NCBI RefSeq assembly: GCF_907165195.1 | Contig: NZ_OU015584.1 | Span: 372,001-436,000 of the forward strand | Direction: 5' to 3' | Source: Parvicella tangerina | GTDB lineage: Bacteria; Bacteroidota; Bacteroidia; Flavobacteriales_D; Parvicellaceae | DNA length: 64,000 nt | Shown: in pieces, positions 1 to 64,000 of the stretch | How positions within the stretch are numbered: position 1 is the first letter of the stretch | Layout: each line of letters starts with the position of its first letter | Position numbers and translations under genes: made by a program | Notes under the pieces: generated by a model | Told to the model about the DNA's origin: nothing | Database searches by the model: none | The model's input: the letters and a program-made list of their open reading frames with translations, nothing else

Positions 1-1
1 G

Positions 2-1312
2 AAAACGTATTACGAGGATGGAAAGCCATGGGCTACCTATACTTATAAACCAGATGATTCCTTAGAATACTTGATGAGTTATCATGATAAGAAAGGAAAA
101 CAGTTAGTAAATAATGGTGATGGTTCTATTGAAGAATTCTATTCGTCTGGAAAGCCAAAACTGCTAAAGTCGTATAAGAATGGATTGCTTCATGGTGATT
201 ATAAGTCCTGGAGTGCGAATGGTAATCTCAAAGAAAAAGGATCCTACGTTAATGGCTTGAAAGACGGAGAATGGATCTACTACCACATCGTCTCTGGAAA
301 GCTTTATCAAAAGATAGGTTATCAGGAAGGGGAAAAGCATGGAGTTTTCATAGAACGATTGCCGAATGATTCTCTAGCGATAAGTGGGGAGTATGCGAAT
401 GATAAGAAAAATGGGCATTGGACTTATTACTTTGAGAATGGACAGATTGATATGACTGGAAATTTTGAGTATGATCTTCAGCAAGGACATTGGACATATT
501 ATTACCCAAGTGGTCAGTTGTACTATGAAGGAGACTATGAAAAAGGGAAGAAAACAGGAGATTGGGAATTCTTTTATAACAATGGTCAGATGTGGCGAGA
601 GGGAGCGTATAAAAATGATATGAAGCAAGGTGTTTGGAATTTCTATTATGAGAACGGGGGCGATTTGATGATTGGTTCATTTAAAGATGATGTAGAGCAT
701 GGAGCATGGGTGTCCTATTATGAAAACGGAGAGGAGAAAGATCGAGGTAGTTATGATAATGGACTAATGACGGCTTTTTGGGAAGGTTATTACCCCAACG
801 GAAAAAAGAGTTACGAGGGTAATTATGAAAGAGATATGAAAACGGGCACCTGGAAATACTATACCTCCAAAGGTGAATTGAAAGATGAAGGCAATTACAA
901 GATTTTGAAAGTCAAAGAAGGAGAGTCAGTTGGTTATGACTTTGTTTTGGTAGAAGAACAAAGCTACAAGCACGGTTCCTGGAAGTCTTATAGTGATATT
1001 GATGGGAAGATCGTTAGTGAAGGAACTTATAATCGCAATCGACAAAGTGGTACCTGGAAGTATTACTACCCTGGAGGAGATGTGGTTGCCTATGAGAACA
1101 GTTACAATAGTGATGGAAAACTTGACGGACCGAGTAGAAACTACAGTAGGAGAGGCAAGTTAGTTTCAGAAATTAACTACAAAGACGGGAAAAAGCACGG
1201 AGACTTTAAGGTCTATGGAAAAAGAGGAAAGCTTGAGGTTCACTACATCTACAAGAACGGTGTGAAGGTCAAAGATGTTATTGCTAAGAAGGTGTATAAG
1301 TACGGTAAATAA
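2..1312 (+). CDS. MORN-like (YwqK-type) repeat protein, 5' truncated by window edge
   Basis: The frame is open from base 2, so the gene begins upstream of the window; an internal ATG at 71 is not needed as a start. The visible 436 residues are tandem units of about 23 residues with the pattern G-x-W-x-(Y/F)-Y-x-x-(N/S)-G, for example GHWTYYFENGQ and GDWEFFYNNGQ. This is the signature of MORN-variant repeats, often annotated as 'toxin-antitoxin YwqK family antitoxin'. In Bacteroidota such proteins are usually exported or outer-membrane associated; the N-terminus that would show this is missing. The repeats are rich in Tyr, Trp, Gly and Lys. The role is unknown, and the YwqK label is a family name, not evidence for a toxin system. 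The next gene starts 104 bp downstream. Confidence 0.8.
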   Translation, partial: KTYYEDGKPWATYTYKPDDSLEYLMSYHDKKGKQLVNNGDGSIEEFYSSGKPKLLKSYKNGLLHGDYKSWSANGNLKEKGSYVNGLKDGEWIYYHIVSGKLYQKIGYQEGEKHGVFIERLPNDSLAISGEYANDKKNGHWTYYFENGQIDMTGNFEYDLQQGHWTYYYPSGQLYYEGDYEKGKKTGDWEFFYNNGQMWREGAYKNDMKQGVWNFYYENGGDLMIGSFKDDVEHGAWVSYYENGEEKDRGSYDNGLMTAFWEGYYPNGKKSYEGNYERDMKTGTWKYYTSKGELKDEGNYKILKVKEGESVGYDFVLVEEQSYKHGSWKSYSDIDGKIVSEGTYNRNRQSGTWKYYYPGGDVVAYENSYNSDGKLDGPSRNYSRRGKLVSEINYKDGKKHGDFKVYGKRGKLEVHYIYKNGVKVKDVIAKKVYKYGK

Positions 1313-1416
1313 CACTTCGTTATTGTCGGGTGTTTTGAACAATCTGTCGAATTTTTAAAAGTAATTTAACTTTAATTAACATGATTGTTTAATTTAGAAT
1401 TTCCAAAACTACACAC

Positions 1417-3846
1417 ATGAGGAAATTCTTTACTGTATTCTTATTGTGCTTTGCTGTGTCTACATTTGCGCAAAGTGGTATTCTAAGAGGAAAAGTTACC
1501 GACAAATCAACTGGAGAAGAGTTAATAGGCGCCAACGTCATTCTAGACAATGGAAAAGGTGCAGCAGTTGACATCAATGGTGAATATAAAATAACTGCAG
1601 AGGCGGGTACTTATATTGTCACGTTCAAGTTTATCGGTTATGAGGAGTATCAGGAGAAGGTTACGATTGAGGCTGGTAAGACCATCACAGTGGATGTTAA
1701 ATTGGCAGAAGGAAATCAACTGGATGATGTAGTTGTTTCCGCAAGTAAATTTGAGCAAAAGATTGGAGAGGTTGCAATCTCTATGAATGTAATCAAGCCT
1801 GATCTCATCGATAACAAGGCCGTCATGACGCCCGAACAGATCGTTGATCAATGTCCTGGTGTAGAAATCAAGGAGAACCAAGTATCGATTCGTGGTGGGT
1901 CTGGATTTAGTTATGGTTCTGGTAGTCGTGTTTTATTAATGGTTGATGATTTACCTATGCTTGCACCAGACGCAGGTGATGTAAAGTGGAACTCACTTCC
2001 AATTGAGAATATGGAACAAATGGAGGTTCTCAAGGGAGCGTCCTCTGTACTATATGGTTCCAGTGCTTTGAATGGAATTATTAATATCCGAACGGCCTTT
2101 CCAAGGGCTGAACCTCAGACAAAAATTAATGTTTCTCACGGATTCTATGGAAACCCTAGTGGAACGCAACTAGGAACTAAACCAATTTACGATGATGCCG
2201 GGGTGATAGTCGCGTATGAGGATAGCACCATCGATAGAAGTATTCAAAAATGGAATCCTAATACGAATTACTACATTGCTTCGAACTTTCTTCATTCAAG
2301 AAGGATAAAGGAACAGTTTGACTTAGTTGTGGGAGGTAACTTCACCACTAACCAAGGCTATAGACTTGGAGAGTATGAGCATCGAGGAAGAGTGAATTTT
2401 AATACGAGATATCGGTCAAAAAACATTGAAGGACTGAGTTTTGGACTGAATGGAAATCATAACCGTACAGATGCTACCTATTTTTTTCTGTGGCAAAATT
2501 CGGATAGCGTTTTCATTCCTCAAGGGCTTACTGATACGGCTACCACTACTCTGAGTATTGCAAAAACCTACAGGACTAACCTGGACCCCTACATAACTTA
2601 TTATGATTCTACTGGAAACAAACACTCATTCAGAGGTAGGTGGTACAATACTTCAAACTACAATAATACTAATCAAGGGTCAATTGCAAATCAGTTTTAT
2701 GCTGAATACCAGTTTCAAAAACACTGGAAAAATGAGTTGACGACAACTTTTGGTTTAATGAATAATTATTCTACTGTTGAAGCGGAACTTTATGGTGATC
2801 ACAAGTCTCATAACCTTGCTGTATTTGCTCAGGGAGATAAAAAATGGGATAGACTTACTGTTTCGGGAGGTGTTAGAATAGAATACTTTAAAATAGACTC
2901 CAGTACCACCGAGGAATACAACAGATTAATTGGAGATACGTTGCCTGTTAAACCTGTAATTAGATTCGGAACGACTTATCAATTGTTTGAGCATACGTAT
3001 TTAAGAGCAAGTTATGGAGAGGGGTATCGTTTTCCTAGTATTGCTGAGAAGTTTATCAGTACTTCTGTAGGAGGTTTGAACATATTTCCTAATCAAGATA
3101 TTAGAGCGGAGAGTGGCTGGAGTGCCGAGGTGGGCATCAAGCAGGGCGTTAAAATTGGAAACTTCAAGGGTTACTTTGATGTTGCTGGATTTGTTACAGG
3201 TTATCGAAATATGATGGAGTTTACTTTTGGGTTTTACGAAAGAGATGGAACACCATGGAACTTTAGTAATCCACCAGGTGTATTAACAGTAGATAATTTT
3301 GGCGCACAGTCTAAAAACGTGGAGAATGCTCTGATAAAAGGAGGTGAGGTTTCCCTGACAGGAACTGGTATGATTGGAAAGGTAAATGTCACGACTTTAA
3401 TTGGATATACGTACATTGACCCACAATCAACAATAGACAGAAACAATATGGATGCCGCAGATTCTGCCTATTTCATGACCTTCAGTGATACTACAGCTAT
3501 GACACTAAAGTATAGAAGTAATCACATGTTTAAAGGGGATATTCAGTTAGACTATAAAAGAATTTCATTTGGTGTGAGCTCCAGATATAACAGCTTCCAG
3601 AAGAACATTGATGCGACATTCGTTGACCCTTACATCGGAAACTTATTGCTCACGGGTTATGCAGATTATAGAAATGCAAGAAGAGTTGGAGATATCGTTT
3701 TTGACGCTCGTTTAAGTGTCCAGATTACCGATCATGCGAAGGTGGCCTTCTTAGTGAATAATGTGTTTAACAGAGAATACTCCAATCGTCCTGGAAATGT
3801 AATGCCTCCGAGAACATTTATTATGCAGTATTCGTTCAAATTCTAA
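1417..3846 (+). CDS. TonB-dependent outer-membrane receptor with carboxypeptidase-regulatory-like domain
   Basis: An 809-residue outer-membrane beta-barrel for energised uptake of a large ligand (siderophore, vitamin or oligomer); the ligand cannot be read from sequence. A signal peptide (residues 1-19, ending STFAQS) is followed by a carboxypeptidase-D-regulatory-like beta-sandwich (about 22-105, starting LRGKVTDKSTGEELIGANV), typical of Bacteroidota SusC/FecA-type receptors. A plug domain spans about 110-230 (RGGSGFSYGSGSR, LKGASSVLYGSSALNGIINI), followed by the barrel. The protein ends in Phe (QYSFKF), as outer-membrane barrels usually do. The ATG gives a complete signal peptide. A PagL-like enzyme and a GIN-domain lipoprotein follow closely and may be co-transcribed. 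No SusD-like partner is adjacent, so this is not a classical SusCD pair. Confidence 0.93.
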   Translation: MRKFFTVFLLCFAVSTFAQSGILRGKVTDKSTGEELIGANVILDNGKGAAVDINGEYKITAEAGTYIVTFKFIGYEEYQEKVTIEAGKTITVDVKLAEGNQLDDVVVSASKFEQKIGEVAISMNVIKPDLIDNKAVMTPEQIVDQCPGVEIKENQVSIRGGSGFSYGSGSRVLLMVDDLPMLAPDAGDVKWNSLPIENMEQMEVLKGASSVLYGSSALNGIINIRTAFPRAEPQTKINVSHGFYGNPSGTQLGTKPIYDDAGVIVAYEDSTIDRSIQKWNPNTNYYIASNFLHSRRIKEQFDLVVGGNFTTNQGYRLGEYEHRGRVNFNTRYRSKNIEGLSFGLNGNHNRTDATYFFLWQNSDSVFIPQGLTDTATTTLSIAKTYRTNLDPYITYYDSTGNKHSFRGRWYNTSNYNNTNQGSIANQFYAEYQFQKHWKNELTTTFGLMNNYSTVEAELYGDHKSHNLAVFAQGDKKWDRLTVSGGVRIEYFKIDSSTTEEYNRLIGDTLPVKPVIRFGTTYQLFEHTYLRASYGEGYRFPSIAEKFISTSVGGLNIFPNQDIRAESGWSAEVGIKQGVKIGNFKGYFDVAGFVTGYRNMMEFTFGFYERDGTPWNFSNPPGVLTVDNFGAQSKNVENALIKGGEVSLTGTGMIGKVNVTTLIGYTYIDPQSTIDRNNMDAADSAYFMTFSDTTAMTLKYRSNHMFKGDIQLDYKRISFGVSSRYNSFQKNIDATFVDPYIGNLLLTGYADYRNARRVGDIVFDARLSVQITDHAKVAFLVNNVFNREYSNRPGNVMPPRTFIMQYSFKF

Positions 3847-3880
3847 AGCCTTATCTTTGAAGCTCGTAAATTAAACGAGT

Positions 3881-4969
3881 GTGGCTAGAAGTTGGCTGAT
3901 ATTGGTATTGTTTTTTGGGTTTTCTGCTGGCTTTTTTGGACAACAGAAGTTTACAGACAATCTAAAAGTTTCTGCAAACATTCAATATGGTTGGTCTTTG
4001 CCTGAATACTCGTTTATTTCTTATTTCACGGATAGCTATATCAGTTCGTTAGAAGTCAACCTTCTCAAAGAAACTACTGGAAAAAAGTATTGGGAAAAAC
4101 TTTATAATTATCCTGAAGTCGGACTTTCTGCGTTCTATACCACATTGGGGAATGATAGCCTATTTGGAAGGGCGTTTGCGCTCAACTATTTTTTCAAACT
4201 AAAACTTGTTGATCGAAAGCGTTTTTCTTTTTTCAATCGCACGGGAATTGGATTAGGATATTTAACAGAACATTTTGATCTCAATACGAATAAGTCAAAT
4301 GTTGCTATTGGATCTCATATTAACATTCATTTCAGTTTTAAGTGGGGTCTTAATTACAAATTGAGTGATCAACTGGTGTTGAATGGAGGGTTGTCTTTTG
4401 ATCATTTTTCTAATGGAAACACGGCCGACCCCAACCGAGGGCTCAACAATTTTACGGGTTACTTGGGTGCTAGTTATTATATTGGAGAGCGCACGGAAAG
4501 GTTAAATCCTAGTTTGGATTCACTGGAAAGGCATAATTACGTTGAAATTTTTGGAAATATTGGAGGGAAACAACCTCGGTCATTGTCTTCTGGCTATTTT
4601 GTAACCAGCTCGTTGTCACTATCGGTTGTGAGAGCAACTTTTCGAGCCGTCCATTTTGGGTTGGGAACGGATATTTTCTATGATTCATCAATTGAGGGTG
4701 TACTCAATGATTTAGGACAAGAGTATAAGCCATCCTATGACTTTCAAACTGGAGTTTTTCTGACGCAACAATTCATTTACAATCGAATCAGAATTGGATT
4801 GGTTGAAGGTATTTACGTGCTGTTAGATAATAAAGTGTACAATAAACCAGTCTATACAAAGGCGTTTATACAATACCAGATCCATCCGCATATTTCTGTA
4901 AGGCTGACCATGAAATCTCATTTGCATATTTTAGATTATCCTGAGTTGGGGATTGGCTATAAGTTTTGA
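3881..4969 (+). CDS. PagL-like acyloxyacyl hydrolase (lipid A deacylase family)
   Basis: A 362-residue exported protein starting with GTG 34 bp after the TonB receptor; the GTG gives a proper signal peptide (MARSWLILVLFFGFSAGFFGQQ). Residues 175-190 carry the hallmark His-Phe-Ser-Asn segment followed by PNRGLNN. It matches the outer-membrane lipid A 3-O-deacylase PagL, whose catalytic residues are His, Ser (two residues later) and Glu. Here His175 and Ser177 are present. The position 12 residues after the Ser, where PagL has its Glu, is Asn189 if the alignment is ungapped. Beta-strand-rich Tyr/Gly/Phe patterns through the whole length fit a small outer-membrane barrel, with the C-terminus ending in Phe. 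At about 340 residues after cleavage it is longer than classical PagL (about 170), as are many Bacteroidota members. The deacylase activity is inferred. Confidence 0.72.
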   Translation: MARSWLILVLFFGFSAGFFGQQKFTDNLKVSANIQYGWSLPEYSFISYFTDSYISSLEVNLLKETTGKKYWEKLYNYPEVGLSAFYTTLGNDSLFGRAFALNYFFKLKLVDRKRFSFFNRTGIGLGYLTEHFDLNTNKSNVAIGSHINIHFSFKWGLNYKLSDQLVLNGGLSFDHFSNGNTADPNRGLNNFTGYLGASYYIGERTERLNPSLDSLERHNYVEIFGNIGGKQPRSLSSGYFVTSSLSLSVVRATFRAVHFGLGTDIFYDSSIEGVLNDLGQEYKPSYDFQTGVFLTQQFIYNRIRIGLVEGIYVLLDNKVYNKPVYTKAFIQYQIHPHISVRLTMKSHLHILDYPELGIGYKF

Positions 4970-5685
4970 TTAGAAAGTTTGTACATATCGCTCTTGGAAT
5001 GATCATCTTATTCTTCAATGGATGTAGTAAATTGTCACCTGTTGAACGCATAGAAGAGGTTGAACCCTTTACGGAGGTTTTGCTCGACAGTCCTTTTGAT
5101 GTTTACCTTACCGAAGGAACAGAATATACGATTAGAGTTGTGGCAGATGAGTCAATAATTGACCATATTACTTGTGAGGTAAATGATAGTCTGCTTACCA
5201 TTTCGAATGGCAAGAAGTACAGGTGGTTGACTCCTGAGAAAAACAAGGTCAAGATATACGTTACCTCTCCACCTTTGAAAACCGTTATGGCTAATGAGAC
5301 TTGCTTTGTGAAGACTTTGACACCCATAACTTCAGAGGAGTTTGGAATGGTATTCTTGAACAAAGCGAATAATGCGGAGCTTGATTTAAATTGTAATGTT
5401 TTCTACTATTGGAACAACTATCCATGTGGAGGAACTTTAACCTTACACGGAAACTGTAATTGGTTAAAAGTCTGGAATGTAGCGATCGCTGATGTTCAAG
5501 CGGAGGATTTGGACGCAAAACAAGCTCAGATATCCAATAATTCTAAAGGTGATTGTGTCATCAAGGTTTCCGATTATTTGAAATATACCATTCCTGGTGA
5601 AGGGAATATTGAAGTATATGGAGCTCCTGCAGATATTGAAGAATATGCTGTTTCGTCTGGTTCAGGAGAATTGATTTTGCACTAA
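4966..5685 (+). CDS. GIN-domain (DUF2807) lipoprotein
   Basis: A 239-residue putative lipoprotein whose TTG start overlaps the TGA stop of the preceding gene by four bases, indicating translational coupling. An ATG at 4999 would shorten the signal peptide to a few residues, so TTG is preferred. The signal peptide ends with a lipobox-like FFNGC (Cys20). Residues about 30-235 form a repetitive beta structure of the type called 'putative auto-transporter adhesin, head GIN domain' (segments FDVYLTEGTEYTIRVVADE, LTISNGKKY, GNIEVYGAP). This domain is common in Bacteroidota periplasmic or surface lipoproteins of unknown function. The gene is convergent with ttcA, with only two bases between the stop codons. 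Confidence 0.75.
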   Translation: MIRKFVHIALGMIILFFNGCSKLSPVERIEEVEPFTEVLLDSPFDVYLTEGTEYTIRVVADESIIDHITCEVNDSLLTISNGKKYRWLTPEKNKVKIYVTSPPLKTVMANETCFVKTLTPITSEEFGMVFLNKANNAELDLNCNVFYYWNNYPCGGTLTLHGNCNWLKVWNVAIADVQAEDLDAKQAQISNNSKGDCVIKVSDYLKYTIPGEGNIEVYGAPADIEEYAVSSGSGELILH

Positions 5686-5687
5686 GT

Positions 5688-6527
5688 CTAGAAGAATTTC
5701 TCGATATTTTCCCCTTGTAATTCTTGATCAGAAAGAACCAATGACTGCAAGTTGACAAAGTCATATAACTTCGGATCTAGTAAGTGAGAATGACTTACAT
5801 TTCTTAGCGCATTGTAAATGATCGCCTTTCTATTGGGGTACTTTTCTTCCCATGTGTTCAGCATTCCCTTGATTACCTGACGCTGCAAGTTGGGTTGAGA
5901 ACCACATAGGTTACATGGAATAATTGGATGTTGTTGAGCTCTGGAATATTTAGCTATGTCTTCTTCTTTACAGTATGCTAACGGGCGGATAACTACGAAT
6001 TTTTCATCATCCGTTCGATATTTGGCAGGCATGGCTTCCATTTTACCCGAAAAGAAAAGATTTAGAAAAAAAGTCTCGATAATATCCTCTCGGTGATGTC
6101 CCAGTGCAATCTTATTACATCCCAACTCCTCTGCCTTTTCATAGAGTGTACCTCTTCTTAATCGAGAGCAGAGGCTACAAGTGCTTTTACCCTCGGGCGT
6201 CTTATCTTTAACAATACTATAGGTGTCTCTTTCAATGATTTCAAAATCCACATTTTTCTCAGACAAGTACTTGGGAAGAACATCTTCAGGAAAACCAGGT
6301 TGTTTTTGGTCCAGGTTTACAGCTACAATCTTAAAGTCAATATCAGCATACTTTTCAAAATGCATAAGGATTTCCAGCATGGTGTAACTGTCCTTTCCTC
6401 CACTTAAACAAACCATTACCTTATCACCGTCTTCGATCATTTTAAAATCATCAATGGCGTTCCAGACATTATATCTCAATGTCTTTTCTAGTTTGCGGTA
6501 GTTATTTGACGTTGTTGTTGCCTCCAT
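5688..6527 (-). CDS. ttcA: tRNA 2-thiocytidine(32) synthetase TtcA
   Basis: A 279-residue cytoplasmic enzyme of the PP-loop ATPase family that thiolates cytidine 32 of certain tRNAs using ATP and an iron-sulfur cluster. The PP-loop SGGKDS is at residues 42-47. The Cys pair CSLC is at 117-120 and a further Cys pair PCNLC at 205-208. These match the conserved cysteines that bind the Fe-S cluster in Ttc[18 protein letters not shown] at 143-159 is also typical. Length is close to other TtcA proteins (about 280-310). TilS was considered, but its substrate domain is absent and the Cys pattern is that of TtcA. A candidate promoter lies just upstream at 6545-6552, so ttcA may be expressed independently of the preceding lipoprotein genes. 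Confidence 0.95.
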
Positions 6528-6544
6528 ATCTTTGAAGTGGAGTG

Positions 6545-6552
6545 CAAAGGTA
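6545..6552 (-). promoter_or_regulatory. Candidate -7 promoter element for ttcA
   Basis: The minus strand reads TACCTTTG, a full match to the Bacteroidota -7 consensus TAnnTTTG, 17 bp upstream of the ttcA ATG. It sits in the only sizeable gap (53 bp) between ttcA and the upstream gene. No convincing TTG -33 element is found at the expected distance, so the call is tentative. Confidence 0.35.
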
Positions 6553-6580
6553 GACCAAAATTATCTAACCCAGAAAAAAT

Positions 6581-8029
6581 TTATAACGTCCCGATCTTAA
6601 AGATTCTGATATCCGAAGAACCGTTTGACCCATTTACAGGATCATATAATGATTCTGACATACTCTGAACAGTAAATGAATTGCCGGATGTAATGCCATC
6701 TCCAGTTACTATTGAAACGGATGACGATATAGAACTGGTTGTGGAAAGGGTTGTCCAGGTATACTTTTCAGGAAGGTAAAAATCACCAGCAATAGCTGAG
6801 AATTCTGGCCATGTTTCACCAGCAATAATAAAGTTAGATCCATCCCAAAGAATTGCTTCAAAACGTTCTCCACATGATTCTCCCTCATTGTTCGTAAAGT
6901 AATTATAAACTTTTTCTACTGCACCAGCGGTACTAATTTTTAAGAGCATACCGTCTCCAAACTGACCTTCATCATAATCTTCAAAAGATCCTCTTCCGCC
7001 AACATATAATTTGTCATTAATAACCCTCAGACAAGAAATGTTATTTCTGTCATTATCAAGCCCGAAGAATTGCTTGCTCCAAATTACGGTGCCATTCGGG
7101 TCACATTTTACGATCCCAGCAGAGGTGTAAGAACCCCTAACATCAGCTGCCAGATATATAGATCCATTGCTGTCAAAGTCCATGTCAGTAAAGCGGGAGG
7201 CATAGCCAATATTGATTTTATTCATCCAATCAAAAGTTGCACCACCGTTAGAGAATTTCATCAAAATTCCAGAGTTATATTGACCTTCTTGTCCAGCAAT
7301 ATAAACATCGCTACCATTTTCAGATCTTACTACATATCCAAAATCATTATAGCCGCTTGACGGGTCGATACCAACCGAAGTTTCTGAAAGTACTGATCCA
7401 GTAGTGGCGTCTAGAACAAGTAAAAAGATATGACTGCTTTCTCCTGACAAACCTGCTCCTGTTGTCCCCGTGACAAATACTTTTCCATTGGAGTAATCCA
7501 AAGCATAAGCCTTCGCTGACCCGTTTGCCAAACCGCTGCTATTCGCTTCCCAGAACACTTGCCATGAAATGTTGCCAGAGGCATCTAGTTTAACAACAAA
7601 AGTTTCAAAAAAGCCATTCTTAGATGCACCAGTAAAGTAGGTGTTTCCTGAATCATCCGTGTCAATGGTCCGGGATCCACCACCACCATCCGCATGTCCA
7701 TTTTGCGAAGGTGATGGCTGCAGATCCTGGTTCCCACTATCAAATGTATTAGCCCAGCTAATACTCGTTCCATTAGTTTTCACTACAAAAACGTTTCCCT
7801 GATATCCATCGGGCTGAGTGCTTCCTGCAAAAATGAGGTTATTAGCGTTATCTAAAACTGCACCAGAGAAATCATCCTCAAGTGAAGTTCCCCATGCCTT
7901 ATCAACTGATAGGTTAAGATTGGCAAGGGTTCTACCATCATCTTCAACAATAGGTTCCTCATCCTCTTTTTTACAAGATAGAATAACATTCAAGGAAACC
8001 AGTGCAAATAATAGATAATTAAACTTCAT
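6581..8029 (-). CDS. Lipoprotein with SBBP-like beta-propeller repeats, function unknown
   Basis: A 482-residue protein with a lipoprotein signal peptide (MKFNYLLFALVSLNVILSC, Cys19) followed by an acidic linker (KKEDEEPIVEDDG). The body consists of repeated segments of the type 'D-x-x-GN-x-Y-(F/V)-x-G ... FVVKLDASGNISW', as in SBBP/delta-60-type beta-propeller blades. Such proteins are exported and commonly anchored in the outer membrane of Bacteroidota; no enzymatic motif is visible. It lies 5 bp after another lipoprotein gene and is probably the fourth gene of a unit starting at 11068. The function is unknown. Confidence 0.7.
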   Translation of the reverse strand: MKFNYLLFALVSLNVILSCKKEDEEPIVEDDGRTLANLNLSVDKAWGTSLEDDFSGAVLDNANNLIFAGSTQPDGYQGNVFVVKTNGTSISWANTFDSGNQDLQPSPSQNGHADGGGGSRTIDTDDSGNTYFTGASKNGFFETFVVKLDASGNISWQVFWEANSSGLANGSAKAYALDYSNGKVFVTGTTGAGLSGESSHIFLLVLDATTGSVLSETSVGIDPSSGYNDFGYVVRSENGSDVYIAGQEGQYNSGILMKFSNGGATFDWMNKINIGYASRFTDMDFDSNGSIYLAADVRGSYTSAGIVKCDPNGTVIWSKQFFGLDNDRNNISCLRVINDKLYVGGRGSFEDYDEGQFGDGMLLKISTAGAVEKVYNYFTNNEGESCGERFEAILWDGSNFIIAGETWPEFSAIAGDFYLPEKYTWTTLSTTSSISSSVSIVTGDGITSGNSFTVQSMSESLYDPVNGSNGSSDIRIFKIGTL

Positions 8030-8034
8030 CGATC

Positions 8035-8646
8035 TTAATTTACGGGTTCGTGTTGCGTGTTAAATGAACCTGATATTTCAAATTCAGAACCATCAGAAAG
8101 TAGTTTGCCCCTCAAATGATACTTACCAGCAATATGCGTATCATTAACAGCAGTGATTTCAATTTGCCCTGGGTCTTCTACTGCTGTGTTGATGGACATT
8201 GTTCCTTCCGCATTTTCAACTTGAGCAAAACCTTTGTTCATGCCATTTTCATTACCGTTAGGGGTGTATTTGCCAGGCTTGAACTCACCTCCTTCTGGGT
8301 TGTGTAAGAAGATGATAATTCTTGTCTCGTCACCAGTTCGTCCTCCGAAATCGCTATCCTTTGATCTGTCGTAATTCAGATAAATTACACGATAAGAATT
8401 GTACGTTTTACTATAATTCGCATAAACGTATTCCTGATCAAATGATTGTTCAGAACCCATGTACTTCAAAGCAGTGATTTCATTTTTTAGTTGACTCTCA
8501 ACGCCATTGGTGCCTTCTGAACTTGAACCAGTTGTTTCTCCTGTTGTTTGATCTTCTGAAGCTTCTTGTGATTCATCCGTTGAACAAGACGTAAATCCTT
8601 GTGCAAGAAATAATACAGTTGCAAAATAAGTGATTTGTTTTTTCAT
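8035..8646 (-). CDS. Small hypothetical lipoprotein
   Basis: A 203-residue protein with a signal peptide and lipobox (MKKQITYFATVLFLAQGFTSC, Cys21), then a Ser/Thr/Glu/Gly-rich low-complexity linker (about 22-50). The compact C-terminal domain (about 55-203) has beta-strand-like patterns and ends HLRGKLLSDGSEFEISGSF. I do not recognise a family beyond a general resemblance to DUF-type lipoproteins that measure or bind something in the periplasm. It is flanked at 5 and 21 bp by other exported-protein genes in the same direction, so it is most likely co-transcribed with them. Confidence 0.65.
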   Translation of the reverse strand: MKKQITYFATVLFLAQGFTSCSTDESQEASEDQTTGETTGSSSEGTNGVESQLKNEITALKYMGSEQSFDQEYVYANYSKTYNSYRVIYLNYDRSKDSDFGGRTGDETRIIIFLHNPEGGEFKPGKYTPNGNENGMNKGFAQVENAEGTMSINTAVEDPGQIEITAVNDTHIAGKYHLRGKLLSDGSEFEISGSFNTQHEPVN

Positions 8647-8667
8647 AGTATTTTTTGATAAAATGAA

Positions 8668-10605
8668 TTATTTAACCTTAGTAGCAGGAACAGGAAAATG
8701 CATGTTGTTTAGGTTTCCTGGTCCCCAATCTGTTCTAAAATGACCTGTAATATACGGTTTTCCGTAATTAGATCCATCGTAATCCTCTTTCACTTCATTT
8801 GCTTGCCAAATACGATATCCACCATCTTTAGATTTGTATAAAACTTCAGCCCAGCATGTTCTGTATAGAATCACACCCAAAGAGTTTCTGGTTACTTTCC
8901 ACTCACTGGTGCACGCTACATCCACAACGCGATCCTCAGCATACAACGATTTTAGATGGTTATCCACACTAGTCCATTCACCACCTGCATGCGAGAGTTT
9001 TTTTGCATTGGATTTAGATTTGAAAGAATTCAGTTGACCTTCAGTAAATGTCATTTCAAATGTTTTTTCACCGATTAAGTTACTAAATCTATCATTACCA
9101 ACGGCAACTTCGTGAGCAACTTGAACAGTAACTTTATGCTTTCCTGGTTTTATTTTGGAACTGTAGAGCATATCTATGAAAGCGTAAACAATGGTGTTGT
9201 TTCGTTGCTTTTCAAATAGGTCTTCTTTATTGTACGATGCCAAATCATCATTGAGTTCGTTATCGTTAACCGGAAGCACTGTAAAATCAAAGCTCTTTTG
9301 ACTTTCCCATTTTTCGTCCCAGAGTTCGCAGTAACCATTGATCTCAATATCGTCTACTAGAACAGCAACGGAAATGTATCCGTGATCATAGTCGCAACTC
9401 ATTGAGGTGCACCATTTTTGAGCATAGTACTTTGGTGGTTGAGGAAGTTCAAATGAGGCAGTGAGCGCGTTTTCTGATAGTCTGAATTGATTGCTATTTA
9501 AGCTCACAGAAGCTTTTTCGCTTTCATCAAGTGGTCTCAAGTATTTCGGGCCTCTTTCATAAAGTTTCTTTTTTCCTTCTTCATCTATGTTCACTGAAAA
9601 ACTTCCTGATGCAACCACTCCCTTGATTTCGTTGGATTTTGTTCCTAGACAGAAATCAACTTTAACGTTGTGTTTACCACTGGCGTCAGCAAATTCTTTT
9701 ATGGCATTTTCGATAAACGTAGGCTTTAGTTTTCCGCTAACTGATTCTGGGATTAACCAAATTCCTTGCGTGGAACTCATTAAAGCTTCGTTTTGGTCAA
9801 TGTTCTTCGTGAAAGAATCACCAAAACTTAGTGGAGCATCAAAATCTGTCCATTTGCCAGAGTAATTGCTTGAAAAACTGTATGGTCCTACTGTCGAAAC
9901 TTCCTTTCCGTCAAAATAGATTTTGAAATAGCCATACGCTGTATAGCTACCTGTCATACCATAGTCTTCAGCATATTCAAGCATTGTTTTGCCCATTTTG
10001 AATTTAACAAAAATGTCATCTCCAATGTTGAATTCAGACTTGAACTGGGTGCTGAATGGTTGATTTTCAAAATAAGCTTTTCCATTTTCCAATTTATCTA
10101 CAGCTGCTTTTGCCGCTGCTTGGTCGGCTGCCTTGTTTGAAGCATTTTGTTGATCCGCAAGCGCTTTTTCGCAATTGTCGCGCGTGTATTCAAGTTTTTC
10201 TTTGCGCGTAGGTGTCATGTCAATGGTAGCGGTCCAATCATTTATAAGGGACTTGATTTCATCGCAATTTCCTTGAGCAAAGAGATCTTCATATTGCTTT
10301 TCATACTGTTCTTCAGCACTCGATTCAACTCTTTTTTTCGCAGAACTAGCGGTGTAATCTCCTGATTTTTCGCTTAGGGCAAGCTGGTACGATTTGTAGG
10401 CAGCAATAAAATCACCTGCTTCTTCATTCTTGTTCCCTTCCTTCATGTGTTTATCGTAAGCCGATACAGCTACACTGCCTGTGGTGTTGGAAACCTTATC
10501 TTTTGCTTTGTCTTTGAGTTTTCCTAGTTTTCCTCCTATCTGAGCATAGGGGCCGCTGGAATAGGATAACAGGCCTATTGCCAGAATGATTAATTTAGTT
10601 TTCAT
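8668..10605 (-). CDS. Large exported protein of unknown function
   Basis: The frame could extend to 10746, but that would overlap the upstream gene by about 120 bp. The ATG at 10605 begins a good signal peptide (MKTKLIILAIGLLSYSSGPYAQ), so it is chosen, giving 645 residues. After cleavage comes a Lys-rich stretch (KLGKLKDKAKDKVSN). A helical, TPR-like segment follows at about 50-150 (EEAGDFIAAYKSYQLALSEK) and then an Ala-rich coil (AADQAAAKAAVDKLENGKAY). Residues about 180-645 are beta-rich and appear to repeat a 'F-x-I-Y-F-D-G/DDIEINGY' motif twice, suggesting two related domains. Cysteine pairs (WCTSMSCDYDHG) suggest a periplasmic or surface location. I do not recognise the family. It is 19 bp downstream of the next upstream gene. 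Confidence 0.65.
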   Translation of the reverse strand: MKTKLIILAIGLLSYSSGPYAQIGGKLGKLKDKAKDKVSNTTGSVAVSAYDKHMKEGNKNEEAGDFIAAYKSYQLALSEKSGDYTASSAKKRVESSAEEQYEKQYEDLFAQGNCDEIKSLINDWTATIDMTPTRKEKLEYTRDNCEKALADQQNASNKAADQAAAKAAVDKLENGKAYFENQPFSTQFKSEFNIGDDIFVKFKMGKTMLEYAEDYGMTGSYTAYGYFKIYFDGKEVSTVGPYSFSSNYSGKWTDFDAPLSFGDSFTKNIDQNEALMSSTQGIWLIPESVSGKLKPTFIENAIKEFADASGKHNVKVDFCLGTKSNEIKGVVASGSFSVNIDEEGKKKLYERGPKYLRPLDESEKASVSLNSNQFRLSENALTASFELPQPPKYYAQKWCTSMSCDYDHGYISVAVLVDDIEINGYCELWDEKWESQKSFDFTVLPVNDNELNDDLASYNKEDLFEKQRNNTIVYAFIDMLYSSKIKPGKHKVTVQVAHEVAVGNDRFSNLIGEKTFEMTFTEGQLNSFKSKSNAKKLSHAGGEWTSVDNHLKSLYAEDRVVDVACTSEWKVTRNSLGVILYRTCWAEVLYKSKDGGYRIWQANEVKEDYDGSNYGKPYITGHFRTDWGPGNLNNMHFPVPATKVK

Positions 10606-10624
10606 TTTTGTGGGATTTGAGTTA

Positions 10625-11068
10625 TTAGTTAATGTTTGCGGGATTTTGATAACTCCAGTCATCATTCTCCCATTTATAGTTATTCTTATATTTAACGAAA
10701 CATGTAAGAATTGCTTCTTCTTTTTTCTCCTGAGTAATCTGAACACCCATAAGTTTGTTGGTACTCATTTGTTCCTGACTTATTGCTGAGGAAATGGATG
10801 AGCCTGCAGAAGTAGCTGCTCTTCCAAAAATACCTCCGAGAAATCCACCTATTGTGCTAAAAAGGGTCGTTATACCAATGTTTGTAGCAGCGGTCTTAGT
10901 TGTTTGCTTAGTTACATTTTTCATGAGGTCATCCTGAGAAGGTATAATTACCGCAGTTGCATCTATTGGTGTTGGCTGGTTTTTCGCTTGAAACTTTAAT
11001 TTGATGGTGTTTCCTTCGATTGTTTCAGAAACGATTAAAGAGCGAATGGTCGTGTAATCGATTTGCAT
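10625..11068 (-). CDS. Hypothetical protein with glycine-rich hydrophobic segment
   Basis: A 147-residue protein without a signal peptide. The N-terminal third (1-55) looks like a small soluble domain. Residues about 60-95 form a Gly/Ala/Ser-rich hydrophobic stretch (GITTLFSTIGGFLGGIFGRA), reminiscent of glycine-zipper membrane-associated helices. The polar, Tyr/Trp-containing C-terminus ends YKNNYKWENDDWSYQNPA. It is the first gene of a probable four-gene unit (11068 down to 6581) and has a perfect -7-like element 22 bp upstream. I do not recognise a family. It could be a membrane-associated chaperone or partner of the exported protein encoded next, but nothing in the sequence proves this. 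Confidence 0.6.
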   Translation of the reverse strand: MQIDYTTIRSLIVSETIEGNTIKLKFQAKNQPTPIDATAVIIPSQDDLMKNVTKQTTKTAATNIGITTLFSTIGGFLGGIFGRAATSAGSSISSAISQEQMSTNKLMGVQITQEKKEEAILTCFVKYKNNYKWENDDWSYQNPANIN

Positions 11069-11089
11069 GATAGTGGGTTTTCATACAAT

Positions 11090-11097
11090 CAAATGTA
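11090..11097 (-). promoter_or_regulatory. Candidate -7 promoter element for the 11068-6581 gene cluster
   Basis: The minus strand reads TACATTTG, a full match to TAnnTTTG, 22 bp upstream of the ATG at 11068. It lies in a 114-bp intergenic stretch that otherwise shows no gene or hairpin terminator. A -33 TTG at the usual 18-21 bp distance is not clear. Confidence 0.4.
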
Positions 11098-11182
11098 GTC
11101 TTAAACCCCTCTGAGATAAGCGAAAAGTTGGTCAACTGCAATTTCCAAAAGGTAAACAGCATTAAAGGGGTGATAAATAGAG

Positions 11183-11911
11183 TTACGTTACCCTATGAAT
11201 CTTACTCATTACATCTTTCAGGTAGCTCCTCCCAATTGTGATAGAGTGGTCATTGATAAGAATAATCTGATTGCCTTCGATCGCCTTGATCGCATTTATA
11301 GATACCACAAATGACCGATGCACCCGAATGAATTTGTTTTTTGGAAGGTGATTTAAAAATTCGCCAAGGTAAGTAGATACAACATATCGTTTGTTTTTGT
11401 TGCTGTAAACATTGGTGTAGTTGTCCATTGCTTCAGCATATTCAATTTCAGAGAAGTCCAGCTTACACAGGCGGTTTTTGTCTTTTACAAAAATGAAGTC
11501 CTCAACAACCTCATCTCTCGTCTTTTTCTGACTATCGTTTTCTGCTAACTTGTGTAGCGTGAGCTCGATGTTGTTTCTCAATTCATCATTATCAAAAGGC
11601 TTGTTGATAAAACCAAATGGCTGAGCTTTCATAGCACTTTCAAAAGTTGATTTATCAGTTAGAGCCGTACAGAAAATTACAGGGGTATTAAATTTTTCTT
11701 TAAACAAGATGGCAGTTTCAATGCCTGTCTTCGAATCGTTAAGGTTAATATCCATTAGCACAAGGTCTGGAGAAAATTCAATGGTGGCCGCAAGCGCATC
11801 TTTGTAGTTGTGCGCTAGTTCAACAATGGTGTATCCCATGGATTCAAGGCGATCTTGTAGGTCGAGTGCGATGGCAAATTCATCTTCTACAATTAGGATG
11901 TTCGCAGACAT
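11183..11911 (-). CDS. LytTR-family response regulator
   Basis: A 242-residue cytoplasmic transcription regulator. The receiver domain (about 3-120) has the acidic pair ED at 9-10, phospho-acceptor Asp54 (LVLMDINLND), the conserved Thr in FCTAL and Lys in INKPF. The C-terminal LytTR DNA-binding domain (about 140-240) shows the typical pattern, with a DNYTNVYS segment, FLNHLPKNKFIRVHRSFVVS and the GRSYLKDV end. Its start follows the stop of the sensor kinase by two bases, so the two form a cognate pair. Target promoters are unknown. Its placement at the 3' end of a long run that starts with the methionine genes means some transcription could come from the SAM-riboswitch promoter, unless an internal promoter or terminator intervenes. 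Confidence 0.93.
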   Translation of the reverse strand: MSANILIVEDEFAIALDLQDRLESMGYTIVELAHNYKDALAATIEFSPDLVLMDINLNDSKTGIETAILFKEKFNTPVIFCTALTDKSTFESAMKAQPFGFINKPFDNDELRNNIELTLHKLAENDSQKKTRDEVVEDFIFVKDKNRLCKLDFSEIEYAEAMDNYTNVYSNKNKRYVVSTYLGEFLNHLPKNKFIRVHRSFVVSINAIKAIEGNQIILINDHSITIGRSYLKDVMSKIHRVT

Positions 11912-11913
11912 AA

Positions 11914-13818
11914 TTAGTTAACCTTTGTTCTGTTACTAAAGGTAAAAAACAATTTCAAACCATTTGAATTTTTGTATGATAATGTACCGTTGAGTTGCTT
12001 AGTGAATCCCTGTATCAATTTCATGCCAAGGGACTTCGTTTTTGAAATGTCAAAATCTTTTGGTAATCCTTTCCCATCATCTTGATAGTTTAAGATATAG
12101 CCGTCATTGCATTGTTTGATCTCAATAGTGATATTTCCGCCATCACTGTCAAAAGCATATTTGGCCGAATTGGTTATGGTTTCATTTAAAATCAGTCCAA
12201 TGGGAATCAGCGCATCTAACGATAAGGCAAAATTTTCTATCTCATAGTTTAAATTGATACCTTTCGATTTGAAGTTTTGGGAAATCTTAAAATGTTCTAT
12301 CAGCGTTTCTACATACTCTTTTATGTCGATGTTCGCAAAGTTGTCTGATTGATAAAGTTTCTCATGGATCACAGCCATAGAGTATATTCGGTCCTGTGTT
12401 TGCGTGATGATCTCACCAGGGTTTAAATTATTACCTCTATTCTTTTGCAGGTTTAAAAGACTATTAATTATTTGGAGGTTATTTTTAACACGGTGATGAA
12501 TTTCTTTTAGAAGTAAGTTGCGTTCTTCAAGGGAGAGGGAAAGTTTTTTTGATAGCTTTTGCTTTTCCCTAAACCTTAGATACAAGAAAATGGACAGGAC
12601 AGAGATAAAAATCACTACGATAAGAATGATTCTGCTTTCTTGTGCTTCCCGTTCGATTTCAATTTTTGCTTCTTGTAGCTTATTCTCCTTCTCAAGAAGA
12701 GCTAGCGCAGATTCGTTGAGGGCTTTCTCTTTTTCCAGCACCTGATATTGCATTTGCAGTGCCTGAAAGTTTTTCTGTATCTCTACACCTTGCACTCGAT
12801 TATTCGTTTCGCTATAAAGCTTATGGTATTTCAACGCTTTTGGAAAATCTCCAATTTGTTCATAACTGTTGGCTAGAAGGTGGTATACATCTACTAGATA
12901 TCTTTCTGAGCCAGAAGCCATAAGTAGCTGATTCGCTTTCAATAGCAAGAGAATTGATTCTTGGTGGTTGTTGTTCTTGATGTTGATTTTTGCGTAAAGG
13001 GTTAGCAATTGACCATGCTCAATGGTTAGGTTAAGCTCAATGGCTTTTTCCAGATATTTATCTAGCAAAGGAATATTATTTTGAAGACTATCCAGTAAAA
13101 GCAATAGCTCACACTGCTTGATGCCGTGAATAACGAGTTTAGTGGAATAGTTAATCATCCTAAATGTATTCTGAGCACTATCGATGTGTGCTAGTGCTGC
13201 TAACGTGTCTCCCTTAGCTAGTGATACATCACTCATGCATGATTGAACCAATCCAATTCCGGCTAAATCATTTGCTTTTGTGAAGTATTTATTGGAATGT
13301 TCTAATTCAAGTATTGCATCCTCAATTTTACCCATTGCGAGGTAGAGTTCAGACAAATTCTCAACAACCAGAAATAACTGTTCTTCCATTTCAGTCTCAA
13401 TGAAGAGATCTTTAGAGATGAGGTAGTGTTCAATAGCCTTGACATAATCACCCTTTTGCTTGTAAACATTTCCAATATTATTGAAGTTAGCAGCAATACC
13501 TTCTCGGTGGTCAATGGATTTTTGATAATCAATTGCTGTTTGATAGTAAGATAAGGCGCTATCTAGCTCGCCTTGCTGCTTTTTTAGCACTCCCATAAAG
13601 GTGTACGCATAAGCAAGGTTGTTATTGTCTTTATTATCTAAATGTTGAATGAATTTTCTCAGAAAGTATTCAGAAGAATCGCTATTAATATTTCTGTAGT
13701 GAATAGCAAGATCATCATACGCATAAATGCTATCATGGTAAGATGTAGCCTGAACTTTGAAAGTGACCGCTAAACATCCTAATAAGAGCAGTGAAATTTT
13801 GAATAAACGAAAAGTCAT
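11914..13818 (-). CDS. TPR-containing membrane sensor histidine kinase (HisKA_2 type)
   Basis: A 634-residue membrane kinase. It has a signal peptide or N-terminal anchor (1-24), then periplasmic TPR repeats (about 60-345; DSALSYYQTAIDYQ, GNVYKQKGDYVKAIEHYL). A coiled coil follows (about 350-393), one transmembrane helix (396-415), a HisKA_2 dimerisation/phospho-acceptor helix (LLKEIHHRVKNNLQIINSLL, 436-455, His442 the likely acceptor) and an HATPase domain (about 535-630; NETITNSAKYAF N-box, DDGKGLP G1 box). This TPR-kinase architecture is common in Bacteroidota and normally pairs with a LytTR regulator, as here. Its start codon overlaps the stop of the upstream M48 peptidase gene by one base, indicating coupled translation and perhaps a functional link between the protease and signal transduction. 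Confidence 0.93.
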   Translation of the reverse strand: MTFRLFKISLLLLGCLAVTFKVQATSYHDSIYAYDDLAIHYRNINSDSSEYFLRKFIQHLDNKDNNNLAYAYTFMGVLKKQQGELDSALSYYQTAIDYQKSIDHREGIAANFNNIGNVYKQKGDYVKAIEHYLISKDLFIETEMEEQLFLVVENLSELYLAMGKIEDAILELEHSNKYFTKANDLAGIGLVQSCMSDVSLAKGDTLAALAHIDSAQNTFRMINYSTKLVIHGIKQCELLLLLDSLQNNIPLLDKYLEKAIELNLTIEHGQLLTLYAKINIKNNNHQESILLLLKANQLLMASGSERYLVDVYHLLANSYEQIGDFPKALKYHKLYSETNNRVQGVEIQKNFQALQMQYQVLEKEKALNESALALLEKENKLQEAKIEIEREAQESRIILIVVIFISVLSIFLYLRFREKQKLSKKLSLSLEERNLLLKEIHHRVKNNLQIINSLLNLQKNRGNNLNPGEIITQTQDRIYSMAVIHEKLYQSDNFANIDIKEYVETLIEHFKISQNFKSKGINLNYEIENFALSLDALIPIGLILNETITNSAKYAFDSDGGNITIEIKQCNDGYILNYQDDGKGLPKDFDISKTKSLGMKLIQGFTKQLNGTLSYKNSNGLKLFFTFSNRTKVN

Positions 13819-14927
13819 TAGTTTACTTCAAAATAGGTCTTTATATCGTTTTGGAAATCGGCAAAATCGATATCGATCTCTTTGAATTTCTTTCCATTGA
13901 GTGGTTTCGCTTCCAGAATTTCTATACGCTCTCCTGTTGCTGGGTGAGTACTCATAAAACTTGCTGCTTCAGGCATGTCTCCGTGTTCATGTTGAAGTTT
14001 ATGAAAGAAATCGATCATTCCATTTGGGTCTAAATTTGATTTTAGCATTAATTTCCAACCGCTTTCATCAGCCTCTAGTTCATAATCCCTGCTGTATTTT
14101 AAGGATTCAAGAGTGGCTCCATAAACCGCTAATTCAGAACCTATTCCACCAACATCTCCGAGTAAGGCCCTCAACAACATGAAAAAGCCAAGTTTATCAA
14201 CCATTCCTCTCACATGGTGTCTTCTAGTGACGTGAGATATCTCATGGGCCAATACACCAGCCACTTCGTTCACATGGTCAGCTTCCATGATCAACCCAGA
14301 GTGAATAACAACTGAACCTCCAGGGAGTGCAAAGGCATTTAAGGTTGGATCCTCAACAATGGTAAAAGTAAATTTAAAGTCTTTGTCCTCTACTGCTGCA
14401 ACCAATGGGTCGGTTATTTTCGCTAGGTCTGCCAGTATCTGTTCATCTTCAATGACTGATTTTCCAGCAATCGCAGATTCCAACATAGCTGGAGAAATCT
14501 CTTGCTCCCAACTTACGGGTACAGACATGGCAACAGATTCAACAATTTGTCCTCTAAAGATGAAAAAGAGGATGATCAAACTTAAGCAAATGCCAACTAA
14601 GCCTTGCACGGATAACCACAAAAGCCTCCTGTTGTTCTTTATTTTTCTTACCGACTTTTGATGCGTCTTTTCTCGGGCAAAAACTGGGTTTTTAAGTATG
14701 GACTTGTCGTCCGTATAAAACGTCCAGTCAGATCGTTCAGGGCTGTTGAAGTAAACATAACGATTCCCAGTTCCTCCTTGAGAGATCTCAGTTGTTGAGA
14801 TGGGGAATGCTTGCAATCGTTTTTGATCAACCTTAAAAATGATGTCCACATCATTTACTTCGATGATTCCTGACTTTCTGCCTTTTGGCAGGGAGTCGTG
14901 TAGAGCCATTCCTTCGTATTCAGCCAT
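13818..14927 (-). CDS. Membrane-bound M48 family metallopeptidase
   Basis: A 369-residue zinc peptidase. A TTG at 14945 is possible, but the ATG at 14927 (MAEYEGMALHDSLP) is preferred. An N-terminal beta-rich domain (about 1-85), of the kind seen ahead of some M48 peptidases, is followed by a basic stretch and one transmembrane helix (103-125). The peptidase domain then carries HEISH at 228-232 and the third zinc-ligand motif EADES region at 283-289 (Glu283...Asp287). The segment NAFALPGGSVVIHSGLI (197-213) is also characteristic of BepA/Oma1-like members. The active site probably faces the periplasm, which implies protein quality control or envelope processing; substrates are unknown. It lies 29 bp after thrA and overlaps the histidine kinase start by one base. 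Confidence 0.9.
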   Translation of the reverse strand: MAEYEGMALHDSLPKGRKSGIIEVNDVDIIFKVDQKRLQAFPISTTEISQGGTGNRYVYFNSPERSDWTFYTDDKSILKNPVFAREKTHQKSVRKIKNNRRLLWLSVQGLVGICLSLIILFFIFRGQIVESVAMSVPVSWEQEISPAMLESAIAGKSVIEDEQILADLAKITDPLVAAVEDKDFKFTFTIVEDPTLNAFALPGGSVVIHSGLIMEADHVNEVAGVLAHEISHVTRRHHVRGMVDKLGFFMLLRALLGDVGGIGSELAVYGATLESLKYSRDYELEADESGWKLMLKSNLDPNGMIDFFHKLQHEHGDMPEAASFMSTHPATGERIEILEAKPLNGKKFKEIDIDFADFQNDIKTYFEVN

Positions 14928-14956
14928 AGCGTTGAGTTTCAACAAAAATAGGTAAT

Positions 14957-17356
14957 CTAGTTCATGTTTCCTATTCTAATGAGATCTGAATAAACTCCTC
15001 TGGCGGTTACTTCAGCTCCAGCGCCTGCACCTTGTATAATAATTGGTTTATCTCCGTAAGAAGCGGTAAAGACCTGAATCAAGGAGTCCGTTCCTCTTAA
15101 GTTGGCTAGCGGCTCATTGGTGTCGTATTGTTCTAGCTTCACACGCATTGAGCCATCGCTTTCCAAGGTGCCAACATATCTCAAAACGGTATTGCCGTTT
15201 AGCGAAGATTTGATTTCGCTGTAAAACTGATCGAGTCTATCCAATTTATCTTCAAAAGCTTTCCATGAGCTTTCATTTTGGAGGTCTGCTGGAATCAAAC
15301 TCTCAATTTCAATGTCTTCAAAATTTACTTCATGACCTATTTCTCTGGCAAGGATGAGTAACTTTCTTGCAACATCCTGCCCACTGAGGTCTTCTCTGGG
15401 ATCTGGCTCAGTGAACCCTTTTTTCTTTGCATCCAGCAGGATTTCTGAGAATTTTTTATCTTCCGCAGAGAAAGTGTTGAAAAGGTAGCTTAGTGAACCA
15501 CTAAAAACGCCACTTATGGCATGAATTTCTTCGTCAGCATCCACAAGATGTTTTACGGTGTCAATCACAGGTAATCCTGCACCTACATTGGTTTCGTATA
15601 AGAAATGCCTGTGCTTTTCTCGTAAACGTGTTCTCAGATTTTGATAGGTTTCAAAAGGAAGCGTGTTTGCAATTTTATTTGAGGCAATGACATCAAAACC
15701 TTTTTGAATAAACTCATCGTATCGGTTCGCAATTTCTTGGTTAGCTGTGTTGTCTACTAATACAATATTTTCAAGGTCTGACTGCTCAAGTTCTAGTAAT
15801 ATTTCATCAATAGTGGATTTTTTTTGACTGAGCTGTAGTTGTTTTTCCCAATCTTCGAGAAGCCCCAACGAATCAAAAATGTATTTACTGGAGTCTGCAA
15901 TACCTACGATTTTAACACCAAGCTTGCGCTTTTTGGAGAGGTCTTCCTTCGTTTGTAAGACTTGATTAATAAAGGTTTTCCCAACATTTCCCTTGCCAAT
16001 GGCAAAGACGTTTAAGGTCTTTTGAGCTCCGAATACATGATTGTGAACGACATTAACTGCCTTTCTTACGTGTTCTTTATCCGTTACCAGCGAAATGTGC
16101 TCACCGCTTATCGAGTTGGTGATCAAGTGCAGCCATATCTTGTTTTTTCTCAGTCCTGAAATTGCTTTTTCCAATGCATAATTATGTCGCCCTGTAATTG
16201 CAATGATGGCAATGTTTTCGTTAACACTAATACGATGAATGTCATTTTTGTTTAGCTCAACTTGGAAGTTCTCTTCAAGAATATCCTTTACGAATAAGGC
16301 CTCTTTTGAAGCTACGATAAAGCCGATACTTCGCTCTGAAGAAGCTTGTGAGATGAGTTTTACGCTGATGTTATGGGCGCTTAAGGTTGAGAATATTTTG
16401 GCGTCAATTCCAACTTTATCAGCCATTCCCTTTCCTTCGATGCTCACTAGAGCGCAATCTTGAATTACATTCACCGCTTTGATTCCTTTCCCCGAACCTT
16501 TTGCATCGATGAGGGTCCCATTTGATTTTGGAGAAAAGGAGTTCTTGATGATGATGGGGATATTGTTAGGAATGAGTGGAGAAATAGTTTTTGGATGAAT
16601 AATGTTTGCCCCGAATTGTGCTAATTCGTTAGCTTCACGATAAGATAAATGATCAATTTGTTTCGCGTTTTTTACGAGGTGTGGGTCTGCGGTATAGAAG
16701 CCATTGATATTCGTCCAGTTCTGCACTTCTTCAGCGTTTAAGAATTTGGCAAGAAGAGTTGCAGAATAGTTGCTTCCATTCCTGCCTAAAGTTATCGTTT
16801 CTCCTTTTGTGTCACTAGCTATAAACCCTGTAATTATAGGGATGCTTTTTGGGTTGAGCTGTTTGAAGAATTCTTGGGTTTTTATTTCCGAACTAGCCTC
16901 GTCAACGATTGCTTCGCCATTTTTACGTTCGGCAATAATCAGGTTTCTTGCATCTATTGTAATTGCTGCAAGTCCCTGTGATTGCAGTTGGTGAGTTATG
17001 ACTTTGCTGCTGATCAGTTCACCATAGGCAAGAATCTGGTCTAAAATATCTTCAGAAAGCACCTTGAGCACCTGAACAGCCTTCAGGATGTCATAGATTG
17101 CGGAGTATTCCAGATCAAAACTGAGGCTTGGACTGGCTATTTTATGGTACTGGAAGAAATCAATCAACTCGGCTCGAAAAGGTTCGCCTTGCTTGGCTAA
17201 GTTGGCAATTGTGATCAATTTATTCGTGTCATCTCCTCGTGCAGATACCACCACACTTATTTTTCCAGACACATGTGCGTTTAGAATTATGCCAAGACTG
17301 TTTTTTAGAGCTTCTCCATTTGCCAGAGACTTTCCTCCAAATTTTAAAATTTTCAT
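14957..17356 (-). CDS. thrA: Bifunctional aspartate kinase / homoserine dehydrogenase
   Basis: A 799-residue cytoplasmic enzyme catalysing the first and third steps from aspartate to homoserine, the branch-point precursor for Met and Thr. The aspartokinase domain (1-290) starts with KFGGKSL and contains GRNGSNYSA (191-199). Two ACT-type regulatory modules follow (about 300-440). The homoserine dehydrogenase domain (447-799) has its nucleotide-binding loop FAIGKGNVGK (451-460), the catalytic core NVGAGLPVIDT and the KKGFTEPDPREDLSG signature. Length matches ThrA/MetL (about 810). The genomic context, downstream of metZ, metX and a SAM-I riboswitch, says this copy feeds methionine. It is therefore functionally closer to a MetL role, but the two cannot be separated by sequence here. 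It follows the rhodanese gene by 12 bp. Confidence 0.95.
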   Translation of the reverse strand: MKILKFGGKSLANGEALKNSLGIILNAHVSGKISVVVSARGDDTNKLITIANLAKQGEPFRAELIDFFQYHKIASPSLSFDLEYSAIYDILKAVQVLKVLSEDILDQILAYGELISSKVITHQLQSQGLAAITIDARNLIIAERKNGEAIVDEASSEIKTQEFFKQLNPKSIPIITGFIASDTKGETITLGRNGSNYSATLLAKFLNAEEVQNWTNINGFYTADPHLVKNAKQIDHLSYREANELAQFGANIIHPKTISPLIPNNIPIIIKNSFSPKSNGTLIDAKGSGKGIKAVNVIQDCALVSIEGKGMADKVGIDAKIFSTLSAHNISVKLISQASSERSIGFIVASKEALFVKDILEENFQVELNKNDIHRISVNENIAIIAITGRHNYALEKAISGLRKNKIWLHLITNSISGEHISLVTDKEHVRKAVNVVHNHVFGAQKTLNVFAIGKGNVGKTFINQVLQTKEDLSKKRKLGVKIVGIADSSKYIFDSLGLLEDWEKQLQLSQKKSTIDEILLELEQSDLENIVLVDNTANQEIANRYDEFIQKGFDVIASNKIANTLPFETYQNLRTRLREKHRHFLYETNVGAGLPVIDTVKHLVDADEEIHAISGVFSGSLSYLFNTFSAEDKKFSEILLDAKKKGFTEPDPREDLSGQDVARKLLILAREIGHEVNFEDIEIESLIPADLQNESSWKAFEDKLDRLDQFYSEIKSSLNGNTVLRYVGTLESDGSMRVKLEQYDTNEPLANLRGTDSLIQVFTASYGDKPIIIQGAGAGAEVTARGVYSDLIRIGNMN

Positions 17357-17368
17357 TACGATGTTGGT

Positions 17369-17686
17369 TTAGTATTTTACAATAGAAGAGTCGATTTCAT
17401 CACTCCAAGCAAGAATTCCTCCTTTGAGGTTGTAGATGTCGTCTCTTTTAAGATTTTGCTGAAGGTATTGGGTCGCATCAGCACTTCGCTTACCAGAACG
17501 GCAGTATACTACCACGGGCTTTTTGCCTATGCGATTCAGTGACTTTGGAATAGAGGAAAGCGGGATTAGTTCGCCTCCAATGTCTGCGATTGCTTTCTCA
17601 TGCGGTTCTCGTACATCGATGAGTTGGAATTCTTTTTTTGCGTTTAAGCATTGATTCAATTCGTTTACGGTGATTTCTTTGATCAT
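17369..17686 (-). CDS. Single-domain rhodanese-like protein
   Basis: A 105-residue cytoplasmic single-domain rhodanese. The active-site loop VVYCRSGKRSAD (59-70) has the catalytic Cys62 that carries a persulfide. The N-terminal LIDVREPHE (22-30) is the usual CH2A-like motif. Such proteins move sulfane sulfur. Lying between metX and thrA in a methionine operon, it may supply or detoxify sulfur for the sulfhydrylase step; that is inference from position. Gaps to its neighbours are 13 and 12 bp, so it is clearly part of the operon. Confidence 0.9.
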   Translation of the reverse strand: MIKEITVNELNQCLNAKKEFQLIDVREPHEKAIADIGGELIPLSSIPKSLNRIGKKPVVVYCRSGKRSADATQYLQQNLKRDDIYNLKGGILAWSDEIDSSIVKY

Positions 17687-17699
17687 GGTATTATGGTTT

Positions 17700-18698
17700 T
17701 TAGTTAAAGTATTTTCTAATTAGATTGGCCAGTTGATTCGTTTCTATCAAGAAGCCGTCATGTCCGAAAGGAGAGTTGATTTCTTCAAAATGACCTAGCG
17801 GGATGTGATCGGTACAGGACCTCAATAATTCAGAATCTGCCAAGAGGTCTTCTTTAATCCCAATGCAAAGGGTTTTAGAGCTAATCTTGTTTAATGCAGA
17901 TTGGAGGTCTTTTCTATTTCTCGAGATATCATGGGTGTCTAAGCAATTAATTAAAGTAAGGTATGAATGGGGGCTAAATCGATCTGCTAATTTTTTGCCT
18001 TGGTACTGTATGTAGCTGGCGGCAGAAAACTGAGTGATCTGTCCCTCTTTTCTTGGTTGTGTTTGATTGTAGGAATTTGGAGTTCTATAAGTCAATAGCC
18101 CAATTCCTCTTGCTGTTTCCAATCCCTTTTTTCCACCTTTTGAATAAGATAACGTTGCATCTGATTTGATCGCCATTCTTTGTGTTTCATGGATAGCGAT
18201 ATTCCAGGGGGCTTCATAGGGTGCAGAAGCTACGATGATGAGATTTTCTACATTGATCTTTCCAAGGCTGAACTCGAAGGCTTGGTATCCGCCAAACGAA
18301 CCACCAATTGCAAACTTAACAGAAGAAATGTCGAGATGCTGGGCAAGAATTTCATGTAGTCGTGTAACATCTCTCACGGTAATATGAGGGAAGTTTAACC
18401 CTTTTAATTCAACAGGTGTTTCTTCTGAGCATGGTCCAGTAGTCCCATAACACCCACCAATTACATTTGCGCAAATGATAAAGTGTTCGGAAGGGTTGAA
18501 GACCTTTCCTTCACCAACCAGACCAGACCACCATTCGAATGGATTAGCGTTGGCAGTGAGCGCATGAAAGACCCAAACAACATTGCTTTTACTTTCGTTA
18601 AGTTTACCAGCAGTGGAATAGGTGATTCTTACTTCCGGAAGTGATTCGCCAGACTCAAGCCTCACTCCTTCTTTGAGATATAACTGATTTAGTTTCAT
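17700..18698 (-). CDS. metX: Homoserine O-acyltransferase, MetX family
   Basis: A 332-residue alpha/beta-hydrolase that activates homoserine by O-acylation (acetyl-CoA in most MetX, succinyl-CoA in some). The nucleophile elbow GGSFGGYQAFEF contains Ser134, the catalytic Asp region lies near 285-290 and the His is in SPFGHDGF near the C-terminus. WVFHALTANANP (42-53) is the oxyanion-region motif. At 332 residues it is slightly shorter than E. coli-unrelated MetX proteins (about 350-380). Because the downstream partner looks like MetZ, which uses O-succinylhomoserine, the acyl donor is uncertain. Its start overlaps the metZ stop by four bases (ATGA), showing translational coupling. Confidence 0.92.
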   Translation of the reverse strand: MKLNQLYLKEGVRLESGESLPEVRITYSTAGKLNESKSNVVWVFHALTANANPFEWWSGLVGEGKVFNPSEHFIICANVIGGCYGTTGPCSEETPVELKGLNFPHITVRDVTRLHEILAQHLDISSVKFAIGGSFGGYQAFEFSLGKINVENLIIVASAPYEAPWNIAIHETQRMAIKSDATLSYSKGGKKGLETARGIGLLTYRTPNSYNQTQPRKEGQITQFSAASYIQYQGKKLADRFSPHSYLTLINCLDTHDISRNRKDLQSALNKISSKTLCIGIKEDLLADSELLRSCTDHIPLGHFEEINSPFGHDGFLIETNQLANLIRKYFN

Positions 18699-19870
18699 AG
18701 TTTGTTTAATGCTTGATCTAAGTCTTGAATAATGTCTTCAATGTTTTCAAGGCCAATTGATAACCTGATCAGTCCACCACTTATGCCGAGTTCGTGCTTT
18801 TGTTCTTCGCTTAGCTTTGATGCAGTTGTGGAGGCTGGATGAGTAGCAATACTTCTAGTATCTCCAAGATTTGCGGTTAGGCTGAACAATCCCAACTGGT
18901 TAAGAAATTTCGCACCATCTTTCTTTTGATTCCCCCTGATGATGGCTGTGACAATTCCACCTCCTTTTTGGAGTTGTTTTTTTGCTAACTCATAATTAGA
19001 ATAACTTTCCAAGTGTGGATAAATGACACGCTCGATGTTAGGATTTCCTTCAAGGTACTGTGCTACTTTCAGAGCGTTTTCACAATGACGATCCATTCGG
19101 ACGTGGAGTGTCTCCAGAGACTTTGACAACACCCATGCATTGAATGGAGAGAGACTAACTCCTGTTCTTCTCAGGAAATCATAGCATGCAGAAATATCTT
19201 GAGTGTTCCCAGAGATGGTTCCACCTAATACTCTTCCCTGACCATCTATCCATTTCGTAGCGGAATGTATTACAATGTCTGCTCCCCACTTAATAGGTTG
19301 TTGCAGGTAAGGAGTAGCAAAACAGTTGTCTACAACCAACTTGGCTCCTTTTTTATGAGAGAGTTCTGAAAGCCAAGCCAAATCAATAATGTCTAATGTC
19401 GGATTAGAAGGTGTTTCAACTAGAACAAGTTTTGTGTTGGCTTGAAAACTACGTTCCCAACCTTCGAGATCATTGAGGTGAACAAACGTGGTTTGAATCC
19501 CCCATTTAGGCAAAATCTCCCGGAGTATGTAAAGTGAGTTTCCAAAAAGCGCTTTGGATGCGATGACGTGATCACCAGATTTCAGCAGAGCCGATAAGCA
19601 AACAAAAATAGCTCCCATCCCTGAAGCTGTTGCAACCGTACTTTCAGCTCCCTCTAAAAGACTGATTTTTGTGCAAAACTCGTCAACATTTGGGTTAGAA
19701 AAGCGAGAGTACAGGTTTCCTTCAATCTCTTTTGCAAAAAGTGCTGCCCCCTCTTCTGCCGAGTCAAAAGTAAAGCTACTCGTTAAGAATAATGGCGTGG
19801 CGTGCTCTTTTTGAGTTGTTTGCGCGGTTTGCGTGCGAATAGCTAGTGTTTCAAAGGCTAATTTCTTCAT
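18695..19870 (-). CDS. metZ: O-succinylhomoserine sulfhydrylase-like PLP enzyme (MetZ type)
   Basis: A 391-residue PLP-dependent Cys/Met metabolism enzyme that converts an O-acylhomoserine and sulfide to homocysteine. The PLP lysine is Lys206 in HSATKWIDGQGRVLGG; the DGQGR after the lysine is typical of MetZ rather than of cystathionine synthase/lyase. VDNCFATPYLQQP (180-192) holds the Asp that contacts the pyridine nitrogen, and YSRFSNPN (54-61) and ATASGMGAI (80-88) are standard family motifs. Length is usual (about 390-400). It is sandwiched by four-base overlaps between OsmC and metX. MetY or MetB activities cannot be excluded by sequence alone, but MetZ best fits the motif. Confidence 0.88.
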   Translation of the reverse strand: MKKLAFETLAIRTQTAQTTQKEHATPLFLTSSFTFDSAEEGAALFAKEIEGNLYSRFSNPNVDEFCTKISLLEGAESTVATASGMGAIFVCLSALLKSGDHVIASKALFGNSLYILREILPKWGIQTTFVHLNDLEGWERSFQANTKLVLVETPSNPTLDIIDLAWLSELSHKKGAKLVVDNCFATPYLQQPIKWGADIVIHSATKWIDGQGRVLGGTISGNTQDISACYDFLRRTGVSLSPFNAWVLSKSLETLHVRMDRHCENALKVAQYLEGNPNIERVIYPHLESYSNYELAKKQLQKGGGIVTAIIRGNQKKDGAKFLNQLGLFSLTANLGDTRSIATHPASTTASKLSEEQKHELGISGGLIRLSIGLENIEDIIQDLDQALNKL

Positions 19871-20283
19871 GTTGTGTAGGGTTTTATTTTTGATGAATAC
19901 GTAATCTCAACATGCTCTCGAAGCATATGTGATACGGAGCAATATTTGTCCTTTGTGAGCTGAATGGCTCTTTTTAGTTTCTCTTCTGGAACATCGCCTT
20001 CTATCTCAATGAATAAATTGATTTTAGTGAATACAGCTGGTGTTGAATCTGCTCTGGTCCCAGTTGCAGAAATCCTTAGGTTGTTAAAATTAATTCGCTG
20101 CTTTCTTAAGATGTTTTCAATGTCAATGGCTGAACAAGAAGCCAGTCCTGCTAGTATTAGCTCCATTGGTCGAAAAGTTCGCTTTGAAGGGTTGTCTTGG
20201 TTTGCTCCTACTTCTATTTGAGTGGAGTCATTAGCTGCAATGTACTGCAGTGGTCTGGATGTTTGAGATAAAGTTACTTTCAT
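19867..20283 (-). CDS. OsmC/Ohr family protein
   Basis: A 138-residue OsmC-like protein with the two reactive cysteines of the family, in ELILAGLASCSAIDIENIL and in KDKYCSVSHMLRE. Family members reduce organic hydroperoxides or handle thiols. It is the first gene after the SAM-I riboswitch and its terminator, and its 3' end overlaps metZ by four bases, so it belongs to the methionine operon. OsmC-like genes next to sulfur-assimilation genes are frequent in Bacteroidota, which suggests a role in redox or persulfide chemistry during sulfide use. The exact substrate is unknown. Confidence 0.88.
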   Translation of the reverse strand: MKVTLSQTSRPLQYIAANDSTQIEVGANQDNPSKRTFRPMELILAGLASCSAIDIENILRKQRINFNNLRISATGTRADSTPAVFTKINLFIEIEGDVPEEKLKRAIQLTKDKYCSVSHMLREHVEITYSSKIKPYTT

Positions 20284-20332
20284 GTTATTTTCTTTAAGCT
20301 TTAAATCAGCTTATCAGAAAATCCATGACAAC

Positions 20333-20367
20333 AAAAAAAGCCTTGTCAGTAAATCACTAACAAGGCT
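20333..20367 (-). terminator. Rho-independent terminator of the SAM-I riboswitch
   Basis: On the minus strand AGCCTTGT and ACAAGGCT form a strong stem, extended through TAGT/ACTG around a short loop, directly followed by seven T residues. It lies between the riboswitch aptamer and the OsmC start, the usual expression platform in which SAM binding favours this terminator and blocks transcription of the methionine genes. Confidence 0.9.
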
Positions 20368-20396
20368 GGTATATTGAATATTGAATTCATTGTTGT

Positions 20397-20504
20397 GACT
20401 TATCTATCCCAATAAATTGGGTTGGATTTAGCACCTTCTGTAAAATTACAGGGTTGCTAAGGTTTCATAGGGCCTTTCCCTCCACCTTTCTTGATAAATT
20501 GATT
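20397..20504 (-). promoter_or_regulatory. SAM-I (S-box) riboswitch aptamer
   Basis: Read on the minus strand, the core motifs are present in order. They are P1 5' strand TTATC followed by AAGA, GGTGGAGGGA, GGCCCTATGAAACC, TTAGCAACC, the AAGGTGCTAA block, CCAACCCAATTTATTGGG hairpin (P4) and the closing GATAAG 3' strand of P1. This is an almost consensus SAM-I aptamer, which binds S-adenosylmethionine and turns off the genes behind it. It is followed by a terminator and then OsmC-metZ-metX-rhodanese-thrA. Known S-box RNAs regulate methionine and cysteine genes, consistent with this operon. Confidence 0.95.
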
Positions 20505-20518
20505 TAAAGAACTTGGCG

Positions 20519-20551
20519 CAAAGTTAAGTGATAAAAAACCTAACCTCCAAA
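20519..20551 (-). promoter_or_regulatory. Promoter of the riboswitch-controlled methionine operon
   Basis: On the minus strand TTTGG (20547-20551) and TAACTTTG (20519-20526) are separated by 20 bp. They match the Bacteroidota -33 (TTG) and -7 (TAnnTTTG) elements. The predicted start, about 6-7 bp after the -7 box, lies just ahead of the riboswitch P1 helix, exactly where it should be. Confidence 0.7.
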
Positions 20552-20570
20552 TAAATTTTAGAAAGAGTGA

Positions 20571-22136
20571 TTATTTTCTAATAATCTTTAAGACTTCAGT
20601 TTGGTTGATCAGTAGATAATCCACCTCTAAGAAGTACATTCCGGCAGCCAGTTCTGCAATATCCTCGAGTGTATAGTGGTCTGCATAAATCTCTGACTGT
20701 TTGATCAATCTACCCTCAGAGCTTCTTAATTTGAGCACGGCACTCACCTTGCGATTAAAGTTAATGGATACGGAACTATTGGCTGGATTGGGATAAACAC
20801 TCACAAGTGGTTTTATGACTTCATCTATTCGAAGTCCCGGATTTCCATTACCTCCGTTGCCAGTTGTATCAGGTGAGTTTGGAATGTAGTTGCAGAAGAC
20901 ATTGTTGATGGTGTCTGCAAGTGGAGTGCCTGCAATAATGCCAGATCCCGGAGTGGTTTCCATATAATCTCCAGTGATTTCCCAAATAATAGCTCCAGCT
21001 AAATCTTGTTCTACAATATATTCTGCCTTAAGTGCAACTGATCTCTCATCATCAAAAGATACGAAGGTGTTTAGTCCGTTTTTTCCGGTGAGGTAGGGTG
21101 TTTTTGCTAAGCTATCCCAATGATAGTCAAATTGACTGAGACTAGACATTACGTTGTAATACAGCGGAGTTCCTTGATCTGTACCGAAAGTATTTAAATC
21201 AGCTTGTCCAGTTCCCTGTACGTGAAGCCCTGGGGATGAAACGGTAGTTTGAGATCGGCCGTAAAAAGCTATTCCGGCATTAAGCTTTGCGGGGTCAACC
21301 TGATAGGTGTTTAGAAGTGTTTGAACAGCAGCGTCTAAATTAAAGGCTGGATTGCCTTGTGCTGGTGCTTTGAGTGGGGAATTATGGTTGGTGATAGGGT
21401 CAAAAGCCCCAAAAAAGTCATAGCTCATAAGATTGATATAATCTACCTGTTGGGCTATGGTGTTCCAGTCAATGTCATCCATTTTGTTGGGGTCGGCACT
21501 TACACACGCAGACAAGATCATTGTTTTTCCAATAGAGTTTCCGTAGTTGTCAATCGCGGTTCTGATGTCTTGGAGAAGCAAGTTGAAGTTAGTAATGTCT
21601 TGTGCTGTTCCTCCGTGCGTAGCGAACCCTGGGTATTCCCAATCAATATCGATGCCATCAAAATTATAAGTTTGGATCAGGTCAACACACGATTGCGCGA
21701 ACGTTGCTCTTTTTTGAGGATCGGCTGCAATAATTGGAAAATTGTCCGAAAGTGTCCATCCGCCTATAGCAGGTATGATTTTAACTCCATTGTTGTGGGC
21801 TAGCTCCACAATTGAAGTATTTGGGTAATAGCCACCAGATGCCCAGTTAATTTCTCCCAGTAACAGGTTTTCATCAGCCCAGTCATCTGTGGCGTCAATC
21901 GTACCATCAGCTTGGGGAGCAAAAAAGCTGTAGTTGATGATGGTATACTTAGAATAATCAATAGATTGAGGGTTAACTAGCTTATTCCTGTCATACCATT
22001 GCCAATTGGGGTAGTACCCAATGACTTCTCTGCAGTTTTGAGCGTTTGCTAAATTTGCTTTGAGAATTGGTGTTCCCGAAATGATGATCAGCAATAGGGT
22101 TTGTGTGATCTTCTCGATTAATAGTTTTGGTTCCAT
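20571..22136 (-). CDS. Secreted GH18 chitinase with T9SS type A C-terminal domain
   Basis: A 521-residue secreted glycoside hydrolase family 18 enzyme. It has a signal peptide (about 1-32), then a TIM-barrel catalytic domain (about 35-410). The catalytic motif is DGIDIDWE at 160-167, with Glu167 the acid/base, and AIGGWTLS (123-130) is the second conserved GH18 strand. A Gly/Asn-rich linker (NSPDTTGNGGNGNPGL) leads to a T9SS sorting domain (about 440-521; SVYPNPANSSVSINF ... KIIRK). Substrate-assisted hydrolysis of chitin or related GlcNAc polymers at or outside the cell surface is expected. Other GH18 activities such as endo-beta-N-acetylglucosaminidase are possible but less likely given the TIM-barrel length and motif. 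It has its own promoter at 22168-22199. Confidence 0.92.
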   Translation of the reverse strand: MEPKLLIEKITQTLLLIIISGTPILKANLANAQNCREVIGYYPNWQWYDRNKLVNPQSIDYSKYTIINYSFFAPQADGTIDATDDWADENLLLGEINWASGGYYPNTSIVELAHNNGVKIIPAIGGWTLSDNFPIIAADPQKRATFAQSCVDLIQTYNFDGIDIDWEYPGFATHGGTAQDITNFNLLLQDIRTAIDNYGNSIGKTMILSACVSADPNKMDDIDWNTIAQQVDYINLMSYDFFGAFDPITNHNSPLKAPAQGNPAFNLDAAVQTLLNTYQVDPAKLNAGIAFYGRSQTTVSSPGLHVQGTGQADLNTFGTDQGTPLYYNVMSSLSQFDYHWDSLAKTPYLTGKNGLNTFVSFDDERSVALKAEYIVEQDLAGAIIWEITGDYMETTPGSGIIAGTPLADTINNVFCNYIPNSPDTTGNGGNGNPGLRIDEVIKPLVSVYPNPANSSVSINFNRKVSAVLKLRSSEGRLIKQSEIYADHYTLEDIAELAAGMYFLEVDYLLINQTEVLKIIRK

Positions 22137-22167
22137 GTTTTAATGATTTTAGGTTTAATTGTGGAGA

Positions 22168-22199
22168 CAAAACTAGATTTGAGTAAACCACATGTCAAA
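22168..22199 (-). promoter_or_regulatory. Promoter of the chitinase gene
   Basis: On the minus strand TTTG (22196-22199) and TAGTTTTG (22168-22175) are 20 bp apart. They match the Bacteroidota -33 and -7 consensus, and the 5' leader would be about 25 nt. It lies in the 136-bp gap between the AraC-type regulator and the chitinase, so the chitinase is likely a separate transcription unit. Confidence 0.65.
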
Positions 22200-22272
22200 T
22201 AGATGTGTTTCAGATTGGTAAAGTAGACTTACAGATTGATCAATTAGGAAGTCTGAAAACCTGTTGTCATCC

Positions 22273-23772
22273 TTATTTGGTGCGGTTTTTCCGTAAATAG
22301 GACGGGGTGAGCCCTGTTGACTTTTTGAAGTTGCTATTGAAGCTGGAAATCGAAGCAAAACCAACAGTATTAGCAATCCCTTCAATGCTAAGGTGGTCAA
22401 AATCCGGGTTGATAAGCATTTCCTTTGCGGATTCAACTCGAAGTTCGTTGATTAACTTAGAGAAACTTACGTTATAATGAGAGTTAATAGCTTCAGACAA
22501 GTAAGTTCTATTGGTTTGAAGCTTTCTTGCAAGTAGTTCAATAGACAATTTGGAGTCATGAATGATTTTTTCATCAACTAAAAGTTGGTTTAGATTTGCA
22601 ACTAATTCTGTGTATTGATCAGTTGTCTCACGTTGTTCTCTTGGTTTGGTTTTGAGTGTCTTTTTCAAGAGAATTTTATTCTTTTTTTTAAGCTGAAAGA
22701 GCAGGGTTAGAATGATAATAAGGGTAAGCACAAGTACGCCAGAGAAGATAGATAGGAGAAGATTGTGCCATTTTTCAGTGGCTAGTTTTTGAGATTGGAT
22801 TTGATTTTCCAGTTTTTCCTTTTCAATTTTATGGTTCAATTCAAGCGCAATAATGTTTTCTGATACCTGGGATGAGTTATACTTATTGCTCAGGCTATCT
22901 GCTTGGATTCTATGGGAGTAGGCAGTCTCAAACAATTGATGTTGTGCATATAACTTACTGAGCGACTCATGAAAACGGATTAAATCAAGTACCATTCCTG
23001 TTTGTTGAGCCAATTGCATGCCTTCTAGGTAATAGGATTCACTCAAATCGAAAGAATCTTGCTGAGCATAGATGTCTGCCAAATTACCTAACGTCCGAAC
23101 TTCAGCAAAATTATCCGATTCTAGTTGAATGATGGTCAACGCCTTTTTAAAGTAAGCTTTTGCCTCATCAAGATTTCCTAAGAAGCTATTGGTTAAGGCA
23201 ATGTTCAACCGGAGATAAAGAGAGTTTCTATTGGTTCCCTTCGTTTCAAGTGCCATTGCTTTGGAGAGGTAATTCATTGCTTTTTCATGTTCACCTAAAG
23301 CATTTAACCCTTTTGAGAGTCTCATATAGAGACTTTGGACATGCGTTTCAGAAAAGCCTTCGTTGATGAGATCAATGGATTTGTAATATTGATCAACGGC
23401 TAGCTCTGGGTTTTCATTTCTTAAAGAAATGTTGCCCAAAATGCTGTTGTATTCAGCTGCGATCGAAGCTGGAGTAGATGATGAAGCTATCTCATCCTGC
23501 AGGTCCTTCATCAATTCTAAGGCTTTTAGATGTTCGCCTTTAAGGTCAATAGCATCGCAATAGGCGATATTCTCCAAAAGTTTGTCGTTTTCTGACTGAA
23601 GTTGGTTTTTATAATTCTCATGGATGAGGTGAATAGAATCTATCGCTGAGATGGTTTTGTAGGTCTTACTAAAGGTGTAAGTGTCTACTACTGTTTTGTC
23701 GTTTTGGCCATATAATACGAGTATGCCCTGCAGGGTACAAATGACCGCTATGAAAATTTTAATGGCTTTCAA
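22273..23772 (-). CDS. TPR-membrane-AraC regulator
   Basis: A 499-residue one-component membrane regulator. It has a signal peptide (1-22), then periplasmic TPR-like helical repeats (about 80-300; ELAVDQYYKSIDLI, LDEAKAYFKKALTII). A coiled coil follows (about 305-335), a single transmembrane helix (337-360), a basic linker and a C-terminal AraC/XylS HTH domain (about 405-496; IELLARKLQTNRTYLSEAIN and IANTVGFASISSFNSNFKKSTG). This design is widespread in Bacteroidota, sensing outside and binding DNA inside. The two neighbouring proteins share the same TPR sensory half but differ in output (AraC here, SpoIIE phosphatase upstream). It starts 5 bp after the SpoIIE gene stop. Its target may be the chitinase promoter downstream, an inference from adjacency only. 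Confidence 0.9.
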   Translation of the reverse strand: MKAIKIFIAVICTLQGILVLYGQNDKTVVDTYTFSKTYKTISAIDSIHLIHENYKNQLQSENDKLLENIAYCDAIDLKGEHLKALELMKDLQDEIASSSTPASIAAEYNSILGNISLRNENPELAVDQYYKSIDLINEGFSETHVQSLYMRLSKGLNALGEHEKAMNYLSKAMALETKGTNRNSLYLRLNIALTNSFLGNLDEAKAYFKKALTIIQLESDNFAEVRTLGNLADIYAQQDSFDLSESYYLEGMQLAQQTGMVLDLIRFHESLSKLYAQHQLFETAYSHRIQADSLSNKYNSSQVSENIIALELNHKIEKEKLENQIQSQKLATEKWHNLLLSIFSGVLVLTLIIILTLLFQLKKKNKILLKKTLKTKPREQRETTDQYTELVANLNQLLVDEKIIHDSKLSIELLARKLQTNRTYLSEAINSHYNVSFSKLINELRVESAKEMLINPDFDHLSIEGIANTVGFASISSFNSNFKKSTGLTPSYLRKNRTK

Positions 23773-23777
23773 CTCAC

Positions 23778-25718
23778 TTAAATTTCAATACTAACAATGG
23801 TGATGTCATCAATTTGAGCTTGATTTCCTTTCCATTGCTCAAGTGCATTTAGAAGATGATTCTTTCTTTCGTTGGCAGGAAGTTTTGATGTGTTAATGAG
23901 TAGTTCATTAAAAGGCTTATAGAAAAGTTTTTTCCCATTTATTCCTCCCTTTTGATCTGGCATTCCATCGGTATAGATGTATAGAACGTCTCCATCCTCA
24001 ATACACTCTTTTTGCTCACTAAACTCTTGATTCAGTTGCCCGATAGCTGCTTTATTCCCTTTAAGCTCCTTGGTTGAGCCATTTTTCTTGACGATTAGCA
24101 TACGTTGCTTGGTTCCAATGAATACGAGCTCTTTTTTTGTGCGATTTATTCTACATAGGCTCAGTTCAAGACCAAATTTGTCATTATCAGCATTTTTGCC
24201 CTGAAGTTTTTGCATCAGCATTTCATTGAATTGATTCATAATTTCAGTGCATGAGCGTAGGTTTTGCTTTTCTAGTTCAGCGAGAATGTTAAGGCACAAA
24301 ATAGTCATGAAAGCTCCTGGCACACCATGTCCGGTGCAGTCTCCAACAGCGATGAGTGTATGTTCTTTATCCGTGTTAAACCAATAAAAATCGCCAGAAA
24401 CGATATCCTTCGGAAGGTAAACCAACTCTGCTTTGGGAAAGTAGTCCTGAAAATCATTCCACTTCTGGAGAAGCTGTGTCTGAATCTCCTTAGCATAATT
24501 AATACTATCTTCAGTAGCTTTCTTTTCTTTATCGATAATTCTTTTCTGAGCAGCGATAAGCTGGTTTTGTTCTTTTGTTTTTCTGTACCTGAAAAAAATG
24601 ATGATTAAGACCAGCAAAATGCTCACGGTGAGAATGACTGAAATAATGATCAGGTAGTTTCGCGTATTGATTTCATTTTGACTAGCCAACTGCTCCTGTT
24701 TGTGCTTGGTAGCTTGTAGTTCCTGTTCTAACTTATTGTGATAATTGATGTTCTTCACTTCTAGTTGAGTGATATTGTCTACAACTTCAGAACCATTATA
24801 AATGGCGTCAATACTGTCTGAAAAAACCTTGGCGTAAAATGCTTTTTCAAAATCACCCTGCTTCACATAAATATTACTTAACCCTTGATAGAAGCTGAAT
24901 AGATCATGGTGTTGCTCGTAAAGCATTGCAGCATCTATAGCCTTAAAATAGTAGGCTTCTGCTTTTAGAAGAGAATCCTGAGAACGATAAATATCGGCAA
25001 TATTACCATAGGTTCTGATCAGTGCGTAATGATCTTTTTGAGTCTTAGTTATTTCAACAGCTTCCAAAAAAACTTCTTTAGCTTCCTCTGGTTTATCCAT
25101 GTTGAGAAAACAAACAGCCTTGTTCAACTTGAGGTAGAGTTTGTTTCGCTCATGTTTTGAATATGGATTCAGCTGTTCTGCTTCCAAAAACTGTTGTAAA
25201 GCTTCTTCATGCAACTCAAGCGCATTGAGTACAACACCTCTTCTCATAAGCTTTTTCTGATAAGTCTCATGATGGGTCGTGTCAGTCATTAAGGCGATAG
25301 CTTTGTCAGCATATTTAAGTGCTAACTCTGGGTTGGCAGATGCCAGTGAAATGACACCCAGTACGCTATAGTAATCAGACTTTTCAAGATTTGAGCACAG
25401 TTCAATCGTATCAGCAAGTTTGTCGAGAAGCTCGATGGCAGTCTCGTTTCCGCCTTTGCGATTTACGGCTTCGGCATACGCCAATTGAATATTGATGAGT
25501 TGGTTTTGATGGGGTGGAAGGTTGAGTATATCCTGATAAATTGAATCTACCTGCTTTTTGTCTGCTCCACTGTTAAAGAGGTCGCTATACCATAAGGTTC
25601 CTGTGATTTTACCTTTTTTCACCTGTTCTGTGAACACGGTTGAGTGCTGTTGGGCAGAAATTGGTGCATGAAAAAGCCATGTAAGTATTATTAAGGTAAT
25701 GCCAAAAAGTCTTTTCAT
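23778..25718 (-). CDS. TPR-containing SpoIIE-type (PP2C) phosphatase
   Basis: The frame extends to 25763, but the ATG at 25718 starts a clear signal peptide (MKRLFGITLIILTWLFHAPISAQQ), giving 646 residues. It has periplasmic TPR repeats (about 65-310), a coiled coil (320-350), a transmembrane helix (355-378) and a linker with DSINYAKEIQ. The SpoIIE/PP2C phosphatase domain (about 430-646) carries SGDFYW (441-446), DCTGHGVPGAF (460-470), YTDGMPDQ (582-589) and DDIT (637-640), all metal-binding landmarks of the family. Such proteins dephosphorylate anti-sigma-factor antagonists or other Ser/Thr phosphoproteins in response to an external signal. The natural substrate is not encoded in the neighbourhood. 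A paralogue with the same layout is at 53513-55564. Confidence 0.92.
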   Translation of the reverse strand: MKRLFGITLIILTWLFHAPISAQQHSTVFTEQVKKGKITGTLWYSDLFNSGADKKQVDSIYQDILNLPPHQNQLINIQLAYAEAVNRKGGNETAIELLDKLADTIELCSNLEKSDYYSVLGVISLASANPELALKYADKAIALMTDTTHHETYQKKLMRRGVVLNALELHEEALQQFLEAEQLNPYSKHERNKLYLKLNKAVCFLNMDKPEEAKEVFLEAVEITKTQKDHYALIRTYGNIADIYRSQDSLLKAEAYYFKAIDAAMLYEQHHDLFSFYQGLSNIYVKQGDFEKAFYAKVFSDSIDAIYNGSEVVDNITQLEVKNINYHNKLEQELQATKHKQEQLASQNEINTRNYLIIISVILTVSILLVLIIIFFRYRKTKEQNQLIAAQKRIIDKEKKATEDSINYAKEIQTQLLQKWNDFQDYFPKAELVYLPKDIVSGDFYWFNTDKEHTLIAVGDCTGHGVPGAFMTILCLNILAELEKQNLRSCTEIMNQFNEMLMQKLQGKNADNDKFGLELSLCRINRTKKELVFIGTKQRMLIVKKNGSTKELKGNKAAIGQLNQEFSEQKECIEDGDVLYIYTDGMPDQKGGINGKKLFYKPFNELLINTSKLPANERKNHLLNALEQWKGNQAQIDDITIVSIEI

Positions 25719-25834
25719 GTAATCAAAATGATATCCTAAGTTACTGGAATAATAATAAACCATTGAATAAACAAACCGATAATTGACTTAGATTATTGCA
25801 GTCCTAACTGAGTTTGGTTAGAAATAAAGAAAGA

Positions 25835-25870
25835 TTTTTGAAGTCTCATTTTCTTTTGTCGTTAGTTTTG
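25835..25870 (+). promoter_or_regulatory. Candidate promoter of metH
   Basis: TTTTTG at 25835-25840 and a perfect TAnnTTTG match (TAGTTTTG, 25863-25870) are 22 bp apart, slightly wider than usual. The predicted start is about 20 bp upstream of the metH ATG. No cobalamin or SAM riboswitch motif is visible in the 180-bp divergent gap. Confidence 0.45.
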
Positions 25871-25898
25871 TCCCGTTGTTTTACATCAAAAAAATGTT

Positions 25899-28604
25899 AT
25901 GAGTTTACATCCAGATTATCAGGGGAAATATATTTATAAGTGGAAAGATCTACCGTTCCTTAAACTAAGTGGTTTGGAGCCGCTTGTGGTTACGCCTGAC
26001 ACAAACTTCATTAATGTTGGGGAACGAACAAATGTCACGGGCTCAAGAAAATTTCTTCGTTTGATCAAAGAAGATTGTTACGATGAGGCGCTAGACGTAG
26101 CCAGGGAACAAGTAGAAGGAGGGGCACAGATCATTGATGTGAACATGGATGAAGGAATGCTGGATGGAGTTGAGGCTATGACTAAATTTTTAAATTTAAT
26201 TGCAGCTGAGCCAGACATTGCAAGAGTCCCTGTGATGATTGATTCTTCAAAGTGGGAGATTATCGAAGCTGGATTGAAGTGTGTTCAAGGAAAAGGGGTG
26301 GTCAATTCAATTAGTTTAAAAGAAGGAGAAGAAAACTTTATCAAACAGGCTAAAACCATTAAGCAATACGGTGCAGCGGTCATTGTTATGGCATTTGATG
26401 AAGATGGACAAGCTGATAGCTATGAAAGAAGAGTGGAGATTTGTAATCGATCCTATTGGATTTTAGTTGATCAGGTTGGGTTTCCACCCCAGGACATCAT
26501 CTTTGACCCGAATATATTTCCGGTTGCTACAGGGATGGAGGAGCACAATAACAATGCACTAGATTTCTTTAGAGCTACTAGATGGATCCGAGAGAACCTT
26601 CCAGGTGCACATGTGAGTGGGGGAGTGAGTAATGTCTCTTTTTCTTTCAGAGGAAATAACCCTGTTAGAGAAGCGATGCATTCAGCTTTCTTATACCATG
26701 CGATTAATGAAGGGATGGATATGGGAATTGTGAATCCATCCATGCTCGAAGTTTATGATGACATCCCCAAAGAATTACTGGAGAAGGTTGAAGATGTGCT
26801 CTTGAATAGGAGACCAGATGCCACAGAAAGACTTTTGGAGTTTGCGGATACGGTTAAAGGTGATGGTAAGAAAAAAGAAAAGGATTTGGCCTGGAGAAAT
26901 GATCCGTTGCAAGATCGTATCACGCATGCTTTGGTGAAAGGAATAACGGAATATATAGAAGCAGATGTTGAGGAAGCAAGAAAGGAATATGACAAACCGA
27001 TTCAAGTGATAGAAGGCCCGTTAATGACAGGGATGAATGTAGTAGGAGACTTGTTCGGTAGTGGTAAAATGTTCTTACCGCAGGTGGTGAAATCGGCTCG
27101 AGTGATGAAAAAGGCTGTTGCTTATTTAATGCCATTCATTGAAGCGGAAAAAGAAGAAGGAACATCTTCTGCAGGAAAGATCATCTTAGCAACGGTAAAA
27201 GGTGATGTGCATGATATTGGAAAGAACATTGTTGGGGTTGTTTTGGGGTGTAATAACTATGAGGTTATTGATTTAGGGGTTATGGTGCCTGCTGAAGAGA
27301 TCATCAAAAGAGCTCAAGAAGAGAATGCTCAAATTATTGGGCTGAGCGGGTTGATCACACCTTCATTGGATGAAATGGTAGATGTAGCGAAGGAAATGCA
27401 GAAAGCTGGGTTGAAAATGCCTTTGCTTATTGGAGGTGCAACAACTTCTCGAGTTCATACTGCTGTGAAGATTGAAAAGCATTTTGAATTGGATCAAACC
27501 GTTCATGTCTTGGATGCATCTAGAAGTGTTACCGTTGTGGAGAAACTATTGGGGTCGCATAAAAAAGAGTACGTGGAAAGCATTCAGGCAGAGTATCAAA
27601 AAGTTCGAGAAATGCATGAGAAGAAAAAAGGTCAGAAAACGCTATTGCCCATTGGAGCTGCTCGTGAGAATAAACTGCGATTAGATTGGGAAAATTATGA
27701 ACCTAAGGTTCCAAATGAATTGGGGGTTCAAGTGATTAAAGATCAGGACCTGAACGAATTGAGAGCATATATAGATTGGACACCATTTTTTCAAACCTGG
27801 GAACTTCATGGTCGATACCCGAAAATTCTAGAAGATGAAGTGGTTGGAACTGAGGCTAAGAAGTTGTTTGCTGACGCCCAAAAGATGTTGGATAGGATTA
27901 TTGCAGAGAATTGGCTAGCTGCTAAAGCGACTTTTGGTTTTTTTCCAGCAAATACAGTGAATGACGACACTATTGAGGTCGAACACGATGGTGAGCTCTT
28001 CAAATTGCACCAGTTACGTCAGCAGATTAAAAAAGCGAAGGATCAACCAAACTTATCACTGGCAGATTTTATTGCTCCGAAAGAGTCTGGGAAGCAAGAT
28101 TATATTGGTGCTTTTGTTGTTACGGCTGGACTAAATATAGATTCAAGAGTAAAAGCTTTTGAAGAGGATCACGATGATTATCATGCTATTTTATTAAAGG
28201 CTTTAGCTGATCGTTTAGCGGAAGCTTTTGCAGAATATTTGCATGAAAAAGTAAGAACGCAATCTTGGGGGTATGCAGCTGATGAGCAATTGGAGAATGA
28301 AGAATTAATCAAAGAAAAGTATCAGGGAATTAGACCAGCTCCAGGATATCCAGCATGTCCAGATCATACAGAAAAGCCAACTTTATTCAAGTTGCTGAAT
28401 GCTTCGGAAACGACAGGTGTTTCGTTGACAGATAGCTATGCCATGTGGCCAGCGGCTAGCGTGAGTGGATGGTATTTTGCTCATCCACAAAGCAAGTATT
28501 TTGGGGTAGGAAAGATCGCTTTAGATCAGGTCCATGACATAGCTGAACGCAAAGGATTGGAAAAAGAAAAAATGGAACGTTGGTTAAGCCCAAACATTCA
28601 TTAA
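25899..28604 (+). CDS. metH: Cobalamin-dependent methionine synthase, folate/B12/SAM-activation modules (no homocysteine domain)
   Basis: A 901-residue cytoplasmic enzyme carrying the last three of the four MetH modules. They are pterin-binding (about 30-290; [23 protein letters not shown]), the B12-binding cap and Rossmann domains (about 335-560; DVHDIG at 436-441 with His438 the cobalt ligand) and the SAM-dependent reactivation domain (about 600-901; [15 protein letters not shown]). Canonical MetH has about 1,200 residues. The missing part is the N-terminal homocysteine methyltransferase domain, which in Bacteroidota is often a separate gene; none is visible in this window. The ATG start gives the usual short N-terminal extension. 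It makes methionine from homocysteine, the product of the MetZ/MetX operon nearby. Confidence 0.95.
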
Positions 28605-30284
28605 TTACTTGATCAATACCTTAGAATAGTTTAACGTAAGTTTTTCGTTATAGATTCTGGTGAGATAGGCTCCCGATGGCAATTGCGAGGTGTCGTGTTG
28701 AACAATGCTGTTTGAACCTACTCTTCCTTTGTCAATTAACTGGCCGGTGTTATTGTAAATCGCATAAAACAGTGCTTCTTCGTTGCCAGCGTTATCTATA
28801 ATCAAGCGGTCATTAAACGGGTTGGGATAAACCGAAAAAGCTGGTTCATTTGATTCTGCCACACTTAGCGATAAGTCTCCACTAAAACAATCCTGAATAG
28901 AATCGTCATAAAACTGTTGAATAAGAGGAATTTCATTCTGAAGGGTTTGAATACTAGATAGGTTGTCACCAGATGCTGCCCGCGAATAAAGGTAGGCAAG
29001 ATCTAATTCTATAACATCTCCAGGACGCAACGTGTCTTTCCCCAAAGAACCTAATACAGTTCGATCTCCGCCCGTGTTCCCTTGAGTAAACTCGGTCCAG
29101 GGTTGAAACCCTGCCGGAGGATTCTCTGGGTATTGAAAACTAGTGGGGGTTGTTGTTACCCCTGAACTTCCAGTATGTCCATCACCACCATAATACATCG
29201 TTGTTCCATCTTTGAATTTCCCTTGTAGACAGTTGTAGTACTCTGATGGCGTTGATGGCATTGATGAGTATCCACTACTTCCTGTATGGAAAGAGATGCA
29301 ACTCGCCATATCCTGATTTAAAAATACGACTCCCTGAGCGGGAGGAGTGGCTCCATACCCGATGTTTGAAAAGCATGTGTTGTCCGTCATAGAGGCGTTG
29401 TATCCAAAAAATGAATTCAACTCAGGTATTGAACCGATAAAATCATCGGTTCCACAACCTATGTCAAGATCGGCAAAAACGCCAACATAGAAATCCTTGA
29501 GTAATTGTGTACTTCTATTAATAATGTCATATCCCACAAAGATAGTTCTGTCTACAGGAGAGCTAATGTCTCTATCGAACGCATAGACTTCAACATGGAT
29601 TTCAATACCCACGGGGTCAATAGTTGAATTATTTGGATTTTTATCATTTAGAATGATCAAGGCATATTTGTCTCCCTTAATACAAGGATAGTCTCCCGCC
29701 TGTGGGTTATAAACTTGATCTCCATCGATATCATAATATGGCGTAAGAAAAAAATCGTAACCTTGTGACAAGTCACCATGTGCCGGCCAGTTGAGTATCG
29801 ATGGTGGAATAGTGTAACCAGGAAATGTTAAATTTTCATCACATAGCGGATCGTTTAAACAGTTCATGTAGCTTCTAAATAGGCTGATTTCATGAGAAGT
29901 GATGGTGTAAATTTGATTGTACTGTTGTTGAACAGATGAAGTTATGGTTGCAGCACCATAGGGTTCAGGTGCAGTTGTGTCAGTGCCTTGAATAATAGAA
30001 AGAGGTCCCGTAATATAGCTTTCCGTATTTTGTCCATAAGTTCCTATTGAGCCATATATTTGATTATTGACATTTTTACCTGCCATCCAAAGGGAGGTAG
30101 AGAAGATAGTAGTTGTACCATCTCCTTGCAGCGCCTCAAAACCAGCTTCACTATTATTGAAGTCATTGAAGAGTACACCTTTAGTTTGTAACGTAGCGGA
30201 AACACTATTTGTGTCCAGTGTAAAAGTTTGTGCTGACGAAAGGAAACTTAAGCTCAGACACATTGGAAGTAGTAGTTTTTTCAT
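28605..30284 (-). CDS. T9SS type A sorting-domain protein of unknown function
   Basis: The ATG at 30284 begins a signal peptide (MKKLLLPMCLSLSFLSSAQTF), chosen over an upstream ATG at 30305; 559 residues. The large middle region has no recognised enzyme motif. It has conserved-looking segments such as FNDFNNSEAGFEALQGDGT, SLWMAGKN and several Asp-rich, potentially calcium-binding turns (YDIDGDQVYNPQAGD, FADLDIGCGTDD). It ends with a T9SS type A domain (about 480-559; FSVYPNPFNDRLIIDN ... LNYSKVLIK). It is therefore secreted through the type IX system. This gene is directly convergent with metH, with no base between stop codons. Confidence 0.8.
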   Translation of the reverse strand: MKKLLLPMCLSLSFLSSAQTFTLDTNSVSATLQTKGVLFNDFNNSEAGFEALQGDGTTTIFSTSLWMAGKNVNNQIYGSIGTYGQNTESYITGPLSIIQGTDTTAPEPYGAATITSSVQQQYNQIYTITSHEISLFRSYMNCLNDPLCDENLTFPGYTIPPSILNWPAHGDLSQGYDFFLTPYYDIDGDQVYNPQAGDYPCIKGDKYALIILNDKNPNNSTIDPVGIEIHVEVYAFDRDISSPVDRTIFVGYDIINRSTQLLKDFYVGVFADLDIGCGTDDFIGSIPELNSFFGYNASMTDNTCFSNIGYGATPPAQGVVFLNQDMASCISFHTGSSGYSSMPSTPSEYYNCLQGKFKDGTTMYYGGDGHTGSSGVTTTPTSFQYPENPPAGFQPWTEFTQGNTGGDRTVLGSLGKDTLRPGDVIELDLAYLYSRAASGDNLSSIQTLQNEIPLIQQFYDDSIQDCFSGDLSLSVAESNEPAFSVYPNPFNDRLIIDNAGNEEALFYAIYNNTGQLIDKGRVGSNSIVQHDTSQLPSGAYLTRIYNEKLTLNYSKVLIK

Positions 30285-30413
30285 GTCGTTTGGTTTTAGT
30301 ATCAACTAAGATCTAACAATACATGATAACTTACTAGGGTGAAAGTAGTAAAGGTTGAGATTAGCAAATAAAAGGTTGGAGAGACAGGTTCTTCTGCAGG
30401 CTAATCACGTGAG

Positions 30414-32174
30414 TTATCTGATCATTAAACGCTGAACCTGTTTGTTTCCTTTGCTTTCTACTTCAATCATATATGCGCCAGCAGCATATTCGTTGGCGTG
30501 AATGAAATACTTCGATTCTCCCATTGGTAAGCTTCCAGAAAATATCGTTTCAACCAAATTACCTGTAAGATCATACATCTTTATGGTTGCAGATACCTCT
30601 CCATTTGAAAATACCGGTATGCAAGTAATTGCTGATGCAGGGTTTGGGAATACGTCTTGTAGTTCAAATGCATTTTCGTTAACTCCAACGCTACCATTAT
30701 CCAGCACTTTGAAATGAAAATAACCATCTGGTGCTACAATAGGTCTAACTTGTGTTTTTCCGCTGTTTGCATTTCCTTCGATATAGTAATAAACAGTTGT
30801 TCCCGCAGGCTGCTGTGGAAGGTCTGCGGTCCACATGTCATTTCCTGTAGCTGTCATGGGCACCGAAAAGAAAACACCAGAAAGGTCTGTGGAGTAATAT
30901 AGTGTGGCTGAAGATATTCCGCTCTTGTGTTTGATCAGAGCATCTACCTGATAAGGCGAATTAGTGACATAGGTGTCTGGTAGGTTTTGATGTCTGATCA
31001 ACAATGGTTCAGCTACTCCAATTGTATTCGTAATGCAGTGAATAGCTCCACTCTGCGAGATGATATTAGCGCCTGAGTTGTCGCAATCAATAGGAACAAT
31101 ATTATACCCCGGAAGCGACTCTTCTAATATTCTGAGCGCGGTGGTGTCATACTCTTCTCTATAGGTAGGAACGATCACGGTACCATTGATAAATACACAG
31201 TTGGTATAGGTTCTGTAGGATCCATTTCCGTAGGGCCATCCTGGGTAATCCCCTCCAGTACTTGGAGGCATTGGAATTCTCGTTACCTCATACGGTGTTC
31301 CATACACAGAGTTGAAGTTACTCAAAACATATTGAATATTAGCCTCTATTTGAGGACCATCAGAAATGCCATCTGGAAACTCACCGATCAGCAGTCTTTC
31401 TTCATCCAATAGTTTCATGTGCATATCAATATGATTGATGCCATCATAAGGCAACGCATCCATCTTAATATAGCGTTCAATACCATGGAATTTTTTAACA
31501 ATCGTATCGATTTCGGCTTCAGTCTTTGTGGTTACTCCATAAGGGTTTCCTGCTTCATTTTCCTCTAGAATCAATGAAGAAGCAAATGCAGTTCCAAAGC
31601 CATCCACCATCCAGTTTCCTCCTGTATTTACAAGGTCGTTGGGAGCCTGAGTAGTACTGTATAAAGTGATGCCCTTGTGATTTGCTTGTTCAGTTGGCAT
31701 CGCATCATCATCAGGTCTAGGGCGGTTATAGATCCATTCTACCAAGACTAAGGAATCTACATCGTTTAAATATGCGGTATGTGCACTGTAATCTCTTTGC
31801 CAGATCGTATTGTAATCCACTTCAAGATAATCGATGTTTGTAAGTGGGACCCCCGAATTCGTAAGGTAGCTTTTTACAGCGTTAGAATCCGAACAAGAGA
31901 TCAACACTTCACATTCTTCTTGCGCAGCATCAACGATCTGAGCGTGAATAGAAGGGTAACTCGTCCAAGTGATCAATAAAGTTTGTACTTCTTCCCATTC
32001 TCCAGCGGTACGAATTGGGAGGGTAGGGGGAGATGTAAGTCCTCTGCTACTTCCTCCTTGGTTATACATCCATTGTGGTGCACTAAGTTCACTGCTTGCA
32101 AATCCAACAGGAAGGTTCTGTTGAGCAAAAGAAAATGTGGTTAGTAGTAAGGAAAGTACAGTTAGTTTTTTCAT
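30414..32174 (-). CDS. Secreted peptidylarginine/agmatine deiminase-like protein with T9SS domain
   Basis: A 586-residue exported protein of the PAD_porph / agmatine deiminase superfamily. It has a signal peptide (1-18), a catalytic domain (about 50-390) and a T9SS type A sorting domain (about 500-586). Key residues correspond to those of Porphyromonas peptidylarginine deiminase: Asp128 in WQRDYS, His248-x-Asp250 in NHIDMHM, and Cys380 in SGAIHCIT. The segment YNRPRPDDD (149-157) resembles the region carrying substrate-binding arginines in that enzyme, a comparison from memory. Secretion argues for a protein or peptide arginine substrate rather than cytosolic agmatine. It would hydrolyse guanidinium to citrulline-type products. 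Activity is inferred from motifs only. Confidence 0.82.
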   Translation of the reverse strand: MKKLTVLSLLLTTFSFAQQNLPVGFASSELSAPQWMYNQGGSSRGLTSPPTLPIRTAGEWEEVQTLLITWTSYPSIHAQIVDAAQEECEVLISCSDSNAVKSYLTNSGVPLTNIDYLEVDYNTIWQRDYSAHTAYLNDVDSLVLVEWIYNRPRPDDDAMPTEQANHKGITLYSTTQAPNDLVNTGGNWMVDGFGTAFASSLILEENEAGNPYGVTTKTEAEIDTIVKKFHGIERYIKMDALPYDGINHIDMHMKLLDEERLLIGEFPDGISDGPQIEANIQYVLSNFNSVYGTPYEVTRIPMPPSTGGDYPGWPYGNGSYRTYTNCVFINGTVIVPTYREEYDTTALRILEESLPGYNIVPIDCDNSGANIISQSGAIHCITNTIGVAEPLLIRHQNLPDTYVTNSPYQVDALIKHKSGISSATLYYSTDLSGVFFSVPMTATGNDMWTADLPQQPAGTTVYYYIEGNANSGKTQVRPIVAPDGYFHFKVLDNGSVGVNENAFELQDVFPNPASAITCIPVFSNGEVSATIKMYDLTGNLVETIFSGSLPMGESKYFIHANEYAAGAYMIEVESKGNKQVQRLMIR

Positions 32175-32304
32175 GGTTAAATTGGTTTCTTTGGTAGCAA
32201 AAAGATGCTTAAAGATACGAAAAGTTGCTTGGAGCTATCTTTTTACTTTTTCGAAGAAGGGGAGACAATGATTTTAAAGTCAGGTAAATAATTGTGCTAT
32301 CAGA

Positions 32305-33195
32305 TCAATATTTTATAAACTTAAAAACACTAGAATTAGTGCCATCTGTTGCTGTCACTAAATGCATTCCGTATTTGAGGTTTGCAACGCTTAGAGGGTT
32401 TGTTGAAGTAAGACTTTCATCGAAAAGAGTTTTGCCATTCATATCATAGATTTTTACGTTAATAGGATAGGAAATATCTTGCACATTTTCGAAGAAAATA
32501 AAACCATTAACATAAAATGCATTGAATTGAGAGGACTCGTTTTCCTCTACAGAAATGTTAAAGTAGTTAATGGCGCATCCACTTTGTCCTGGGTTTAATA
32601 TTTCTGTGTTATCGATGGAAAAGCAATCTACTTCAGAGTCGACACTTGTGCCTGCTTCAATATAATACGTCATACCGACTCCATCAACGTAGTAGGCAAT
32701 TCCTAGTGGTTCAAAGTGCAGTTTATATCGTTTGTGGTACCCATCAGTGCATTGGATACTATCAACTCCCATCGTAGAGTAATGGACGTCCGTATTGGGG
32801 GTTGCAATTAGAAATGGAAAAATTTCTTGCAGCAAAGGATCGAAGGTGAAGACATCATTCATTACTGGCTCTTGCGGAAAGAATATTGTGTCATGGATAC
32901 TGCCATCAGCAGGAGCAAAAACCATCATTGGAGTTGGGTAATCGTTTTTTACACATCCCAAATACTCAAGATAGCCTCCAGACTCAGATTTGTAACATTT
33001 TACAAAACTTTCACCGTTTATTAAGGTGTCTCCATTAAACACGGAGTAAGGGTAAGTGTCAGTTGTCCAAACTCCCCCTGGTGTGGATTCGGTGGCATGC
33101 CAAACGGCTGTGGTAGTGGGTAGATTGTGATGATATTGACCATAAATTGATCCTAAGAAGGAATACAATCCGATAAGAATGAGTAACGTTTTCAT
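32305..33195 (-). CDS. Secreted protein with T9SS type A domain, function unknown
   Basis: The ATG at 33195 starts a signal peptide (MKTLLILIGLYSFLGSIYGQ); an upstream ATG at 33216 is less plausible. The 296-residue protein has a central beta-rich region (about 25-205) without known motifs and a T9SS type A domain (about 215-296; NAFYVNGFIFFENVQDISYPIN ... SVFKFIKY). Tyr- and Trp-rich strands suggest a compact extracellular fold. It is tandem to the deiminase-like gene but separated by 130 bp, so it may be independently transcribed. The function is unknown. Confidence 0.75.
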   Translation of the reverse strand: MKTLLILIGLYSFLGSIYGQYHHNLPTTTAVWHATESTPGGVWTTDTYPYSVFNGDTLINGESFVKCYKSESGGYLEYLGCVKNDYPTPMMVFAPADGSIHDTIFFPQEPVMNDVFTFDPLLQEIFPFLIATPNTDVHYSTMGVDSIQCTDGYHKRYKLHFEPLGIAYYVDGVGMTYYIEAGTSVDSEVDCFSIDNTEILNPGQSGCAINYFNISVEENESSQFNAFYVNGFIFFENVQDISYPINVKIYDMNGKTLFDESLTSTNPLSVANLKYGMHLVTATDGTNSSVFKFIKY

Positions 33196-33241
33196 ATTAA
33201 TTACCATTAAGTTCAATTTTCTATAAAGTTGCCATACCTAA

Positions 33242-33850
33242 TTATATACGCCCTTGCTGATGAATGGCACTAATAAAAACGGGAATGAACATCACACAAG
33301 CTTTGTGCACTTCGTTTGTGATCGCATAATTCTTGATCTGCCAGTTGTCAAAGTCATTGGAAAAATCCGTTTCCATATCCATGACTAGTTCTCCATTTAA
33401 CTTCACTTCCCAATTATCCCAGTCTTCTGAAAAGCTCGTACGTACGCGATAAATATCTCCTGTATTCTGATCTTTGACAGTCCAGCTATCCCAATCGTTC
33501 GAAAAGTACGTTTCAATATCGATGTTATAACCACTCAATTTAAACTCCCAATTATCCCAATCCTCTGAGAACTGCGTGTCGATCTGTCCAGAAATGTTTC
33601 CGATTTTGACATCCCAATTGTCCCAATCTTCTGAAAAGGCGGTTCTGAAATAACCAGCAGAACTATCTACTGTAAATTCCCAGTTATCCCAGTCTTCACT
33701 GAACGAGGTGGATAGGTCATCCCATGACGTATAGTTATAATTATAGTTGTTTGTTGAGTTCAAAGGTTGTTGCTTCTGACAAGAGAATAGGGATATGAGA
33801 ATGGCTAAAGTCAACATAACCAATGAGATATATTTGATTGATAATTTCAT
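33242..33850 (-). CDS. Lipoprotein with six FSEDWDNW repeats, family not recognised
   Basis: The ATG at 33850 begins a lipoprotein signal peptide (MKLSIKYISLVMLTLAILISLFSC, Cys24); an upstream ATG at 33904 would give a poorer one. The 202-residue protein is dominated by six tandem units of 22-23 residues whose core is FS(E/N)D(W/F)D(N/S)W, with the Phe at 50, 72, 94, 117, 140 and 163. An 'x-V/F/I-K' strand follows each core. It is highly acidic and aromatic. A short hydrophobic C-terminal tail (ACVMFIPVFISAIHQQGRI) follows. I recognise no family. A repetitive, Asp/Trp-rich surface layer, metal-binding or carbohydrate-binding repeat is imaginable, but nothing proves it. Confidence 0.75.
   Translation of the reverse strand: MKLSIKYISLVMLTLAILISLFSCQKQQPLNSTNNYNYNYTSWDDLSTSFSEDWDNWEFTVDSSAGYFRTAFSEDWDNWDVKIGNISGQIDTQFSEDWDNWEFKLSGYNIDIETYFSNDWDSWTVKDQNTGDIYRVRTSFSEDWDNWEVKLNGELVMDMETDFSNDFDNWQIKNYAITNEVHKACVMFIPVFISAIHQQGRI
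33335..33709 (-). repeat. Six tandem 66-69 bp coding repeats (FSEDWDNW units)
   Basis: Inside the lipoprotein gene, sequence encoding 22-23-residue units recurs six times with nearly identical cores, visible on the plus strand as TTATCCCA(G/A)TC blocks. The first, second, third and fifth units are almost identical in the core, while the fourth and sixth carry Asn for Glu and Phe for Trp, which suggests older duplication followed by drift. Confidence 0.85.
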
Positions 33851-33886
33851 TTCTAATCGCATGACTAATCTACCAAATTTTATCGG

Positions 33887-33922
33887 GTTTTCATGGAAAC
33901 TCATCTGAAAGCATTATTTTTG
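33887..33922 (+). promoter_or_regulatory. Candidate promoter of the DUF349 gene
   Basis: TATTTTTG at 33915-33922 fully matches TAnnTTTG and lies 21 bp before the ATG. A TTTTC element at 33888-33892 is 22 bp upstream, a weak -33. It sits in the 93-bp divergent gap with the lipoprotein gene. Confidence 0.4.
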
Positions 33923-33943
33923 TTGACCTTTTAAGCAAATCAA

Positions 33944-35674
33944 ATGACTAAAAAAGAAATACTTGAGCGATTAACTTCTCTAAGTGAGGAGAACGATCAT
34001 AAGGTTTTGAAAAGAGAGATCAAGAATCTATCTGATCGATTCCATGAATTAACTAATGAGGAAGAGAAGGAACTGCAGATCAAAAACAATAATAGTGAGG
34101 AGGATGAGTTGCATACACTTCCAGAAGAAGAAGTGCAACTAAACGACCAGGTTCAAGAGGCACTTACTGCTTTAAAGGTTCGCAGAAACGAATTAAAAGA
34201 TGCGAGAGACAATGAAGAAAAGGAAAACCTGACCAAAAAGCAGGTGATTCTGAAACGATTTCAGGTGTTATTGCAAGAAGAGGAGAATATCGGCAAGTTG
34301 TTCAATTCCATTAAAGAAATTCGAGAAGAGTGGAAGGCTGTTGGAGATATTCCCAAGACGAAGTATCAGGATATCCAAAGCCAGTACAGCCAGCTGAATG
34401 AGTTGTTTAACTACAACGTAAACATCTACAAAGAGCTTCAGGAAAATGATCTTAAAAGGAACTATTCGCTCAAGAATCAATTGATCCATCAAGCGAAAGA
34501 GCTGCTGAATGAGTCAAGTTTAGGTAAGTTGGACAAAGGGGTGAAAGCCATCCAAAACGAATGGGAAGAAATTGGTCCTACCTTCACAGAACATTGGGAG
34601 AAGATTAAAGAAGAGTATTGGGAAACGATTCGAGCTATCTATGATAAAATCAAAGACCTGAGAGAGGGCAGGGAAAAAGAAAAGGAAGCGAATTACGAAA
34701 AGAAAAAGTCGCTGGTAGAACAAGCCAAATCGCTCGTAGAGCACCTTCCTGATGGTCATAAAGAGTGGAATGCAATGACCAAAGCCCTGAATGATCTTCA
34801 GGATGCATGGAAGAAAGTGGGTTACGCTCCAAAGGAAGTGAACGACAAGGTATGGGAAGAGTTTAGAAAACCTTTCGACCTTTTCTACGAAAAGAAAAGA
34901 GAATTCTATGCTTCACAGAAAGAGGAGCATAATGACAAGAAAGAAGCTAAAGAGAAGATTATTGAGAGGGCAGAAGAATTGGTTGGACTGACAGATTGGA
35001 GAAAAGGAACTGAGCTCGCTAAAAAACTTCAAAGAGAATGGAAAAAAGTTGGTCATGCAGGTCAGTATGCTGAACAGCGCCTTTGGAAGGCGTTCCGATC
35101 AAAATGCGATGCTTTCTTTGAAGCCAAGGATAAGCATTTTGCTGAGTTGGATAAAGCCAATGAAGAAAATTTGAAACTCAAAGAGGCGTTGATTGAAGAG
35201 ATCAATGCTTTTGAAAAAGGAGAGGATACAAAAGCTAATATCGAGGCGTTAAAAGCTTTTTCAGCGCGTTTTGCGGAGATTGGTAATGTTCCTTTCAAAC
35301 AAAAGGATAAAATTTACAAATCCTATAAAGATGCTTTGGATGCCCAATACGCAAAGTTGAAACTGGACGGAAAAGAAAAGGAAAAAGTGATGTTTCAAGC
35401 GAAGCTAGATAGTATGAAGGGTTCTGCTAACCCTGTTCAGATGCTGAGAAAGGAGAAGGATTTTATCAGAAGAAAAATCAACGAACTGACAAAAGAGATT
35501 ACCAACTTTGAGAATAACCTTGGTTTCTTTGGTAACAGTAAAGGTGCTGAAGCCCTACTTGCCGGTGTTAAAAAGAACATCGAAAAGGGAAGAGCAGAGA
35601 TTGAGGCCTTAAAGTCAAAATTGAAATCCTTGAGTAAACTGGAAAAAGAAGCTTTGAATAAAGAAGAGGTATAG
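33944..35674 (+). CDS. Coiled-coil DUF349 protein
   Basis: A 576-residue soluble, highly charged helical protein (Lys/Glu rich) made of at least four DUF349 repeats. Each shows a W-x-x-(V/I)-G-(D/P/H) core such as EEWKAVGDIPKTKYQDI, NEWEEIGPTFTEHWE, DAWKKVGYAPKEVNDKVW and REWKKVGHAGQYAEQRLW. It has no signal peptide, so it is cytoplasmic. DUF349 proteins are common in Bacteroidota. The function is not established; structural or chaperone-like roles are guessed for such long helical proteins. The gene precedes the dipeptidyl peptidase gene by 45 bp on the same strand and may be co-transcribed with it. Confidence 0.88.
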   Translation: MTKKEILERLTSLSEENDHKVLKREIKNLSDRFHELTNEEEKELQIKNNNSEEDELHTLPEEEVQLNDQVQEALTALKVRRNELKDARDNEEKENLTKKQVILKRFQVLLQEEENIGKLFNSIKEIREEWKAVGDIPKTKYQDIQSQYSQLNELFNYNVNIYKELQENDLKRNYSLKNQLIHQAKELLNESSLGKLDKGVKAIQNEWEEIGPTFTEHWEKIKEEYWETIRAIYDKIKDLREGREKEKEANYEKKKSLVEQAKSLVEHLPDGHKEWNAMTKALNDLQDAWKKVGYAPKEVNDKVWEEFRKPFDLFYEKKREFYASQKEEHNDKKEAKEKIIERAEELVGLTDWRKGTELAKKLQREWKKVGHAGQYAEQRLWKAFRSKCDAFFEAKDKHFAELDKANEENLKLKEALIEEINAFEKGEDTKANIEALKAFSARFAEIGNVPFKQKDKIYKSYKDALDAQYAKLKLDGKEKEKVMFQAKLDSMKGSANPVQMLRKEKDFIRRKINELTKEITNFENNLGFFGNSKGAEALLAGVKKNIEKGRAEIEALKSKLKSLSKLEKEALNKEEV

Positions 35675-35719
35675 TTTTTACTCATTAATAGGAGGTTTAT
35701 GCTCCTCAAAATCAATTTT

Positions 35720-37837
35720 ATGAAACATATTTTTTGGCTAGTTGGGCTGTGCCTAGTTACAGGTGTTATTGCTCAAAAGAAGGACATTACTATTGAAGAT
35801 TGTGAATTAGGGTACTCCAAAGGGCTATATCCCGAAAACTTGAATGCCTTGCAGTGGACAACTGAAAGTAACTACTCCTACGTAAGTGGAGATAGCTTGA
35901 TTGTATCATCAGTAAAAGGGAAGAAAGAGTACATTTCAAAAGACCAGTTTGTCAGTGCTGATAAGAACTTGAAGAGAATTCCTAGGCTGATTTGGATGAA
36001 TGATGAGCAGGGATTTTATTACGCTAAAAATGAGATAAAGTCTTTTAACACTTCAAGTATTGAGTCAAGTACTTTACTCAAGTTTCCTCAGGAGGCTGCT
36101 AACCAGGACTATAATTCAGTTTCAAATGTCTTAGCTTACACCTTAGAAAATAACTTGTACATCGCAACCGATTCAAATGATAAAGTCGAAGTGTTTGCCA
36201 CGGATGATGAGAACATTGTTAGTGGACAGGCCATTCATCGCTACGAATTTGGAATCAGTAAAGGAACCTTCTGGTCTCCTAAAGGAACCTACTTGGCGTT
36301 CTACCAAAAAGACGAAACAGATGTAGCTGATTATCCCATGCTGAACATCAACACAACTCCTGGAAGCCTTGATGCCGTTAAATACCCAATGGCAGGTCAG
36401 AAAAGTGAGTACGCCAAAGTAGGAGTTTTTAATGTTAAAACCAGAGCTACTAGCTTTTTGAACATTGATATGACCGAGAAGGATCACTACCTCACCAATT
36501 TAGCGTGGTCTCCAGATGAGAAGTATGTTATACTAGCCGAGGTGAATAGAGATCAAAATCATGTTTGGTTGAATAAGTATGATGTGATTACTGGGAACTT
36601 GGTGAAGACGCTGTTTGAGGAAAGTAGCAGAGAGTGGGCAGAGCCAGAGCATCCAGCTTCGTTCATCCCAAGTAAAGAGAATGAATTTTTATGGTTAAGT
36701 GAAAGAGATGGGTTTATGAACCTGTATCATTACAACCTTGAAGGCGAGTTGTTAGGACAGGTGACTAATTTTGATTTTGTGGTTCAATCGATAATTGGTT
36801 ATTCGAGTGACGGAAAATATGTGTATGTGGAGGCTACTGGGCCAGATGCTCGTGAAAACCATTGTTATCAAGTGGAGATAGCTTCGCATGAATATCAGAA
36901 GCTTACGAAGGAGGCAGGCTCGCACCATGTTAGTCTATCTCCAAATGGCAAATACTTATTGGATTCTTGGTCAAGTTGGAAGACGCCCAATCAAGTTGAT
37001 CTGATCGATATTAAAAAAGGTAAAGTGACGACCATTCACAAGTCAGCAGACCCCCTCAAGGATTTTAATATGGCTCAAGTCGAATATGGTACATTAAAAT
37101 CTAATGATGGCTTTGACTTGTATACTAGAGTGATGAAACCCCATGATTTTGATCCCAATAAGAAGTATCCTGTTTTGGTTTATGTTTATGGAGGTCCGCA
37201 TGCTCAGTTGGTGACAAATGATTGGCTAGGTGGTGCAAGGTTATGGATGCACTACATGACTCAACAGGGATATATTGTTTTTACCATTGACGGAAGAGGT
37301 TCAGCGAATAGAGGGTATGATTTTGAAAAAGTGATCCATCGACACTTAGGCGAAAATGAGATGGAAGATCAGTTGGTGGGAGTAGACTATTTAAAGTCGT
37401 TGCCTTATGTTGATGCCAATCGAATGGCTGTTCATGGTTGGAGCTTTGGAGGGTTCATGACGACTTCTTTGATGCTGAGACATCCAGGGGTGTTTACTTG
37501 TGGAGTTGCAGGAGGGCCTGTGATCGATTGGAAGTGGTATGAAGTGATGTATGGCGAGAGATACATGGATCGTCCTGAACAGAACCCAGAAGGATATAAA
37601 AAGGCAAGTCTGTTGAATTATGTTGAGAATTTAGAAGGGAATTTACTAATGATTCACGGAACCATTGATGATGTAGTCGTGATGCAGCATAATATGGCCT
37701 TTGTTCAGACTTGTGTTTCTGCTGGGGTACAAATAGATTTTTTCCCTTATCCAATGTATAAGCATCATGTTAGGGGCAAGGATAGGGTTCATCTAATGAC
37801 GAAGATGCTGAATTATATTATGGAGCATAATAAGTAA
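35720..37837 (+). CDS. Dipeptidyl peptidase IV-like S9 family peptidase
   Basis: The ATG at 35720 gives a signal peptide (MKHIFWLVGLCLVTGVIAQ); another ATG at 35699 is too close to an upstream purine stretch to be needed. The 705-residue periplasmic serine peptidase has an N-terminal beta-propeller (about 20-450; WSPKGTYLAFYQKDETDV) and a C-terminal alpha/beta-hydrolase domain. The nucleophile is Ser575 in GWSFGGF, with Asp650 (HGTIDDVV) and His682/683 (YKHHVRGKD) completing the triad. It removes N-terminal dipeptides from peptides, most likely X-Pro or X-Ala, supporting use of imported peptides. Length fits the S9B family (about 700-760). The substrate preference is family-level inference. 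Confidence 0.93.
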   Translation: MKHIFWLVGLCLVTGVIAQKKDITIEDCELGYSKGLYPENLNALQWTTESNYSYVSGDSLIVSSVKGKKEYISKDQFVSADKNLKRIPRLIWMNDEQGFYYAKNEIKSFNTSSIESSTLLKFPQEAANQDYNSVSNVLAYTLENNLYIATDSNDKVEVFATDDENIVSGQAIHRYEFGISKGTFWSPKGTYLAFYQKDETDVADYPMLNINTTPGSLDAVKYPMAGQKSEYAKVGVFNVKTRATSFLNIDMTEKDHYLTNLAWSPDEKYVILAEVNRDQNHVWLNKYDVITGNLVKTLFEESSREWAEPEHPASFIPSKENEFLWLSERDGFMNLYHYNLEGELLGQVTNFDFVVQSIIGYSSDGKYVYVEATGPDARENHCYQVEIASHEYQKLTKEAGSHHVSLSPNGKYLLDSWSSWKTPNQVDLIDIKKGKVTTIHKSADPLKDFNMAQVEYGTLKSNDGFDLYTRVMKPHDFDPNKKYPVLVYVYGGPHAQLVTNDWLGGARLWMHYMTQQGYIVFTIDGRGSANRGYDFEKVIHRHLGENEMEDQLVGVDYLKSLPYVDANRMAVHGWSFGGFMTTSLMLRHPGVFTCGVAGGPVIDWKWYEVMYGERYMDRPEQNPEGYKKASLLNYVENLEGNLLMIHGTIDDVVVMQHNMAFVQTCVSAGVQIDFFPYPMYKHHVRGKDRVHLMTKMLNYIMEHNK

Positions 37838-37840
37838 AAT

Positions 37841-40800
37841 TTAGCGATTAAGTAATAGAGGTCCGGTATATTCGAACGTTTCATCGTCAAAATCGATAAT
37901 GTCAATTAGATAGTAGTAGGTTCCCTCTGGGACTTCGAGACCAGCCATTGTTCTGCCGTCCCATTTTACTTTACTTCCCCATAAATCGGTCATTACCTGC
38001 CCCCATCGGTTGTAGATCACTAAATGCATGTTTTTAAAGCTTCCTGAAATGGCGAATAGGTCATTTTCCCCATCCCCATTTGGTGTAAAAACATTCGGAA
38101 TTACGATAGGTCTATTATCTGTTACTATGATTGTTGCGTAAGCCGTATCTGCACAACCTACATTATTCGTTGCGATTAGTTCAACGTCATACTCACCAGC
38201 AGTTGTATATGAATAAGAAGGGAATTCAGTATTAGCACTTCCGCCATCACCAAAATTCCATACGTACGTTAACCCAGTTCCAGTACTTTGATTGTCGAAA
38301 TCAACATTAAGTATGGCTTGTCCTGAGTCCGCTGATGGAATAAATGCAGCAGAAGGATCGCCAGACTCGAAGACTTCAATCGAAACAGTAGATCCACAAC
38401 CATTATCACTAGAGGCTGTTAGCGTAAAAACTCCAGCCGTATCGGTAGTAATTGAGGGGCTAGTTTCGCCAGTTGACCAAAAATAGTCAACATTGGATCC
38501 TGTTGTACCTGATGCATCAATTGTAACTGTTGTGTTGACGCAGCTCAGGCTATCTAGAGCTGGTATATTAATGTTTGGTGAGGCAGTATCCATGATAACA
38601 GTTATGGTTACTGAAGAGGTACATCCATTTGTTCCTGTAACCGTAAGGGTGTAATCTCCTTCCGCTACTACCGTTGCTTGAGTACCATTTTGAAAATCAA
38701 TCGTTCCGTTAGTAGTAGACCAACTGTAGGTCTCCCCATTTCCAGAAGAAGAGGCAGACCCATCTAAGGTGGCCGCAAAGAACGTACTGCACATTATGGA
38801 TGTCATTGAGTTGTTTGCATCACTTGCTATTGGTGAGAGGGTGTCCATTGTTAAATCCATTGAACTTGTCGATGAACAGCCGTTATCTGTGTTGGTGACA
38901 GTTAGCTCATAAGTGCCAGCCATGTCTACAATTGGGGAGTTAGTTGTTCCTCCAGAGATAATGTTTCCACCATTTGAAGCGACCCAGTTGTATGATATAT
39001 TAGCTCCTGAAGATGAAGAACTTCCATCCAAATTGATTGGTAAGTTGTTATTAGAGCAGTCTGAGATCAGGTCACCCCCTGTAGATGCTGTGGGGCTAGT
39101 TGTATCAATACCCACTACTACATCCAAACTATCAACACATCCAGTTGCGCTATTCGTCACAATTAGTCTGTAATCTCCGTCTAAATCAACATCAACAGTG
39201 TTTGAACTTGGTGAAGTGATGAAGTTTCCATTTGTGGTTGTCCAGTTGTATGAGATACTTGCTCCAGATTCAGAGTTTGAACCATCAAGCGTTACTGTTG
39301 GGTTATTACATGTTACGTTTTGGGGTGATAAAATATCTACTACTGGGAGGTTGTTCACAGTGACATTTGCTGGGTTTGATGTGCTGCCAGTGCATCCTGC
39401 TACAGTAGGTGTCACTGTGTAGTTACCAGCATCATTGATAGAGATGTTTGCTAAATTAATGGATGTTCCAGTTGATGAGAACCCATTTGGACCATTCCAG
39501 CTATAGGTAGCAGCAGGATCAGGGCTGTCGACTGAGATGGTAAACTCTCCTCCAATACAAACTGCGCTAGGGTTCAAGGAAATTGAAGGTTGAGCTGGAG
39601 ATGACGGGTCTGATAGTATAAAGGGTCCTTCACTCGCAGAACAGCCATTACCATCAGTTACAGTTAAAGAATAAGATCCTGCTCCAGAAGAGGTTAAGTC
39701 TGGGGTTGACTGAGAAGCACCTCCATTCCAACTATAGCTCAGGGAGGGAGTTCCCGTTGCGGTTATACCTAAAATTTCTCCATCTGTTGCGCCACAGACT
39801 GTAGGATCATTGATTGTAATCGAGCTAACATCAATGCTTGGTGGCGTGTTTATTACTACAGAAGTTGATGCCGTATTTGAACAGGTGCCATCAGTAACTA
39901 CCAAGTCATAATTTCCAGACATTAAGCTGGTTGCGTTAAGGTTTACTGTTGGATTCTGTGAAGTACTACTAAAACCATTTGGGCCTGTCCAAGAATAATT
40001 TAGGCCATTATTTCCGCCTAATAAACTTAAAGATTCACCCTCGCAAATTGGTCCATTATTAGAGGCAGTAGCCGAAGGGACTGGATTAACGGTCACACTT
40101 GAGGTTGTTGCCTGACAACTGTTAACCGATTCCGTAAATGTAAAGTCTACGTTCCCATTTGCAATAATAGTAACAGTGCCTCCTGCGGTGACTGTTGCAA
40201 CAGAAGTGTTGTTGCTTGCCCAAGTTCCTCCAGTTGTAGGTGTTAGGGTCAATACCTCATTTTCACAGATCACATTATTAGAAACGGATACCGTTGGTAA
40301 AGGATGGATGGTAACCGAATTGGTGGTAGCCTGACAGTTAGCCACAGATTCAGTAAATGTAAAGTCAACAGTTCCGTCAGCGACAATAGTTACCACTCCG
40401 CCAGAGGTCACTGTAGCCACAGAAGTATTGTTGCTCACCCATGAACCTCCAGAGTTAGGTGTTAATGTAATAGCCCCATCTTCACATTCAGAAGTTGAAC
40501 TTATTGTAACAGTAGGGTTTGAGGCTACTGTGATCGTTAATGGAGATAGTGGAGTGTTGCAAGAGGGATTACCAGTGACGTAAGCGAGTACAGAGAAATC
40601 TGTTGTAGTCGTTAAATTGCCTGTAGAAATTGAGATTGTTCCACCTGTTCCAGAAACTGGAGTTCCAACATTGCTCGAAGTATTGTCATTAATAAGTTGG
40701 TATGACACTCCTGTTTCAGAACCAGCGATGTTGATATTAGTTGAAGTTCCTTCACAAATATTCAAATCGTCTGCTGTTAAGGCTATGGAAGACGGTGGGG

Positions 40801-42217
40801 TGCAAGGAATGACCAAGGTACAAAGGTCACTTGTTGAAGGGTATGAACTGCCATTTTCAAAAGCACCCATGTCTGGGTTTCCAACTCTTGCGTTATTCGT
40901 TAAATCAGATGAGGGAGCCCCAGTTAAATCTCCTGTGTTGATGCAGGGTGATGTCCCCTGTAAAGTATAATCGCCTGCACCCAAAAAAAGCGGATTTACA
41001 GCAATGTTTCCAGTTGTCCCAGAATGAGCAGTGTTAACAGGTTCAATATTCGAATATGTAGCAGTAATAGCTGCACTTCTAATGTTGTTGACTTGATTAT
41101 TCCAAATGATAGAGTTCTGGACAGTGAAGGATGCGGCTCCATCTGCTGCAAGTCCTCCACCATCGCTAGAATGAGTTGATAGATTATCTGCAATCGTTGA
41201 GTTCATGACATTCATATTTACAGCACCGTCACAACTAACTGAACCGCCATCTCCAAAGCCTCCTGTGACAGTATTTCCATAAATTAAACTGTTTACTACA
41301 CTACAGTCATAGTTGTCTTCTATGTAGAAAGCAGCTCCCTGCCGTCCAGTATTCCCAGTAAAGATGGTGTTAAGTATATCAATGTCTAATCTTGCTGTTC
41401 CATTGATTGCTCTAAACCCACCTCCCTGCTGGTCAAAAACAGGAGATCCAGAAATGTAGCAGCTATCAATTACTCCATAAGCTGAGTTAAACATGATAGC
41501 TCCGCCTTCATACGTGGTTAATATAGCTCTGGAATTATTACAAGTAAACCGTGACCCATAGATGTGTAACCTAGATCTACCATCAGCATATATTGCTCCT
41601 CCACCATTGCCCTGTTCGGCAAGGTTATCACCAAATTGGCAGTTGTTGATGTTTACAACAGAAGGTAAGTTTCCTGCTCCAGTTGTGATAAAGATTGCGC
41701 CTCCGCTAGGGTTAGTGTCAAAACTTGTGTAGGTTTCGTTTTGATAAAAAAAGCAGTCATTAAGCGTCACAAAAGTGCTGTCAGTTACAGAACCGCTTAT
41801 GATGTCGATGGCTCCAGCGTTATCAAAGAATTGAATAGTAAGATTTTCTAGAGTAATATTTGACCCGGAAATACTCATGAAATTAAAGATGCCTGATCCA
41901 GTTGTCCCTTCGAATATTGTAGTGCTGACACTGGCTCCTCGTATGGTGAGGTTGTTTAAAGTTGGAGTTAGACTAATGTTCATATCGGTATAAGTTCCCG
42001 CATCAACTAGGATTAAATCACCAGCCGATGCTAAAGAAATAGCTTGTGCTAACGTCTCAAATGGATCCGCAGGTGTTAGGCCAGTATTTGAATTGTTGCC
42101 TACTGCACTGCAATATAAATCAAATGTCTGATCATTGTCATTTACATAAAAAGTGGCTGAAAATGAGGTGCTGACAATGCACAATAATAACGCGGTGATT
42201 AGTGTTTTGAGTGTCAT
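37841..42217 (-). CDS. Large secreted beta-helix/PKD protein with gliding-type C-terminal domain
   Basis: A 1,458-residue secreted surface protein. It has a signal peptide (1-20), a right-handed beta-helix of the pectate-lyase/DUF1565-like type (about 23-460; GLTPADPFETLAQAISLASAGDLILVDAGTY split across positions 45-80, FEGGT-like rungs, AINGTARLDIDI) and several Ig-like or Bacteroidota-type repeats (about 480-1290; SVTVNPVPSATASNN, GTCSNTASTSVVINTP). A PKD domain (about 1290-1370; TYVWNFGDGGSANTEFPSYSY) follows, with a CHU_C/gliding-motility-associated type B T9SS domain (1375-1458; VIPNVFTPNGDGENDLF ... YNRWGQ). It has no adjacent PorP/SprF gene. A possible polysaccharide-binding or adhesive function is inferred; no lyase catalytic residues were identified. 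Confidence 0.88.
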   Translation of the reverse strand: MTLKTLITALLLCIVSTSFSATFYVNDNDQTFDLYCSAVGNNSNTGLTPADPFETLAQAISLASAGDLILVDAGTYTDMNISLTPTLNNLTIRGASVSTTIFEGTTGSGIFNFMSISGSNITLENLTIQFFDNAGAIDIISGSVTDSTFVTLNDCFFYQNETYTSFDTNPSGGAIFITTGAGNLPSVVNINNCQFGDNLAEQGNGGGAIYADGRSRLHIYGSRFTCNNSRAILTTYEGGAIMFNSAYGVIDSCYISGSPVFDQQGGGFRAINGTARLDIDILNTIFTGNTGRQGAAFYIEDNYDCSVVNSLIYGNTVTGGFGDGGSVSCDGAVNMNVMNSTIADNLSTHSSDGGGLAADGAASFTVQNSIIWNNQVNNIRSAAITATYSNIEPVNTAHSGTTGNIAVNPLFLGAGDYTLQGTSPCINTGDLTGAPSSDLTNNARVGNPDMGAFENGSSYPSTSDLCTLVIPCTPPSSIALTADDLNICEGTSTNINIAGSETGVSYQLINDNTSSNVGTPVSGTGGTISISTGNLTTTTDFSVLAYVTGNPSCNTPLSPLTITVASNPTVTISSTSECEDGAITLTPNSGGSWVSNNTSVATVTSGGVVTIVADGTVDFTFTESVANCQATTNSVTIHPLPTVSVSNNVICENEVLTLTPTTGGTWASNNTSVATVTAGGTVTIIANGNVDFTFTESVNSCQATTSSVTVNPVPSATASNNGPICEGESLSLLGGNNGLNYSWTGPNGFSSTSQNPTVNLNATSLMSGNYDLVVTDGTCSNTASTSVVINTPPSIDVSSITINDPTVCGATDGEILGITATGTPSLSYSWNGGASQSTPDLTSSGAGSYSLTVTDGNGCSASEGPFILSDPSSPAQPSISLNPSAVCIGGEFTISVDSPDPAATYSWNGPNGFSSTGTSINLANISINDAGNYTVTPTVAGCTGSTSNPANVTVNNLPVVDILSPQNVTCNNPTVTLDGSNSESGASISYNWTTTNGNFITSPSSNTVDVDLDGDYRLIVTNSATGCVDSLDVVVGIDTTSPTASTGGDLISDCSNNNLPINLDGSSSSSGANISYNWVASNGGNIISGGTTNSPIVDMAGTYELTVTNTDNGCSSTSSMDLTMDTLSPIASDANNSMTSIMCSTFFAATLDGSASSSGNGETYSWSTTNGTIDFQNGTQATVVAEGDYTLTVTGTNGCTSSVTITVIMDTASPNINIPALDSLSCVNTTVTIDASGTTGSNVDYFWSTGETSPSITTDTAGVFTLTASSDNGCGSTVSIEVFESGDPSAAFIPSADSGQAILNVDFDNQSTGTGLTYVWNFGDGGSANTEFPSYSYTTAGEYDVELIATNNVGCADTAYATIIVTDNRPIVIPNVFTPNGDGENDLFAISGSFKNMHLVIYNRWGQVMTDLWGSKVKWDGRTMAGLEVPEGTYYYLIDIIDFDDETFEYTGPLLLNR

Positions 42218-42260
42218 ATGTGGTATCTTTTGGTCTCAATTGACAATTTAACTATTCTTT

Positions 42261-42289
42261 TTGTTTAGACAGTTTAAATTATATATTTG
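42261..42289 (+). promoter_or_regulatory. Promoter of the helical-repeat protein gene
   Basis: TTG at 42261-42263 (within TTTTTG) and TATATTTG at 42282-42289 are 18 bp apart, an excellent match to the Bacteroidota -33/-7 pair. The start would fall near 42296. Because the ATG at 42287 lies inside the -7 box, this promoter supports the ATG at 42305 as the true start. Confidence 0.7.
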
Positions 42290-42304
42290 TTTAAAAAGTC
42301 TGAT

Positions 42305-43801
42305 ATGGTAAAAAGAGAGTTGTATGATTTGATTAAGTCCATGACGATGTCTGAGAAGAGGTATTTTAAGATTTATTCCTCAAAGCACGTTATTGGAGGT
42401 AAGAATGAGTATGTTTCTCTGTTTGATGCGATTGATAAACAAGAAGCGTTTGATGATGAGCAGTTAAAAAAATATTCTTTCGTCAAGAACTTATCGGCTG
42501 AGAAGAACTACTTACATAAACTCATTTTGAAGTCATTGGTAGCTTTTAATTCGAAACTGAACACCAAAGTTAAGGTGACTGGTCTACTTCAGAATGCTGA
42601 GGTTTTGTATCACAAGGGGCTTTATAAACAGGCGGAAAAGCAGTGTAAGAAAGCGTTAAAATTGACTGATAAGTATGAGTTATTTGCGCACAAAATGGCG
42701 GTGCTAGAACTGCTAATAGAGTTGTTGTCAAAACAGTTTCATTATCAAGAATCAATCGATGTGATCGAGCAAGGCAGAAAAGAAGCAATACAACTCAATA
42801 ACTTCATTTTTATTCAAGATCTAACCATGCAAGCTTATCGCGATCAATGGGATATAGGAGCTGCTAGATCTAGTGAGGAAAGTCAAGTGATCAAAAGTTA
42901 TTTGGATAAGTTAAACACTTCAGGTTATGTTCCTGATTCTAAGAGGGCTGAGATGTATATCCTTGGTCTTGAGCTTACGCATGCATTTTATGTAAATGAT
43001 CTCAAGAAGATGAACTCAATCTCTATTGCTATGAACGAGCTTTATGAAAGTAACCTACATTTAATCGAATACTCTACAATAGGTTATATTTCTTCTTTGT
43101 ATAATACAGGGTGGTCTTATGTTCTAAGTGGGAACTTAAATGAGGCCCTTCTTTTTGCAGAGAAGCTTGATGGGTTAAAGGAGAAGTATGGAATAGCCAC
43201 CTCTTTTAACAAAGGAGCCAGAGTCTTCTTTTACTCACGTTTGATTTACCTTGATGCCCTATTGAAATTGGATAGGTATAGTGATGTGGAGAAGCTGATG
43301 GATTCGACTTTTGAAGGAATTGAAACCTTTACGCCTTATATTGGTGCTGTTCATCTCTATGAACTTTATTTTTTGATTGCTAAGTATTACTTTGTAGTAG
43401 GGAACTATAGGATGGCTTTGAAGTACACAAATAACATCCTAAACGACAGACAGTTTAAGACTCGTAAGGATTTGTTAGCAGTTGTTCACCTCCTTAATCT
43501 TTTGGTGCACTTTGAGATGGGTAATGATTTTACGTTGGAGTATTTAACTAAGAATACGTATAATTATTTTAAGAGTAAAGATCGGTTATTTAAGGTGGAG
43601 AAAGAGTTGATTCGGTTTATTTCTGGCAGAAACCGAGACCTTCATAACGAAATGTTTGACGAGGACTTAATTCAATTAAGAGATGCTATGAGAGCCCACA
43701 AGAAGGATCCTTATGAGATTTCACCCTTTAATCATTTTGATTTTGAATATTGGGCGCAGTCAAAAATCGATGGGAAGCGTCTCGAGGCTTACGAAAAATA
43801 G
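42305..43801 (+). CDS. Helical-repeat (TPR-like) protein of unknown function
   Basis: A 498-residue cytoplasmic protein without signal peptide. The start at 42305 is chosen because the upstream ATG at 42287 lies inside the -7 promoter box. The N-terminus (MVKRELYDLIKSMTMSEKRYFKIY) matches a pattern I have seen in many Bacteroidota proteins of unknown role. The remainder consists of amphipathic helices with TPR-like spacing (EVLYHKGLYKQAEKQCKKALKL, KFSKQFHYQESIDVIEQGRKE), including Tyr-rich stretches. No enzymatic or DNA-binding motif is visible. It is flanked by two T9SS-type genes on the opposite strand, and its stop is 6 bp from the convergent neighbour. Confidence 0.75.
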   Translation: MVKRELYDLIKSMTMSEKRYFKIYSSKHVIGGKNEYVSLFDAIDKQEAFDDEQLKKYSFVKNLSAEKNYLHKLILKSLVAFNSKLNTKVKVTGLLQNAEVLYHKGLYKQAEKQCKKALKLTDKYELFAHKMAVLELLIELLSKQFHYQESIDVIEQGRKEAIQLNNFIFIQDLTMQAYRDQWDIGAARSSEESQVIKSYLDKLNTSGYVPDSKRAEMYILGLELTHAFYVNDLKKMNSISIAMNELYESNLHLIEYSTIGYISSLYNTGWSYVLSGNLNEALLFAEKLDGLKEKYGIATSFNKGARVFFYSRLIYLDALLKLDRYSDVEKLMDSTFEGIETFTPYIGAVHLYELYFLIAKYYFVVGNYRMALKYTNNILNDRQFKTRKDLLAVVHLLNLLVHFEMGNDFTLEYLTKNTYNYFKSKDRLFKVEKELIRFISGRNRDLHNEMFDEDLIQLRDAMRAHKKDPYEISPFNHFDFEYWAQSKIDGKRLEAYEK

Positions 43802-43807
43802 TTTAAT

Positions 43808-45622
43808 TTACTGGATAACAAATCTCTGGAATAAGGACTTTCCATATTTGGAAGATAGTTGCATGATATACACCCCCTTTGCAAGAGTGTTGTTAAGAGA
43901 TACTTGTTGAGAATAGCTTGAACTAAGATCTTTTTGCAATAAAACTGTTCCGTTAATAGTGAAAATGGTTAGTTTTTCCGCAGAGGGAGTAGTGTGTACC
44001 ATAATAGGCTCACCTTGGGATATATTATTTGGAGAAATATAAAACGTGGATGTATTAAAATCCACAATATCCACGCCACTGTATGAATACTCCCCGTTAA
44101 AGTCTACCTGCTTAAGACGGTAGTAGTTTTTTCCATCTGCTGGATGCAGATCAACTGTTGAGTATTGGATTTTTCTCGAACTATTACCGTTTCCACTTAC
44201 TTTTTCAATTGTTTGCCAGTTGAGGCCGTCATTCGATCTTTGTATTTCGAAAAAGTCATTGTTGATTTCGCTGACAGTGTTCCAATGAATTCTGACGATT
44301 TCGTTCTCTCGTATTGCGTCAAATGAACTGAGTTCAATGGGTAAGGATATTGGATTAATGGACTGTTCAAGACAGAATTTATCTAAAGCAATACCATCCC
44401 CCCCATTGTCATACTTGTTAAATGTTATTTTAATCTTAATAGTTTTTCCGCTGAGACCACTTCCAATGGGAAATCCTTTCGTCAAGAAGTAATTACCAAT
44501 TCTGGGTGTTCCATCACTTGGAGTGTGAAAAACTGATGGGCCATCTACTCCTGTGAAAATTAGCGCATCGGTGTAGTTCGCCCCATTGTCTGTGCTATAG
44601 GATACGATAATGTTATTGTCTGAATTTTGATCATCGGCAAATGAAGCGAAATTGCCACGAAATGAGATATGGTAATTGTTGGTGACGGTGTAACTTAAAA
44701 CTTCAAGTTCTTCTCCATCAACCACTCCAGGAAGTCCTCCACGTTTTGTTAGTACAAAAAAGGAACCATCCTCTGCATCAATACAATTGGTAGCGTTACT
44801 TGGTGAAGCCATGTTGGCCGTTACATCATAGAGCGAATTGTTTGCACATAATGCGCTTTCAGCAGGTGTTTGAAATACATTCCCACTCGAACTGAGCAGG
44901 GAGCTTGTGTTGTTGAAGTCTTCGCAAATAAGCGATAGTCTTGTTTTGACCAACCTGAATTCGTCTAAAAAAAAAGCTTCTCCTGAGCTTGTAAAACCGC
45001 TAATGTTAATTCTTATTTTAATGGTCTGTCCCATCAATCCTGACCCGATAAAAAACTCTTTATCTAGCATGTCTCCTTTTACGTTCGCAGTTCCGTCTGA
45101 ACATTGAAAGTAGTCTCCATCTGCGTTTGAAAAAGAAGAGCCTACTCCAACCCCTGTTAGTGTTAAACCTGTTGTCCAAGAACTACCTCCGTTAGTAGAG
45201 TATTGAATATCTAAATTATCAGAAGCATTGTAATCCTGTCCGCCACCACATGAAACGGCAAAGGCAAATTTACCAACGAAGCTGATTGGGTCATTGTCTG
45301 TGGCTGTGTAATTGAAAATTTCTAGGTAGGAAGGAGTTGGAACTCCTGAAATTCCGTTAATGTCTGAACCGCAAAATACCGAGCCGTTTTCGTAATTGAT
45401 AGCATTAGTAACGTCTGTTGGATCCGTATGCGTTGCCGATACGTCAAACATGTCAGATGTGGTACACGACTTATCTTCATTACCAAACCCAGTATCCGTT
45501 GAAAGACCAGAAGTATTATCAAAACTTTCTGTTATCAATACATCGTAAACCTGGCCTAATGCATGGATCTTCAACAAGAATATGCAAGCTAGCAATTGAT
45601 ATTTGAACGAAGTAGTTTTCAT
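43808..45622 (-). CDS. Secreted protein with duplicated domain and T9SS type A domain
   Basis: The ATG at 45622 starts a signal peptide (MKTTSFKYQLLACIFLLKIHALGQ); 604 residues. Two clearly related halves (about 25-215 and about 225-420) begin with a Cys-Asp/Glu region (ITESFDNTSGLS / CEDFNNTSSLLS), continue with 'I-x-YSTNGGSSWTTGL' strands and end with 'FFLDEFRLVKT / ALDKFCLEQS'. This indicates an internal duplication of a jelly-roll-like carbohydrate-binding module. Then comes a fibronectin-like region (IELSSFDAIRENEIVRIHWNT) and a T9SS type A domain ending FQRFVIQ. Secretion and adhesive or carbohydrate binding are inferred; no catalytic motif is seen. Confidence 0.78.
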   Translation of the reverse strand: MKTTSFKYQLLACIFLLKIHALGQVYDVLITESFDNTSGLSTDTGFGNEDKSCTTSDMFDVSATHTDPTDVTNAINYENGSVFCGSDINGISGVPTPSYLEIFNYTATDNDPISFVGKFAFAVSCGGGQDYNASDNLDIQYSTNGGSSWTTGLTLTGVGVGSSFSNADGDYFQCSDGTANVKGDMLDKEFFIGSGLMGQTIKIRINISGFTSSGEAFFLDEFRLVKTRLSLICEDFNNTSSLLSSSGNVFQTPAESALCANNSLYDVTANMASPSNATNCIDAEDGSFFVLTKRGGLPGVVDGEELEVLSYTVTNNYHISFRGNFASFADDQNSDNNIIVSYSTDNGANYTDALIFTGVDGPSVFHTPSDGTPRIGNYFLTKGFPIGSGLSGKTIKIKITFNKYDNGGDGIALDKFCLEQSINPISLPIELSSFDAIRENEIVRIHWNTVSEINNDFFEIQRSNDGLNWQTIEKVSGNGNSSRKIQYSTVDLHPADGKNYYRLKQVDFNGEYSYSGVDIVDFNTSTFYISPNNISQGEPIMVHTTPSAEKLTIFTINGTVLLQKDLSSSYSQQVSLNNTLAKGVYIMQLSSKYGKSLFQRFVIQ

Positions 45623-45689
45623 TCTGTACAAAGTTTTATCAGCTGCAATACTATAAAGTTACTTCACGAAATCTTAACAAAACTGACTG

Positions 45690-45697
45690 CAAAGTTA
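45690..45697 (-). promoter_or_regulatory. Possible -7 element upstream of the duplicated-domain protein
   Basis: The minus strand reads TAACTTTG, a full TAnnTTTG match, in the 87-bp gap after ilvA. The leader would be about 60 nt. No good -33 element accompanies it, so this is tentative. Confidence 0.3.
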
Positions 45698-45709
45698 AAA
45701 GGTCTGATG

Positions 45710-46960
45710 TTATATTAGTAGTTGCAATAACAGCTCATTTTCATTGAGATAGGTGAATTCATAGCCTCTTGATTTCATGTTTGATATGATACTCTTCAAA
45801 TCATTTGGGTGTTGAACTTCAATGCCTATTTTAATCATTCCTTTTTCTCTATTGTTCTTTTTTAGGTATTCAAAGTGGGTGATATCATCCGTGTCACTCA
45901 GTACTTTATTGATATACTCTTTCAACGCTCCCGCCCTTTGAGGAAATTTAACTAGAAAATAATGTTTGAGTTTTTCATAGAGCATGGCGCGTTCTTTAAT
46001 CTCTTCCATTCGAGTGATATCGTTATTACTTCCTGAGACAATACAAACAACATTTTTGTTCTTGATTTCTTCTTCCAACTGATCCAATGCTGCAAGAGCC
46101 AGGGCCCCTGCTGGCTCGACAACAATTGCATCCTTGTTGTAAAGTTTAAGAATGGTAGAACACACCTTGCCCTCATCAACTGTTAAGACCCTGTTTAAGT
46201 TTTTCTGGCAAAAGTTAAAAGTCAGATTGCCTATCCGCTGCACGGAAGCTCCATCTATAAACTTATCAATTGTATTTAGCGTTACAGGAGCATCATTTTC
46301 CATTGCGGCTTTTAGGGAAGCAGCTCCTTTAGGCTCCACAGCAATGATTTTTGTCATAGGTGAGTATCGCTTGAAATAGTCACTTACTCCTGCTGCTAAA
46401 CCCCCTCCACCTACTGGAAGAAGTAGGTAATCTATTGGGTCTTTAGCCTGATCTAGAATCTCTTTTGCCACAGTAGATTGCCCTTCGATCACCTTGAGGT
46501 CGTCAAATGGGTGAATGAAGATCATGTCATGGTCTTGACAATATTGAATAGCCTTATGTTTTGCATCGTCAAAAGTGTCACCTACAAGTATTACTTCGAT
46601 TTGTGATCCCCCAAACATCTTAACTTGTTCAATCTTTTGTTTAGGGGTAGGTTGTGGCATAAATATTTTACCCTTTGCGTTTAATTTGTTACACGATAAA
46701 GCCACACCTTGAGCGTGATTCCCAGCACTTGCACAAACTACTCCTTGCCTCAATTGGTCACTGCTTAGCGAAAGCATTTTATTATAAGCTCCTCTAATCT
46801 TATAAGACCTTACCGACTGTAAGTCCTCTCGTTTAAGAAATACTTTGCAGGAGTGTTCTTTGCTAATGTTAGCATTAAGTTGCAATGGTGTTTTGAAAAC
46901 AACTTCCTTTAGTTGTTTTGAAGCACGTTGGGTATTTAACTTTGCTGTTATCATGAGCAT
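45710..46960 (-). CDS. ilvA: Threonine dehydratase (threonine ammonia-lyase), biosynthetic
   Basis: A 416-residue PLP enzyme converting threonine to 2-oxobutanoate, the entry to isoleucine synthesis. The PLP lysine is Lys54 in SYKIRGAYN. A Gly-rich phosphate loop (VGGGGLAAG) and NAGNHAQG-type motif (CASAGNHAQGVALS) are present. The C-terminal about 85 residues look like a single ACT-like regulatory domain (FPQRAGALKEYINKVLSDTDDITHFEYL), shorter than the double domain in E. coli IlvA (514 residues). Feedback inhibition by isoleucine is therefore plausible but may differ. It is the last gene of the ilv operon, starting one base after the ilvC stop. Confidence 0.95.
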   Translation of the reverse strand: MLMITAKLNTQRASKQLKEVVFKTPLQLNANISKEHSCKVFLKREDLQSVRSYKIRGAYNKMLSLSSDQLRQGVVCASAGNHAQGVALSCNKLNAKGKIFMPQPTPKQKIEQVKMFGGSQIEVILVGDTFDDAKHKAIQYCQDHDMIFIHPFDDLKVIEGQSTVAKEILDQAKDPIDYLLLPVGGGGLAAGVSDYFKRYSPMTKIIAVEPKGAASLKAAMENDAPVTLNTIDKFIDGASVQRIGNLTFNFCQKNLNRVLTVDEGKVCSTILKLYNKDAIVVEPAGALALAALDQLEEEIKNKNVVCIVSGSNNDITRMEEIKERAMLYEKLKHYFLVKFPQRAGALKEYINKVLSDTDDITHFEYLKKNNREKGMIKIGIEVQHPNDLKSIISNMKSRGYEFTYLNENELLLQLLI

Positions 46961-46961
46961 G

Positions 46962-48428
46962 TTACAATAGTTTATTGATCGTCTTCATGGCGCTTCTAAG
47001 TTTTCTGCCTATTTGTTCGATAGGATGACTTCTTATGGCATAATTGACTTCTATGAGTGTTTTGTTGTCTGTATTTGAAGTCTTCATATTTCGGCCAATT
47101 AGATCATTGGAAGTGTTAAATACAAAGTCCTTCAGCAGCGGTCTGCTTGCATGGTCGAATAAGTAGCAACCATATTCAGCGGTATCAGAAATGATCCGGT
47201 TCATTTCATAAAGTTTCTTCCTAGCAATTGTATTTGCGATCAATGGAAGTTCATGAAGAGATTCATAATAAGCAGACTCTTCTTTTATTCCTGAGTTTAC
47301 CATCACTTCAAAGGCGAGCTCGACTCCTGCTTTTACGAATGCAACCATTAAAGTGCCATGATCAAAGTAAGTTTGCTCTTCTATATACTCTTCGGTTGGT
47401 GGCGTTTGTTCAAAAGTTGTTTCAGCAGTTTGCTCTCTCCAGGTTAGTAAGTCTTTATCGTTATTATTCCAGTCTTTCATCATTGCTGAGGAAAAGCTTC
47501 CGGAAAGGATGTCATCCATGTGTTTTCTAAAGAGTGGCGTCATCATTGCTTTTAGTTCTTCAGAAAGTTCATGTGCTTTTATTTTAGCGGGGTTTGAAAG
47601 ACGATCCATCATGTTCGTAATTCCACCCAACTTTAATGCCTCGGTGATCGTTTCCCAGCCAAGCTGGATAAGTTTAGCGGCATAATTTGGGTTGACGTTT
47701 TCTTCAATCATTTTGTCGAAACACAATATTGAAGCGGTTTGAAGAACTCCGCACAAGATGGTTTGTTCACCCATCAAATCTGATTTTACTTCAGCGATAA
47801 AACTAGAGTGTAAAACACCAGCTTTGTCACCTCCTGTGGCAACAGCATAAGCTTTAGCCCATTCTAAGCCGTGACCCTTCGGATCATTTTCTTCGTGCAC
47901 AGCGATTAAAGTTGGTACACCAAATCCTCTTTTGAACTCCTCTCTTACCTCACTTCCGGGAGATTTGGGCGCCATCATGATTACGGTAATGTCTTCCCGC
48001 ACGTTAAACCCTTCTTCTACGATATTAAATCCATGTGAGTAGGAAAGGGTAGCATGCCTTTTCATGAGTGGCATTATAGCATTCAAAACTGATGTGTGTT
48101 GTTTGTCAGGAGTGAGGTTTATCACAAGGTCTGCAGTGGGGATCATTTCAGAAAAGGTTCCCACCTTGAAATTGTTTTCAACCGCATTCAAATAAGATTG
48201 GGATTTATTCTCGATAGAATCATTTCTTAAGGTGTAGGATACGTCTAATCCGCTATCCCTCATGTTCAGGCCTTGGTTTAGTCCTTGAGCCCCACATCCT
48301 ATGATCACGATTTTTTTTTCCTTCAAAATGTTTACACCATTTTTGAATTCATCTTCAGACATAAATCTGCACATCCCGAGCTGTCCTACTTGAGCTCTAA
48401 ACGGTAATGAGTTAAAGTAATTTTTCAT
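46962..48428 (-). CDS. ilvC: Ketol-acid reductoisomerase (class II, long form)
   Basis: A 488-residue NADPH-dependent enzyme of the common Ile/Val pathway. The N-terminus ([20 protein letters not shown]) and [24 protein letters not shown] closely resemble the long enterobacterial IlvC (about 491 residues) rather than the short class I form (about 330). It converts acetolactate or acetohydroxybutyrate to dihydroxy acids. Two repeated catalytic regions follow. It lies 3 bp behind ilvN, giving tight operon linkage. Confidence 0.96.
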
Positions 48429-48431
48429 TTC

Positions 48432-48968
48432 TTAATTCTTTGATAGCTTTTCTAATTCTTCCACGTAAGATCTTAATGTTTTCATAGGTTTAGTTATTGC
48501 AACTCTTCCGGATCGAACAAATTCTAATACACCAAACGGTTCTAGTTCATCGAAAAGATCTTGTGTCTCTTCTTTGTGCCCTGTTTTTTCCAGTATGGTA
48601 AAATCGTTTTCAACGGAAATGAGCCTGGCATTGTACTTTCTTACGATATATTCAGCCTCTCCTCCGGCTAGTATTTTTTGAGTTGGAACTTTGTAAAGTG
48701 CTATTTCCTGATAAACAATTTCCTCCTCTCTATGGTAAAATGCCTTGATGATTTCTACTTGCTTTTCTAGTTGAAGAACAACTTTTTTTACAAGCTCTTC
48801 ATCTTCGGATATCACGATAGTATATCGATGGATTCCTTCTACTTCGCTTTCGGAAGCAGCTATACTTTCGATATTAATTTTTCTTCTGGTGAAGATTATG
48901 GTCACACGATTAAGTAGACCAACGTTGTCCTCAGTAAAAACAGATATGGTAAATTTCTCTTTGCTCAT
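48432..48968 (-). CDS. ilvN: Acetolactate synthase regulatory (small) subunit
   Basis: A 178-residue ACT-domain regulatory subunit that confers valine feedback control on IlvB. The ATG at 48968 (MSKEKFTISVFTEDNVGLLN) is chosen over one at 48986 that would overlap ilvB by 17 bp. The ACT domain has the NVGLLNRVTIIFTRRKINIES motif, and a C-terminal domain extends to the end. The size matches IlvH/IlvN of 160-190 residues. It directly follows ilvB, whose stop is one base upstream. Confidence 0.95.
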   Translation of the reverse strand: MSKEKFTISVFTEDNVGLLNRVTIIFTRRKINIESIAASESEVEGIHRYTIVISEDEELVKKVVLQLEKQVEIIKAFYHREEEIVYQEIALYKVPTQKILAGGEAEYIVRKYNARLISVENDFTILEKTGHKEETQDLFDELEPFGVLEFVRSGRVAITKPMKTLRSYVEELEKLSKN

Positions 48969-48969
48969 T

Positions 48970-50685
48970 TTAATTTTGTTTTTCAAGTATTATATCGCTT
49001 ACAGAAGCCCCTGTTGGAACCATTGGAAAGACGTTGTTCTCTTTTCCCACTCTGACTTCTAAAAAGTATGAACCATCAAACGTCATCATTTTTTCCACAG
49101 CTTTAGACAGATCTACTCTATCGGTTACAAGAGCGGTTTTAATTCCATAACCTTTTACAATTGTTTGGAAGTCTGGGTTTACCATGGTCGTTGATGCATA
49201 TCTCTTTTCAAAGAACAATTCTTGCCATTGTCTAACCATTCCCAGAAACTCATTGTTTAGCACAAGAATTTTTACCTTAACATCAGACTGAAAGATCACA
49301 CCAAGTTCTTGGATCGTCATTTGGAATCCGCCATCACCAATTACAGCAACAACCTCTCTGTTTGGAACACCTAGTTTAGCCCCTATTGCAGCGGGTAGAC
49401 AGAAGCCCATCGTGCCCAAACCTCCTGAAGTAATCAGGGATTTGGTTTGATTTAATTTAGCATATCTACAGGCCATCATTTGATGTTGACCCACATCGGT
49501 TACTATGATAGCATCTCCTCCGCCAAATTGATTGACCTGATTAAGAACCTCCCCCATAGTTAAAGGGTCAGTATCAGGATGAATTTCACTTTGGATAACT
49601 TTTTCTAACTCTTCTTTTTCAAGTGATTTAAACTCTTCCAGCCAAGTCGAATGATCATTGTTATGAAGTAATTCTATCAAGAGTGTCAACGTCTCTTTGG
49701 CATCTCCTAAAACAGGATAGTCAGCATGAACGTTCTTGCCAATTTCAGCTGGATCTATTTCAAGATGAACAACCTTCGCTTGTTTTGCATAATAAGCCAA
49801 GTTGCCTGTTACGCGATCGTCAAAGCGCATACCCACGGCAATTAGAACATCACATTCATTAGTTAATTTGTTTGGAGCGTAATTGCCATGCATACCGAGC
49901 ATACCAACATTTAACGGATGATCAGTCGGAAGAGCTGCCGCGCCCATGATGGTCCAGCCTGATGGTAGATGTGCTTTTTCAATAAACTGTTTAAACTCCT
50001 TCTCTGCTTCAGATAGAATTACTCCTTGACCGAAAAGTACAAAAGGCCTTTTTGCGCTATTGATGATATTCGCGGCTGCGGCAACTTGTTCGTAATCTAC
50101 TTTTGGTTTCGCAATATAACTACGGACATTTGTTACGGGTTGATAGTCGAATTCAAATGTTTCGAATTGAGCATCTTTAGTGATGTCTACTAATACAGGA
50201 CCTGGTCGACCGCTTTTCGCGATGTAAAACGCTTTCGCTATTGCGAATGGGATTTCCTCCGCCTTAGTAACCTGGAAATTCCATTTGGTAACCGGCATTG
50301 ATATGCCCACTACATCCGTTTCTTGGAATGCATCCGTTCCTAATAGGTGAGAGTGCACTTGTCCAGTTATGCAAACTAAAGAAGTGCTGTCTATCTGAGC
50401 GTCAGCAATTCCTGTTATAAGGTTAGTAGCTCCTGGTCCTGAAGTAGCCAGGCAAACTCCCACTTTACCTGTAGCTCGAGCAAAACCTTGAGCCGCATGA
50501 ATAGCTCCTTGCTCATGTCTGGTGAGGATATGCCTTAACTTATCCTCATAATCATAAAGAGCATCATAAACAGGCATGATAGCACCTCCCGGGTAGCCAA
50601 ACATGAGGTCTACTCCCTCGGCTAGTAAGGACTGTATTACAGCTTCTGCTCCCGTCATCGTTCTATTTTGGTTCAAAGTATCCAT
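48970..50685 (-). CDS. ilvB: Acetolactate synthase catalytic (large) subunit
   Basis: A 571-residue thiamine-diphosphate enzyme forming acetolactate or acetohydroxybutyrate from pyruvate. The catalytic Glu58 (RHEQGAIHAAQG) and the ThDP/Mg motif GDGGFQMTIQEL are present. The length is typical of IlvB/IlvI. The start MDTLNQNRTMTGAEAV is 2 bp after the ilvD stop, so it is operonic. It requires FAD; the partner regulatory subunit is encoded next. Confidence 0.97.
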   Translation of the reverse strand: MDTLNQNRTMTGAEAVIQSLLAEGVDLMFGYPGGAIMPVYDALYDYEDKLRHILTRHEQGAIHAAQGFARATGKVGVCLATSGPGATNLITGIADAQIDSTSLVCITGQVHSHLLGTDAFQETDVVGISMPVTKWNFQVTKAEEIPFAIAKAFYIAKSGRPGPVLVDITKDAQFETFEFDYQPVTNVRSYIAKPKVDYEQVAAAANIINSAKRPFVLFGQGVILSEAEKEFKQFIEKAHLPSGWTIMGAAALPTDHPLNVGMLGMHGNYAPNKLTNECDVLIAVGMRFDDRVTGNLAYYAKQAKVVHLEIDPAEIGKNVHADYPVLGDAKETLTLLIELLHNNDHSTWLEEFKSLEKEELEKVIQSEIHPDTDPLTMGEVLNQVNQFGGGDAIIVTDVGQHQMMACRYAKLNQTKSLITSGGLGTMGFCLPAAIGAKLGVPNREVVAVIGDGGFQMTIQELGVIFQSDVKVKILVLNNEFLGMVRQWQELFFEKRYASTTMVNPDFQTIVKGYGIKTALVTDRVDLSKAVEKMMTFDGSYFLEVRVGKENNVFPMVPTGASVSDIILEKQN

Positions 50686-50687
50686 GG

Positions 50688-52364
50688 TTAAAACTCGTCA
50701 GTTACGCACCCTTGAGATGCAGATGATACGGTTCTGGCGTATTTGTACAAAACACCTCTATTTACTTTAAGCGAAGGCTGTTTCCAGCTTTCCTTTCTTT
50801 CAGTGAGCTCTTCATCACTAACTTCCAAAGTGATTGAATTCTTCTTAGCATCGATTGTGATGAGGTCTCCATCTTTAACTAGTGCTATTGGTCCTCCTAC
50901 CTGTGCTTCAGGGCTTATATGACCCACAACGAATCCATGCGTTCCTCCAGAGAATCTTCCATCAGTGATTAACGCAACATCATTTCCTAGTCCAGCTCCC
51001 ATTATAGCAGCAGTTGGTTTTAACATCTCCGGCATTCCTGGACCTCCCTGAGGCCCTTCATATCGTATCACTACAACATCTCCCTTTTTCACCAGACCTT
51101 CTCGTATTCCATCATTCGCAGCATACTCACCTTCAAACACCTTTGCTGGTCCAGAGAAAGTGAGCCCTTCTTTACCTGTTATTTTGGCAACTGAGCCATC
51201 GGGAGCTAGATTCCCTCGAAGTATTCTTAAGTGCCCAGTTTCCTTCAAAGGATTTTGAACAGGTCTTATTACATCCTGATCATCTAATAGTGAATCTACC
51301 TGCGATAAATTATCTGCAACTGTTCTTCCTGTTATTGTTAAACAATCGCCATGTAGCATTCCATTTTCTAGCATGTATTTCATCACTGCAGGTATTCCTC
51401 CTACTCGATGCACATCTTCCATGAGATACTTGCCACTTGGTTTGAGGTCAGCTAAGAATGGTGTTTCTTCAGAAATTCTTTCGATGTCTTCAAGAGTAAA
51501 TTCTACCTGCGCAGCTTTCGCTATGGCTAGGAAGTGTAATACAGCGTTAGTTGATCCTCCAAGAACGGTGACTACTTTAATCGCGTTTTCTAGCGATTTT
51601 CTTGTAACTATATCACTTGGTTTAATGTCTTTTTCGATTAGTATTTTCATCACTTCACCAGCCATTACTGACTCACTTACTTTCTCTTCGCTAGTAGCTG
51701 GATTGGATGAGTTGTAGGGTAGAGACATCCCAAGAGCTTCGATTGAGGCAGCCATCGTATTCGCTGTATACATTCCTCCACAGGCTCCTGCTCCCGGGCA
51801 TGCTTTTTCTTTTACTGCTTGATAGTCTTCTTCTGATATCTTTCCTGCTACTTTTTCACCCCAGGCTTCAAAGGCTGAGACAATGTTTAACTTTCTTCCT
51901 GCATGACAACCCGAAGCTATTGTACCCCCATATACAAGAACTGAGGGTCTATTCAAACGTAACATTGCCATCAAAGCCCCAGGCATGTTCTTATCACATC
52001 CAACAACTGTCACTAAACCATCATAGCTCATTCCTTGAACTACGGTCTCCATTGAATCGGCTATCACATCTCTTGAAGGCAAAGAGTACCTCATTCCTGG
52101 TGTACCCATAGAGATTCCATCACTTACCCCAATCGTGTTAAATATAAGACCAACCAAATCAACGTTTTGGGTTCCTTTTTTAACGTTTCTCGCGAGTTCG
52201 TTAAGGTGCATGTTACATGGATTTCCTTCAAAACCAGTTGATGCAATTCCAACGAATGGTTTCTTCAAGTCTTCCTTTGTCAGGCCTATGGCGTGCAACA
52301 TAGCTTGTGCCGCTGGTTGTGTTTCGTCCTGAGTAACTCTTTTACTGTATTTATTTAATTCCAT
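50688..52364 (-). CDS. ilvD: Dihydroxyacid dehydratase
   Basis: A 558-residue iron-sulfur enzyme for the third common Ile/Val step. The ATG at 52364 ([16 protein letters not shown]) is chosen over the one at 52379 because it leaves a single base after the ilvE stop. The cluster cysteines lie in [17 protein letters not shown] and [35 protein letters not shown] is the C-terminal IlvD/EDD signature. The length matches IlvD (about 558-570). Confidence 0.96.
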
Positions 52365-52365
52365 T

Positions 52366-53256
52366 TTAAACAAGATCAAATTGTTGATATTCGTTTTGAC
52401 AAACTCTTCGTCTATAAGCTCTTGCTAGTTGGCATCCCATTGTGTCTTCCCACTCTAACTTGAACTTGTGATTGTCTAGGCTATCTATGCCAGCTACCTC
52501 TGCCGCTGTTCCCGTGAAGAATGCTCCATCAGCATTGTAAACCTCTTCTGGTGTAAAGAACTTTTCAACTACTTCATATTCCAGTTTTTCAGCGAGTTCG
52601 AAAATGGTTTGTCTCGTGATTCCTGGAAGTATATTGCCCAGTGGAGCCGTATAAAGAACTTCATCTTTTTCGTAGAAAAAATTGGCTCCTGGACCTTCAG
52701 CAACGTTTTCATTCATATCCAATAAAAGAGCTTCGTCAAATCCTTTTTGTTTGGCTTCAGTTGTTGCTAATATTGAGTTGGTATAGTGGCCAACCACTTT
52801 GGCTTCTACATGACAAGATTTGGGGTTAGGCCTTTGATAAGACGATGTCATTACTTTAAGTAGATCATCTCCAAGATACTTGCCCCATTCCCAGGTACAT
52901 AAAAAAACATTTACTTCCTCTGTTGGCTGTAAGCTCATGTTTTCACCTAGATAAACAAGTGGTCTCAAATAAGCGTTCGTCAGATTGTTGCGTTCTAGTA
53001 GCTCGTAAGAGAGCTGTGTCAATTCTTCAACGGATAAATCTAGTTTGATATGCATTTTCTCTGCAGAATACTTCAAACGTTCAAAGTGTTCTTTGGCCTT
53101 GAAAATTCTTACTCCATCTTCAGTTGCATAGGATCTGATGCCTTCAAATACCCCTGAGCCGTAGTGTAGCGTTTGGGAATACAAATTTGTCTGTGCTTCT
53201 TTTACAGGTAGCCAGTACCCATTCAAATAAACTGTTGATTTTTCGTTGTAATACAT
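52366..53256 (-). CDS. ilvE: Branched-chain amino acid aminotransferase (class IV)
   Basis: A 296-residue fold-type IV PLP aminotransferase giving the last step to Ile, Val and Leu. Lys153 ([12 protein letters not shown]) is the PLP lysine, and the segment [13 protein letters not shown] with Glu188 is also diagnostic. The start is [13 protein letters not shown]. It is the first structural gene of the ilv operon, directly behind the attenuator. There is a 1-base gap to ilvD. Confidence 0.93.
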
Positions 53257-53274
53257 ACTGTTGAATTTTAGTGT

Positions 53275-53306
53275 AAAAAAAAAGTCCTCTCAACCGAGAG
53301 GACTTT
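53275..53306 (-). terminator. Attenuator terminator of the ilv operon
   Basis: On the minus strand a perfect 11-bp stem (AAAGTCCTCTC with GAGAGGACTTT) with loop GGTT is followed by a run of T residues, directly upstream of ilvE. It is a strong intrinsic terminator located between a leader peptide and the operon, that is, an attenuator. Confidence 0.92.
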
Positions 53307-53348
53307 AAAGGCGCTATCAATACCTTTAAGCCTCTCATTCCAGAGGGT
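53296..53348 (-). promoter_or_regulatory. Alternative-pairing region (antiterminator) of the ilv leader
   Basis: On the minus strand, segment 1 (ACCCTCTGG, 53340-53348) can pair with the AGAGG at the start of segment 2. Segment 2 (GAGAGGCTTAAAGG, 53323-53336) can pair instead with segment 3 (CCTTTAAAGTCCTCTC, 53296-53311), which is the 5' arm of the terminator. Pairing 2:3 would prevent the terminator 3:4. The stop codon of the leader peptide lies at the start of segment 2, so a ribosome reaching it covers segment 2 and lets the terminator form. Confidence 0.85.
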
Positions 53349-53388
53349 TAATTGAAACAATAATTGCTATGTTTAAAGTGTTTCTCAT
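53335..53388 (-). CDS. ilv operon leader peptide (attenuator peptide)
   Basis: A 17-residue open frame on the minus strand, MRNTLNIAIIVSINPLE, then TGA. Seven of 17 residues are Leu, Ile or Val (Leu5, Ile7, Ile9, Ile10, Val11, Ile13, Leu16), codons TTA, ATA, ATT, ATT, GTT, ATT, CTG. Its stop codon overlaps the segment that pairs with the terminator arm. This is the classic design of an amino-acid-starvation sensing leader peptide: ribosomes stalling at Ile/Val/Leu codons allow the antiterminator to form. It is too short for ordinary gene prediction. Confidence 0.85.
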   Translation of the reverse strand: MRNTLNIAIIVSINPLE

Positions 53389-53399
53389 TTTTCTTTGAG

Positions 53400-53407
53400 C
53401 AAAGATG
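53400..53407 (-). promoter_or_regulatory. Possible -7 element of the ilv leader transcript
   Basis: The minus strand reads CATCTTTG, 7 of 8 positions of TAnnTTTG. If used, the transcript would begin only a few bases before the leader ATG. A clear -33 TTG at the right distance is missing, so the promoter position is uncertain. Confidence 0.3.
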
Positions 53408-53512
53408 AGATAGAATAGGTTACCTTAAAATTACAATTATTGAAAAAATAAAAAGTCTGATTTTAATGAGTTATTTGAATCACAGTATTATTAAAATCAG
53501 TAAATTTTCAGA

Positions 53513-55564
53513 ATGAAACTCCGTTGGACGTTATTATTCTTATTGGGTTTTAGCAATGTCTTCATTGCTCAGCATGCAACAAGTAACAAGCTTGACTCGA
53601 TTTATGGCCAAGTTGAGGAAGGTCTTGACGATAAGCAGTTGGTCACTACTTTGCTCGGTCATGTAGTAAACTTAAGAAGTTCTGATGACCTAACTTCAGC
53701 TAAAGTAATTCTGGACTCGGTACATAATATTGCTAAGACGAATAAAAGTCTACAATTTGAATATGCTAAATCTTTAATGGATGCAGCGATCATTGCCAAG
53801 CTGGAAGGAAACGAAGAGTCAATGGTAAATAATTATCAGAGTGCCATCGATGCTTACCAAAGCTACAAGGGTTATGCACCTGACAGCATGATTCCCAAAA
53901 TTGAAATTCAAATTGCAAAGTGTAATAATAATGTAGCTCAAGTGTTTTTAGCTAAGGAGGATTATGGAATTGCCTTGGATATTTACAAAGGTATTGTAGA
54001 GTCTATCCGCGATTTTGGAGATACTGTTTTTCTCTCTATTTGTTATTACAATATCGCTGAAACATTTAATGAAATGGAAAACTATGATTCAGCATTTCAT
54101 TACATGATGATTAGCAAAAAACTTGAGCAACAACTGAATTCGGATGAAGGGCTTGCTTATGCACATGATGGATTAGCTCGAATTTATAATAAAGAAGCTA
54201 ATTACTTAAAGGCGCTTCAGCATTTGGACTCTGCCCAAGAGTTTTGCGAGAAAATAGGGGATGAGTTTTTTAGGCTCAACCTAATTTCACAGCGATCGGA
54301 AATATTGGAAGAAATAGGAGGTCTTTCAGAAGCTATAGAGATCTTAGAGTTAGGTTTAATTAAAGCTAGTCAGATTGGTTACAAAGATTTTGAGGTAAGA
54401 ACAGCTAAGAAGCTTAGTGAACTTTATGAAAAGGTTGAAAACTATGAAAAAGCATTCTTCTACCAGGGAAAATATAAGGATTACCTAATCCAGGCGAATA
54501 ATGAGGAAACAAATAAGATAGTTGAGGAGTTTAAGGTCCAATATGAGTCGGAACAAAAGGATAAGGAAATTGAGCAGTTAGCCCTGCAGAATAAACTAAA
54601 AGAGGAGGCCAATAAGAACTTACTTGAAAAGCGTAAAGCTGAGGCGAGTAAGACCAGGATTGTATATTGGTCTCTTGGTGGCGGGATACTGATGTTGTTA
54701 ATTATAGGGTTGTTGTTATTTATTGATTCAAGAAGAAGAAAGAGAATAAACCAATTTCTAAAAACTAACAATGAAAGTCTTGCTAGGAAAAATGAGCAGA
54801 TTTTGCATCAATCAAAGTTGATAGGTGACAGCATTAATTATGCTCAAAACATTCAACGAGCTATTCTGCCTACAACGGTTGAGATGAATGATAGTTTTGA
54901 AGATCATTTTGTTTTCTTTCTTCCAAAAGATGTGGTTAGTGGTGATTTTTATTGGATGCATAAGATTCCAGACTCGAATAAAGTCTTATTTAGTGTAGCT
55001 GATTGTACGGGGCATGGAGTGCCTGGAGCATTCATGTCTATTGTTGGTCACGCTTTGTTAGAAAAGATCGCAAAGCAATTAAATATTTACTCGCCATCCA
55101 AAATTTTGAACCGGCTTGCTTTTGAATTACAAAACACCTTAAAGAAGGGGGAAGGGGCTGTAGATGATGGAATGGATATCGCTCTTGTTATGGTTGACTA
55201 TGATTCTAAAACAGTACATTTCGCTGGGGCAAGAAATCCTTTAGTAATTATTTCGGATAATGAACTAACCCTGCTCAAAGGAGATCGTATTGACCTTGGT
55301 AAACAATCAGAAGTTGATTTTCAAGAAGCAACTATCAACTTTAATAAAGGGGACAAATTATATATGTTCACAGATGGTTTCCCGGATCAAAAGGGAGGAG
55401 AGCATGGTAAGAAGTATTATGCAATTAAGTTGCGACATTTCTTTCAGCAAGTATCCAACGAGAGTATGTCTAACCAGATGGCGCTTCTTCGCTCTGAGTT
55501 TGAGTGTTGGAAGGGGACTAAAGAACAGGTTGATGATGTACTAATAGTAGGTGTTCGACTCTAA
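53513..55564 (+). CDS. TPR-containing SpoIIE-type (PP2C) phosphatase
   Basis: A 683-residue protein: signal peptide (1-19), TPR repeats in the presumed periplasm (about 60-340), a coiled coil, one transmembrane helix (about 385-405; IVYWSLGGGILMLLIIGLLL) and a C-terminal SpoIIE/PP2C domain. That domain carries SGDFYW, DCTGHGVPGAF, FTDGFPDQ and VDDVL landmarks. It has the same layout as the 23778-25718 protein and shares the DSINYA(K/Q)xIQ linker, so the two are paralogues. The signal it senses and the target are unknown. It is divergent from the ilv operon across 256 bp that contain the ilv leader. Confidence 0.92.
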   Translation: MKLRWTLLFLLGFSNVFIAQHATSNKLDSIYGQVEEGLDDKQLVTTLLGHVVNLRSSDDLTSAKVILDSVHNIAKTNKSLQFEYAKSLMDAAIIAKLEGNEESMVNNYQSAIDAYQSYKGYAPDSMIPKIEIQIAKCNNNVAQVFLAKEDYGIALDIYKGIVESIRDFGDTVFLSICYYNIAETFNEMENYDSAFHYMMISKKLEQQLNSDEGLAYAHDGLARIYNKEANYLKALQHLDSAQEFCEKIGDEFFRLNLISQRSEILEEIGGLSEAIEILELGLIKASQIGYKDFEVRTAKKLSELYEKVENYEKAFFYQGKYKDYLIQANNEETNKIVEEFKVQYESEQKDKEIEQLALQNKLKEEANKNLLEKRKAEASKTRIVYWSLGGGILMLLIIGLLLFIDSRRRKRINQFLKTNNESLARKNEQILHQSKLIGDSINYAQNIQRAILPTTVEMNDSFEDHFVFFLPKDVVSGDFYWMHKIPDSNKVLFSVADCTGHGVPGAFMSIVGHALLEKIAKQLNIYSPSKILNRLAFELQNTLKKGEGAVDDGMDIALVMVDYDSKTVHFAGARNPLVIISDNELTLLKGDRIDLGKQSEVDFQEATINFNKGDKLYMFTDGFPDQKGGEHGKKYYAIKLRHFFQQVSNESMSNQMALLRSEFECWKGTKEQVDDVLIVGVRL

Positions 55565-55686
55565 GACTACGTGTCTAAGTATAGCCAAAGATAGAAGTCA
55601 TCGGTGAAAACAATCTTCCAGCCGCAAAACTGCTTTCAATCATGTGGTTTGGTGATGTTCATCAGTTTTATGCATAAGGTTAGTCC

Positions 55687-55694
55687 TACCTTTG
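55687..55694 (+). promoter_or_regulatory. Candidate -7 promoter element for the small hypothetical gene
   Basis: TACCTTTG at 55687-55694 is a full TAnnTTTG match, 36 bp before the ATG at 55731. No TTG -33 element is at the usual spacing. It supports independent transcription of this gene in the 166-bp gap after the phosphatase, which otherwise shows no gene. Confidence 0.4.
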
Positions 55695-55730
55695 TTGTGT
55701 AACAAAAAACGTAACCTAATACACAACGAA

Positions 55731-56147
55731 ATGAAAGATCAATTAGAGATAAATCAAGGAGAAATTAAATTAACATTCAACGAGTCTCATAAAGGCAAAG
55801 TCTACCTATCTGATTTGGGATTAAAGTCCGCAGGTTTGGATTTAGAAGCTGGTCTCTTGAGGTTTGTGATTGATATCAAAAACTTAGATCAAGTACATTT
55901 TGCAGCTGTTCCCACAATTGAATTTACCTACACGGAGGAAATGGGAGAGACGCACTGGCAATGTGATTTTAACGGTACCATGATAGCCGATAAACTTGAT
56001 CACCATGGTCATTCAACGGTAATTCTATTAAAAAGAAATGGAATAGAAGAGTTGATCCAGAGGCATGAAAATACTATGATTGTTCACGCTGAGTTTCCGA
56101 AGCCAGCTGTGATCGATCCAGAAAAATCTTATATCGCGCTTTTCTAG
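55731..56147 (+). CDS. Small hypothetical protein
   Basis: The ATG at 55731 (MKDQLEINQGEIKLTFNES) is chosen over an upstream one at 55692, because 55692 lies inside the probable -7 promoter box. The 138-residue protein has no signal peptide or membrane segment and alternates short beta-strands (GEIKLTF, GKVYLSDLGL, LRFVIDIKN) with acidic turns. I recognise no family. It is monocistronic by appearance: a promoter-like element stands before it and an intrinsic terminator behind it at 56173-56200. Confidence 0.7.
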   Translation: MKDQLEINQGEIKLTFNESHKGKVYLSDLGLKSAGLDLEAGLLRFVIDIKNLDQVHFAAVPTIEFTYTEEMGETHWQCDFNGTMIADKLDHHGHSTVILLKRNGIEELIQRHENTMIVHAEFPKPAVIDPEKSYIALF

Positions 56148-56172
56148 CAGGAGAGGTTAGCTGCTAGTAAGT

Positions 56173-56200
56173 ACAAGTTGTAAAACTTGTTCCTTTTTTT
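56173..56200 (+). terminator. Intrinsic terminator after the small hypothetical gene
   Basis: ACAAGTT and AACTTGT form a perfect 7-bp stem with a four-base GTAA loop, followed by TCC and seven T residues, 25 bp after the stop codon at 56147. This is a typical though short rho-independent terminator. Confidence 0.65.
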
Positions 56201-56234
56201 AGTTGTTACATTAAAGGTATAAAAACCACTCACT

Positions 56235-56867
56235 ATGAAGTTTTTATACCTTTATGTTTTTCTAGTATGTAGCTTACAAAGCTATTCGCAGTTGGATTAT
56301 TCGCATCAGTGTTTGACTTCTGAAAGTTTGATCAGAAATTCAGATTCATGTGAGGTCACTCTGCATGAGGAGCTAGTTAACTCGATTTTCCCTTTTTGGT
56401 ATGGTACGCCATGGGACTTCAATGGATATACAGATGTCCCGAACGAAGGGGTGGTTGCCTGTGGTTATTTTGTGAGCACCACTTTGAAACACGTAGGGTT
56501 CAACCTGAACAGGTACGATATTGCAAAGATGTATTCTTCTGATATTGTAAAGACATTATGTTTCAATGACTATTGGGTAGAGGAGGACTTCGAGAAATTC
56601 TTGTTTCGAATGCAAACAATGGATGATGGTCTTTACATAGTTGGATTATCCAGTCACGTTGGTTTTATTGAGCAGGTTAGAGGTAGAACGTATTTTATTC
56701 ATGCTAACTACATTGGGACGAATGGAGTAGAAAAAGAACTGGCAAGTTCTTCAGACGCCTTAAGTGGATCAGCTACATTCTGGCTTGGTAACTTCACTAA
56801 TAATGCCGAATTGATCGATGCATTTAAGGAAAAGAGGGTAATAAAGAAATTGGATAATATTGAGTAA
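56235..56867 (+). CDS. Secreted NlpC/P60-like cysteine peptidase or amidase (putative)
   Basis: A 210-residue exported protein with a signal peptide (1-18, ending SYSQ). A possible papain-like catalytic arrangement is visible: Cys76 in VVACGYFVSTTLKHVG, His141 in LSSHVGFIEQ and a polar residue near His156 in YFIHANY. The layout Cys-x(about 65)-His-x(about 15)-His/Asn fits NlpC/P60 or CHAP-type enzymes that cut peptidoglycan peptides. Sequence similarity beyond these spots is weak, so the catalytic role is a hypothesis. The gene converges with PorP/SprF, with four bases between stops. Confidence 0.55.
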   Translation: MKFLYLYVFLVCSLQSYSQLDYSHQCLTSESLIRNSDSCEVTLHEELVNSIFPFWYGTPWDFNGYTDVPNEGVVACGYFVSTTLKHVGFNLNRYDIAKMYSSDIVKTLCFNDYWVEEDFEKFLFRMQTMDDGLYIVGLSSHVGFIEQVRGRTYFIHANYIGTNGVEKELASSSDALSGSATFWLGNFTNNAELIDAFKEKRVIKKLDNIE

Positions 56868-56871
56868 TCAG

Positions 56872-57864
56872 TTATTCAAAACTACCCTTGGCATCTTTGT
56901 TTTCCTCGAATGATTGAGCTTTGTTGAACTTTACTCCCAGCATGAGTTCATGTGTTCCATTACTATAGTTATTAAGATTACTAATAGCAAAGTCATAGCT
57001 GTAGCCGATCTGAAGATTCTTTTTGTACGTAAATCCTATCATTGCGCTTGCCGCATTGGAAGCGAAACTGCTTGAACCATCCGTTCCTGGACCAAACATA
57101 CCTCTGTAAACGCCTCCTATCCACAATTGCTCCTTCCATATCAATCGGACCATTGGGTCAAACTGAATTGGAGCTGGTGTTACGAATTTGATGATCATGC
57201 CAGGTTCGATTTGAAAGTCATCACCAAGATCAAATTTATAGCCACCGTTAATATAGTAGTGATCTTCTAATCGACTTAAAGCTGTGTACTGCGCATTCGA
57301 AAATCGCAATTTGTTTTGAAGTAAGTTAGGAGCACTTGCTCCGAAATACCACTTGTCATGAAAAAGGTGAAATCCAAAAGAAGCATCTGGTATAATGTCT
57401 CTCATTACCGCATCAACTAAAACCTGATCACCTGCGGAATATAGATGAACTTTATGACCATCCAATTTCCATTCTAGAATTCCTGCACTAAGACCTAATG
57501 ATAACTTCACATCTTCGGTAATCTTAAAAATGTAGGAATACGAAAATTGCAGTCCTGTTCTTCTTGTTGGCCCAACGTGGTCAGTAAAGAGAAAGGCTCC
57601 CAATCCCATTTTCTGGTTGTTCAAAGGTCCCTCAACAGTTAGTGTGTATGTTCTTGGCGCATCTTGCAATCCCACCCATTGATAGCGGTGATTAGAAGTA
57701 ACATTTACCGTTTGGTTGGTCCCTCCAAGCGCTGGGTTATAGGCATAATTGTTAAAGAAATACTGACTGTACATTGGCACTTGTTGTGCAGTCAGTTGAC
57801 TGCCTCCAAGCAGCAAAAAACCAATGAATAAGATTCGTAACATATGTTTATGGTTAAATTTCAT
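56872..57864 (-). CDS. PorP/SprF family type IX secretion membrane protein
   Basis: A 330-residue outer-membrane protein of the PorP/SprF family: signal peptide (about 1-27), then the typical start QQVPMYSQYFFNNYAYNPALGG, and beta-strands through the C-terminus. SprF-like proteins associate with specific type B (CHU_C) T9SS cargo, such as SprB, during export and surface anchoring. It lies 10 bp behind the giant SprB-repeat protein, exactly that arrangement. This is strong contextual evidence that the two function together. Confidence 0.92.
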   Translation of the reverse strand: MKFNHKHMLRILFIGFLLLGGSQLTAQQVPMYSQYFFNNYAYNPALGGTNQTVNVTSNHRYQWVGLQDAPRTYTLTVEGPLNNQKMGLGAFLFTDHVGPTRRTGLQFSYSYIFKITEDVKLSLGLSAGILEWKLDGHKVHLYSAGDQVLVDAVMRDIIPDASFGFHLFHDKWYFGASAPNLLQNKLRFSNAQYTALSRLEDHYYINGGYKFDLGDDFQIEPGMIIKFVTPAPIQFDPMVRLIWKEQLWIGGVYRGMFGPGTDGSSSFASNAASAMIGFTYKKNLQIGYSYDFAISNLNNYSNGTHELMLGVKFNKAQSFEENKDAKGSFE

Positions 57865-57874
57865 AGTCCATTTT

Positions 57875-60800
57875 TTATCGCATGATCGTTATTGGTCCGG
57901 AATAGGTCTCTGGGAATAACGGATCATTTAATTCAATAATATAGTAGTAGGTTCCAACGGGAAGGTCTTTCCCATTGTACGTTCCATCCCATCGATCTGT
58001 ATATCCAACACTTCTGAATAACATCTCTCCCCATCTGTTGTAAACCTCCACAACTGATTGCGGGAATTGATCGATGTAGTCAATTTGCCAGTCATCATTA
58101 ACTCCATCAGCATTTGGTGTAAATCCATTAGGGAAAACAATTTGAGGGATCGGACGAACATGAATAGTATCTGAATTTACACAACCATTGGTGTCTGTAA
58201 CGAAAACAACATAATCTAGTTCATCAAGTAATTCGATGTCTGGGTTACTTGCCGTTGTATCATTAGGAGTAAGGAAGTTTGTACTTGGACTCCAGAAATA
58301 ACTTGATCCAGTTGGTCCAGTTGGACTTCCTCCTAATGTTTGGGTGGTGGATAATACTTCTGTGATGTCCTCACCAGCATCTACCACTGGAAGGGGATAC
58401 ATTTCAACGTCTACTGTGTCTGTGTGTGTACAGTTTAAGACAGAAACAGTTAATGTCATTTGCGTTATTCCAACCAATGTCGGACAAACCTCTACGGTAT
58501 CCGCAGAACTAACTACAGATGTAGGTGGAACGGTGTTCCATTCGTAGCTAGGCACGGCAGGCGCAGAATAAGAACCTGTCAAGACTGCGCAGTTGTTCAA
58601 ACAGAATGCAGTGTCAAGACCAGCATTAGCTAATACAATCGTAATTGTATCTACATCGGCAGTTTCAGTTGCAGTACAACCGTTTTCATCAGTTACCGTA
58701 ACTTCATAGGTAGTTGGATCAAGACCTGATATATCCTCCAAAGTACTAGTAAATGCACTTGCTGGATTAGTTACCCAACTAAAGTCTAATGTACCTGTTC
58801 CGCCTGTTGCAGTGATGTCTACGGCTCCGTCTTGTGAGTTAACACACTGTGCGTCTGTGATGTTATCAACAACAATTGAAATAGCTGCTGGAGCGGTTAA
58901 TGTTACGTCTCCATTTGTAGTACATCCATTAGCATCCGTGATGGTTAAGGTAATCGTTCCATCACAAAGTGCAGACTCAGTTGCGGTTGTATTTGCACTA
59001 CTTGACCATCCGTAGGTGTAAGGAAGCGTTCCTCCATCCACAATTGCGCTTACTTCACCGTTACAATCACCATTACATAAGGGGTCCTGAGCAAACTGAA
59101 TACCGAGAGCAAGGCTATCTGGTTCTTCAACAGTTCCAGAATAAACAGCTGAACAACCTGTGCCCGGATCTGTTGCAGTCACAAAATATTCACCAGCAGA
59201 TAATCCGTTTAGTGTGGAATTTGTACTAGCATCTTGCCACTCAAAATTCAAGCCTGCTCCACTTGCAGTTACCGATCCATCTGCAAGTCCAAAACAGCTT
59301 ACATCAGTTGCAGATATAGTTGCAGTAGGTGGATTAGTTGTACTTAACGGGATCATTATTGACTCCGTACAACCGTTATTATCCGTAACGTCAACAGTAT
59401 AAATACCAGCAGTTAAACCTGTTTCGGATAGAGAGTTTCCTGAGAATCCTCCAGGACCTGACCAGGATATGGTATAAGGAGTAACTCCACCACTAATGAT
59501 TAGATCAATGCTTCCATCGCTAGCGCCACAATTACTACCCGTTGCCAGATAATCAATATTGATGGTGTCACCATCAGCAATTGTCACTGGAACCACTCGC
59601 TTACAATCATTTGAGTCTGAAACTTCTAAGTTGTAAGTTCCGGCTGGAACGTTTGTTAATGTACTAGTCGTTTGACCTGTTGGAACCCATAAATAAGTAT
59701 ATGGAGTTGTTCCTCCAGAAACCGTCACATCAGCGCTTCCATCTGCGCCTCCATTACACGTAACATCTGTAATTACCACCACATCGTTATCTGGACCATC
59801 AATATTGTTGATAGTAGCTTCTAAATCTGTTGAGCAGCCCGTGGTGTTGTCCAAGAGGGTGTATGGATAGATACCAGCACATAGATCCGTATGGGAGGTT
59901 CCCGTAGTACCGTCATACCAGTTAATGGTATAATTTCCAGATCCTCCAGCACCAGTAACTGTAGCCTCACCGTCACATAGTCCGCAGGCAGCATCAACTT
60001 CTACCACTGAAGAACTTAATTGATTGTTGAAGTCTACATTTACAGAAGTTTGAATTTCACATCCATTTGCATCTGTGATGTTAATGTTGTTCACACCAAC
60101 ACAGAGTCCTGTTGCTGTTTGCGAAGATTGTCCTCCATCCCAAGTATAGGTATATCCAAGCGTTCCTCCTGATACAATTACCGTTGCTTCACCATCGCAG
60201 GCGATTGCACAACTTGCATCTTGAACAGTTGGTAAGCCCAGAATTAACTCATCTGGACCATCAATTTGTACAGAACCATTACTTACACAACCTAGCGCAT
60301 CAGTAACTGATACAAAATATTGTCCTTGAGAAAGTCCAGATTCTGAAGCATTGTCATCATTATCACCAGTTCCATCCATATCCCAATCGTAATTGAAAGG
60401 GCTGTTTCCTGTAGCTACAACAGATCCTGTACCATCTGCTAGCCCAAAACAACTTTCATCCGTTGATGAAACAGTAAGTTGTGGACCGTTGGTGGTTCCC
60501 AATGGAATAGTGATTTCTTCCATACAACCAGAAGCATCTGTGATTTCAATAGTGTATATACCAGGTAATAACCCTGTTTCACTATCATTCGTGCTTCCAC
60601 CAGCACTTGGTCCGCCTGTCCATAGATAAGTATATGGAGTGTTACTACCAGAAACGAGTATTGATATTGATCCATCTGCGTTTCCACAAGTGCCATCTGT
60701 TGCAATGTATTGGATGTCTATTGGGTCTGGTTCAGCGATCGATACGGGTACATTTCGCATACACCCGTTATCATCAATTACTTGAAGAGTATAATTACCC

Positions 60801-63800
60801 GCATTTACATTTGATAAAGTATTGGTGGAGTTTGCGATACCCACCCAGTTGTAATCGTAAGGAGTTGTTCCACCAGCAGGTGTTACCACAGCTCCTCCAT
60901 CACTACCTCCATTACATGTTACATCTGTTATTGACAGTGTTTCTCCAGTAGGTCCTCCAATATCATTGATTGTTGCATCCATTTGTAAGCTACACCCTGT
61001 TGTTGCGTCAGTTACTTCAAATGGATATAAACCTGAACACAGACCTGAAGTTGCGAGTGCATTCGTTCCGTCTGACCAAATCACATCGTATGTTCCTGAT
61101 CCACCCGATGGACTCACTGTTGCGGCACCATTACAATCACCACAAGTTGCATCTGTTGGAGTTACGCTAGCGGTTAAGGTGAAGTTCGTATCAATCATCA
61201 CGGAAGACTGGATTATACATCCATTGTCATCGGTTATGGTTACGGTATTCAGTCCTGCACATAAATTGGTAGCGGTTGCCGAGTTTGATCCTGTTGACCA
61301 AGTATAATTATAAGCTAAGCTACCACCAGAAACAATTGCCGTTGCTTCACCATCACAAGAAATATTACAACTAGCATCTACCGTATTTGGAACAGACAAC
61401 ACAAGAGCGTCTGGCTCGTTTATAGTTGCAGATGCATTTGTAATACAGCCAGTACCAGCATCTGTTACTTCTAGGGTGTAATCTCCAGTAGATACTGCTA
61501 AGATATCTGGGTTGGTCTCCCCACCCAGCATTGATGGTGTAGCATCATACCATTGATAAGATAGGGCACCTACAGCGCCAGAAACAGAAGAAGTAATTGA
61601 GCCGCTCGCATCGCCATTACATAACACATCAGAAGGTGAAAGTGTAACCGATGGCGCGTTAATATCACTTATCGTTATGTTTTCTGTAACCGTACAAAGG
61701 TTTGCATCTGAAACCTCTACCGTGTAGACTCCAGCAGACAGACCGCTTACTCCCGGAGTTGTAGGCCCTGATGGGTTAATCCAATTGATGCTCAGAGGGG
61801 ATACGCCTCCGCTTGTAGTGATGGTAATTGCACCATCCGCATTCCCACAAGTGGAAGGGGTTACCACTGAAGTGATGTCAATAGGAGTAGGTTCCAGAAT
61901 ATCCACAGGAACCACTCTAATACAACCGTTATCATCAATCATCTCTACATTATAAGTTCCTGCACCTAAATTACTTTGCGTATCTCCAGTCGACCCATCA
62001 TGTGGCCAGAAGTAAGAATAAGGAGCAGTTCCACCAATAGCTTCAACGAATGCAGTTCCATCATTATCTCCAGCACATGTCACATCTGTTGTAGTCAGAT
62101 TTTCACCTGTTGGACCACCGTTATCGTTAATGGTTACATCTTGATTGACAGTACATCCATTTCCGTCCGTGATTTCAACCGTATAGATGCCCGCACACAG
62201 ACCAGTAGTATTAGTGCCAGATGCACCATTAGACCAGAGGTATGATAAACCTCCCGTTCCACCAGTTCCTGACACTGTAGCCTCACCATTACAGATTCCG
62301 CAAGTTGCATCCACTGAGACAGCCGTAGCTGATAATTCATCAGGGGAGTCGATATCAATTCCTGCAAGAGTTGTAATACAACCTGCATCGTCAGTTACTT
62401 GAAGTGTATAAGTGTCAGCTGGAGCATTGGTTAAGTCTTCTTGCATTGAAATACCACTAGGGTTCCAGATGTAATTATAGGGAGCAGTTCCTCCTGATAC
62501 AGTAACATCGATACTTCCATCTGCATCACCGAAACAAGTCACGTCAGAAACGTTATCTAATGTAATGGTTGGCGCATTGATGTTGTTAATGATCACAGTG
62601 GTGTCTTCTTGACACATATTGTCGTCTGTAACGAAAAAGATGTAAGTACCTGCAGGCTGATTCGTTATATCGGCAGTTGTAGCGATTGAACTACCTCCAA
62701 ACTCCCAGTCATAGGTGTAGTCTGGAGAAGTCAAGGTTCCACCACTAACGTTGCTCGTTGCACTTCCATCAGAGAACGTACAATTGGCGTCTGCAGTAGT
62801 CACGTCAAAAATGATAGCAGCAGGCTCCGTTATTGTGAAGGTACTGTCTTCAGTACAAGTATTTCCATCAGTCACAGTTAAGGTATAGGTTCCAGCTCCT
62901 AGGTTAGAAAGGTCTTCATTGGTTGATGGTAAGTCCCAGTTGTACTGATAAGGTAGCACTCCATTCGAAACGGTTACATCAATTGCTCCATTTGTTTCTC
63001 CATTACATAGGTTGTCCGTAACGATAGCTGCAATGCCAATTTGTGCTGGTTCTGTGAGTGTATACGAATCGATCGCGATACAACCATTTGCGTCAGTTAC
63101 TGTAACCTGATACGCACCTGAAGCTTGACCAGAAAGATCTTCGTTATCATCGTTATCACCAGTTCCATCATTATCCCAGTCAAATGTGTAGTTTGTTGTT
63201 CCACCCGTTACAGTAATGTCAATGGCTCCAGAACCATCACCAAAACATGCAAGATCGGTTCCTGTTCCTGTAACATCCAAAACATCCGGTTCTACGATCG
63301 TTGCAGTAGCAGATGAAATACATCCTGTGGGGTCCTCCAATACTTCCACGTTATAGGTCCCCGGAGCTAATCCACTTAAATCTTCTGGATCTGTATACAT
63401 ACCTGTACCATTGTTATCCCAATCGTACGTGTAGATATTTGTTCCGTTAACCGTAATGTCAATTGTACCGTCAGCATCACCATTACAGGTAACATCTGTT
63501 GCTACGACACTAATACTTGGAGCTTGATCATTGCTCACGGCAATTACATCTGTCGCTGTACAGCCATTATCATCTGTTATATCCAGTTGATAGTTTCCGG
63601 CTCCAATTCCTGTTATATCAGCATCAATATCTGGCATTACAGAAGGAACACCAAGATCTGTCCAAGTATATGTATAATCTACGGCTGCCGTTCCACCGAC
63701 CACTGTAGCCGATACTGTACCATCCGAAAGGCCACACGATGGATCGATCGTAACAAAAGTGATCTCAATAGAGTCAGGTTGAACTACATCAATTGTGTTT

Positions 63801-64000
63801 CCTAATAAAGTACAACCGTTATCATCTGTGATATCGACAGTATAAGTCCCTGCCTCTAGACTGTTTAGGTCTTCCGTTGTAGCGGTGAAGCCATTCGGAC
63901 CAGTCCAAGAGAATTGGTATGGTGAGGTTCCTCCCGCTGGGTTTAGATTAATAGCTCCTGAAAGATCTTCAAAACATGTTAGGTCAGTAGAGTCTAAAGT
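57875..64000 (-). CDS. Giant SprB-repeat surface adhesin with gliding-type C-terminal domain, N-terminus outside window
   Basis: The reading frame is open from 64000 down to the stop at 57875, giving at least 2,041 residues and continuing beyond the window; an internal GTG at 63703 is not a start. At least 23 tandem SprB-type modules of about 70-80 residues follow each other. Each carries a DxxC-x(4-6)-(D/N)G core and ends near 'GxYxxxxxD-x-GC'. The C-terminal 130 residues include the CHU_C/type B T9SS domain (VFPNGFTPNADGVNDDW ... YNRWGE). Secretion by T9SS and retention at the surface for gliding or adhesion are expected, with the adjacent PorP/SprF protein as partner. Modules 8-22 form a higher-order repeat (see separate entry). 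Confidence 0.9.
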   Translation of the reverse strand, partial: TLDSTDLTCFEDLSGAINLNPAGGTSPYQFSWTGPNGFTATTEDLNSLEAGTYTVDITDDNGCTLLGNTIDVVQPDSIEITFVTIDPSCGLSDGTVSATVVGGTAAVDYTYTWTDLGVPSVMPDIDADITGIGAGNYQLDITDDNGCTATDVIAVSNDQAPSISVVATDVTCNGDADGTIDITVNGTNIYTYDWDNNGTGMYTDPEDLSGLAPGTYNVEVLEDPTGCISSATATIVEPDVLDVTGTGTDLACFGDGSGAIDITVTGGTTNYTFDWDNDGTGDNDDNEDLSGQASGAYQVTVTDANGCIAIDSYTLTEPAQIGIAAIVTDNLCNGETNGAIDVTVSNGVLPYQYNWDLPSTNEDLSNLGAGTYTLTVTDGNTCTEDSTFTITEPAAIIFDVTTADANCTFSDGSATSNVSGGTLTSPDYTYDWEFGGSSIATTADITNQPAGTYIFFVTDDNMCQEDTTVIINNINAPTITLDNVSDVTCFGDADGSIDVTVSGGTAPYNYIWNPSGISMQEDLTNAPADTYTLQVTDDAGCITTLAGIDIDSPDELSATAVSVDATCGICNGEATVSGTGGTGGLSYLWSNGASGTNTTGLCAGIYTVEITDGNGCTVNQDVTINDNGGPTGENLTTTDVTCAGDNDGTAFVEAIGGTAPYSYFWPHDGSTGDTQSNLGAGTYNVEMIDDNGCIRVVPVDILEPTPIDITSVVTPSTCGNADGAITITTSGGVSPLSINWINPSGPTTPGVSGLSAGVYTVEVSDANLCTVTENITISDINAPSVTLSPSDVLCNGDASGSITSSVSGAVGALSYQWYDATPSMLGGETNPDILAVSTGDYTLEVTDAGTGCITNASATINEPDALVLSVPNTVDASCNISCDGEATAIVSGGSLAYNYTWSTGSNSATATNLCAGLNTVTITDDNGCIIQSSVMIDTNFTLTASVTPTDATCGDCNGAATVSPSGGSGTYDVIWSDGTNALATSGLCSGLYPFEVTDATTGCSLQMDATINDIGGPTGETLSITDVTCNGGSDGGAVVTPAGGTTPYDYNWVGIANSTNTLSNVNAGNYTLQVIDDNGCMRNVPVSIAEPDPIDIQYIATDGTCGNADGSISILVSGSNTPYTYLWTGGPSAGGSTNDSETGLLPGIYTIEITDASGCMEEITIPLGTTNGPQLTVSSTDESCFGLADGTGSVVATGNSPFNYDWDMDGTGDNDDNASESGLSQGQYFVSVTDALGCVSNGSVQIDGPDELILGLPTVQDASCAIACDGEATVIVSGGTLGYTYTWDGGQSSQTATGLCVGVNNINITDANGCEIQTSVNVDFNNQLSSSVVEVDAACGLCDGEATVTGAGGSGNYTINWYDGTTGTSHTDLCAGIYPYTLLDNTTGCSTDLEATINNIDGPDNDVVVITDVTCNGGADGSADVTVSGGTTPYTYLWVPTGQTTSTLTNVPAGTYNLEVSDSNDCKRVVPVTIADGDTINIDYLATGSNCGASDGSIDLIISGGVTPYTISWSGPGGFSGNSLSETGLTAGIYTVDVTDNNGCTESIMIPLSTTNPPTATISATDVSCFGLADGSVTASGAGLNFEWQDASTNSTLNGLSAGEYFVTATDPGTGCSAVYSGTVEEPDSLALGIQFAQDPLCNGDCNGEVSAIVDGGTLPYTYGWSSSANTTATESALCDGTITLTITDANGCTTNGDVTLTAPAAISIVVDNITDAQCVNSQDGAVDITATGGTGTLDFSWVTNPASAFTSTLEDISGLDPTTYEVTVTDENGCTATETADVDTITIVLANAGLDTAFCLNNCAVLTGSYSAPAVPSYEWNTVPPTSVVSSADTVEVCPTLVGITQMTLTVSVLNCTHTDTVDVEMYPLPVVDAGEDITEVLSTTQTLGGSPTGPTGSSYFWSPSTNFLTPNDTTASNPDIELLDELDYVVFVTDTNGCVNSDTIHVRPIPQIVFPNGFTPNADGVNDDWQIDYIDQFPQSVVEVYNRWGEMLFRSVGYTDRWDGTYNGKDLPVGTYYYIIELNDPLFPETYSGPITIMR
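58855..62314 (-). repeat. Higher-order 386-residue (about 1,158 bp) repeat in the adhesin, nearly three copies
   Basis: Comparing module types shows a five-module block repeated. The order is CG-C(N/D)G(E/A)AT, then TDVTC(A/N)G, then NCG/TCGNADG, then SCFGLADG/LCNGDASG, then ASC-CDGEAT. The first module of each copy begins at 62314, 61156 and 59998 (VDATCGIC, TDATCGDC, VDAACGLC), exactly 386 residues apart. The third copy ends near 58855, after which a different module (TDAQC) leads to the C-terminal domain. Confidence 0.8.

Follow-up and report, generated by a model that had tools for sequence, protein, structure and literature searches.

The closest described systems are the ilv, leu, his and trp attenuators of the enterobacteria E. 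coli and Salmonella. In them, as in the locus described here, a leader peptide rich in the end product precedes the genes of the corresponding pathway, the antiterminator and the terminator exclude each other, and the stop codon adjoins the antiterminator arm. Candidate attenuators in Bacteroidetes/Chlorobi were reportedly mentioned by Vitreschak and colleagues (2004). A survey from 2010 stated that leader-peptide systems were, to its knowledge, unshown outside Proteobacteria and Actinobacteria (PMC2965389). Leader peptides with predicted control are also described before ilv genes, as here, in two reports on actinobacterial and Corynebacterium ilvB (PMC1262725, PMC10272879). From transcriptome data of Flavobacterium psychrophilum, a member of the same phylum, leader-peptide attenuation before amino-acid operons has been reported; there too the 5´ regions are structured and contain short leader peptides, and hisG is named among the conserved elements (PMC9723704). 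An earlier note on the present DNA had regarded such an attenuator as not described for this operon in a Bacteroidota setting, which is too strong given this report; the main text of that report leaves ilv unnamed and, unlike the present analysis, gives no anatomy or phylum-wide comparison.

Here we analyze a window of 64,000 nt from Parvicella tangerina, in which a minus-strand operon, ilvE-D-B-N-C-A, makes the amino acids that its leader is proposed to sense. The genes, all assigned by NCBIfam matches, are as follows.

52366 to 53256, minus strand: ilvE, branched-chain aminotransferase, first gene of the operon
50688 to 52364, minus strand: ilvD, dihydroxy-acid dehydratase (likely ATG start)
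48970 to 50685, minus strand: ilvB, acetolactate synthase large subunit
48432 to 48986, minus strand: ilvN, acetolactate synthase small subunit
46962 to 48428, minus strand: ilvC, ketol-acid reductoisomerase
45710 to 46960, minus strand: ilvA, threonine ammonia-lyase

We consider it very probable, at about 0.93, that a classical ribosome-mediated transcription attenuator controls ilvEDBNCA. This attenuator, together with a leader in which 7 of 17 residues are Ile, Val or Leu, very probably means that the Ile/Val genes are turned on only when those amino acids are scarce. Its parts lie within the 256 nt that separate ilvE (53256, minus strand) from a divergent gene starting at 53513 on the plus strand.

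53335 to 53388, minus strand: leader peptide gene MRNTLNIAIIVSINPLE, read from ATG at 53388 through TGA, 17 codons, stop UGA at 53337 to 53335
53340 to 53348, minus strand: segment 1 ACCCTCTGG, core CCUCU at 53346 to 53342, able to pair with segment 2 (or 4)
53323 to 53336, minus strand: segment 2 GAGAGGCTTAAAGG, 5´ arm of the antiterminator
53296 to 53311, minus strand: segment 3 CCTTTAAAGTCCTCTC, common arm (3´ arm of the antiterminator and 5´ arm of the terminator)
53281 to 53291, minus strand: segment 4 GAGAGGACTTT, can pair with segment 3
53281 to 53306, minus strand: intrinsic terminator hairpin 3:4, 11 bp, loop GGUU
53275 to 53283, minus strand: terminator U-tract, read from the sequence

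The frame, segments and coordinates proposed in the earlier note proved right to the base when the letters were rechecked. An intrinsic terminator, the hairpin and U-tract listed above, stands before the first structural gene, with a predicted energy of -16.7 kcal/mol at 37 C, compared with -14.7 kcal/mol for 2:3 and -6.7 kcal/mol for 1:2. Segment 2 starts at the second base of the leader UGA, and its helix with segment 3 is in two parts, GAGAGG:CCUCUC and UUAAAGG:CCUUUAA. The fold of the 114-nt leader has a z-score of -3.8, with none of 200 shuffles equally stable. When both strands of the 64 kb were scanned for a short frame with at least five I/L/V in eight residues and a stop 15-40 nt 5´ of a terminator, the arrangement was found at this place only; thrA, also in the window, showed no leader unit in a scan for ILV and single-residue runs. 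Elsewhere in the window, a SAM riboswitch (RF00162, 96 bits) lies at 20397 to 20500 on the minus strand.

The arrangement is widespread among relatives. Close ilvE homologues from 60 related genomes and from a named genome collection gave 90 upstream regions covering Flavobacteriales, Cytophagales and Saprospirales, with Flavobacterium, Bizionia, Roseivirga, Fulvivirga, Reichenbachiella and Aureispira among the organisms named in the records. An automatic scan in which the stop could lie as much as 110 nt 5´ of the hairpin detected a terminator together with an I/L/V-rich short frame in 84 of the 90. Among the misses, sequence is lacking for L048 and L100, L078 seemingly lies inside a longer operon, and L040, L059 and L082 have a weaker leader by eye. 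Under the strict 15-40 nt rule, an I/V-rich frame and a terminator were found in 75 of 82 full-length ilvE upstream regions, compared with 0/246 dinucleotide shuffles and 1/1542 natural control windows taken from other parts of these contigs, and amino-acid letter sets other than I/L/V gave at most 7 matches. The earlier note had held that absence of the short frame from relatives would count against an attenuator; the frame is present in relatives, and its Ile/Val codons are kept. A class-wide sample contained a unit in 20 of 37 regions before ilvD, but several of these look spurious by eye (for example L198, L203, L207, L223 and L224), and we take this sample only as evidence that the device extends beyond the order. 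Three genomes of the same genus (G001-G003), two of them incomplete, have no close ilvE homologue (best E about 1e-18), and G002 also lacks an ilvD match.

Comparison also establishes the spacing. In 92 distinct units, the distance from stop to terminator is 16-37 nt, mostly 20-28; the spacing can be summarized as mostly 20-30 nt with a median of 25. In the 103 units of a looser scan, the antiterminator arm has its median start on the first base of the stop codon. UGA is the commonest leader stop (59 of 92 units), which fits the frequent UGAGA:UCUCA pairing. The frequency of Ile, Val and Leu is highest 4-14 codons before the stop, reaching 84% at -8, and is only 14-25% in the last three leader codons; thus, the stop region would be left free while a ribosome stalls on the regulatory codons. 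Across the leaders, 30% of residues are Ile, 10% Val and 6% Leu. The low Leu content fits the absence of evident leucine synthesis, since leuA is not evident in the genome, where the sole HMGL-like match is weak. Of the sensing of Ile, Val and Leu proposed earlier, the Ile and Val parts are therefore borne out, and the Leu part is not.

Codon choice points to translation of the leaders. GTC accounts for 52% of Val codons in leaders (92/177) but for 6.6% in ilvE (89/1345), an 8-fold difference; it occurs in the leaders of 47 of the 75 relatives' loci, where it usually precedes ATT. In distinct leaders GTC is found 95 times in frame and 5 times out of frame, split 3 and 2 between the two remaining frames. 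Being almost confined to one frame, GTC argues that the leader frames are read as codons, and from this pattern they are very probably translated. The Val codon of the window's own leader is GTT, so the GTC evidence comes from relatives. Given that UAC is the only tRNA-Val in the set of tRNA genes detected in this genome, GUC may be a slow codon.

The alternative pairings 2:3 and 3:4 put forward in the earlier note covary among relatives. The antiterminator pairing score is 15.0, versus 11.4 ± 0.2 with segment 2 shuffled, and a unit's own segment 2/3 partners outscore permuted partners with z = 11.8, a statistic that ignores kinship among units. At least eight hairpin keys (CTTCTC, CCATCC, CCTGTATC, CCGCCCCG and others) each come with a matching segment 2, in counts that also ignore kinship; this is compensatory change on a large scale. 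Together with the frames and Ile/Val codons of the relatives, this covariation supports the proposal of a ribosome-mediated ilv attenuator that would sense branched-chain aminoacyl-tRNA. The 1:2 pairing is another matter. It exists in the window, as claimed, but is not a feature of the family, where its mean score (11.26) is at the chance level obtained with segment 1 shuffled (11.10 ± 0.22). The four-segment enteric layout, of which the protector hairpin is a part although attenuators in general need not have one, is thus not supported by these sequences for the family as a whole. With 5 bp, the window's 1:2 helix ranks in the top 8 of the 92 units and may therefore have a role in this species.

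We propose the following mechanism, which assumes close transcription-translation coupling in Bacteroidota. Translation of the leader would begin near the 5´ end of the transcript. With charged Ile- and Val-tRNA plentiful, the ribosome would reach the UGA stop and cover segment 2, because the pairing of this segment begins within the stop codon; segments 3 and 4 would then form the terminator, and transcription would end before ilvE. When these tRNAs are short, the ribosome would stall about 4-14 codons upstream of the stop and leave segment 2 exposed. Segment 2 could then pair with segment 3 while segment 4 has yet to be transcribed, and the polymerase would read on into the operon. Translation itself, the start site, the efficiency of termination and the response to starvation are the parts of this model that we infer.

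Folding is consistent with such a switch when treated kinetically. In a model of the RNA up to but excluding segment 4, with the ribosome position varied, the average probability that segment 3 is paired upstream was 0.73 for a ribosome placed 8-9 codons ahead of the stop and dropped to 0.25 for one standing on the stop itself, compared with about 0.43 and 0.34 for shuffled spacers. With no ribosome, the model sequesters 63% of segment 3, so untranslated RNA is predicted to favor read-through, unlike in enteric operons, which show superattenuation. Equilibrium folding was dropped as a test of switching, since the terminators of most relatives are so stable that they win whatever the position of the ribosome; with segment 4 included, 11 of 92 units, among them that of the window, switch with ribosome position. 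The mechanism would therefore have to be kinetic.

Upstream of the leader, two further features bear on how the operon may be controlled.

53400 to 53407, minus strand: candidate -7 promoter element CATCTTTG, one mismatch to the Bacteroidota TAnnTTTG, 11 nt before the leader ATG
53443 to 53461, minus strand: element ATCAGACTTTTTATTTTTT, upstream of the promoter

A perfect TAnnTTTG is absent before the window's leader; it is found 9-10 nt before the leader ATG at L004, L005 and L012, and within 60 nt at 30 of 81 loci, compared with an average of 5.15 in shuffles (70-nt stretch). The second element raises the possibility that the attenuator is real but minor, fine-tuning an operon that is dominated by initiation control through a protein at ATCAGACTTTTTATTTTTT. 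Similar elements stand upstream of the promoter before ilvE in several family relatives, and the element occurs once in this genome. However, it is confined to near relatives while the attenuator is found across the phylum, and no regulator is known for it; we regard dominance of initiation control as unlikely.

Other readings dispense with the attenuator. The hairpin could be an ordinary constitutive terminator or the end of a small RNA, with a frame that arose by chance or encodes an unrelated hydrophobic protein, such as a type I toxin-like peptide, given that Ile/Val-rich short peptides resemble small membrane proteins and that Ile is easily encoded by AT-rich DNA. Against this, the upstream gene (53513 to 55564, plus strand) is divergent, so there would be no upstream transcript to end at the hairpin, and the arrangement almost never appears in shuffles or natural control windows. 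Moreover, the leader peptides differ in sequence from locus to locus yet retain the codon type, the spacing and their place before ilvE, and His- and Trp-rich versions precede hisG and trpE, which together make this reading highly improbable. Riboswitches and T-boxes likewise use a terminator and an antiterminator before ilv genes, and direct binding of an amino acid or uncharged tRNA would render the short frame incidental. Yet no Rfam family reached its gathering score in the window leader or in the attenuators of 14 related loci, the conserved part consists of the stop-proximal helices only, and the sequences of these helices differ widely while the frame and its codons are kept. We give this explanation almost no credence. 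Sub-threshold Rfam matches to OmrA-B and, on both strands, Phe_leader, obtained with permissive thresholds, were treated as chance. A SAM-II riboswitch was seen in one related locus (L079, 1617 to 1675, minus strand).

A ribosome-mediated attenuator also appears to precede other biosynthetic genes of this genome, whose other operons were checked one by one. Outside the window, hisG is preceded by the His-rich leader MQTPFTHHHCHFCSQAK (L143), with a terminator 29 nt after the stop, and trpE by the Trp-rich leader MNARTQNTNWWWLTKSSDGFSW (L145), with a terminator 27 nt after the stop; the best NCBIfam model for TrpE is trpE_most, with a score below the cut-off. Before ilvE, the window has a single attenuator unit, and about 15 of 90 ilvE loci have tandem attenuators. 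Two strict units were found at 16 loci, of which L096 has a second unit that looks doubtful, and a second unit is also visible by eye at L007, L037 and L079. Examples include Bizionia (L066), Reichenbachiella faecimaris (L104), Roseivirga (L090 and L095), Aureispira (L085) and a member of the Cyclobacteriaceae (L101), with further tandem loci at L093, L039, L054 and L103. The paired hairpins usually differ in key, and both units are Ile/Val-rich. We lean towards the view that Bacteroidota share phylum-wide compact attenuators, with no conserved protector hairpin, with the stop inside the antiterminator, with GUC-biased Val codons, and often with serial tandem Ile/Val units that would steepen the response.

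In the mgtCBR leader of Salmonella, tandem frames answer different signals (ATP, proline). That leader has two short frames, as do the tandem relatives described here (PMC3641672), but both units of the Bacteroidota pair are Ile/Val-rich. Differences from the enterobacterial attenuators are several: the Bacteroidota family has no conserved 1:2 protector, its leaders are rich in Ile and Val with no marked Leu, a candidate promoter lies very near the leader start codon, the stretch before the window's leader shows no Shine-Dalgarno sequence, and there is no sequence relationship. Bacteroidota make little use of Shine-Dalgarno sequences. The Bacteroid-trp motif marks trp leaders. This cis-regulatory RNA of Bacteroidetes takes its name from trp (RF01692; PMC2864571) and has no match to the window's ilv leader. 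The actinobacterial and Corynebacterium ilvB leaders differ in phylum, genes and leader. No description of an ilv attenuator, or of its tandem form, in Bacteroidota was found in the literature, a search whose open-access scope makes it weak evidence. We file the locus as a known mechanism with a putative new phylum-wide ilv case in Bacteroidota. The same attenuation logic would thus operate widely in the phylum at ilv and, in this genome, also ahead of his and trp. The way in which codon choice tunes an attenuator's sensitivity may now be approached through the tandem units and the preference for GUC in frame, and the ilv attenuator would provide a direct test of whether ribosomes closely trail RNA polymerase in Bacteroidota.
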